A stretch of 36,074 nucleotides of DNA from Rhodobiaceae bacterium. GTDB lineage: Bacteria; Pseudomonadota; Alphaproteobacteria; Rhizobiales; JANQQB01. The notes beneath the pieces were generated by a model. That model was not told the origin of the DNA and did no database searches. It saw nothing but the letters and a program-made list of their open reading frames with translations. Within the stretch, counting starts at the first letter, position 1; the number at the start of each line of letters is the position of its first letter. The translations under genes were made by a program, and so were the position numbers. Positions 1 through 36,074 of the stretch are shown here, piece by piece. The DNA lies in contig JANQQB010000021.1 in the NCBI GenBank assembly GCA_028285165.1, forward strand, positions 1-36,074. The letters run 5' to 3'.

Positions 1-913
<913 letters not shown>

Positions 914-1155
914 GGGTGTCTCGATTGGCTGTTGAGTTGCCGTCTTATAGCCGATTCATCAGCCCGCTGACAAATCCCTGAGCCAACCTTCGCAATAAAA
1001 TTCTTCCTTTGGATTCATATACTTATGTAATTCTTCACCGGCTTTGTACACGACTCGTTCAAAAACTTGCACGGCAAAGCCCGCGCCGAAGCACGCAATT
1101 GGCGATCCGGATCGAAAATACAACCGGATCGCGTCCTGCGACGTGGCCATATCTG

Positions 1156-1479
1156 TCAGAGCGATTCGAAATACGCGACGAGATTCCGGATCTCCAGATA
1201 GGTCAGATTCATGTCCGGCATGTTCGGATGGCTTTGTGTAAGAAAGGCCTCCAGGAAGTCCATTTTTCCGTCGTGCCGCTTCTTGATCTCGACAAATGGC
1301 GGCGCATCGACGGACGCCTGCTGCTGACCGGCGGTCACGACATGGCAGGCCGAACACCAGCGGGTTGCGATCGTGCGCCCTTCCTCCTTGTCGCCGAAGG
1401 CGGCGGCGGGAACGACGGTTGTCAGCAGGACGAGGCCGCCGGCAAAAGCGAGGCGCGGGATCAGCGAAAGACGATTCAT
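1156..1479 (-). CDS. small exported cytochrome c family protein
   Basis: N-terminal signal peptide then RWCSACH (CxxCH haem motif) and a C-terminal Met (HPNMPDMNLT). Internal Met (MNRLSL) chosen as start within ORF 1156..1512. Confidence 0.8.
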   Translation of the reverse strand: MNRLSLIPRLAFAGGLVLLTTVVPAAAFGDKEEGRTIATRWCSACHVVTAGQQQASVDAPPFVEIKKRHDGKMDFLEAFLTQSHPNMPDMNLTYLEIRNLVAYFESL

Positions 1480-1595
1480 GGAAGCTCCTACGATTGGGGC
1501 GTGCCGATGCACGGCCCAGGAGACCTACCAAGTCCTTCCGACGAGGCTTTGACTTCGCGCAAACGAACCGGCCATGCGACCAGTCAGGCCACGCC

Positions 1596-2006
1596 TTACT
1601 TCAGGTCGATGGTCATTTCCGTGCCGCCGAGACCATGCACGTTGTCGTTGGCACGCACGGTTACGGATGGGGTACCATCCGGAATGGCGACCCCGCTGAT
1701 CGATCGCGTGAACGGCTGCTCATCGACATGCGGGTGGGCGAGGACGCGCTCGCCCAGCACGGTTCCATCGGGCGCAACGATATCGAAGCGATCTGCATAA
1801 TGATCCCAACCGGTATCGGCATGCCTGACCGTCACATCGAAACGCCAGGTGCCGGGAGCGGTCTGCACGGCCTCGACACCGACAATATCGGCTTCCCCGG
1901 CATCGGCGACGGTGTACAGGAATGCGATAAACGGAACGAGACAGACGAGCATGAGGCGTGCAAAGACAACCGATGTCAAAAGGCCCCGAACAGGCGTCTT
2001 GTTCAT
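1596..2006 (-). CDS. conserved hypothetical exported/membrane-anchored protein
   Basis: 136-aa ORF with an N-terminal hydrophobic segment and a beta-rich remainder (TWRFDVTVRHADTGWDHYADRFDIVAPDGTVLGERVLAHPH). Confidence 0.65.
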   Translation of the reverse strand: MNKTPVRGLLTSVVFARLMLVCLVPFIAFLYTVADAGEADIVGVEAVQTAPGTWRFDVTVRHADTGWDHYADRFDIVAPDGTVLGERVLAHPHVDEQPFTRSISGVAIPDGTPSVTVRANDNVHGLGGTEMTIDLK

Positions 2007-2072
2007 CGCATTCTCCCGATCTCGATCCGAATGTCCTCGAACCCGCGCAAATAGGGCCGTCAGGACACAGGT

Positions 2073-2558
2073 CTAGAACGGAATGTCGTCGTCGAGCTCG
2101 TCGCCGCGGGACGGCGGCGCCATCTGCCCGCCGCCCTGATTGCCGGAGAACGACCGCTCGGAACCGCCGCCGTAATCGCTGACCTGGTCGCCGCCGGCCC
2201 GGTCGGCCCGGCTGTCGAGCATCTGCAATTCGCCTCTGAATTTTTGCAGCACGACTTCGGTCGTGTAACGCTTCTGGCCGCTCTGATCTTCCCAATCGCG
2301 GGTCTGCAGCGATCCCTCGACATAGATCTTCGAGCCCTTGCGCAGATATTGTTCAGCGACCCGGCACAGGTTCTCATTGAAAATCACCACACTGTGCCAT
2401 TCCGTGCGTTCGCGCCGCTCGCCGGACTGGCGGTCCCGCCAGGTCTCGGTCGTTGCGATCCTCAGATTGACGACCGGGTCGCCGGAATTGAGTCGTCGGG
2501 TTTCCGGGTCGCGGCCGAGATTGCCTACCAGAATGACTTTGTTGACGCTGCCTGCCAT
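2073..2558 (-). CDS. ssb: single-stranded DNA-binding protein
   Basis: [42 protein letters not shown]... OB fold and acidic DDDIPF C-terminal tip. Confidence 0.97.
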
Positions 2559-2727
2559 GTCGGCCTCTTTGTGTTTTCGGTTTGCGGCACCCTACACCAA
2601 GGTGTCGGCGGTTGATCCGGCCCGGCACGCGTAACCCACCGGTTTCCCACAGGGATTTTGGGCGAACTCTCACGCTGCCTGCGCGACGCTGCTGCGGCTC
2701 GGGGTCGGGGATCGTCCCTGACTCTAT

Positions 2728-2742
2728 GTTCCGCATTTGTTC
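2728..2742. promoter_or_regulatory. LexA (SOS) box, alphaproteobacterial type GTTC-N7-GTTC
   Basis: GTTCCGCATTTGTTC reads GTTC-CGCATTT-GTTC in the divergent ssb/uvrA intergenic region. Confidence 0.75.
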
Positions 2743-3011
2743 TATTTGATGACACGGTTTCGGTCAAGTGTCTGGCCCGCATCCCCGAGGCGGACACCCG
2801 AGTCCCGGCATTTTCATTCAAGCGGGCGAGAACCGGAACGCCTGTGTTTGCGTATGCTGAAATGCGGCGTTGCGGCTCTATGTGTCAGCAGAGTTCCCGC
2901 CATGCACGCCGACAGGCTGGTTTTTGGCCGAATTGGGGATTATGGGGAGCGGGGTCGGTGTGCCTTGCCCCGCCTTAAGCGGCTTGTACGGTGCCCGCAA
3001 CGGTTCCGGAA

Positions 3012-5939
3012 ATGACTTTCAGGCAGGACGACGCCATGAGCGTAGGCAATTCTTCTTCGACCAAGGCGATTTCTATCCGGGGCGCCCGCGAGCACAACCT
3101 CAAGAACATCGACGTCGATATCCCCCGCGACAGCCTCGTAGTGATGACCGGCCTGTCCGGATCCGGAAAGTCGTCGTTGGCGTTCGACACGATCTATGCC
3201 GAAGGCCAGCGCCGGTATGTGGAATCGCTGTCGGCCTACGCCCGCCAATTTCTTGAAATGATGCAAAAGCCGGACGTCGACCAGATCGACGGCCTGTCGC
3301 CCGCCATTTCCATCGAACAAAAGACGACGTCCCGCAATCCGCGCTCAACCGTGGGAACGGTCACTGAGATCTACGATTACATGCGGCTTCTGTTCGCGCG
3401 GGTCGGCATACCTTATTCACCGGCGACGGGCCTTCCGATCGAAAGCCAGACCGTCAGCCAGATGGTCGACCGCGTTCTCGACCTGCCGGAAGGCACACGG
3501 CTCTACCTGCTTGCGCCCATCGTGCGCGGCCGCAAGGGCGAATACCGCAAGGAACTCGCCGAACTGATGAAGAAGGGCTTCCTCAGGGTCAAGATCGACG
3601 GCGCCTTCCACGAGATTGCGGACGCCCCGGCCCTCGACAAGAAGTTCAAGCATGACATTGACGTGGTGGTCGATCGGCTTGTGGTGCGTGCCGATATCGG
3701 CACACGACTGGCGGATTCCCTTGAAACGGCGCTCGGCCTGGCAGAGGGGCTGGCAATCGCCGAATTTGCCGACACTGCCGAAGGCGAGGACGAACCGCGC
3801 CGGATCATCTTTTCGGAGAAATTCGCCTGCCCGGTCTCGGGCTTCACGATCGCCGAAATCGAACCGCGCCTGTTTTCCTTCAACAATCCCTTCGGCGCCT
3901 GTCCGACCTGCGACGGATTGGGCACGACATTGCACTTCGAGGCCGATCTCGTCGTCCCGGATCCGGGCCTGACCTTGCGCAACGGCGCGATCGCACCGTG
4001 GGCAAAGACCGGCAACACGTCGCCCTATTACGCCCAGACCCTTGAAGCGCTCTGCCGGCATTTCAAGGCCTCGATGAACACGCCCTGGTCCGACCTGCCC
4101 AAGAAGGTGCGGGACGCGATCCTGTACGGCACGGGAGATAAAGCGGTCACCTTCGTCTACGACGACGGATTGCGGCGCTACCAGACCAAGAAGTCCTTCG
4201 AGGGCGTGATCACGAACATCGAGCGGCGCTGGCGCGAAACCGATTCAAGCTGGGTTCGCGAGGAACTGGAACGCTTCCAGTCGGACCATCCGTGCGAAAC
4301 GTGTTCCGGCTATCGGCTGAAGCCGGAAGCGCTCGCGGTAAAGATCGCCGGTCTGCATATCGGCGAGGTCGCCTTCATGTCGATCCGCGAGGCAGACACC
4401 TGGTTTACCGACCTTCCCGACCGGCTGACCGACAAACAGAACGAGATCGCCGGACGCATCCTGAAGGAAATCCGCGACCGCCTCCGCTTTTTGAACGATG
4501 TCGGCCTGGAATATCTGACCCTGTCGCGGGCATCGGGCACCCTGTCCGGCGGCGAAAGCCAGCGCATCCGCCTGGCCTCGCAGATCGGGTCCGGACTGAC
4601 GGGCGTGCTCTACGTGCTCGACGAGCCGTCCATCGGCCTGCACCAGCGCGACAATGATCGCTTGCTCGGCACGCTGCGTCACCTCCGGGATCTTGGCAAT
4701 ACCGTCATCGTCGTGGAACACGACGAGGACGCCATCCTGGCAGCCGATCACGTCATCGATGTGGGTCCGCATGCCGGGATCCATGGCGGCGAAATCATCG
4801 CGCAAGGGTCGCCGGACGACATCCTGCGCCATCCCGCCTCCCTGACCGGCAAATACCTGTCAGGCGCCCTCTCCGTCCGGATTCCCGAAGAACGCCGAAC
4901 GCCGCAGAAGAACCGTTGGCTGAAAATCGTCGGCGCGAGCGGCCACAACCTGAAAAACATCGACGCCAAAATCCCGCTGGGAACGTTTACGGCCGTGACG
5001 GGCGTGTCCGGTGGCGGCAAGTCAACATTGTTGATCGACACGTTGTACAAGGCAACCGCCCGCCGGCTGAACGGCTCGCGCGAACAGCCGGCACCGCATG
5101 ATCGCATCGAGGGCCTGGAAGCTCTCGACAAGGTGATTGACACCGACCAGTCGCCGATCGGCCGCACACCGCGCTCCAATCCGGCAACCTATACCGGCGC
5201 TTTCACACCGATCCGCGAGTGGTTCGCCGGTCTGCCGGAATCCAAGGCCCGCGGCTACCAGCCCGGACGCTTCTCGTTCAACGTCAAGGGCGGTCGCTGC
5301 GAAGCCTGCCAGGGCGACGGCGTGATCAAGATCGAGATGCACTTCCTACCGGATGTCTACGTAACCTGCGACGTCTGCAAGGGCGCCCGGTACAATCGGG
5401 AAACGCTGGAGGTCACCTTCAAGGAAAAGTCGATCTCCGACGTGCTCGACATGACCGTCGACGAGGGCGTTGAATTCTTTTCGGCCGTCCCGTCCGTCCG
5501 CGACAAGCTCCTGACGCTGCAGCGGGTCGGTCTCGGCTATATCAAGGTCGGCCAGCAGGCCACGACCCTGTCGGGTGGCGAAGCCCAGCGCGTCAAGCTC
5601 GCCAAGGAATTGTCGAAGCGCGCGACCGGCCGCACGCTCTACATTCTGGACGAACCGACGACAGGTCTGCATTTCCATGATGTCGCCAAGCTGCTCGACG
5701 TGCTGCATGAACTCGTCGATCAGGGCAACACGGTCATAGTCATCGAGCATAATCTGGAAGTCATCAAGACGGCGGATTGGATTATCGACCTCGGTCCGGA
5801 GGGTGGCGACGGCGGCGGAGAAATTGTTGCAAGCGGCCCGCCCGAAGTAATCGTCGGGGAGAAAAGATCTTATACTGGACGATTTCTTGATGAACTCTTG
5901 CGGCGCCGGCCTCAACACCGGATGAATGCCGCCGAATAG
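3012..5939 (+). CDS. uvrA: excinuclease ABC subunit A
   Basis: [62 protein letters not shown], zinc-finger CxxC motifs, two ABC signatures. ORF 2991..5939; ATG at 3012 or 3036 more likely than the upstream non-ATG start. Confidence 0.98.
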
Positions 5940-6171
5940 ACCGATGTGATCAGCCGCGAATCTGTACAAATACTCATGCCGCGATCATACGAATCTACGA
6001 CTCGGAGATTGCGATTTCGTTAACAATCCTATGGCGTTAGAGCATTCCTGCTATGCAAAAAATGCACTTGCGAAAAACGCCGGCCATCCCTATTTGGACA
6101 ATCAAGAAAGGCGCGTTGTTCCACGCCGATCGAAAACATTCAAAACAACACTCGATTACGGGAATAAGGCC

Positions 6172-6321
6172 ATGTTCAACAACATCGCACGGCAAGTCTC
6201 CTCCTGGCGGCGCTACCGCAACACCTACAACGAGCTGATGAAGCTCTCCAACCGTGAACTCGACGATCTCGGCATCTGCCGCGCTGACATCGACTCGGTT
6301 GCACGCAACGTCATCCGCTAG
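6172..6321 (+). CDS. DUF1127 domain small protein
   Basis: 49 aa MFNNIARQVSSWRRYRNTYNELMKLSNRELDDLGICRADIDSVARNVIR matches the DUF1127 pattern (L..LsdreLdDiGi.R.dI). A purine-rich SD precedes ATG 6172. Confidence 0.85.
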   Translation: MFNNIARQVSSWRRYRNTYNELMKLSNRELDDLGICRADIDSVARNVIR

Positions 6322-6376
6322 GTCTTGGATTTCCCGGTTGCCCTCCCCCGACCGGTAGATCAGACTGCCAGACAAG

Positions 6377-6405
6377 AACGCCCGCCATTGGCGGGCGTTT
6401 CTTAT
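6377..6405 (+). terminator. Rho-independent terminator downstream of the DUF1127 gene
   Basis: AACGCCCGCCATTGGCGGGCGTTTCTTATT: perfect 10-bp stem followed by a T-rich run. Confidence 0.85.
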
Positions 6406-6421
6406 TGTACCGACCGGCGCT

Positions 6422-6529
6422 TCAAACGACCGCCGACGACAACCAGAGAGTTGCAAAGGCCACGATCGTTCCCAGGAGGGGCAGGATGGCCGTCACGGTT
6501 GCGGCGGTGCTTTCACGAGAAGTAATCAT
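6422..6529 (-). CDS. putative 35-aa single-pass membrane small protein
   Basis: Reverse strand: MITSRESTAATVTAILPLLGTIVAFATLWLSSAVV*, preceded by AGGAG 9 nt before ATG. Not in the supplied ORF list (below length cutoff). Confidence 0.45.
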   Translation of the reverse strand: MITSRESTAATVTAILPLLGTIVAFATLWLSSAVV

Positions 6530-6713
6530 CTGTCTAAACTCCTGTTTTCTTTCGCAGTTCGATAAGACTGCGACGTTTCGTCATGGATCGGATATGGGGT
6601 GCGATGCGCTCGCTTTAAGGCTGTCTCACTCAAACGGGATAGCCGCACCGGTTCGGTGTAATGCGCGTCACAAAAGCGCTTGACCCTGATGTCGCCAGGC
6701 CCATAGAAACCCT

Positions 6714-8141
6714 ATGGATCCTGTACATGTCATTGGTGCCGGCCTCGCCGGCTCTGAAGCCGCCTGGCAACTGGCCCGGCGCGGCATTCCTGTCATCCTG
6801 CATGAGATGCGCCCCGTGCGCATGACAGATGCACACCACACCGACAAGTGCGCGGAACTGGTATGCTCCAATTCCTTTCGGTCCGACGACGCGACAAGCA
6901 ATGCGGTCGGCTTGCTGCATGAAGAAATGCGACGCGCCGGATCCCTGATCCTTTCAGAAGGCGACCGCACCAAACTGCCGGCCGGCGGCGCGCTCGCCGT
7001 CGACCGGGATGCGTTTGCCGACGGTGTGACAAAACACCTGACCGAACACGATCTGATCACGCTGGTCTCAGAAGATGTCGATGGACTGCCGGACCCTGAA
7101 TGGTCGTCGGTGATCGTCGCCACCGGCCCGCTCACCTCGCCGGGTCTGTCCCGCGCCATTGCGGACCTGACCGATGCCGATTCCCTGGCCTTTTTCGATG
7201 CCATCGCCCCGATCGTGCATTTCGACACGGTCGATCTGGACGTCGCCTGGTTCCAGTCACGCTATGACAAGGCAGGCCCCGGCGGCAGTGGCGCGGACTA
7301 TGTCAATTGCCCGCTCGACAAGGACGGCTACGAGGCCTTTATCGATGCGCTGCTGGCAGCGGAGACCGCGGAATTCCGCGAATGGGAAAAGTCGACGCCC
7401 TATTTCGACGGCTGCCTGCCGATCGAAGTGATGGCCGCACGCGGCCGCGAAACGCTGCGCCACGGACCGATGAAGCCGGTCGGCCTGACCAATCGGCACA
7501 AACCAGACGAGAAACCCTATGCAGTCGTGCAATTGCGCCAGGACAACGCGCTCGGCACGCTCTACAACCTCGTCGGTTTTCAAACCAAGATGAAGTACGG
7601 CGACCAGGTTCGGGTGCTGCGCATGATACCCGGCCTGGAACAGGCTGAATTCGCCCGGCTTGGCGGCATTCACCGCAACACCTACCTCGATTCACCGCGC
7701 CTGCTGGATGCCACGTTGCGGTTAAAGGCCGAACCGCGCCTGCGCTTTGCCGGACAGATCACCGGATGCGAGGGCTATGTGGAATCCGCCGCGATCGGCC
7801 TTCTCGCGGCCCGGTTCGCGGCCGCCGAACGGCTTGGCGAGGAGATCGACCTGCCTCCCGAAACGACCGCCTTCGGAGCCCTTCTACGCCATATTACGGG
7901 AGGCCATATCGGCCAGACCGAGGTCGGCAAACCCCGCTCCTACCAGCCGATGAACATCAATTTCGGCCTGTTTCCGCCTGTCGAATTCCCGAAAAAGTCG
8001 GAGGACGGTCGGCGGCTGCGGGGATCGGAAAAAACCCTTGCCAAGAAACGGGCCATGACAAGCCGCGCCCTTCGCGATCTGGACACTTGGCTGCAGTCCG
8101 GTTTGCTCGACCGGCAGCGCAAAACCGCGCTTCCCGCATGA
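6714..8141 (+). CDS. trmFO: methylenetetrahydrofolate--tRNA-(uracil-5-)-methyltransferase
   Basis: [57 protein letters not shown]-terminal INFGLFPP motif. Confidence 0.96.
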
Positions 8142-8210
8142 AGCCGAAGAGCGATCAGCGAAAAGGTCGTTTCACCGTGAATCGCTCAAGGGCTACGACC
8201 GTCGGTTGGA

Positions 8211-9875
8211 TTAAGCGATTTCGTTCAAGCTCCGGCCATCGAACTCCAGGAGGCGCGTCGCGCCCGCCAGTTCGCGACGCGACTGGCTGACGACGATCCG
8301 GGTCATGTCGAGCCCGGCCAGCATCTCCCCGATCCGCTCTGTCATCGTCCGATCGAGCGCGGACGTGGCTTCATCGAGGAACAAAATCACCGGTGAACCC
8401 ACAACCGCCCGGGCCAGGCCCAGGCGTTGCTTTTGGCCGCCCGACAACGTGTCGACATCGCTGCCAACGGGTGTTGCAAGCCCCATAGGCAGCGCACGGA
8501 TCTCTTCGCCGAGTTCCACCCGGTCCAATGCGTGCCAAACCTCAGGTTCCGTATAAAGGCCATTGTGGGACACCGCTTCTGCAATCGTGCTTGGAAAAAA
8601 CGCCTCTCCCTGTAAGACGACCCCGAACTGACGATTTGCGTTACCCTTTCGCAGGTCCGCCAGGGAGTGACCGTCAATTCGGACCGCTCCGCTGTCCGGT
8701 TGTTCCAGGCCAAGCATGAGTCGCAGGATCGTGGATTTGCCGACATCCGAGGGCCCGACGATGCCGACAAACTCTCCCGGTTCAACTCGCAGAGAAAGAT
8801 TTTCGAAAACAGGTTCCCCCGTATCGGGATAGGCAAAGCCGACACGGTCGAACTGGATAGTACCGCTTAGCCCATTCGCCGGCTGGGGAGGAGCCAACTC
8901 AATTGTCAAAAGCGGCGCAATCCGATTGAGCGCGGGAATGAGGCTTAGACTGGCGTAACAGGCTGAGGTTACGCCGGAAATCGTCGCAAAAAGCAAAGTG
9001 ACCGTATAGGTGAACGACGCAAAGTCACCGACGGAAATCGAATTGGGGATCGAGAGTGCGAGCATGGCCGCGCACAGCACCGCAAAACCGGGAAAAACCG
9101 TAAGCGCCACGGTGCTTGTGTTCTCGAAACGGTAGAGGTCCCGGTAGGCACACAGTTGTTCGCCCAATCGGTCGAGCCAGAGCCCCGCCACCAACGAAGT
9201 TTTAGCCGCGACCCGCAGGAACGCGACCGAGTTCAACGACCCAAGGCCGAATGCACTGACCGAAGCTTCATGCTCCAGCATCTCAGTGGTCCGAGCCAGA
9301 TAGGCACGTCGGATCAGGCTCACAAAAACAAGAGGTGCAAGAGCCAGAGCCAGGCTGATCCAGGCCAGCACTGGTGACAATGTCGCAATAGTCAGCGTCA
9401 GCGGAATCGCGGTCAGGAGGCCGAAGCCAATCCCGGAACCCAGACCGATCAGGGAGGCACGAACCTGCTCGGCGCCTAGCATACGAACATGGACGTCTCC
9501 GCTGGCGCTGTTGCGGCCGAAAGCATCCGGAGCGGCCAATTGGCGTTGCCAGAGCGCGGGCATCAATCGCAGATCGACAGACCGTTCCACATGGCTCAAC
9601 GCCACATCGCGGACGATCCGGATGACGGCAAGGCCCAGCACCGCTGCAGCCATGATCGCCGCTGGAAGAAGCAGGTCGCCATCACCGCCTTGGCCTTGGA
9701 TGACGGCGGCGTCGACCAATTGTTTGAGAAACAGTGGCACAAGAGCAGCAAAGCCACCGGCAACGAGTGCGGCAATGCCTATGCCCAGATAGGCCTTGAG
9801 GCTTCCGGCAAAGCCGATTTGCAGAATGATCTGTAAGCTCTGCAAGGGCGACAACAAGGGCGGTCGATCTGTCAC
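8211..9875 (-). CDS. ABC transporter permease/ATPase of a peptide exporter (second half of a two-gene NHLP-like pair)
   Basis: TM region plus NBD: Walker A GPSDVGKST, signature LSGGQKQR, Walker B VILFLDEATSALD. GTG at 9875 lies 1 nt after the upstream gene's TGA, so this start is preferred over 9944 (translational coupling). Confidence 0.85.
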   Translation of the reverse strand: MTDRPPLLSPLQSLQIILQIGFAGSLKAYLGIGIAALVAGGFAALVPLFLKQLVDAAVIQGQGGDGDLLLPAAIMAAAVLGLAVIRIVRDVALSHVERSVDLRLMPALWQRQLAAPDAFGRNSASGDVHVRMLGAEQVRASLIGLGSGIGFGLLTAIPLTLTIATLSPVLAWISLALALAPLVFVSLIRRAYLARTTEMLEHEASVSAFGLGSLNSVAFLRVAAKTSLVAGLWLDRLGEQLCAYRDLYRFENTSTVALTVFPGFAVLCAAMLALSIPNSISVGDFASFTYTVTLLFATISGVTSACYASLSLIPALNRIAPLLTIELAPPQPANGLSGTIQFDRVGFAYPDTGEPVFENLSLRVEPGEFVGIVGPSDVGKSTILRLMLGLEQPDSGAVRIDGHSLADLRKGNANRQFGVVLQGEAFFPSTIAEAVSHNGLYTEPEVWHALDRVELGEEIRALPMGLATPVGSDVDTLSGGQKQRLGLARAVVGSPVILFLDEATSALDRTMTERIGEMLAGLDMTRIVVSQSRRELAGATRLLEFDGRSLNEIA

Positions 9876-9876
9876 C

Positions 9877-12000
9877 TCACGCCCTTTCCTCAGGCTCTGA
9901 CGCCGGCACCCAAAGGCGCGGACCGAGCCGAACCACCTTGTCACAGTGGCCGATTAACCGATCCCGATGGGTGATGAGCACCACACTGGCCCCGGTGGCC
10001 TTGATGGCAGCCAAAATCGCAGCTTCGCGATCCACGTCGAGCGCACTCGTCGCCTCGTCCATGATCAGCAATCGTGGATGCGCACAAAGGGCGCGTGCGA
10101 TTTGTATCCTCTGGCGCTCACCCCCACTGAAATTCCTGCCGTTTTCGGCAACGGCACAGTCCAATTCCAACGGACGGCGTCGCACCGCATCCGCGAGGCA
10201 AACATCCTCCAATACGGCCCACATCTTTTGGTCATCAGATGTCGGGGTCCACAGACTGAGATTGTCCCGCAAGGTTCCCGCGAACAGATGCGTCTCCTGG
10301 TCCAGCCAGTGCAGACCCCTCGCAAGGTGGCTCCTGTCAAGGATCTCAATGGGTAAACCGTCGATGAGGATCTGACCGTCGACGTCGGGTAACAACCCCG
10401 CGCACGCTTTGCCGACCGTCGATTTCCCGGCTCCGCTCGGTCCGACAAGCGCCACCCATTCACCCGGATCGAGACGTAGCGAGAGATCCTGGACCACCGG
10501 CGGCGCTATCGGAGCGTACCGGATCGTTACGGCCTTGAGCTCGAGCCGGCCTTCCGGCACATGATGCACGTTTCGAAGCGGCGTGACGGTCTCGGCCGGC
10601 GTATCGAGCGCATCGTCCAGACGATCAAGGTGTCCCTGGATTGGCTGCAGCTGTGCGATCGTTCGCATCAACCTGTTCGTCGGGGCGTAGATCGAAAGGA
10701 TCAATGCCTGGATGGCAATCAGCGTACCTGATGACTGGGTGCCGGCGGCAACCTGCTGGGCGCCCAGCGCGAGAACGACGACGATGGCAAGCCCGAGGAT
10801 CGTATCCGGCACCACCGCCAGGCACCGGGTCGCAACCGACAATCGAAAGGTTGTCCGGGCGACGGACCGGTTGATCGCTGTCCAGCGGTCAAGGAAGGCC
10901 TTCTCGAGACCGCCGGCGCGAATCGAATCAAGGGCGCGCAACCCTCCCAGCGACATTGCGGTCCTCTGTCCCCGCTCATGAGCTAACAGCCGGACGGCTT
11001 CCAGCCTTTGAGCGGCGAGCAGCTGATAGGCCATGCCGATTAGTGCAGAAAACGTGAACACAACCGCCGTCAGAACGGTCGAATAAACGAGCATGCAAAT
11101 GGTGATCCCCACAATGGCGACGCCGTCCTGAAGAGCCTGGGTGAGCTGGATGCTGGTGTAATTCGAGATCCGTAGGGTCGTCTTTACGCGCGCATTGACC
11201 TCCCCGCCGTAGCGATGGGCGAAAAACCGCAAGGGCAAGGCAACCAGATGGTCGATAAACCGGCGCGCCAGACGGTCACTTTGGGTGACTTCAAGATCCG
11301 CCACACGGGACAGCCTGGTTGCGGTCAGCCACAGATGGATGAGGACAGTGATTGCAAACGCAACGGCAAGCAGGGTGCCGGCGCCGGCATCATGGCCGAT
11401 GAGAACCTGATCGACAAATCGCCGCGACAGATCGGCCAGAGCGAGTGGCGGAACAAGCAGAACAGAACTGACGACCGAGACGATAATCGCCTCTCTACGC
11501 TGTCCCTGAAGGTGTCCGAGTAAAGCACCAAGCGTTGATTTGCGCGTGTCGGAGGGTTCGAAATCCTCTCCTGGCTCAGCTTCAACAATGACGTTCGAAA
11601 AGTTCCGTTGCCAATCCGGGAGCGGAATGGTCCGGCGACCGCGGGCCGGATCGTTGACTTCGACGGCTCCGTTGCGGATGCCCTCAACGACGAGAAAGTG
11701 ATGCGATCGCCAAAGCGCGATGCAGGGATAGGTCACATCGGCGTCGGTCAGGCTCACAACACGATAGCCGCGCATGGAAAGACCGCGTTCGCGCCCTGCC
11801 GTTATGATATCGGAAGCCCGCGCTCCGTCACGCGACACGCCGCAGGCGAAGCGAAGGTCTGCCAGGCTGTCAAACCGCCCGTAATACCGCAACAGGATTG
11901 CCAACGCCGCGGCACCGCATTCCGCCGTCTCCATCTGAAGGACGATCGGCGTGCGTCGCGGGCGCCGGACCAGTCTTGCAAACGGGAACCTCATCCCCAA
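9877..12000 (-). CDS. C39 peptidase/permease/ATPase, bacteriocin-type ABC exporter (NHLP-like)
   Basis: N-terminal C39 domain with all catalytic elements (TPIVLQMETAECGAAALAILLRYYG; SHHFLVVEG; NDPARG), TM domain, NBD with GPSGAGKST, FSGGERQR, LLIMDEATSALD. Confidence 0.92.
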   Translation of the reverse strand: MGMRFPFARLVRRPRRTPIVLQMETAECGAAALAILLRYYGRFDSLADLRFACGVSRDGARASDIITAGRERGLSMRGYRVVSLTDADVTYPCIALWRSHHFLVVEGIRNGAVEVNDPARGRRTIPLPDWQRNFSNVIVEAEPGEDFEPSDTRKSTLGALLGHLQGQRREAIIVSVVSSVLLVPPLALADLSRRFVDQVLIGHDAGAGTLLAVAFAITVLIHLWLTATRLSRVADLEVTQSDRLARRFIDHLVALPLRFFAHRYGGEVNARVKTTLRISNYTSIQLTQALQDGVAIVGITICMLVYSTVLTAVVFTFSALIGMAYQLLAAQRLEAVRLLAHERGQRTAMSLGGLRALDSIRAGGLEKAFLDRWTAINRSVARTTFRLSVATRCLAVVPDTILGLAIVVVLALGAQQVAAGTQSSGTLIAIQALILSIYAPTNRLMRTIAQLQPIQGHLDRLDDALDTPAETVTPLRNVHHVPEGRLELKAVTIRYAPIAPPVVQDLSLRLDPGEWVALVGPSGAGKSTVGKACAGLLPDVDGQILIDGLPIEILDRSHLARGLHWLDQETHLFAGTLRDNLSLWTPTSDDQKMWAVLEDVCLADAVRRRPLELDCAVAENGRNFSGGERQRIQIARALCAHPRLLIMDEATSALDVDREAAILAAIKATGASVVLITHRDRLIGHCDKVVRLGPRLWVPASEPEERA

Positions 12001-12011
12001 TCCACGCGCCT

Positions 12012-12929
12012 TCAGCCCTTGGAAAGCCGCTTTTCCGACCGCATGTTGATTACGGATGATTCGACAAGTGACTGCAAACGACCCGTAATGAGGTTTGTCG
12101 CTGACTCATTCTCCCTGAAAAAGAAGAAGACGCCTTTTCGATGGTGAAGAGCCTTGATTGAAACATGCCGTTCGATGGCCCCTCTTACGAGCGCGAGCGC
12201 GGCCGCGCTGCCCCGTTCGGCAGGTGACACAAACAGGCGGGCATAGTTCACGTGCCCTGCCCCGTCGTCGGTGCATAACAACAGGCCGGAAATCAAACCG
12301 GACCGCACAAGCGCCACGCTGACATCTTCGATCAGAATGTCGGCGTACCGGTGGTAATCCCGCCATGTCAGCGGTGCCAGATCCTCAAGCGCTTCAAGAG
12401 ACGCCTTCTCTCCTGACGAAAGGTCGGCCCAAGATTTGATCTCAGTGCCCTCTGGCGGGTCAGCGCTTTCCCACCAGTCAAGCGCATTAGTGCGACCGAG
12501 GTCGAGCGCCAGGATTGCACGTTCCGAATGTTCCCGAAAGTCCGACCATCCCCGGGATTGGAGCAGATGCGCGATTGTCGGAAGCGTATCGGTCTTGCGC
12601 ACCTCGCAATATATCTCGTCAAGTCGCTTTGTGGCGGCCCAGCGTTCAACCGTCCCCAAAACCTCCGAACCATGGCCTTGTCGCCGCGCCGCGCCGTCCG
12701 TATGTATCCATTCCAGCCGGCCGCGATTGGTTTTGTTGAAAACCTGAACAACAGCGATCGCGCATGCTTGATCATCTGTACAGGCGACAAAACAGACTAT
12801 TTCTTTGTTTTGTCCGCGACTGAGAAGTGTTGGGGGTAGCCATTTCGCCACCCCTAGTGAAAGTGACTCATCAAGGCTAACACGCCGAACCGTCAGAGCA
12901 GTCAAACCCGTTGCATCCGACTTTCTCAC
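12012..12929 (-). CDS. tandem GNAT-fold acyltransferase, candidate polyketide-peptide condensing enzyme
   Basis: 305 aa. First GNAT domain has motif A LEWIHTDGAARRQGHGSEVLGTVERWA. Second, more degenerate half has HVNYARLFVSPAERGSAAALALVRGAIE. Start appears to be GTG. Confidence 0.8.
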   Translation of the reverse strand: MRKSDATGLTALTVRRVSLDESLSLGVAKWLPPTLLSRGQNKEIVCFVACTDDQACAIAVVQVFNKTNRGRLEWIHTDGAARRQGHGSEVLGTVERWAATKRLDEIYCEVRKTDTLPTIAHLLQSRGWSDFREHSERAILALDLGRTNALDWWESADPPEGTEIKSWADLSSGEKASLEALEDLAPLTWRDYHRYADILIEDVSVALVRSGLISGLLLCTDDGAGHVNYARLFVSPAERGSAAALALVRGAIERHVSIKALHHRKGVFFFFRENESATNLITGRLQSLVESSVINMRSEKRLSKG

Positions 12930-12998
12930 CCCCCAACAAATCAGCCGATCTACTTGACCACAGACCGGCCTTCCTTACTTACGAAGATTTAGCGGCAC

Positions 12999-13139
12999 TC
13001 ACTTACCGTCATCTGCGTCATCGCCTTCGTAATAAACGAAGGGTCCGACCGAAATGAGATCAAGCTCTTGCTGACTCAGTTCTGACTTGATCTCTTCAAC
13101 TTTCTTTTCGTTTTTCTGGGCTTTCGTTTCGTGGTTCAT
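12999..13139 (-). CDS. 46-aa RiPP/bacteriocin-like precursor peptide
   Basis: Reverse-strand translation from ATG 13139 to TGA 12999: MNHETKAQKNEKKVEEIKSELSQQELDLISVGPFVYYEGDDADDGK. Leader LSQQELDLISVG aligns with the double-Gly leader consensus (L-12, S-11, E-8, L-7, I-4, G-1). First gene upstream of GNAT and C39 exporter on the same strand. GGAAAG ends 8 nt before ATG. Below the ORF-track length cutoff. Confidence 0.82.
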   Translation of the reverse strand: MNHETKAQKNEKKVEEIKSELSQQELDLISVGPFVYYEGDDADDGK

Positions 13140-13178
13140 TTTTCTAACTTTCCAGTTTTTATCGTTTGTTTCCACGGG

Positions 13179-13206
13179 TTTATCTGTTGTGGCCCGATAG
13201 CGTCAA
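13179..13206 (-). promoter_or_regulatory. predicted sigma70-type promoter for the peptide-GNAT-exporter operon
   Basis: Reverse strand TTGACG-N16-GATAAA, -10 element ~40 nt upstream of ATG 13139. Confidence 0.5.
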
Positions 13207-13781
13207 GATAATGACGGCCTCCCTCAGTTCAACCCGTAAAAGCAGGATACCCTCAAAAATGTTTCTCAATGGTTATTAATTGGACTGATTTGACCGACAA
13301 ATATGGACAAGTATCTCTTTTAAGTTGTGTTATGAAAACTAGATTAACGTTCGCACAGCGGTTCCGATCGTCGCGTTGCTCTTTCTGCGAAGGATAATCG
13401 AACCGCAGGGTACCGGGGCGATTTTTGGAAAATCCTAACTCCAAGCCAATGACAAGGCGATCCGGAGCTGTTGGATAGTAGACTCAATCTAAGATGTGAA
13501 TCTGAAACCTGAATGCAATGGTGCCCTGCGAGCACAAACAGGCCGTGGAGGGCAGTCCGAGGATCTTCAGGACATGTCACCGGCAGACTGACGACTGAGA
13601 TCGTGACGGTCGGTATGCTCATGACAGGGCTTCACAGCAGCCTGGCATGGCGTTACCCGAACTTCGCCGGCGATGCATTTCCCTGCATCTTTGACTTTCG
13701 CAAGAGTTAAAAAGATTCTTTTTTGATGAGATAAATATCCACAATCCGGACAAAAAAATCCTAGATTCAATTTTTTTAGCA

Positions 13782-13810
13782 TTGAGCACATTCGCATATT
13801 TACCGATAAA
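13782..13810 (+). promoter_or_regulatory. predicted sigma70-type promoter for the PKS gene
   Basis: TTGAGC-N17-GATAAA, about 85 nt upstream of ATG 13896. Same -10 hexamer as the divergent operon. Confidence 0.45.
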
Positions 13811-13895
13811 GGCGTCGGCTTCGACGCTGGCATTCTAACACCCTCCCCGATCTGGCGTCCCACGGCTATGAAATCCTTTGGATACAGTTTGAGTC

Positions 13896-16800
13896 ATGAA
13901 CAACGAAGCCAGTCGTACTGGACCTCATAGTCTAGCGCCGTTCCCGGCGGATGCTGTCGCGATCGTCGGTATGGGCTGTCGTCTGCCCGGCGGAGTCCAT
14001 GGACCGACAGCGTTGTGGGAAAACCTCCTGCATCGTTTCGACGGGGTCTCCAGTGTTCCAGCGGACCGCTGGAAACACGAAATGCTGTATTCGAAAACAA
14101 AGGGAAAACCCGGGAAATACAGCGTCACGCGGGCCGCCTTCCTTACCGATTGGGACCACAAGACGTTTGACCGCGAGTTTTTCGGTATCAACCCGAGGGA
14201 AGCCGAGCAGATGGACCCGCAGCAGCGGCTGGTGCTCGAAACGGCCGTGGAAGCCTTGAATGACGCCGGCATCGGAGTTGAGCGCGCGGCCGCCGGTTCA
14301 ACAGGCGTGTTTGTCGGTGCCTTTATGATGGACCAGTTCGTCACAGCCAACGAAACGCTGGCCCGTTCCAGGATTACCGCCCAGACCACCATTGCGGGCA
14401 ACGCAACAATGATTGCGGCTCGGATTTCCCACGCGCTCAATCTGACCGGTCCAAGCCTGGCGATCGATACGGCCTGTTCCTCCTCCCTTGTTGCGTTTCA
14501 TGTTGCAGTCCAGTCAATCCGCACCGGAGAATCGGATCTTGCGCTAACCGGTGGCGTCAACTTCATGCTGCGGCCCGAAACCTTCATAACGCTGTCGGCA
14601 GGAGGTTTCCTGGCCGCAGACGGCCGATCAAAGTGCTTCGACGTTGGCGCCGATGGATACGGGCGCGGCGAAGGCTGCGGTATCGTGGTGCTCAAGCGTC
14701 TGGAAGACGCGCTTGGCGATAACGACCGGATCTATGCTGTTGTCCGCGGAACCGGAGTCAACCAGGATGGCCATACTTCGGCGATCGCCGTGCCCAGCGC
14801 CGCCGCACAGCAGGCGCTCATGGAACGCGTGCTTGCGACATCCGAAATCGACCCGCGATGGATCGACTATGTCGAAGCGCATGGAACGGGCACGCCGATC
14901 GGCGACCCAGCCGAATGCAGTTCGATCGCAACGGCCTACGCGCGATTTCGGCCCGAAACCGCCCCCTGTTATGTTGGGTCGATAAAGTCCAGCACTGGCC
15001 ATCTGGAGGCCGGCGCGGGCATTGCCGGTATTCTGAAAGCCGCTCTTGTCGCACGTCACCGAAAGGTGCCGCCACAAGGGTGGATTGAGACACTGAACCC
15101 CAATATCGATTTTGAAAAACTCAATCTCCGTGTACCGGTAGAAACGACCGAGATTGGCCGACCCGAACGCGGGACGTTCGTCGCTGTCAACTCGTTCGGT
15201 TATGGCGGCACGAACGCCCATGTCATCTTGCAATCGCCACCTGCATCCCCTGGGGCATCCCCTGGGGAACGAAGGGCCAATGCCGGTCGCTTTCGCGTAG
15301 CGGGCAAGGATTTTTTTGCCTTGACGCTCTCTGCGCAGAGCGAGGCAGGGTTGACCGCTGTCGCCCGGCAATGGCTGGAAAAAGTCGAGCACTGCGATGC
15401 AGGGGCTCTGGGAGATCTATGCTGGTCGACGGCAACGCGTCGCAGCCACTGGAGCCGGCGCGCCATGGTCTTGGGGACGAGCCTGGAAGACATCGAAACG
15501 GCCCTGGACGACCTGGCGGAAGCCCATCCGAACGACGCCCTGGTAACGGCAAAGTCGACGAATGTCTCAAGCCGCGCGACGACCGGGCCGGCCTTTGTGT
15601 TCTCGGGTATGGGACCGCAATGGTGGGGAATGGCGCGTCAACTGTTGCTGGCCGACAGCCGGTTCCGCGCGGTGGCCGACGCCTGCGACGCGGCCTTCGG
15701 TGACGTTGCAGGGTGGAGTATCCTGCAGGAAATGCTGAAGGACGAAGCGGACTCACAGATCGCCGACACGCGTGTCGCGCAACCCGCCAACGCGGTTGTC
15801 CAGATTGGGCTCACCGAACTGTTCAAAACCTGGGGCATCGTTCCACAAGCCGTCATCGGTCACAGTACAGGTGAGATTGCCGCGGCCTATGCGGCCGGCA
15901 TCTACGACATTCCGCAGGCGATGACGGTTGCATTCCATCGCAGCCAGGCCCAGGGTCGGCTTTCCGGCAAGGGCGCGATGTTAGCCGCCGGATTGTCCGA
16001 AAACGAAGCCGGCACCTGGGTGGGGCCGGACGCGCAGAACATCGCGATCGCCGCGATAAATGGGCCGAATTCCGTCACCTTTTCAGGTCGGCCTGCGACG
16101 CTGAGATACATCCAGACTTCCCTGGAAGCCGTGGGCAGATTTGTCCGCATGCTGGACGTCGACATCGCCTATCACAGCCCTCAAATGGCTGAGATACGCG
16201 AAGAATTAACGGCCAATCTCAGTGCCGTGGAACCCGGCATTCCGTCTCGACCGATCTATTCAACGGTCACCGGAAAGCCGGTGCGGGACGAGCGTTTCGA
16301 TGCCGCATACTGGTACCGTAACGTTCGGGATCCGGTCCGGTTTCGGGCGGCCATTGAAGCCATGATCGAAGATGGCTGGACGGATTTTGTCGAAGTTGGT
16401 CCTCATCCGGTTCTGAGCCACTCCATTCAACAGATCGGCATAGCCGGCTCCACGGCGATAACGGTGGCCAATACGTTGTCCAGAAGACGATCCGACGACG
16501 ACTCCATCGCCCGCGCCCTTGGCCAGATCTACGTCAATGGAGGGACGCTCGACTGGTCGTTGATCCTGGGCCGGGGGTGCCGCGTCGACCTGCCGGGTTA
16601 TCCGTGGCAGCGCGAGCTGTTGTGGTATGATCGGCCGGAAACCGAAGCCTATCTGGGGCTCGACGATCTGCCGGACTTACTTGGCCGCCGGGATGAGGTC
16701 CGGCAAGCTTGGTATTGTGAACTGCACCTGGACCGGTTCCCGTGGCTGCGTGACCATGTGGTCGATGGCGAAATGGTGTTTCCCGGTGCCGGGTACATTG

Positions 16801-19800
16801 AAGCCGCCGCCCTGATTCAAACACGGATAATGGGCCGCGACCGGTTTGCGCTCTACGACATCGATTTCAGCCGAGGATTGATCCTGCAGGAAGAGACTGC
16901 CCGAGAGCTCCGCCTGGAGCTTGGTAACAACGATCGGGACCTGATCGTCCGCTCTCGAGCACCGGGTTCCGCGTCAGTTACGAACCACGCCCGCATAGGG
17001 TTGTCATCGATGTCGGTGACGCCGCCGGATCCGATCAATCCGAAAGAGATGGCAAAAGCCTTCGGCGAATCGCTTTGTTTGGACGAAGTCTATGACGGCC
17101 TTCATATGCGCGGTCTTGACTATGGCGATGCCTTCCGCACGGTTCTGTCGGAGGTAAAAATTGAGGCGGGCCAGGTTCTCGCATTGTTTGATGTTCCCGA
17201 TGACATGCGCAGTTCCGCCCACGCAATCCATCCGGTCATCCTCGACAGCTGCTTTCATGCTTTGATGGCCGATCTCAGGGGACGGACGGATCCGCACCAG
17301 CTTTACGTGCCAAGACGGATACGCGCTTTGCATTTCTTCAGGCCCTTGCAAAGCAAGCTTGTGCTCTACTGCACGGGTCTCGTCGAGTCAGCAGACGGCT
17401 TCACCGTCGACTTCTCCGTTTATGACGCTGCTGGAGATGCGGTCTTTTTGGTTCTTGGCCTCGACATACGGCCGATCCCGCGCAGTTCCGGTAACGAGAT
17501 TGACAACAATGCTCGGTATCACTTCGACCTGACCTGGCTTTCTCCGGCGAACGCGGTGGATTCGAAAAGTGATGCTTCCACTGTCATTGCCCTACTCGAC
17601 CGCAACGAAAAGGGCCGTGCGGTCGCAGAGGCGGCCAGCAAGGGCCGTCACCTGACAATTCTGAGACCGGATGAACGCGATCGGCTGGCCGGTCTCGTCG
17701 AAGCCGCGCCCGGCGCTGTTGTACTCGATTTCTGCGCGCTCGACGCCGCGCCTGAGGACGGCGGCTGCGATGCCCTGTGCCTTGGCTTGTCGACGCTACA
17801 GACCCTCTCGGCGTCTCGATTCGGCCGATGCATTCTTGTTACCGAACGCGCGCAACCTGCAGCCGGTGCGCACAGCCAGCTAAATCCCGAACAGGCGTCG
17901 CTGATCGGCGCAATCCGTGTCGCTGACAATGAGCTCAACAATCATCGTTTTGGTGCTGTGGACTTCGGAGACTTAAAGAGCGCGCAGGAACTGGCACAAA
18001 CGGCACAGGCGATAGCGCTCAGCGCGAGAGACCTGGAAGTCACGATCCGCGGCGACAGGCTGACGACGCCGAGAATAGTGCCCGTAGATCCGACAGCATC
18101 GCCGAAGAAAACCGAACGCCGGTTCGGCGATGCGGCAACCCGCTTGGCGCTGCTGTCAGATGGCGACGCCTTGGCGTGGCACTGGCGGGATGACGAACCG
18201 CAGCCTCCGCAACCCGGCGAAGTTGCCCTTGCCATTGATGCGCTCGTGCTTCCCCCCGCCCGATCCGCCCAAGCACGACAGAACAAGGCGGACGCCGCCG
18301 GCGGACAAGTGGTAGCCGGCCGGATTGTGGCGACAGGCACTGAGACCGACACCAGTTTCAACCTGGGCGACCGACTCGTCGGGATAGTGCCAGATGGGCT
18401 TGCCTCCGATCTGGTTTTGCCCGCCACCCAAATCGAACGGTCAATGGTCCGGCTACCGGCGCACGTTTCGACCGAATATGCCGTCGCAGCAGTACTGCCC
18501 TTTACGGCTGCGCTTTACGCACTGGAAACCGTTGCGCGCCCTGAGCCCGATGAAACGGTTCTTATTGCCGGACTTGACGCCGATAACGATCTGGCTGCTG
18601 TGCAAATCGCGCGGGCGTCCGGTGCCAGGGTGTTTGCGCTCCACGCGTCGGTCGACGGCCGCGCACGCCTTCGCCTGGCAGGTTGCGACGGCGTCTTTGA
18701 CAGCGCCACGTCCGATTTTCGCGAAAGCCTTCTTGCAGAGACTGATGGCCGCGGTGTCGATATCGTGCTCAGCAACGGAAAGGGCGAGCTTGCCGAGTTA
18801 TGCGCCGGTCTCCTCGCACCCTTGGGCCGGCTGGTCCAATTTGGCGGGTTGGCGATATCGGTGTTTGGTGCATCTCCGACACGCGAGCATGCCGGCTCTC
18901 TTTCGGTCACAACCTTCAATCCGCGCACGCTATGGCAGGAACGGCCAACGCTCTTCAAAAGGCTTTTGAAGGACGTTCTGAACCGCCTGGAAGACGCACA
19001 GATCAAGCCGATCAAGCCGATCACCCTTCAGGCCGACACCCTTGAAACAGAGCAGCCGGATCATGACCCGGAGCGCAACCGACTTGTGCTGACACTCGAC
19101 CCCGACGCGACCATCGAGGCAATCGCGAAGCCCAAAAGTACGACGTCGGATTTCGGCGGCGATGGCGCCTGTTTAATCACCGGCGGCCTGACGGGCTTGG
19201 GGCTGGCAACCGCACGATGGCTTGCCCGCAACGGTGTGCGATCGCTCGTCCTCGTCAGCCGTCGTGGCCCTGACGCGCCGGGCACTGCCGAGATTAAAGT
19301 CGAGTTGGAACAGATCGGCGTTCAAGTACACGTGTTTGCCTGCGATGTCGGGAAACGGGACCAGGTCGAAGCGTTGTTCTCGCGCCTTGATGCACAGTCG
19401 ATCTCGTTGTCGGGCGTGTTCCACGCCGCCGGCGTCCTGGAGGACGCGATCATCGAGAACCAGACACCGGATATGCTGCGCCGTGTCTTCGGCGCCAAAT
19501 CCATTGCCGCGTGGAACCTTCACCGGGCAACGCAGGATCACCCGGTGAAATGGTTCGTGCTCTATTCGTCGATTTCGTCCTTCATCGGCACGCCAGGACA
19601 ACTTGGTTATGTCGGGGCAAACGCCGTCATGGATAGCCTTGCCCACTACCGACGCAACCTTGGTTTGCCGGCACTCAGCGTCAACTGGGGTGTCATCGGC
19701 GATGTCGGGATGGCGGCCAATACGGGCGATTCCCTGCAATGGGTCGAACAGGCTATTTTTACGCCGCTATCGCCCGACATCGCCCTTGATTCGCTTCACG

Positions 19801-20228
19801 TAGCCTTTGCGCTCGACAAGGTTCAGATGTCGGTCGCCGACGCCAATTGGGGCCTTTGGGCGAACGCCTCATCCCGGACCGCGTCATCGCGCAAGTTCGA
19901 GACCTTCGAGGCAGAACCGATGGAAACCGAAAAAGCCGCGCAAGCCATGCTTGCAGGGCTGCCGGCTGCAGAACGGTTCGACTGTTTGCAAAGGCTTTTG
20001 ATAGAGGCGCTGTCGCACGTTCTTTCCCTGTCACCCGAAAAAATCTCGCCGCAAAGGCCAATGAACGAGTTTGGCCTCGATTCTCTCATGGTGACGGAAT
20101 TGCAGATTGAATTCAGCAAATTGGGTATTCAACTCTCGCTCATGGAGTTGATGCAGAGCGAGAACATGCGGCAGCTGACCCACACCGCACTCAATGTCAT
20201 GAAGTTCGACCACGCCAGCGCGGCGTAA
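13896..20228 (+). CDS. type I polyketide synthase, single reducing module KS-AT-DH-ER(degenerate)-KR-ACP, no thioesterase
   Basis: KS: DTACSSS, EAHGTGTPIGD, GHLEAGAG. AT: FVFSGMGPQWWGM, GHSTGE, YHSPQM. DH: HVVDGEMVFPGAGY and HPVILDSCFHAL. KR: LITGGLTGLGLATARWLA, YSS, GYVGANA. ACP: NEFGLDSLMV (Ser codon 20082-20084). Protein ends ~50 aa after the ACP Ser. Confidence 0.95.
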   Translation: MNNEASRTGPHSLAPFPADAVAIVGMGCRLPGGVHGPTALWENLLHRFDGVSSVPADRWKHEMLYSKTKGKPGKYSVTRAAFLTDWDHKTFDREFFGINPREAEQMDPQQRLVLETAVEALNDAGIGVERAAAGSTGVFVGAFMMDQFVTANETLARSRITAQTTIAGNATMIAARISHALNLTGPSLAIDTACSSSLVAFHVAVQSIRTGESDLALTGGVNFMLRPETFITLSAGGFLAADGRSKCFDVGADGYGRGEGCGIVVLKRLEDALGDNDRIYAVVRGTGVNQDGHTSAIAVPSAAAQQALMERVLATSEIDPRWIDYVEAHGTGTPIGDPAECSSIATAYARFRPETAPCYVGSIKSSTGHLEAGAGIAGILKAALVARHRKVPPQGWIETLNPNIDFEKLNLRVPVETTEIGRPERGTFVAVNSFGYGGTNAHVILQSPPASPGASPGERRANAGRFRVAGKDFFALTLSAQSEAGLTAVARQWLEKVEHCDAGALGDLCWSTATRRSHWSRRAMVLGTSLEDIETALDDLAEAHPNDALVTAKSTNVSSRATTGPAFVFSGMGPQWWGMARQLLLADSRFRAVADACDAAFGDVAGWSILQEMLKDEADSQIADTRVAQPANAVVQIGLTELFKTWGIVPQAVIGHSTGEIAAAYAAGIYDIPQAMTVAFHRSQAQGRLSGKGAMLAAGLSENEAGTWVGPDAQNIAIAAINGPNSVTFSGRPATLRYIQTSLEAVGRFVRMLDVDIAYHSPQMAEIREELTANLSAVEPGIPSRPIYSTVTGKPVRDERFDAAYWYRNVRDPVRFRAAIEAMIEDGWTDFVEVGPHPVLSHSIQQIGIAGSTAITVANTLSRRRSDDDSIARALGQIYVNGGTLDWSLILGRGCRVDLPGYPWQRELLWYDRPETEAYLGLDDLPDLLGRRDEVRQAWYCELHLDRFPWLRDHVVDGEMVFPGAGYIEAAALIQTRIMGRDRFALYDIDFSRGLILQEETARELRLELGNNDRDLIVRSRAPGSASVTNHARIGLSSMSVTPPDPINPKEMAKAFGESLCLDEVYDGLHMRGLDYGDAFRTVLSEVKIEAGQVLALFDVPDDMRSSAHAIHPVILDSCFHALMADLRGRTDPHQLYVPRRIRALHFFRPLQSKLVLYCTGLVESADGFTVDFSVYDAAGDAVFLVLGLDIRPIPRSSGNEIDNNARYHFDLTWLSPANAVDSKSDASTVIALLDRNEKGRAVAEAASKGRHLTILRPDERDRLAGLVEAAPGAVVLDFCALDAAPEDGGCDALCLGLSTLQTLSASRFGRCILVTERAQPAAGAHSQLNPEQASLIGAIRVADNELNNHRFGAVDFGDLKSAQELAQTAQAIALSARDLEVTIRGDRLTTPRIVPVDPTASPKKTERRFGDAATRLALLSDGDALAWHWRDDEPQPPQPGEVALAIDALVLPPARSAQARQNKADAAGGQVVAGRIVATGTETDTSFNLGDRLVGIVPDGLASDLVLPATQIERSMVRLPAHVSTEYAVAAVLPFTAALYALETVARPEPDETVLIAGLDADNDLAAVQIARASGARVFALHASVDGRARLRLAGCDGVFDSATSDFRESLLAETDGRGVDIVLSNGKGELAELCAGLLAPLGRLVQFGGLAISVFGASPTREHAGSLSVTTFNPRTLWQERPTLFKRLLKDVLNRLEDAQIKPIKPITLQADTLETEQPDHDPERNRLVLTLDPDATIEAIAKPKSTTSDFGGDGACLITGGLTGLGLATARWLARNGVRSLVLVSRRGPDAPGTAEIKVELEQIGVQVHVFACDVGKRDQVEALFSRLDAQSISLSGVFHAAGVLEDAIIENQTPDMLRRVFGAKSIAAWNLHRATQDHPVKWFVLYSSISSFIGTPGQLGYVGANAVMDSLAHYRRNLGLPALSVNWGVIGDVGMAANTGDSLQWVEQAIFTPLSPDIALDSLHVAFALDKVQMSVADANWGLWANASSRTASSRKFETFEAEPMETEKAAQAMLAGLPAAERFDCLQRLLIEALSHVLSLSPEKISPQRPMNEFGLDSLMVTELQIEFSKLGIQLSLMELMQSENMRQLTHTALNVMKFDHASAA

Positions 20229-20273
20229 TCGCTCACGCCTGTCTTGGCATGTACCTGCAAACCACACAATGCT

Positions 20274-21134
20274 CTAGGGGTTGAGCGACGCCAGACGCCT
20301 GGCAGTCCGCCACAGCGTCCATTGCCGACGCCATTGCGGGATCTCGACCAGGTCCTTGCGCGGATCCTTGCGGCCGCATTCGAATACCTTGAGATAGGCC
20401 GGTGCTATACCGGTCTGGAGATAGGCGGCCGCCAGTCCCTGACACCCGGCGGCGACAAAGGCCTGTTCGAACCGGTCGAGGTGATGGCGCGCATGGGCGC
20501 ACATTTCCTGAACGACCGCGTGCAACCGGCTGCTGCAGATCGGCTCAAGCACTTCTTCCGATGACATGCCGTGCCGCCCCAGCACATCGGCGGGCAGGAA
20601 CACCTGCCGCTTCGCTGTATGCCAGGGGATCCGGCGCAGCATATCGACAATGCCGAGCGCCGCGCCGGCATGGCCCGACACATCCGCCGTGCCGGGATCG
20701 CGGCCTCCGGCCAGAATGATCGCCGCCAATTGCATGACCGCCGACACGGTCTCGCCGGCATAACCCTCAAGGTCGGTCAGCATCGGCATCGGATCGTTGT
20801 AGAGATCGAACGTGTGCGCTTCGATCAGATCGAGCAGCGGCGTTGTCGGCAGCCGGTAGGTCTCGATCACCTGCACCAGCGATGCCGCGACCGGGTTGGC
20901 TTCGACGGATCCGTGCGCGATGTTCTGCAGCGCGTCCGACCACCATTGCAGCCGGATCTCTCCCGGCATCGGATCGCTGACGATATCCGGGATGCGGTTG
21001 ATCTCCACATCGAAGGCATAGAGCGCCAGCAGGGCATCGCGGTGTTCCTCGGCGGCAAACAGGGCGCTCAGATAGCGGTCCCTGTCATGCTGTCGAACGA
21101 GGTTGCGGCAATGATCGGCGGCGGTACACTCCAT
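20274..21134 (-). CDS. squalene/phytoene synthase-like protein (possibly NDUFAF6-like)
   Basis: RYLSALFAAEEHRDALLALYAFDVEINRIPDIVSDPMPGEIRLQWWSDAL; GIVDMLRRIPWHTAKRQVFLPADVL. Fold family recognisable, but the Asp-rich motifs are not canonical. Confidence 0.8.
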   Translation of the reverse strand: MECTAADHCRNLVRQHDRDRYLSALFAAEEHRDALLALYAFDVEINRIPDIVSDPMPGEIRLQWWSDALQNIAHGSVEANPVAASLVQVIETYRLPTTPLLDLIEAHTFDLYNDPMPMLTDLEGYAGETVSAVMQLAAIILAGGRDPGTADVSGHAGAALGIVDMLRRIPWHTAKRQVFLPADVLGRHGMSSEEVLEPICSSRLHAVVQEMCAHARHHLDRFEQAFVAAGCQGLAAAYLQTGIAPAYLKVFECGRKDPRKDLVEIPQWRRQWTLWRTARRLASLNP

Positions 21135-21203
21135 CCAGCGGGAAATAGGCCACCCGGCCGGTTTTTCGATAGGCAGATGTCACAGGGTGAACGCGCCAAC
21201 CGC

Positions 21204-21599
21204 TTATTCCACAGGCAGGAATGCCGCTCCGACGGCTCGGCCTTCCGCCAACAGGACGTTGTAAGTCCGGACCGCCGCCCCGGTTCCCATCGGATCGGCC
21301 ATGATTGCATGTGCACGAAACCGCGCGCGCAAGGTGTCGCCGATCGGCACCAGATCCCGACCGGTTCCGAACAGGAAAATTTCGATGGACCCCGCTTCGT
21401 CGAACACCGGCTGGAACGCCGCGTCGTCGCAATCCTCCAGCGTGCCCGCTGTCCAGCCATGAATGCCCGACGGCAGGCACAGGAGGCCGCCGCGATGCGC
21501 CATGTTCGCGAACTTGAAACCGCCATTACCATAGGCATCGATCGGCGCCCGGTCCGGGAAATGCGCCGGTCGAACGTTCGTTCCCCGTGGTTCTGTCAT
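21204..21599 (-). CDS. Mth938-like domain protein (DUF498)
   Basis: AYGNGGFKFANMAHRGGLLCLPSGIHGW...IEIFLFGTGRDLVPI...MGTGAAVRTYNVLLAEGRAVGAAFLPV; position upstream of secDF supports this. Confidence 0.85.
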   Translation of the reverse strand: MTEPRGTNVRPAHFPDRAPIDAYGNGGFKFANMAHRGGLLCLPSGIHGWTAGTLEDCDDAAFQPVFDEAGSIEIFLFGTGRDLVPIGDTLRARFRAHAIMADPMGTGAAVRTYNVLLAEGRAVGAAFLPVE

Positions 21600-21615
21600 G
21601 ACAACGGACTGCGTG

Positions 21616-22569
21616 TCAGGAGACCTTCTGGCCCGATTCTTCCTTCGTCTCGTCGGCCGTCTGATCGACGAGACGACCGCCGGGTTTCAGACCGAGCACG
21701 ATCAGAACCGGCGCGGCGATGAAGATCGACGAATAGGTCCCGATGATCACGCCCCAGATCATGGCAAATGTGAACGACTGGATCACGGCGCCGCCGAAGA
21801 TGTAGAGCGCAATCAGCGCAAGCAGCGTCGTGATCGAGGTGAGCGCTGTGCGTGACAGGGTCTGGTTGATGGACAGGTCCAGCACCTCAGGCAGCGGTTT
21901 TTTCTTGTAGCGTCTAAGGTTTTCGCGGATCCGGTCATAGACGACCACGGTATCGTTCAGCGAATAGCCGACGATGGTCAGGATCGCGGCGATACTCGCC
22001 AGATTGAATTCCAGTTGCACGATGGCGAACATGCCCATGGTGAGCACGATGTCGTGTACCAGCGCGATGACGGCCCCGACGGCGAAGTGCCACTCGAACC
22101 GGAACCAGATATAGGCGAGCACGGCGATCAGGGCCGCTATGACGGCGATGGTGCCGGCCTGCGTGAGTTCGCCCGACACCCGGGGTCCGACCACTTCGAC
22201 ACGTCGATAGGTAACAGACTCGCCGAATTCTCCGCGCACGGCCGTCACGACGCCTTGCTGCGCTTCTTCGCCGCCGTCCTGGCGCTCGATCCGGATAAGC
22301 ACGTCGTTCGGCGCTCCGAATTCCTGAACCTGAACGTCACCCAAGCCCAGACCGCTCAGGCGCGAGCGAATATCGCCGATATCCGCCGGCCCTTCGGTTT
22401 CGATTTCGATCAGCGTGCCGCCGCGAAAGTCGATCCCGAGATTGAGCCCGTAGACGAAAAACATGAAGATCGACGCGACGATCAGCACGGCGGAGGCCGG
22501 GAAGCTGTACTTCCTGTCCTCCATGAACTTGATGGAGGTATCGTCCGGGACGAAGCGAAAGAGACGCAT
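21616..22569 (-). CDS. secF: protein translocase subunit SecF
   Basis: LGIDFRGGTLIEI, SLNDTVVVYDRIREN, six-TM pattern. Confidence 0.96.
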   Translation of the reverse strand: MRLFRFVPDDTSIKFMEDRKYSFPASAVLIVASIFMFFVYGLNLGIDFRGGTLIEIETEGPADIGDIRSRLSGLGLGDVQVQEFGAPNDVLIRIERQDGGEEAQQGVVTAVRGEFGESVTYRRVEVVGPRVSGELTQAGTIAVIAALIAVLAYIWFRFEWHFAVGAVIALVHDIVLTMGMFAIVQLEFNLASIAAILTIVGYSLNDTVVVYDRIRENLRRYKKKPLPEVLDLSINQTLSRTALTSITTLLALIALYIFGGAVIQSFTFAMIWGVIIGTYSSIFIAAPVLIVLGLKPGGRLVDQTADETKEESGQKVS

Positions 22570-22581
22570 GAAGGTCAGGTC

Positions 22582-24201
22582 CTAAATCGGCAGCGCTTTG
22601 GGTCGCCGCATATGCACCCATTGGGCAATCAGGAAGCGGCTGAACACAAAGGACGTGAACACGGTAGTCAAAATGCCGACCGCGAGCGTGACGGCAAAGC
22701 CGCGGATCGGTCCCGATCCCATCGAAAACAGGATGACCGCGGCAATCAAGGTCGTGATGTTGGCGTCAAGAATGGTCGACAGCGCCCGGCGATAACCGGC
22801 ATCGATAGCGTTGATCGTCGATCGTCCCTGTCGGGCTTCCTCTCGAATGCGTTCGTAGATCAGCACGTTGGCGTCGACGGCCATGCCGACGGTCAGCACG
22901 ATACCGGCAATGCCCGGCAACGTCAGCGTTGCCCCGATTGTCGACAGGATCCCCATAATGAGGAACAGGTTGGCCATAAGGGCAACGTTGGAAAACACGC
23001 CGAACATGCCGTACGTCGCCAGCATGAAGGCGATAACCGCCACACCGGCGATGATTGTCGCCGCCTGGCCGGCATCAAGCGAATCCTGCCCAAGGCTTGG
23101 CCCGACCGTGCGTTCTTCGTTAATAATCAGCTTGGCCGGCAAAGCGCCAGCGCGCAACAGGATCGCAAGATTGTTTGCCGATTCGACCGTGAAAGATCCG
23201 GAAATGATGCCGGCACCGCCTCGGATCGGCTCCCGGATCACCGGCGCCGAGATCACTTCGCCATCGAGGACGATGGCAAACGGCCGTCCGACATTCTGTT
23301 CGGTTATGTTGGCAAACTTGATCCCGCCGGACGTGTTGAAGCGGAAGGACACGACGGGTTCATTGGTCTGGTGTTCAAACGTCGTCTGCGCGTCAACAAG
23401 GTCCTCACCCGTTAGCATCGGAGTGTCTTCGACAAGGTAGCTCGGCGGCCCCGCCGTATCGATCGACGGCAGCACGACACTGCCGGACGGTGGTCGCGTC
23501 TGCTCCGCTTGTTCAGCCGACACAGACGTATCGACCATATGAAAAGTCATTTCGGCGGTTGTACCGATCAGGTCTTTGAGAAGCTGTGGATCGTCAAGAC
23601 CGGGTGCTTCGACCAGGATCCGGTCCGTTCCCTCCCGTTGAATGCTGGGTTCCGTCGTCCCGAGTTCGTCGATTCTTCGGCGGATCACTTCGATCGATTG
23701 CGAGACGATGCCGCGAATGCGTTCGTCGAAACCTTCTTCGGTGAACTGGAACTGGAACGTGCTGCCGCCGCTTTGCGAAAGCTCGAATTCGTTGACAGCA
23801 CTGCCGCCGGTAACGCTGAGCAGGCTGGAAACCAACGGATTGACCAGCGGCTCCAGCCGCTCTCGTGCCTCTTCGATGCGGGCGTTGTCGCGAATGGTTA
23901 ACTGAACTCTGTCTCCTCGAACACCGAGCCCCGTGTAACCGATCCGATCGCCTCCGCGTAGTAAGGCCTCACGAACTTCCGCGGTCAATTCCTTTAAGCG
24001 TCTCGAACGATATTCGTCCTGATCCACCTGATAGAGCAGATACACGCCGCCCTGCAGATCGAGACCAAGCACCAGACGCGGGATCCAATCGCCCCAGCTG
24101 TCGGTCTGTTCCTTGGAAAAGAAGTTCGGAATCGTCGCCAGCAATCCGAACAGGACCACAAAGACCACGACTATCGACTTCACGGGCGAGAAATAAAGCA
24201 T
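22582..24201 (-). CDS. secD: protein translocase subunit SecD
   Basis: LVLGLDLQGGVYLLYQVD, GMAVDANVLIYERIREE. Confidence 0.97.
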   Translation of the reverse strand: MLYFSPVKSIVVVFVVLFGLLATIPNFFSKEQTDSWGDWIPRLVLGLDLQGGVYLLYQVDQDEYRSRRLKELTAEVREALLRGGDRIGYTGLGVRGDRVQLTIRDNARIEEARERLEPLVNPLVSSLLSVTGGSAVNEFELSQSGGSTFQFQFTEEGFDERIRGIVSQSIEVIRRRIDELGTTEPSIQREGTDRILVEAPGLDDPQLLKDLIGTTAEMTFHMVDTSVSAEQAEQTRPPSGSVVLPSIDTAGPPSYLVEDTPMLTGEDLVDAQTTFEHQTNEPVVSFRFNTSGGIKFANITEQNVGRPFAIVLDGEVISAPVIREPIRGGAGIISGSFTVESANNLAILLRAGALPAKLIINEERTVGPSLGQDSLDAGQAATIIAGVAVIAFMLATYGMFGVFSNVALMANLFLIMGILSTIGATLTLPGIAGIVLTVGMAVDANVLIYERIREEARQGRSTINAIDAGYRRALSTILDANITTLIAAVILFSMGSGPIRGFAVTLAVGILTTVFTSFVFSRFLIAQWVHMRRPKALPI

Positions 24202-24256
24202 GGGCGCTCAATCTACCTTGTGTATCCAGCCGATGTAGGCGGCCGGGACCATTCGA

Positions 24257-24592
24257 TCAACTCTTGTCCTTGGCCGGCTCGCCCTTGGCCCGGACTTCCT
24301 GGACGAAGGCGCGCATGATGCGCACACGCACGTCCTTGGCGATCTCGACCTCGATCTCGGCTTCGTCGATCACTTTAGATATCTTGCCGACGAGCCCCCC
24401 GCCGGTCACGATGTTGTCACCGCGGCGCAGCGCGCCGAGCATCTCGCGATGTTCCTTCTGGCGCTTTTGTTGCGGCCGGATCAACAGGAAATAGAATATC
24501 ACGAAGATCAGGATGAACGGTATAAACGTGATCAGGAGATCGCCGCCGCCACCGCCTCCGGCACCTTGCGCAAACGCCGGGGATATGAACAT
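24257..24592 (-). CDS. yajC: preprotein translocase subunit YajC
   Basis: ILIFVIFYFLLIRPQQKRQKEHREMLGALRRGDNIVTGGGLVGKI. Confidence 0.94.
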   Translation of the reverse strand: MFISPAFAQGAGGGGGGDLLITFIPFILIFVIFYFLLIRPQQKRQKEHREMLGALRRGDNIVTGGGLVGKISKVIDEAEIEVEIAKDVRVRIMRAFVQEVRAKGEPAKDKS

Positions 24593-24804
24593 GCCTCGCA
24601 CCACCTCTTTCTGGTTCTTGAACAGCCCGCGCGCGTTTCCTGTGGCACCATGCGCGAAAGTGCGCGGACTATAGCCGGGAAACGCCCGGATTCAAGTCCG
24701 ACGCGCCGGTCGCTTGCGTTTCGACCGATGCGTGTTAAACGACCCGCTGTCGCACGCACCCGGTGCGCGCAAAATCCCGTCTTGACCTCCGGAATCGGTT
24801 CAAA

Positions 24805-25674
24805 ATGTCACAGGATGCCATCATCGACCGGCTCGACCGGTTGATCGCGCTCATTGAACGCGCCGTTCCGGCGCCACCGGCCAATCCCGACCTGGAAGCC
24901 GCCGATGCCTTTATCTGGCATCCTGCGCCGGCCGGATTGCAGGCCGTACCCCATGTCAACCGCGTGGCACTGTCGCTCCTCAAGGGAATCGACCGCAACC
25001 GCGACATGATTTTCGAAAACACCGAACGATTCGCAAACGGACTGCCGGCCAACAATGCCCTCCTCTGGGGGGCCCGGGGCATGGGCAAGTCTTCGCTGAT
25101 CAAGGCCGTTCATGCCGAGATCAACCGCGCGGCTGAAGGCAAGCCGGCATTGAAACTCATCGAGATCCACCGCGAAGACATCGAATCGCTACCGGCCCTC
25201 ATGAGCCTGGTGCGGCCATCGCCTTTCCGCTTCATCGTGTTTTGCGACGACCTGTCGTTTGATGGCGGGGACACGTCCTACAAATCGCTCAAGGCGGTTC
25301 TGGAAGGCGGCATTGAGGGCCGGCCCGCAAACGTCCTGTTTTACGCCACGTCGAACCGGCGGCATCTCCTGCCCCGCGATATGATGGAAAACGAACGCTC
25401 GACCGCCATCAATCCCAGTGAAGCGGTGGAAGAAAAGGTATCTCTGTCGGACCGGTTCGGTCTCTGGATCGGTTTTCACAATTGCCGCCAGGACGCCTAT
25501 CTGGACATGGTCAACGCCTATGTCGCGCATTACCGGCTTGACGTTGATGCCGAATATCTGCGCGCCGACGCCCTGGAATGGGCGACGACCCGCGGCGCCC
25601 GGTCAGGCCGGGTCGCCTGGCAATTCGTTCAGGATCTGGCCGGACGGCTGGGCGTCCGTCTGGAAGAGGTCTGA
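24805..25674 (+). CDS. ATP-binding protein, DUF815 family
   Basis: NALLWGARGMGKSSLIKAVHAE; LVRPSPFRFIVFCDDLSFDGGDTSYKSLKAVLEGGIEGRPANVLFYATSNRRHLLPRDM. Confidence 0.93.
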   Translation: MSQDAIIDRLDRLIALIERAVPAPPANPDLEAADAFIWHPAPAGLQAVPHVNRVALSLLKGIDRNRDMIFENTERFANGLPANNALLWGARGMGKSSLIKAVHAEINRAAEGKPALKLIEIHREDIESLPALMSLVRPSPFRFIVFCDDLSFDGGDTSYKSLKAVLEGGIEGRPANVLFYATSNRRHLLPRDMMENERSTAINPSEAVEEKVSLSDRFGLWIGFHNCRQDAYLDMVNAYVAHYRLDVDAEYLRADALEWATTRGARSGRVAWQFVQDLAGRLGVRLEEV

Positions 25675-25687
25675 TCGCCCGCCACGC

Positions 25688-27466
25688 TCACTTGGCGGCA
25701 AGCAGCGGCATCGGATCGACGGGCTTCGAATTCCGGCGCAACTCGAAATGCACCTGCGGTTCGGAGACCGAGCCGGTATCGCCGGCTGTGGCAATAACCT
25801 GACCCTTTTTGACGGCGTCGCCGCGCTTCACCGACAGGTCGTGGTTATGGGCATAGGCCGAGACCCATCCCTCGCCGTGCCGCACCAGGACGAGGTTGCC
25901 GTAACCCTTCAATTCGTTGCCGGCATAAATCACCACACCGTTCTCGGCGGCATGCACCGGCGTGCCGCGCGGCACCGAAATATTGATCCCGTCATTGCGT
26001 TCACCGTTCGCCTTGCGGCCGAAGCGGGAAATCACCGGTCCCTTGGCCGGCCAGCCGAACCGGCCGGCGGGTTTGCCGGCAACCGGCTTGGTCGCATTCG
26101 AAGCCGGTTGCGTGGCATCCGACGCCTTGGCCGGGTCCGGTCGTGCCGCAACAATCGTGCGGTTCGGCTTCGGGGCCTTTTCCGCTTTCGGCTGTTTGGC
26201 CGGTTCGGTGCGCGTCGTACTGGTCGCCTTTACGGGCTTTGAACCACCGGTGGGCGCACGCTTGACCGCAGCGCGTGGCTTCGGCGCTGGAACCCCCGTT
26301 GCCCCCACCGGTGCAAGCAGCGGGGCAGATGGGTTCAGGCTTGCGACCTGGGTTTCGGCATTCGCCGACGGAATCCGCAACTTTTGCCCGATCCAGAGAA
26401 CGGCATCGGGCTGAAGGCCGTTGGCAGTGCGCAGCGCCTTGGGGGACGTCGAGAACTTGCTGGATATCGAAATCACGGAATCGCCCGGACGCACCACATA
26501 CGATCCGTCGCGCAGATCGGTCGACGGCGATCCCGGATTGTTCAAGGCGGTGGATGCCGGTCGCGCTGAGCCGCGCGGCTTGCCCTTCGGCAAAGGTGCA
26601 TTCGCCACGAGCTTGAAGGCATCGCGTCCCTGCGGCAATCCGCTGTCTGCCGATTGTGCCTTGTTGGCCGAGGAATAGACATAGGTCGGGATAATGACCT
26701 TCTGTCCGGCCTTGAACGCGTTCGGATCGTTCATGTTGTTGGCGACGAGGATAGCATCCACCGGGACGCCGTAGCGCCGTGCGAGCGTGTGCCCGCTTTC
26801 GCCCTGGGTAACGGTGACAAGCGATCCGCCCGCGCGGCTCCACCCGTTGGATACCGGCGCCGCAGCTGTAACCTGCGGGTCGCGACCGGTCGGCGGGATG
26901 GAGCCGGTCTCGATTGAATCGACTGCCGTAGTCTCAGGTTGCGATGCGGGGAGCCGCGCCGCCTCGACGACGGCGGACGGCAGAGTGCGCTTCGGTTCCG
27001 ACGCGCGCGCCTGTGCGCCCGTGTGGGTGCTCCATTGCGATGATTGGGTCGGCTCGACGGACGCCACCTTTGCAGGCATCGGCGGCAATGGATCGAGAGA
27101 AGATTGTGTGACGGGTACGACCGATGCACCGGCCGTGCCGGTGATCGGTTGCGGTGCGGCAGCAACCTGTGATGCCCCGACGGGCAAGGCCGGGCGCGGC
27201 GCCGGCGACCGGGCCGCACTGGCCACCTGCTGCGTTTCTGCCCGACCGATCGAACCGGTCTCGATCGTGTCGACAGCAGCCGCTTCGGACCGCGCGATCA
27301 CGGGGTCCTGGCTGGAAGAGGAGCTTGAGAAAATCGGTTCGGAAAAACGCGAGACGTCGGCGCTGCATCCGGCGGCCAGTCCGGACAGGAGGGCAAGGGA
27401 CGCAACCCTCGACAGGAGGGCCGCGCGACGCTTCCGCTTACTCAGGGCACACATACGCAAACTCAC
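25688..27466 (-). CDS. LysM/M23 peptidase-domain lipoprotein (NlpD/EnvC-like murein hydrolase activator)
   Basis: Lipobox LSGLAAGC, two LysM domains (TVTQGESGHTLARRYGVPVDAI; YVVRPGDSVISISSKFSTSPKAL), C-terminal M23 domain (NDGINISVPRGTPVHAAENGVVIYAGNELKGYGNLVLVRHGEGW). Confidence 0.93.
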   Translation of the reverse strand: MSLRMCALSKRKRRAALLSRVASLALLSGLAAGCSADVSRFSEPIFSSSSSSQDPVIARSEAAAVDTIETGSIGRAETQQVASAARSPAPRPALPVGASQVAAAPQPITGTAGASVVPVTQSSLDPLPPMPAKVASVEPTQSSQWSTHTGAQARASEPKRTLPSAVVEAARLPASQPETTAVDSIETGSIPPTGRDPQVTAAAPVSNGWSRAGGSLVTVTQGESGHTLARRYGVPVDAILVANNMNDPNAFKAGQKVIIPTYVYSSANKAQSADSGLPQGRDAFKLVANAPLPKGKPRGSARPASTALNNPGSPSTDLRDGSYVVRPGDSVISISSKFSTSPKALRTANGLQPDAVLWIGQKLRIPSANAETQVASLNPSAPLLAPVGATGVPAPKPRAAVKRAPTGGSKPVKATSTTRTEPAKQPKAEKAPKPNRTIVAARPDPAKASDATQPASNATKPVAGKPAGRFGWPAKGPVISRFGRKANGERNDGINISVPRGTPVHAAENGVVIYAGNELKGYGNLVLVRHGEGWVSAYAHNHDLSVKRGDAVKKGQVIATAGDTGSVSEPQVHFELRRNSKPVDPMPLLAAK

Positions 27467-27616
27467 GGACTCACAGCTTGGACGCCGTGATTAAACAGCA
27501 GTAACGTTGATAAAGACTAAACGGCGGGAACCTCTGGCCTTTCGGGACAATCAGGAGCCGTTTTGGCTGTCCGAACAAGCGCGCGCGGCAAAGACGAATT
27601 GACCGCAAAAGGCGGG

Positions 27617-28294
27617 TCACAGCGATTCAGCGGCCCCATCTTCGAGATGCACGAACCGCACGGTGCCCACTTTTTCTTCGATAAAACGCGATCCCGTTCG
27701 CTCAATCCGCAAAAGCTCCTGCGCTTCCTCCTTCGGACCGACCGCTGCAACCAGTACGCCGCCGAACTTCACCTGATCGAGCAAGGCGTCCGTCAAAGAA
27801 GCGACGGCACCCGTCAGAATAATGCGATCGAAGGGTGCTTTTTCGGGGAAGCCAAGGAGGCCGTCCGCATGGCGGATATGCACATTGTCGATCTTCAGGG
27901 TCTTGAGCCGCTGCTCGGCAAGCGCGATGAGTGACCGGAACCGTTCAACGGAGAAAACGGATTTGGCCAGTTGGGCCAGAATGGCGGTCTGGTAGGCAGA
28001 CCCCGTGCCGATTTCCAGGACCCGGTGTTCATGGGTTACCGAAAGCGCGTCGATCATCATTGCAACGACCGACGGCGGATGGATAGTTTGCCCGCACTCG
28101 ATCGGCAGGCACATGTCGAGATATGCCACCTTGTGGTCTTCGGCGCGCAGGAAAAGCCGTCGCGGCGTACGCTCAAGCGCCGCCAGAACAGCGTGCCCCC
28201 CAAGACCCCGCATGCGAAGCCGCAGGATCATCTCCCCGAGCGCGACCTTGTCTTCGGCGACCGGGTCCGCAGCGATTGACAGGGCGTCTGCCAT
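27617..28294 (-). CDS. pcm: protein-L-isoaspartate O-methyltransferase
   Basis: QTIHPPSVVAMMIDAL, VLEIGTGSAYQTAILAQLAKSVFSVER. Confidence 0.93.
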   Translation of the reverse strand: MADALSIAADPVAEDKVALGEMILRLRMRGLGGHAVLAALERTPRRLFLRAEDHKVAYLDMCLPIECGQTIHPPSVVAMMIDALSVTHEHRVLEIGTGSAYQTAILAQLAKSVFSVERFRSLIALAEQRLKTLKIDNVHIRHADGLLGFPEKAPFDRIILTGAVASLTDALLDQVKFGGVLVAAVGPKEEAQELLRIERTGSRFIEEKVGTVRFVHLEDGAAESL

Positions 28295-28367
28295 CTTGAT
28301 GCCGCCGCAATCCTAGAGTTCGTCCAAACCGGAAATGGGCTTCGACACCGGACACACCGGCCCCGAA

Positions 28368-29126
28368 TCACACGCCGAGTTGGAGTTTGAGGCTCTCACG
28401 GACTTCATGCGCCGTCAAATCGAGATGCAGGGGCGTCACCGAAATTTTGTTGTTTTTCAACGCCATAATGTCGCTGTCTGGCGAATTGCCAGGAACCTGC
28501 CGCTCGAACCGTAGCCAGTAATACGGAAATCCACGGCCATCCTTTCGCTCGTCCAGATACATGCCGTGGGTCAGCTTACCCTGACAGGTAACCCGCACAC
28601 CGGCCACATCCGCCGGCGCGCAATTCGGCACGTTGACGTTCAACAGCGTGCCTTCCGGCAAATCGAAATCGATCAGCTTGCGGATAAGATCCGGCGCATG
28701 GGTTTCCACGGTCTCCCAGGGAACGACCCGGCCGTTGTCCCAACTATAGGCCTGGCTCAGCGCGATCGACCGCACGCCGAGCAGCGTGCCCTCGATGGCA
28801 CCGGCAACCGTCCCGGAATACGTTACGTCGTCGGCAATGTTCTGGCCCGAGTTCACGCCCGACAGAACGAGGTCCGGTGCCTCCGGCATAACCTCCCGGA
28901 TCGCCATGATGACGCAATCGGTCGGTGTGCCCCGCACTGCGAATTTCCGATCTTCGATCCTGCGCAGACGCAGCGGATCGTTGAGCGTCATCGAATGCGC
29001 GAGCCCGCTCTGGTCGACTTCCGGAGCGACAACCCAGATGTCGTCGGAGATCGCCCGGGCAATCGTTTCCATCGACGCCAGTCCCGGCGCGTTGATGCCG
29101 TCATCGTTCGTCAGGAGCACGCGCAT
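28368..29126 (-). CDS. surE: 5'/3'-nucleotidase SurE
   Basis: [51 protein letters not shown]. Confidence 0.97.
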
Positions 29127-29144
29127 GCAGGGTTCCTCTAGAGA

Positions 29145-30434
29145 TCAGTCCTTGGATGCGACGACCAGTTTCTCCTGGCCGCCCATATAGGGTCGAAGCA
29201 CGTCCGGCACGGTGATCGAGCCATCCGCATTCTGATAGTTTTCCATTACGGCAATCAGCGCACGGCCGACCGCGACCCCGGATCCGTTGAGCGTATGCAC
29301 GAACCCGAGACCCTTGCCGTCTGCGGGACGGAAGCGCGCATTCATGCGCCGCGCCTGGAAATCGCCGCACACCGAACACGAGGAAATCTCGCGATACATG
29401 TTCTGGCCGGGCAACCAGACCTCGATGTCGTAGGTCTTGCGGGCCCCAAAGCCCATATCGCCGGTACACAGGGTCACAACCCGATAATGCAGATCGAGTT
29501 TCTTCAGGATCGTCTCGGCGCTCTCGCGCATGCGCTCCAGTTCGTCCAGCGACCTGTCGGGATGGGTGATTGAGACCAGTTCGACCTTGTAGAACTGGTG
29601 CTGGCGCAGCATGCCGCGCGTATCGCGACCAGCGGCCCCAGCTTCCAGGCGAAAACAATGGGTGCCCGCCGTCACGCGGATCGGCAGGTCCGCCTCATCC
29701 AGGATCGCTTCCCGCACCAGGTTGGTGAGCGGCACTTCGGCCGTCGGGATCAGCCAGCGCCCGTCCTCGGTATGGAACTGATCGTCCTCGAACTTCGGCA
29801 ATTGCCCGGTGCCGTACATGACCTCGTCACGCACCAGGAGTGGCGGCGAGACCTCGGTATAACCGTGATCGGTCGTATGCGTATCGAGCATGAACTGGGC
29901 AAGCGCCCGTTCCAGGCGGGCAAGCGGCCCGCGCAGCACGACGAAACGCGACCCGGACAGCTTGGCCGCGGTCTCGAAATCCATTTGGCCGAGGCCTTCG
30001 CCGAGCTCGTAATGCTCACGCGGCTCGAAGTTCGGCCGTGGTTTTTCACCTGACGTATGCAACAGGACATTGTCGTCCTCGTCGGCACCGACCGGCACGT
30101 CGTCAAGCGGATGGTTCGGGATCGACGCCAACGCGGTTTCAATCGCGCTTGTCAGTTCCCGCTCGCGTTCTTCTCCGGCCTGGAGGTCGGATTTGAGATT
30201 GGCGACCTCATCGATCAGCGCCTGGGCCGCCGTTTCGTCTCCCGACGCCTTTGCCTTGCCGATTTGCTTAGAGGCGGCATTGCGGCGCTCCTGGATGGAC
30301 TGGAGGTCGGCAACATGGGACCGGCGTTGGTCGTCCAGGGCGATCAGTTCCTGCGATCGCGCCGCCTCGCCCCGTTTTTTCAGTCCGGTGTCGAACTCGT
30401 CCGGGTTGTCCCGGATCCAGCGCATATCAAACAT
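29145..30434 (-). CDS. serS: seryl-tRNA synthetase
   Basis: [22 protein letters not shown]...; class II motifs incl. [23 protein letters not shown] and [19 protein letters not shown]. Confidence 0.97.
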
Positions 30435-30511
30435 GGAATCCCCCGAGAAAACGATTGATGACCCTGACAAATCAAGGTTTCAGAAGGTCAGAACCTGATC
30501 GCTAGCAGGCG

Positions 30512-31306
30512 TTACGAGGTGGCGTTTTGCGGGTCGGCGGCTTCTTCGGCTTCCGCCCGGCGTCGTTCCACGAAACGCACCGCGAGAATGGAGATCTCGT
30601 AAAGAATGACGGTTGGCAGGGCAAGACCGATCTGGCTGATCGGATCCGGTGGCGTAAGGACGGCCGCAGTCAGAAAGGCGATGACAATGGCATATTTGCG
30701 TTTGGTTTTGAGGGTTGCAGCCGTGACAAGCCCGACCCGCGCCATCAGGGTGAGTGCCACAGGAAGCTGGAACACCAGGCCAAAAGCAAAAATCAGCGTC
30801 ATGATGAGGCCGAGATATCGCGAAACCTGTGGCAGCAGCTCAATCGTGACCTGGTCGTTGTCAAGTTGCTGTGTAGCCAGGAAGAACGCCATGGCGAGCG
30901 GCATGACCACGTAATAAACAAGGGCCGCGCCGATCGCAAAAAGGATGGGTGTCGCGATCAGATACGGGTAAAACGCATTGCGTTCGTGCCGGTAAAGCCC
31001 CGGCGCGACGAACATGTAGAGTTGTGTGGCGATCACTGGAAACGCGATGAACAGCGCGCCGAAGAACGCCAGCTTCATCTGGGTGAAGAAGTATTCCTGC
31101 GGTGCCGTGAAAATGAACTTCACGTCTTCGCCGGCCGCCCGCTCGTACGGTGCGACAAGCACGTTGAAGATCGTCTCGGCAAAATAAAAACACACGACGA
31201 ACGCCACAGCCACGGCAATGACCGACCAAAGCAGCCTCTGGCGCAATTCGATCAGGTGTTCGATAAGCGGTGCGCGCGAGGCCTCGATGTCGTCTTCGTC
31301 GCTCAT
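30512..31306 (-). CDS. tatC: Sec-independent protein translocase TatC
   Basis: PLIEHLIELRQRLLWSVIAV; FAFGLVFQLPV; AVLTPPDPISQIGLALP. Confidence 0.97.
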   Translation of the reverse strand: MSDEDDIEASRAPLIEHLIELRQRLLWSVIAVAVAFVVCFYFAETIFNVLVAPYERAAGEDVKFIFTAPQEYFFTQMKLAFFGALFIAFPVIATQLYMFVAPGLYRHERNAFYPYLIATPILFAIGAALVYYVVMPLAMAFFLATQQLDNDQVTIELLPQVSRYLGLIMTLIFAFGLVFQLPVALTLMARVGLVTAATLKTKRKYAIVIAFLTAAVLTPPDPISQIGLALPTVILYEISILAVRFVERRRAEAEEAADPQNATS

Positions 31307-31794
31307 ACGCCGCCGGCCTTGGCTGCCTTGACCGGCTCTTCGGGCGATTCAACGGCATCAGTGCCCGCCTCGGAGGGTCCGGAAGCCGGAGCGGCCGGTT
31401 CGGTCGCTGTGGTTTCGTTCTTTGGCGCCGCTTCCGTCGATGGCGGAGCGCTTGCCGGTTTGGTCGCCGTCGCCTCCGCAGGCGGCGTCTTCATCGCATC
31501 GCTGATATCGCGTTCGACATCTTTCAGCGGGTTGACCGCATCCTTCAGGTTCTTGACCGGATTGAGATCATTGAGACCGGAAACGGTCTTGCGGGCCTCG
31601 TCGAGGCCGGCCTGCTGTTCCGCTTCGCGCAAGGCGTCGTTGAACTGGCCCTGGAACTCGCTCGCCATGCGGCGCAGGTTCCCCATCGTGCGCCCGAAGC
31701 CGCGCAGCATGCCGGGCAGTTCCTTCGGGCCGACCACGAGGATCGCCACGACGGCCACCATGAGCATTTCCGTCCAACCGATATCGAACATCAA
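31303..31794 (-). CDS. tatB: Sec-independent protein translocase TatB
   Basis: MFDIGWTEMLMVAVVAILVVGPKELPGMLRGFGRTMG. Confidence 0.95.
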   Translation of the reverse strand: MMFDIGWTEMLMVAVVAILVVGPKELPGMLRGFGRTMGNLRRMASEFQGQFNDALREAEQQAGLDEARKTVSGLNDLNPVKNLKDAVNPLKDVERDISDAMKTPPAEATATKPASAPPSTEAAPKNETTATEPAAPASGPSEAGTDAVESPEEPVKAAKAGGV

Positions 31795-31849
31795 TCAACC
31801 CGGTTCCGCATGCCGGAGCAGCGGATCCGTCCTTTGACCCGCGCGGGGC

Positions 31850-32074
31850 TCAGCCGGCTTTTTTCTGTTCTTCGGCCGCTTCCGCTTTCACGGTCTCGGT
31901 CGGTTGGTGATCGATGGTTTTGCCATCGTCATCCTTGCCGTCTTCGGACAAACCCTTTTTGAAGCTGTTGATGCCCTTGGCGACGTCGCCCATCAGTTCG
32001 GAAATCTTTCCGCGTCCGAACAACAGAACGATGATCACTGCAATAATGACGATTTGCCAAATGCCGATTGACAT
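31850..32074 (-). CDS. tatA: Sec-independent protein translocase TatA
   Basis: [48 protein letters not shown] 32074 inside the longer ORF 31850..32365. Confidence 0.95.
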
Positions 32075-32357
32075 GGCGTTTTGCTCCTTTTGGCCGGGAT
32101 ATCCAGCGCGGTGCGCCCCCGGTGCAGACTGATTTAGCGCGAGTCTTACAGAAAGCCCGGTTCTCCCGCAACCAATTGCAAAAATACTGCATGCTTCCGG
32201 CTGACGGAACGGCACCCTCCCTGCCCGTCCATGCCTTTGTCCGCGCTCCCGTCTCCGCCAGACCCGTCCCGGTCGTCCTGGCCCGATCGGTTTGGCGCCG
32301 CACACCTTAGACGCGGCCGAACCTCGGTGCCGCCCCTCACCCGGAACCGTTGAGTTA

Positions 32358-33479
32358 CTATGCACTCTCGTCGGAGAAAATCATCACGTCCGCAGCATCG
32401 AGCGAGACCGTCACGTCCGAGCCGACGGCATATCGACCGATGGCGCTGCAGCGCGCCCTCAGCGGCCAATCAAGCCCGTCGACCGCGATTTCCAGCAGAT
32501 CGACTTCGCCCAGAAACTGCCGCCGGACGACACGACCGGCACGTCCCTCCGCATTCTCCGTGGCGAGTTGCACATCCTGAAGCCGCACCGCAACGGTTCC
32601 GGTGCCGTCTTGCCGGCCGGCCGCATCGGCAAAGCGGCCCAAGGGCGTGTCAGCCATGCCGGCCGAAAAGGTAGCGGGCAATTCGTTCAGTTCCGAAAAG
32701 AAGCGGGCAACGAACAGCGTGTCCGGCCGGTGGTAGAGTTCGTCCGGCGTGCCCAATTGCACAATGCGCCCGGCGCGCATCAACGCAATCCGATCGCCGA
32801 TGCGCATGGCTTCTTCGGGATCATGCGTAACGATGACGCAGGTCGACCGGATCTCCCGCAACAGGGCAAGGGTTTCGTCGCGCACCACGTCGCGCAACCG
32901 GGCATCCAGGCCCGAAAACGGCTCATCCATCAGAAAGACGCCAGGCCGCGGCGCGATGGCCCGTGACAGCGCAACGCGCTGCTGCTCGCCGCCTGAAAGC
33001 GCGTGCGGATAGGCATTCGCGTATCCCTGAAGGCCGACCCGCTCAAGCGCCTGCACCGCCTCATGCCGCGCGATATCGGAGGACATTTCCGACAGGCCGA
33101 ACATAACATTTTGCAGGATCGTCATATGCGGGAACAGGGCGTAGTCCTGGAACATCAGCCCGACTCCGCGCCGTTCAGGCGGCAGAAACCGGTCCGGACC
33201 GGCAATCTCCTGCCCATTGATCAGAACCCGCCCCTCGGATTGCGCGACAATGCCCGCAGCGACACGCAGCAACGTGGTTTTGCCACACCCCGATTCGCCG
33301 AGCAGACACAGAACTTCGGCCGGATCGACATCAAGGCTCACACCGCACAACGCCTCGACCGACCCGAACCGGTGCCGGATCCCCTCAAACGACAACGCGG
33401 CGGCGATCGTCGCAGCCGCCGTGCCGCGGCGCCCCCAGGACAGTCGTCCGGACCCTTTCGCAGCCGGCATCGCCGTCAT
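32358..33479 (-). CDS. ABC transporter ATP-binding protein (FbpC/PotA-like), no permease nearby
   Basis: [52 protein letters not shown]-terminal TOBE-like region. Confidence 0.9.
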
Positions 33480-34171
33480 CCGCCGTCCTCCGAACGATCG
33501 TCACCGAACGCCTCGGAGGCAAGATCCTCGTCGGGTCCGTCGTCCTCCGCGTCCCGGTCGGCAAGCTCCATGGGGTCGAACAACTGGCCCTGCCGCGCAC
33601 GCTGGCTGCCCTCCGGACTGAGGTCCAGCAGACCGGTCTGCTTCAATTCCTCCAGGCCCGGCAGATCGGAGACGGCCGCCAACCCGAAATGAATGAGAAA
33701 CGCCTCACTGGTTCCGTAGGTCACCGGCTTGCCCGGTGTCTTGCGACGGCCTTTCAGATTGATCCAACCGGTCTCAAGCAGCACGTCGATCGTCCCCTTG
33801 GAGGTCGACACGCCGCGGATCTCTTCGATCTCCGCCCGGGTGACCGGCTGGTGATAGGCAATGATGGCCAGTGTCTCGATCGCTGCCCGCGACAGCTTGC
33901 GGCGTTCAATGGCCTCATGTTGCAGGAGGAAGCCAAGATCGTCCGCAGTCCGGAAGGTCCATTTCCCCGCCACGCGGACAAGGTTGACCCCGCGTGCCGC
34001 ATAGGCCGACTGCAATTCCTGGATAAGGCCTTCGATGTCCGTGCCGTCGGACATGCGTTCGCCGAGTTCGGTGATACCGAGCGGTTCGGACGAGGCAAAC
34101 AGGATCGCTTCCAGCATCCGCAGGTGCTGTCGCCGGTCTTCCGAAGACAGGCTGGTTACATTATCCGTCAC
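33476..34171 (-). CDS. scpB: segregation and condensation protein B
   Basis: LEAILFASSEPLGITELGERM; SRAAIETLAIIAYHQPVTRAEIEEIRGVS; YGTSEAFLIHFGL. Confidence 0.96.
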   Translation of the reverse strand: MTDNVTSLSSEDRRQHLRMLEAILFASSEPLGITELGERMSDGTDIEGLIQELQSAYAARGVNLVRVAGKWTFRTADDLGFLLQHEAIERRKLSRAAIETLAIIAYHQPVTRAEIEEIRGVSTSKGTIDVLLETGWINLKGRRKTPGKPVTYGTSEAFLIHFGLAAVSDLPGLEELKQTGLLDLSPEGSQRARQGQLFDPMELADRDAEDDGPDEDLASEAFGDDRSEDGG

Positions 34172-35054
34172 GGGAATCGTCTCCGGATGGCGACGGTGCG
34201 TCCTCGTCCCGGGTCACACCCTTTCGGGATTTCGGACGAATGTAGAGCGGTTCGAACGCGGCGCTCTGCTGCAATTCCAATGTGCCCTCCCGGGCCAGTT
34301 CCAGGGTGGCCGTGAACGAACTCGCAAGCACCGTGGTCCGCTCCTCCGGATTTTGCAGAAACGGAGTGAGGAAGGTGTCGAGCGGCATCCAGTCGGCCAT
34401 CTCGCCGACAAGGCGAATGAGCGTTTCCCGGGCCTCGGACAGCGACCAGACAGTTCGCTTTTCGATATGCAGCACCGAGGTCTGTATCCGTCGCTGGTGA
34501 AAGGCATAGGCCGACAACAGATCGTAAAGCGTGTCGTCCCATACCTTGGTGAGCTTCGTTTCACGGGTCTCCGGCAACCCCCGCAAAAAAATGTCTCGGC
34601 CTGTTTGCGGGCGGTTCATCAACCGGGCTGCGACGGCGCGAATGGCCTCGAGACGCCGCAGGCGTCGGGCGAGCTCCTCCGCAAGATCCTCAGCACTCGG
34701 CTCGTCGTCATCCTTTTGCACCGGCAACAGAAGGCGCGACTTCAGGTAAGTGAGCCAGGCCGCCATGACCAAATAGTCGACAGCCAGATCGAGATGGTTG
34801 GTCCGCGCTGCCTCGATGAAAGCGAGGTATTGGTCGGCAAGCGCGACGATCGACACCCGCATGAGGTCGACCTTCTGGTCGCGCGCCAGCACAAGGAGCA
34901 CGTCGAGCGGGCCTTCAAAACCCTCCAGATCCAGCATCAGCCGGATCGGGTCGGCTTCCCGTGTCTCGGTCAGCCGTTCCGGCTGGCTTTCCCACTCCGC
35001 GTCGCTGTCCGGCCGACTGCCGTCCGGCCCGTTGTCCGATCCAGGCGTCATCAC
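34161..35054 (-). CDS. scpA: segregation and condensation protein A
   Basis: FEGPLDVLLVLARDQKVDLMRVSIVALADQYLAFI; DYLVMAAWLTYLKSRLLLP. Confidence 0.96.
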   Translation of the reverse strand: MMTPGSDNGPDGSRPDSDAEWESQPERLTETREADPIRLMLDLEGFEGPLDVLLVLARDQKVDLMRVSIVALADQYLAFIEAARTNHLDLAVDYLVMAAWLTYLKSRLLLPVQKDDDEPSAEDLAEELARRLRRLEAIRAVAARLMNRPQTGRDIFLRGLPETRETKLTKVWDDTLYDLLSAYAFHQRRIQTSVLHIEKRTVWSLSEARETLIRLVGEMADWMPLDTFLTPFLQNPEERTTVLASSFTATLELAREGTLELQQSAAFEPLYIRPKSRKGVTRDEDAPSPSGDDSRDG

Positions 35055-36073
35055 GTCGCAGCTACCCGGGCCAGCAGCGTGTCGAATTCTGCGCGCATCG
35101 CCGCGCTGTCAAAGGGTTGTGGCGCCGAAAGCGCTGCGCGCGCGGCATCCGCCCTGCGCTTTGCCGGGCCGGAAAGTTCTGGCGATGCCTCGGCCACGGC
35201 GCGCATTTCTTCCATCTCTCCGTTGCAATGCAAGGCCAGGTCGCAGCCCGCTGCAAGCGCCTGGGATGTTCGCGTCCCCATCGATCCCGACAGGGCTTTC
35301 ATGGACAGGTCGTCGGTCATCAACGCCCCGTCGAACCCGATCATTCCGCGGATAACCGCATCGATCACGGTTTGCGACGTGGTCGCCGGACGATCCGGAT
35401 CGAAGGCCTCGTAGACTATGTGAGCCGTCATGCCGAGCGGCAGATCGCGAAGCGCATGGAACGGCGCGAAGTCGACCGCTTCGAGCGTGGCAGCGTCCGT
35501 GTCGACGATCGGCAAGGCATCATGACTGTCGAGCCGGGCACGACCATGTCCTGGAACATGTTTCATCACCGGCAGCACTCCGCCTTGCGTGTGGCCTTGC
35601 GCCACCACCCGGCCGATCGCGGCCACATCGCCGGCCGCGTCGCCATAGGCCCGGTCCCCGATGATCTGCGATCCATAGGATTGCCGCACATCGAGGATCG
35701 GCAGGCAATTGCCGGTGATACCGAGGGATTTCAGATCATGCGCGATCAGGCGGGCACCGAGCCACGCCGCGCGCAGGCCGGCCTCCGCATCGGATGCATA
35801 GAGCGCACCGTAGAGCGATCCTGGCGGGTAGTCCTGAACCAGAGGCGGCCGCAGCCGGCGGACGCGCCCGCCTTCCTGGTCGATAAAGATCGGTGCATCC
35901 GGGTCGTCTGCCGCATCACGCAGCTCAGCGCACAATCGGCGGATCTGATCGCTGCTTTCCAGGTTTCGGGCAAAGAGGATGAAACCCCAGGGTTTTTCCG
36001 CACGGAAAAAGCCGGCTTCTTCCGGGGTCAGGGAAAGCCCCGCGCACCCGCTGATGAACGATTTCTGGGCCAT
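35051..36073 (-). CDS. nagZ: beta-N-acetylhexosaminidase (GH3)
   Basis: PIFIDQEGGRVRRLRPP; VLPVMKHVPGHGRARLDSHDALP; GALMTDDLSMKAL. Confidence 0.96.
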   Translation of the reverse strand: MAQKSFISGCAGLSLTPEEAGFFRAEKPWGFILFARNLESSDQIRRLCAELRDAADDPDAPIFIDQEGGRVRRLRPPLVQDYPPGSLYGALYASDAEAGLRAAWLGARLIAHDLKSLGITGNCLPILDVRQSYGSQIIGDRAYGDAAGDVAAIGRVVAQGHTQGGVLPVMKHVPGHGRARLDSHDALPIVDTDAATLEAVDFAPFHALRDLPLGMTAHIVYEAFDPDRPATTSQTVIDAVIRGMIGFDGALMTDDLSMKALSGSMGTRTSQALAAGCDLALHCNGEMEEMRAVAEASPELSGPAKRRADAARAALSAPQPFDSAAMRAEFDTLLARVAAT

Positions 36074-36074
36074 G

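Follow-up and report, generated by a model that had tools for sequence, protein, structure and literature searches.

How does a single-module type I PKS that ends after its ACP release its chain, and is the GNAT encoded nearby, between a small peptide and its exporter, the enzyme that moves this chain onto the peptide? These questions are raised by a 36,074-nucleotide stretch of DNA from a Rhodobiaceae bacterium (hereafter, the window), for which a preliminary description had nominated a GNAT protein as the PKS off-loading and peptide-acylating enzyme. From our analysis, five genes of the window probably make up a single pathway in which a ribosomal peptide is acylated with a polyketide, the GNAT moving the PKS chain onto the precursor. 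The features concerned are the following (positions are those of the window).

8142..20273, 12.1-kb insertion between TrmFO (6714-8141, plus strand) and an HpnD-like gene (20274-21134, minus strand)
8211..9944, minus strand, second ABC half-transporter (ABC2) of 577 aa, nearest NCBIfam model NHLM_micro_ABC2
9877..12000, minus strand, ABC exporter with N-terminal C39 peptidase (Pfam PF03412, PF00664, PF00005)
12012..12929, minus strand, tandem GNAT-fold acyltransferase of 305 aa (Pfam and family profile)
12180..12227, minus strand, degenerate P-loop position SPAERGSAAALALVRG of the C-terminal half, residues 235-250 (from the sequence)
12657..12686, minus strand, P-loop RRQGHGSEVL of the N-terminal half, residues 82-91 (from the sequence)
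12999..13139, minus strand, precursor peptide of 46 aa with a leader ending in ELSQQELDLISVG and the predicted core PFVYYEGDDADDGK (leader motif)
13896..20228, plus strand, single-module type I PKS, KS-AT-DH-(degenerate ER)-KR-ACP (Pfam domains)

The insertion contains exactly the genes for the PKS, the precursor, the GNAT, the C39-ABC exporter and ABC2. The last four form a minus-strand operon in the order precursor (13139-12999), GNAT (12929-12012), C39-ABC (12000-9877) and ABC half (9944-8211), which places the GNAT between precursor and exporter as previously described, and this operon and the PKS are divergently transcribed. In relatives of the order, UvrA, TrmFO, the HpnD-like gene, SecF and SecD stay together; TrmFO and the HpnD-like gene are neighbours, face to face, in 10 of 12 of their regions, and are 49-187 bp apart in six. 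As exactly five genes lie between these two in the window, the PKS and peptide genes seem to have arrived, or to be kept, as one unit; of the new evidence, we regard this as the most telling for a pathway common to PKS and peptide. The ends of the island showed no flanking repeats that would mark an insertion mechanism, and no integrase was seen. Within the 12.1 kb there is no gene for a further transferase, a thioesterase, a cyclase or a free-standing protease, nor any class III lanthionine synthetase or avionin-forming gene. A second example of the five-gene set was not found, which, like the divergent transcription, weakens the one-pathway reading.

The GNAT gene is an uninterrupted open reading frame of 305 codons, the length given before, which begins with GTG at 12929 and runs to 12012 on the minus strand, a strand that the preliminary description had not stated. 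It is present as a single copy in its own genome (5.9-Mb assembly, 508 contigs). The N-terminal half matches Acetyltransf_1 (PF00583) with 43.7 bits, against a cut-off of 20.7, over residues 42-115, and its RRQGHGSEVL fits the GNAT P-loop pattern [Q/R]xxGx[G/A] (R82-R-Q-G85-H-G87), with R82 and G85 invariant in a six-sequence alignment; score and P-loop together assign the protein to the GNAT superfamily. In the C-terminal half, SPAERGSAAALALVRG lacks the Q/R of the P-loop and aligns with equally degenerate C-half positions of RiPP-linked relatives. The earlier reading of a retained first and a degenerate second motif is thus correct. The C-half alone gave zero Pfam matches, even at E=10; against known resistance or RimI families (NCBIfam) the protein scored far under every cut-off, and a sequence search of the PDB returned nothing meaningful. 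Structure prediction yielded poor single-sequence AlphaFold models of the whole protein and the C-half (pLDDT 42 and 44), and a Foldseek search with the poor model, which produced no match at E 0.001, was set aside.

That the protein comprises two GNAT-like halves, as first suggested, is upheld by homology, with structure giving no proof. Single-sequence searches found no close homologue in the order (298 genomes, E 1e-8), the phylum (399 genomes, E 1e-5) or plasmids; a pattern scan of genome contigs likewise found none, and viral contigs held no relatives. A class-wide search gave two weak matches of ~300 aa, aligned across the junction and the second half of the window GNAT, and in the reverse search from one of them the window GNAT was the sole match in its genome (E 1.9e-5). 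A first family profile, built from six aligned relatives and searched through 279 genomes of the class, placed the window GNAT first among all proteins of its genome (E 3.8e-9, over positions 34-253 of the model), and the remaining matches, except the known member G837, were confined to the generic first half. Alignment of the window protein to the family profile with hhalign gave a probability of 97% over 203 columns. With a second profile of eleven members, from which the window protein was left out, it scored 58 bits, aligned to positions 36-264 of the 305 in the model, where 2000 shuffles reached at most 12.4; its C-half by itself scored 35.7 bits, where 5000 shuffles did not exceed 6.5. 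Single-domain GNATs match the profile through the N-half only and the window GNAT through both halves; among solved structures, too, the profile matched single GNATs, by the N-half only. When the two halves of the family were aligned with each other, the P-loop regions fell in register, weakly so (hhalign probability 35%, E 4e-4; 25% with the window protein included).

That the window protein is a very divergent tandem GNAT, homologous over both halves, is therefore well supported by profile comparison. Its two profile scores, together with the adjoining GG-leader precursor (12999-13139) and RiPP exporter (C39-ABC, 9877-12000), place it in the RiPP-linked tandem GNAT family assembled here. It is 16-21% identical to the family members, keeps 14 of 28 near-conserved columns and forms the longest branch of the tandem-GNAT tree; grouping it by this tree was dropped, as its placement on so long a branch is unsure. 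With half of the conserved columns lost and identity this low, the function of the family may not carry over to the window GNAT.

Where do the relatives lie? At least eight of them, to which the window GNAT is linked only via the weak class-wide matches and the profile, adjoin Nif11- or NHLP-type precursors and RiPP epimerases, methylases or NHLM/C39 exporters. Two alphaproteobacterial relatives adjoin a radical SAM (PoyD-type) epimerase (TIGR04517) and a RiPP C-methyltransferase (TIGR03975); one of these loci has a Nif11-leader precursor that passes its model, and the other a similar precursor or leader. In three Mesorhizobium plasmid copies the GNAT gene overlaps the epimerase gene, within clusters that have Nif11 precursors, and locus L138 of this genus also has an NHLP exporter pair. 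The GNATs beside PoyD-type epimerases, in Mesorhizobium and the two other alphaproteobacteria, are homologous to the window GNAT over both halves and lie in RiPP clusters, some with a C39 exporter; they differ in their Lys-first cores after GG, in having no PKS nearby, and in sequence, with 17-21% identity to the window GNAT. Scanned with phmmer from a single sequence, 17 NHLM loci had wrongly appeared to lack GNATs; the family profile then found five tandem GNATs, in four NHLM-exporter loci of the order to which the window belongs. Three of these four have GG precursors nearby, and the loci of this order carry short cores after ELSEKDLDLVAGG-type leader ends, or an NHLP-like leader.

Several further observations concern these clusters. 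Lys directly after GG starts the cores at L132 11997, L133 6130, L138 6934, L139 14527, L140 6963 and L142 5466, and Lys-first cores of GNAT-bearing Nif11/GG clusters include KHHSS, KGHHHH and KGGRGG. Such cores suggest that the relatives would acylate Lys1, as in nostolysamides. A core Lys as such has no discriminating value; it is present beside every tandem GNAT listed, yet also in two clusters without a tandem GNAT. On a plasmid of Microcoleus vaginatus PCC 9802 (L142 8697-9603) the tandem GNAT is broken into two frames, and this split gene adjoins a C39-ABC exporter and the KGGRGG-core precursor, whose core starts with Lys after GG. At L022 (1745, 2330) and L024 (1598, 2052, 2415) the clusters have several short GG precursors each, next to tandem GNATs and NHLM exporters, and similar cores, VITHRFNMTKVGKVLY and VIAHPYNPTKFGKVIY, occur in two genomes. 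At L030 (2110-4368), two differing tandem GNATs are adjacent and accompanied by an NHLP-like precursor (4346-4693, core SEGNPCPDPRGGQRGTIVKIRPASSN). In Nostoc sp. ATCC 53789 (L141 7729-9840), the C-terminus of a protein annotated as TIGR03032 is a whole tandem GNAT, with no RiPP gene annotated adjacent.

As to the presumed source of the acyl chain, Pfam analysis agrees with the earlier claim that the PKS has no release domain, since it ends after the ACP with neither a thioesterase nor a reductase domain. The catalytic motifs of KS, AT, DH, KR and ACP are intact, and the ER has lost its nucleotide-binding motif (LDADND versus GGVG of active relatives, 18558-18620). Because KR and DH are intact and the NADPH-binding motif of the ER is lost, the chain should keep double bonds; the PKS is probably iterative. 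The ER region of the related PKSs L107, L095 and L090 also looks degenerate. The closest solved structure is mycocerosic acid synthase (MAS), which has a single module and the same domain order, with a working ER in contrast to the degenerate one here. The finished MAS chain is transferred by a separate acyltransferase, PapA5 (PMC12370991); unlike the protein considered here, PapA5 falls outside the GNATs, and its substrate is phthiocerol. Neither a tandem GNAT nor a C39 exporter occurs at any of 80 loci with similar PKSs (31-41% identity). In the island, the GNAT is the sole encoded activity able to join PKS and peptide, and off-loading onto the precursor is on that account what we infer as the best reading. 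The two parts of the original proposal have fared differently: peptide acylation has gained from the relatives in RiPP clusters and from published like proteins that acylate Lys or ornithine (PMC13060382, PMC9505594), and off-loading, strengthened by the five-gene island, the absent release domain and the lack of tandem GNATs at the 80 PKS loci, is still a predicted step.

The published proteins also supply the alternative that survives best. NpuN is a tandem GNAT with its P-loop conserved in the N-terminal half only, which acylates Lys1 and prefers palmitoyl-CoA (PMC13060382), and PhaN, from phaeornamide biosynthesis, acylates hydroxyornithine (PMC9505594). The likeness of these selidamide GNATs (NpuN, PhaN; nostolysamides, phaeornamide, kamptornamide) to the window protein is one of described anatomy, tandem with a P-loop in the N-half only; their systems, too, encode a GG-leader precursor and a C39-type exporter alongside, and acylation is on Lys or ornithine side chains (PMC13060382, PMC9505594). 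They differ in using primary-metabolism fatty acyls, usually beside lanthionine synthetases, arginases or epimerases, whereas the window has a dedicated PKS and no other maturase, and its precursor has neither a Nif11/NHLP leader domain nor Lys1. The donors described for published RiPP-GNAT relatives are acyl-CoA or primary-metabolism acyl groups, not acyl-ACP (PMC13060382, PMC9505594). The window GNAT might accordingly place a primary-metabolism fatty acyl (acyl-CoA or FAS acyl-ACP) on Lys46, with the PKS making a separate product or being an incidental neighbour, as would be in keeping with the use of palmitoyl-CoA and related donors by published tandem RiPP GNATs (PMC13060382), with the origin of the C10 acid of phaeornamide in primary metabolism (PMC9505594) and with the absence of a PKS from the loci of GNAT relatives examined. 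We nevertheless consider this unlikely, given that one discrete insertion is common to the PKS and peptide genes with nothing else inside and that the PKS, itself devoid of a release domain, has no other enzyme in the island to release its chain. A switch to another acyl donor would also fit the window GNAT having diverged much further than its relatives.

Under the preferred reading, transfer of the PKS chain by the GNAT, the acceptor must be sought in the precursor. Apart from a Val at -2, its LSQQELDLISVG conforms to LSxxELxxIxGG, the pattern of double-glycine leaders, and its leader end resembles the ELSEKDLDLVAGG of precursors adjoining tandem GNATs. Across 4.85 million six-frame residues, small ORFs with the relaxed leader pattern were limited to the window and two apparent GG precursors near NHLM exporters. 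The precursor has no NCBIfam and no significant Pfam match, and none to leader_Nif11 or NHLP, so that its resemblance to those precursors is limited to the leader end. The core PFVYYEGDDADDGK does not begin with Lys, unlike those of the PoyD-type clusters; its sole lysine is Lys46, the final residue, and the earlier numbering of Pro33 and Lys46 is right. The adjacent C39-ABC exporter has the Q22, C28, SHHF and NDPARG motifs and is a divergent relative of NHLM_micro_ABC1 (TIGR03796), its nearest NCBIfam model, which it matches with 623 bits, below the membership cut-off of 853. The second ABC half scores 337.6 bits against NHLM_micro_ABC2, below the cut-off of 709, and at 577 aa is shorter than the usual NHLM ABC2. 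C39 exporters normally tie leader cleavage to export. The predicted cleavage site counts against the scheme, in that its Val at -2 and its Pro at +1 are each unusual where C39 domains cut.

Pro33 and Lys46 had been offered as alternative sites of acylation, and our analysis does not rank them alike. Pro33 could be acylated only if its N-terminus were free in the cytosol, and the exporter's C39 domain is the sole protease encoded; Lys46 needs no protease. Because C39 cleavage accompanies export and no cytosolic peptidase is encoded, Lys46 on the leader-attached precursor is favoured over N-terminal Pro33 as the predicted acceptor. The opposite choice, in which the GNAT would acylate the imine of N-terminal Pro33 with the PKS chain after leader removal, has precedent in goadvionins and lipolanthines, which are N-terminally acylated hybrid peptides (PMC13060382, PMC9505594), and a cut behind VG would indeed leave Pro33 as a free N-terminus. 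We rate it as improbable: cleavage by the exporter is export-tied, yet the acyl donor is cytosolic, a separate peptidase is absent from the island, and the relatives have leader-attached Lys targets (see also PMC13060382). In the actinobacterial systems, exemplified by goadvionin GdvG and the lipolanthines, an acyltransferase links a polyketide chain and a ribosomal peptide (PMC12837651, PMC9505594), and parts of all three types (PKS, ribosomal peptide, acyltransferase) are present in the window, known from their genes. Goadvionins, however, are class III lanthipeptides acylated at the N-terminus and come from actinobacteria, while the window has no lanthionine enzyme, a C39 exporter and a host of another phylum. 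Least probable of all is a plain acetyltransferase, serving for example self-protection by peptide acetylation and without a role in PKS chain release: the N-half is a generic GNAT whose P-loop is of the CoA type, and NpuN takes acetyl-CoA as well in vitro (PMC13060382), but the family that the protein matches best, through both halves, is that of the RiPP-linked tandem GNATs rather than any known resistance or RimI family, and release of the PKS chain would then be left to no enzyme of the island.

For the polyketide-acylated peptide, we infer donor, acceptor and order of steps as follows. The thioesterase-less, probably iterative PKS would build a partly unsaturated chain on its own ACP, and the 46-aa precursor would be made with its short double-glycine-type leader, the motif of which is seen. 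The P-loop of the GNAT N-half would bind the phosphopantetheine thioester arm and the degenerate C-half would probably hold the precursor, so that the GNAT could move the chain from the ACP to a peptide amine, likeliest the Lys46 side chain with the leader still attached, and thereby free the PKS product. The C39-ABC exporter, in line with its C39 domain and the leader motif, would then cut behind VG32 and export the acyl peptide. Read most specifically, the locus may represent a minimal, self-contained pathway of five genes in a proteobacterium: a tandem GNAT would accept an unsaturated polyketide directly from the ACP of a thioesterase-less PKS and attach it to the C-terminal lysine of a ribosomal peptide that is otherwise unmodified. 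Such products would form a polyketide-RiPP lipopeptide class apart from the goadvionins, which are lanthipeptides acylated at the N-terminus, and from the selidamides, which carry fatty acids; we put this forward tentatively, at slightly under an even chance.

Few ribosomal peptides joined to polyketides are known, and reviews name lipolanthines and goadvionins. If our reading is true, the window encodes a minimal bacterial lipopeptide route, one of very few such, and with five genes and one maturation enzyme it would be the simplest such system to rebuild in a laboratory host. It would test whether tandem GNATs can make direct use of type I PKS acyl-ACP, and may become a tool for attaching polyketide chains to gene-encoded peptides. 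For the family, the analysis brings out GNATs whose C-half is hidden from Pfam and which can be found by profile beside RiPP exporters.

What the first reader, a model, noticed from the sequence alone, without database searches (positions are those of the whole stretch)
12999..13139. Unlisted 46-aa precursor peptide with double-Gly-type leader and Cys/Ser/Thr-free core
Missed by the ORF track because of its size. MNHETKAQKNEKKVEEIKSELSQQELDLISVG|PFVYYEGDDADDGK. Highly charged leader, then LSQQELDLISVG, which fits the C39 leader consensus at -12, -11, -8, -7, -4 and -1. It is immediately upstream of GNAT and C39 exporter genes and has its own plausible promoter and SD. The core cannot form thioether rings or azolines (no Cys/Ser/Thr) and ends in the only core Lys.
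Basis: seen in the sequence. Interest (0 to 1): 0.9.

Follow-up and report, generated by a model that had tools for sequence, protein, structure and literature searches.

The report
Candidate lipidated peptide gene cluster
A small overlooked gene appears to encode the precursor of an exported, fat-tagged peptide, made with a neighbouring lipid-building enzyme, an attaching enzyme and a cutting exporter; it is a new variant of a known kind of bacterial natural product and has not been tested experimentally.

Summary
The 46-codon ORF exists, on the minus strand (13139 to 12999). Its leader ending (LSQQELDLISVG) is the only match among 282 small ORFs of the window, against 0 of 1,036 in control loci. 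It opens an operon: peptide, GNAT, C39 exporter, second ABC subunit. A divergent fully reducing PKS without a thioesterase lies upstream. These five genes sit between trmFO and an hpnD-like gene that are tail-to-tail neighbours in at least 18 of 29 relatives, so they look like one 12-kb island.

The GNAT belongs to a rare tandem-GNAT family. In six of seven other genomes its members lie beside Nif11- or NHLP-type precursors; the seventh is a 2.4-kb contig with a radical SAM gene. A model (pLDDT 87) matches tandem GNATs. NpuN, which puts fatty acyl groups on Lys1 of nostolysamide, has the same published architecture. The C39 triad is intact.

Best reading: a 14-residue acidic peptide is acylated, probably on its only Lys, with a PKS-made saturated chain, then cleaved and exported. 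Shown: genes, family, island. Inferred: acylation, site, donor. No close relative of the peptide or full cluster was found. New variant of GNAT-lipidated RiPPs.

The parts
12999..13139 (-). Precursor peptide ORF, 46 aa: 32-aa charged leader, predicted cut after SVG, 14-aa acidic core PFVYYEGDDADDGK
12943..12970 (-). Terminator-like hairpin between the precursor and the GNAT gene (11 pairs, T-rich tail); possible attenuator, weak support (z -1.5)
12012..12929 (-). Tandem GNAT N-acyltransferase, 305 aa; P-loop RRQGHG in the N-terminal domain only; candidate peptide acyltransferase
9877..12000 (-). C39 peptidase/permease/ATPase exporter, nearest TIGR03796 (NHLM_micro_ABC1), below its curated cut-off; Cys, His and Asp of the C39 site present
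8211..9944 (-). Second ABC permease/ATPase, nearest TIGR03797 (NHLM_micro_ABC2), below cut-off and without its N-terminal part
13896..20228 (+). Single-module type I PKS, KS-AT-DH-ER-KR-ACP, no thioesterase found; candidate source of a saturated acyl chain
8142..20273 (.). 12.1-kb island between trmFO (6714-8141, +) and an hpnD-like gene (20274-21134, -), neighbours in relatives

Best explanation
The ORF encodes the precursor of a secreted, lipidated linear RiPP. The single-module PKS builds a fully reduced acyl chain on its ACP and has no thioesterase. The tandem GNAT takes that acyl group (or a fatty acyl-CoA/ACP) and joins it to the precursor, most likely to the side chain of the C-terminal Lys46, the only Lys in the core. 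The C39 domain of the NHLP-type exporter cuts after SVG, and the two ABC subunits export the acidic 14-mer with its lipid. Shown: the ORF, the operon, the island, the family memberships and the intact active-site motifs. Inferred: expression, acylation, its site, the PKS as donor, the cut and the export.
For: ORF and leader pattern above chance. NHLP-type exporter with intact C39 residues. The GNAT family was found in 7 other genomes: Nif11 precursors beside it in L093, L094, L103, L108 and L109, an NHLP precursor in L046, and a radical SAM gene on the short contig L095. L103, L109 and L046 also carry NHLP-type exporters. Tandem-GNAT model with pLDDT 86.9, matched to 2WPW and VipF. NpuN, which acylates Lys1 of NpuA, is described as a tandem GNAT with a clear P-loop only in its N-terminal domain, and its relatives lie with NHLP or Nif11 precursors, not always with a lanthionine synthetase (PMC13060382). 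Island of exactly these genes. PKS with all reducing domains and no thioesterase. No other Nif11/NHLP precursor in the genome; the one NHLP hit is a nitrile hydratase alpha subunit by its sequence and its neighbour.
Against: No relative of the peptide and no second copy of the five-gene set was found, so core and leader are not conserved in anything tested. GNAT identity to its aligned relatives is only 16-21%. The three L103 cores hold no Lys, so the family need not use Lys side chains. Position -2 of the leader is Val. No sigma-70 promoter was found. The PKS has only distant relatives in the sample (30-40% identity); around the two whose surroundings were read far enough (G404, G462) and partly G586, no leader-motif peptide was seen. 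No HlyD-type adaptor lies in the island.
Confidence: 0.62

Rival explanations
1. The peptide is acylated at its N-terminus after the leader is cut off, as in lipolanthines and goadvionins, not on the Lys side chain.
For: The L103 cores beside a GNAT of the same family have no Lys. Known PKS-GNAT RiPPs are N-terminally acylated (PMC13060382, PMC9505594).
Against: The predicted N-terminal residue is Pro, a secondary amine. Cutting and export are one machine here, so a cytosolic GNAT would have to act before the cut. NpuN acylated NpuA Lys1 when co-expressed with the leader-bearing precursor.
Confidence: 0.18
2. The GNAT acylates the peptide with ordinary fatty acids, and the PKS makes a separate product that shares the site by chance.
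For: Phaeornamide carries a fatty acid from primary metabolism (PMC9505594). NpuN accepts several acyl-CoAs. The PKS is transcribed divergently and no RiPP genes were seen near its relatives.
Against: The PKS lies inside the same island between two genes that are neighbours in relatives. It has no release domain.
Confidence: 0.2
3. The peptide is an unmodified microcin-like peptide or signal; the GNAT protects the producer or has another substrate.
For: The core lacks Cys, Ser and Thr, and no ring-forming enzyme is present in the island. Self-protecting GNATs are known in other peptide systems (own knowledge).
Against: The GNAT family sits with precursor peptides in six other genomes whose clusters differ otherwise.
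Confidence: 0.1
4. The ORF is spurious and the exporter serves another precursor elsewhere.
For: Short ORF, only its own copy found in the genome search, no family match, no promoter found.
Against: Leader pattern 1/282 against 0/1,036, coding-like frame, first place in the operon; no Nif11/NHLP precursor elsewhere in the genome. The assembly is about 93% complete, so an unseen precursor is possible.
Confidence: 0.06

Closest known systems
Nostolysamides (NpuA/NpuM/NpuN, Nostoc punctiforme) and other selidamides (phaeornamide, kamptornamide)
   Same: Tandem GNAT with the P-loop in its N-terminal domain, double-Gly-type leader, C39 exporter; acylation of a side-chain amine proposed here
   Different: No lanthionine synthetase, no peptide arginase; short leader instead of Nif11/NHLP; core without Cys/Ser/Thr; adjacent PKS, whereas phaeornamide's chain comes from primary metabolism
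Lipolanthines and goadvionins (microvionin, goadvionin)
   Same: RiPP, polyketide-type chain and GNAT in one pathway
   Different: Those are class III lanthipeptides with N-terminal acyl groups; here there is no lanthipeptide enzyme, a tandem GNAT, an NHLP-type C39 exporter and a genome placed with proteobacterial-type housekeeping gene order
NHLP/Nif11 precursor-export systems (TIGR03796/TIGR03797/TIGR03794)
   Same: Both ABC subunits score best against these models
   Different: Both below the curated cut-offs, no HlyD gene in the island, precursor leader not of either family

Membership tests
Selidamides (GNAT-lipidated side-chain RiPPs) | Fatty acyl group on a side-chain amine (Lys/Orn) | not testable with these tools
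   Needs mass spectrometry; the core has one Lys
Selidamides (GNAT-lipidated side-chain RiPPs) | Cluster encodes a GNAT with a precursor and exporter | tested here: met
Selidamides (GNAT-lipidated side-chain RiPPs) | GNAT of the NpuN type (tandem fold, P-loop in the N-terminal domain only) | tested here: inconclusive
NHLP/Nif11 leader RiPP precursors | Leader matches TIGR03793 or TIGR03798 | tested here: not met
   No NCBIfam match for the peptide
NHLP-type export system | TIGR03796 and TIGR03797 above cut-off | tested here: not met
   Best models, but 623 of 853 and 338 of 709 bits
C39 double-Gly export substrates | Leader pattern and an exporter with intact C39 Cys/His/Asp | tested here: met
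   Val at -2 is atypical
Lipolanthines/goadvionins | Class III lanthipeptide enzyme and avionin-forming Ser/Cys in the core | tested here: not met
   No Ser/Cys in the core; no such gene among the five island genes identified

The most novel reading that the evidence does not exclude
A minimal hybrid class: a ribosomal peptide with no ring chemistry, whose only modification is a PKS-made chain loaded onto a C-terminal Lys by a tandem GNAT, giving an acidic, possibly metal-binding lipopeptide.
Probability: 0.4. Interest if true: 0.7.

Novelty: new variant of a known kind. Interest (0 to 1): 0.55.

Why it matters
It would join two known routes, selidamide-type side-chain acylation and PKS-RiPP hybrids, in a cluster of five genes, giving a small system for making lipopeptides from a gene-encoded core. 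It also suggests that GNAT-lipidated RiPPs can have precursors that the NHLP and Nif11 models miss.

Tried and rejected
GNAT search of genome contigs found nothing and of plasmids nothing; no PDB sequence relative; a single-sequence model of the GNAT was poor (pLDDT 45) and was replaced by one from a 7-row alignment. Exporter relatives with named organisms (L123-L129) carry no close GNAT of this family. The surroundings of PKS relatives showed no leader-motif peptide. Weak GNAT hits in the order match one domain only or score low and were not used. G379 (L102/L104) is a partial hit and was not counted.

Full report
Observation. The ORF lies on the minus strand, 13139 to 12999. It encodes a 32-residue charged leader ending LSQQELDLISVG and a 14-residue core, PFVYYEGDDADDGK. 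Among 282 small ORFs of the window it is the only one with a double-Gly-type leader pattern; 1,036 small ORFs of control loci have none. The frame scores best of six by codon use and has a coding-like GC profile. It is followed after 69 nt by the GNAT gene. A terminator-like hairpin lies in that gap, but its fold is only 1.5 sd better than shuffles. No sigma-70-type promoter was found.

Surroundings. Minus strand: peptide, GNAT (12929-12012), C39 exporter (12000-9877), second ABC subunit (9944-8211). Plus strand: a PKS of 2,110 aa (13896-20228) with KS, AT, DH, ER, KR and ACP and no thioesterase motif. The exporter subunits score best against the NHLP export models TIGR03796 and TIGR03797, both below cut-off; the C39 Cys, His and Asp align with those of other NHLP-type exporters.

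Island. In relatives the order is secF, mth938-like, hpnD-like, trmFO, the last two tail to tail. In 18 of 29 relative loci trmFO is seen directly beside the hpnD-like gene within the 1.5-kb flank held; in the window the five genes lie between them. This argues that the PKS and the peptide operon share one insertion, though two separate insertions are not excluded.

GNAT family. The protein has no close relative. Profile searches of about 700 genomes of the class and phylum found six full-length or near full-length relatives, and an exporter locus of the same order held two more in a seventh genome. Nif11 precursors lie beside the GNAT in L093 and L094 (with radical SAM genes), L103, L108 and L109; an NHLP precursor in L046; L095 is a 2.4-kb contig with a radical SAM gene. 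A model from seven sequences is confident (pLDDT 86.9) and matches tandem GNATs such as 2WPW and VipF. The published description of NpuN gives the same architecture and Lys1 acylation (PMC13060382). The radical SAM label on L095 and the L093 509-aa protein rests on the cysteine motif seen in the sequence; the 509-aa L093 protein had no Pfam match, while the 696-aa one did.

Site of acylation. Cores beside family members in L093, L094 and L108 begin with Lys; L109 and L046 cores hold Lys; the three L103 cores do not. So Lys is likely but not required by the family. In the window the only core Lys is the last residue, and the N-terminal residue would be Pro.

Other precursors. The genome has no Nif11 leader match; the one NHLP hit is a nitrile hydratase alpha subunit, judged from its CTLCSC motif and downstream partner. 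HlyD-type matches elsewhere in the genome are below cut-off, and such matches also ring in 12 of 14 control genomes.

Verdict. Observation confirmed; interpretation supported as far as sequence can go. The chemistry is inferred. It is filed as a new variant of GNAT-lipidated RiPPs, not as a proven selidamide.

Noticed in passing
L046:1110-3693: Two tandem GNAT genes side by side, divergent from an NHLP precursor (TIGR03793 above cut-off), near an NHLP-type exporter, in a genome of the same order.
   Followed up: partly
L103:2455-15402: Cluster with three Nif11-type precursors whose short cores have Cys but no Lys, a tandem GNAT, TIGR03796 above cut-off, an HlyD gene and a 1,482-aa ABC1-ABC2 fusion; no lanthionine synthetase or radical SAM gene seen.
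   Followed up: partly
L093:10647-10997 and L094:5729-6130: Nif11-type precursors with His-rich cores (GG|KGHHHH...) in loci with radical SAM and tandem GNAT genes; possible metal binding.
   Followed up: no
L048:2824-3437 and L124:7455-7631: Short charged-leader peptides ending LSEEELQQVAGG, LSEDDLATVAGG and LTAEELRKISGG near relatives of the window's exporter.
   Followed up: no
L104:8573-9355: A Nif11-like N-terminal sequence in a 260-aa ORF overlapping a partial GNAT-family hit.
   Followed up: no
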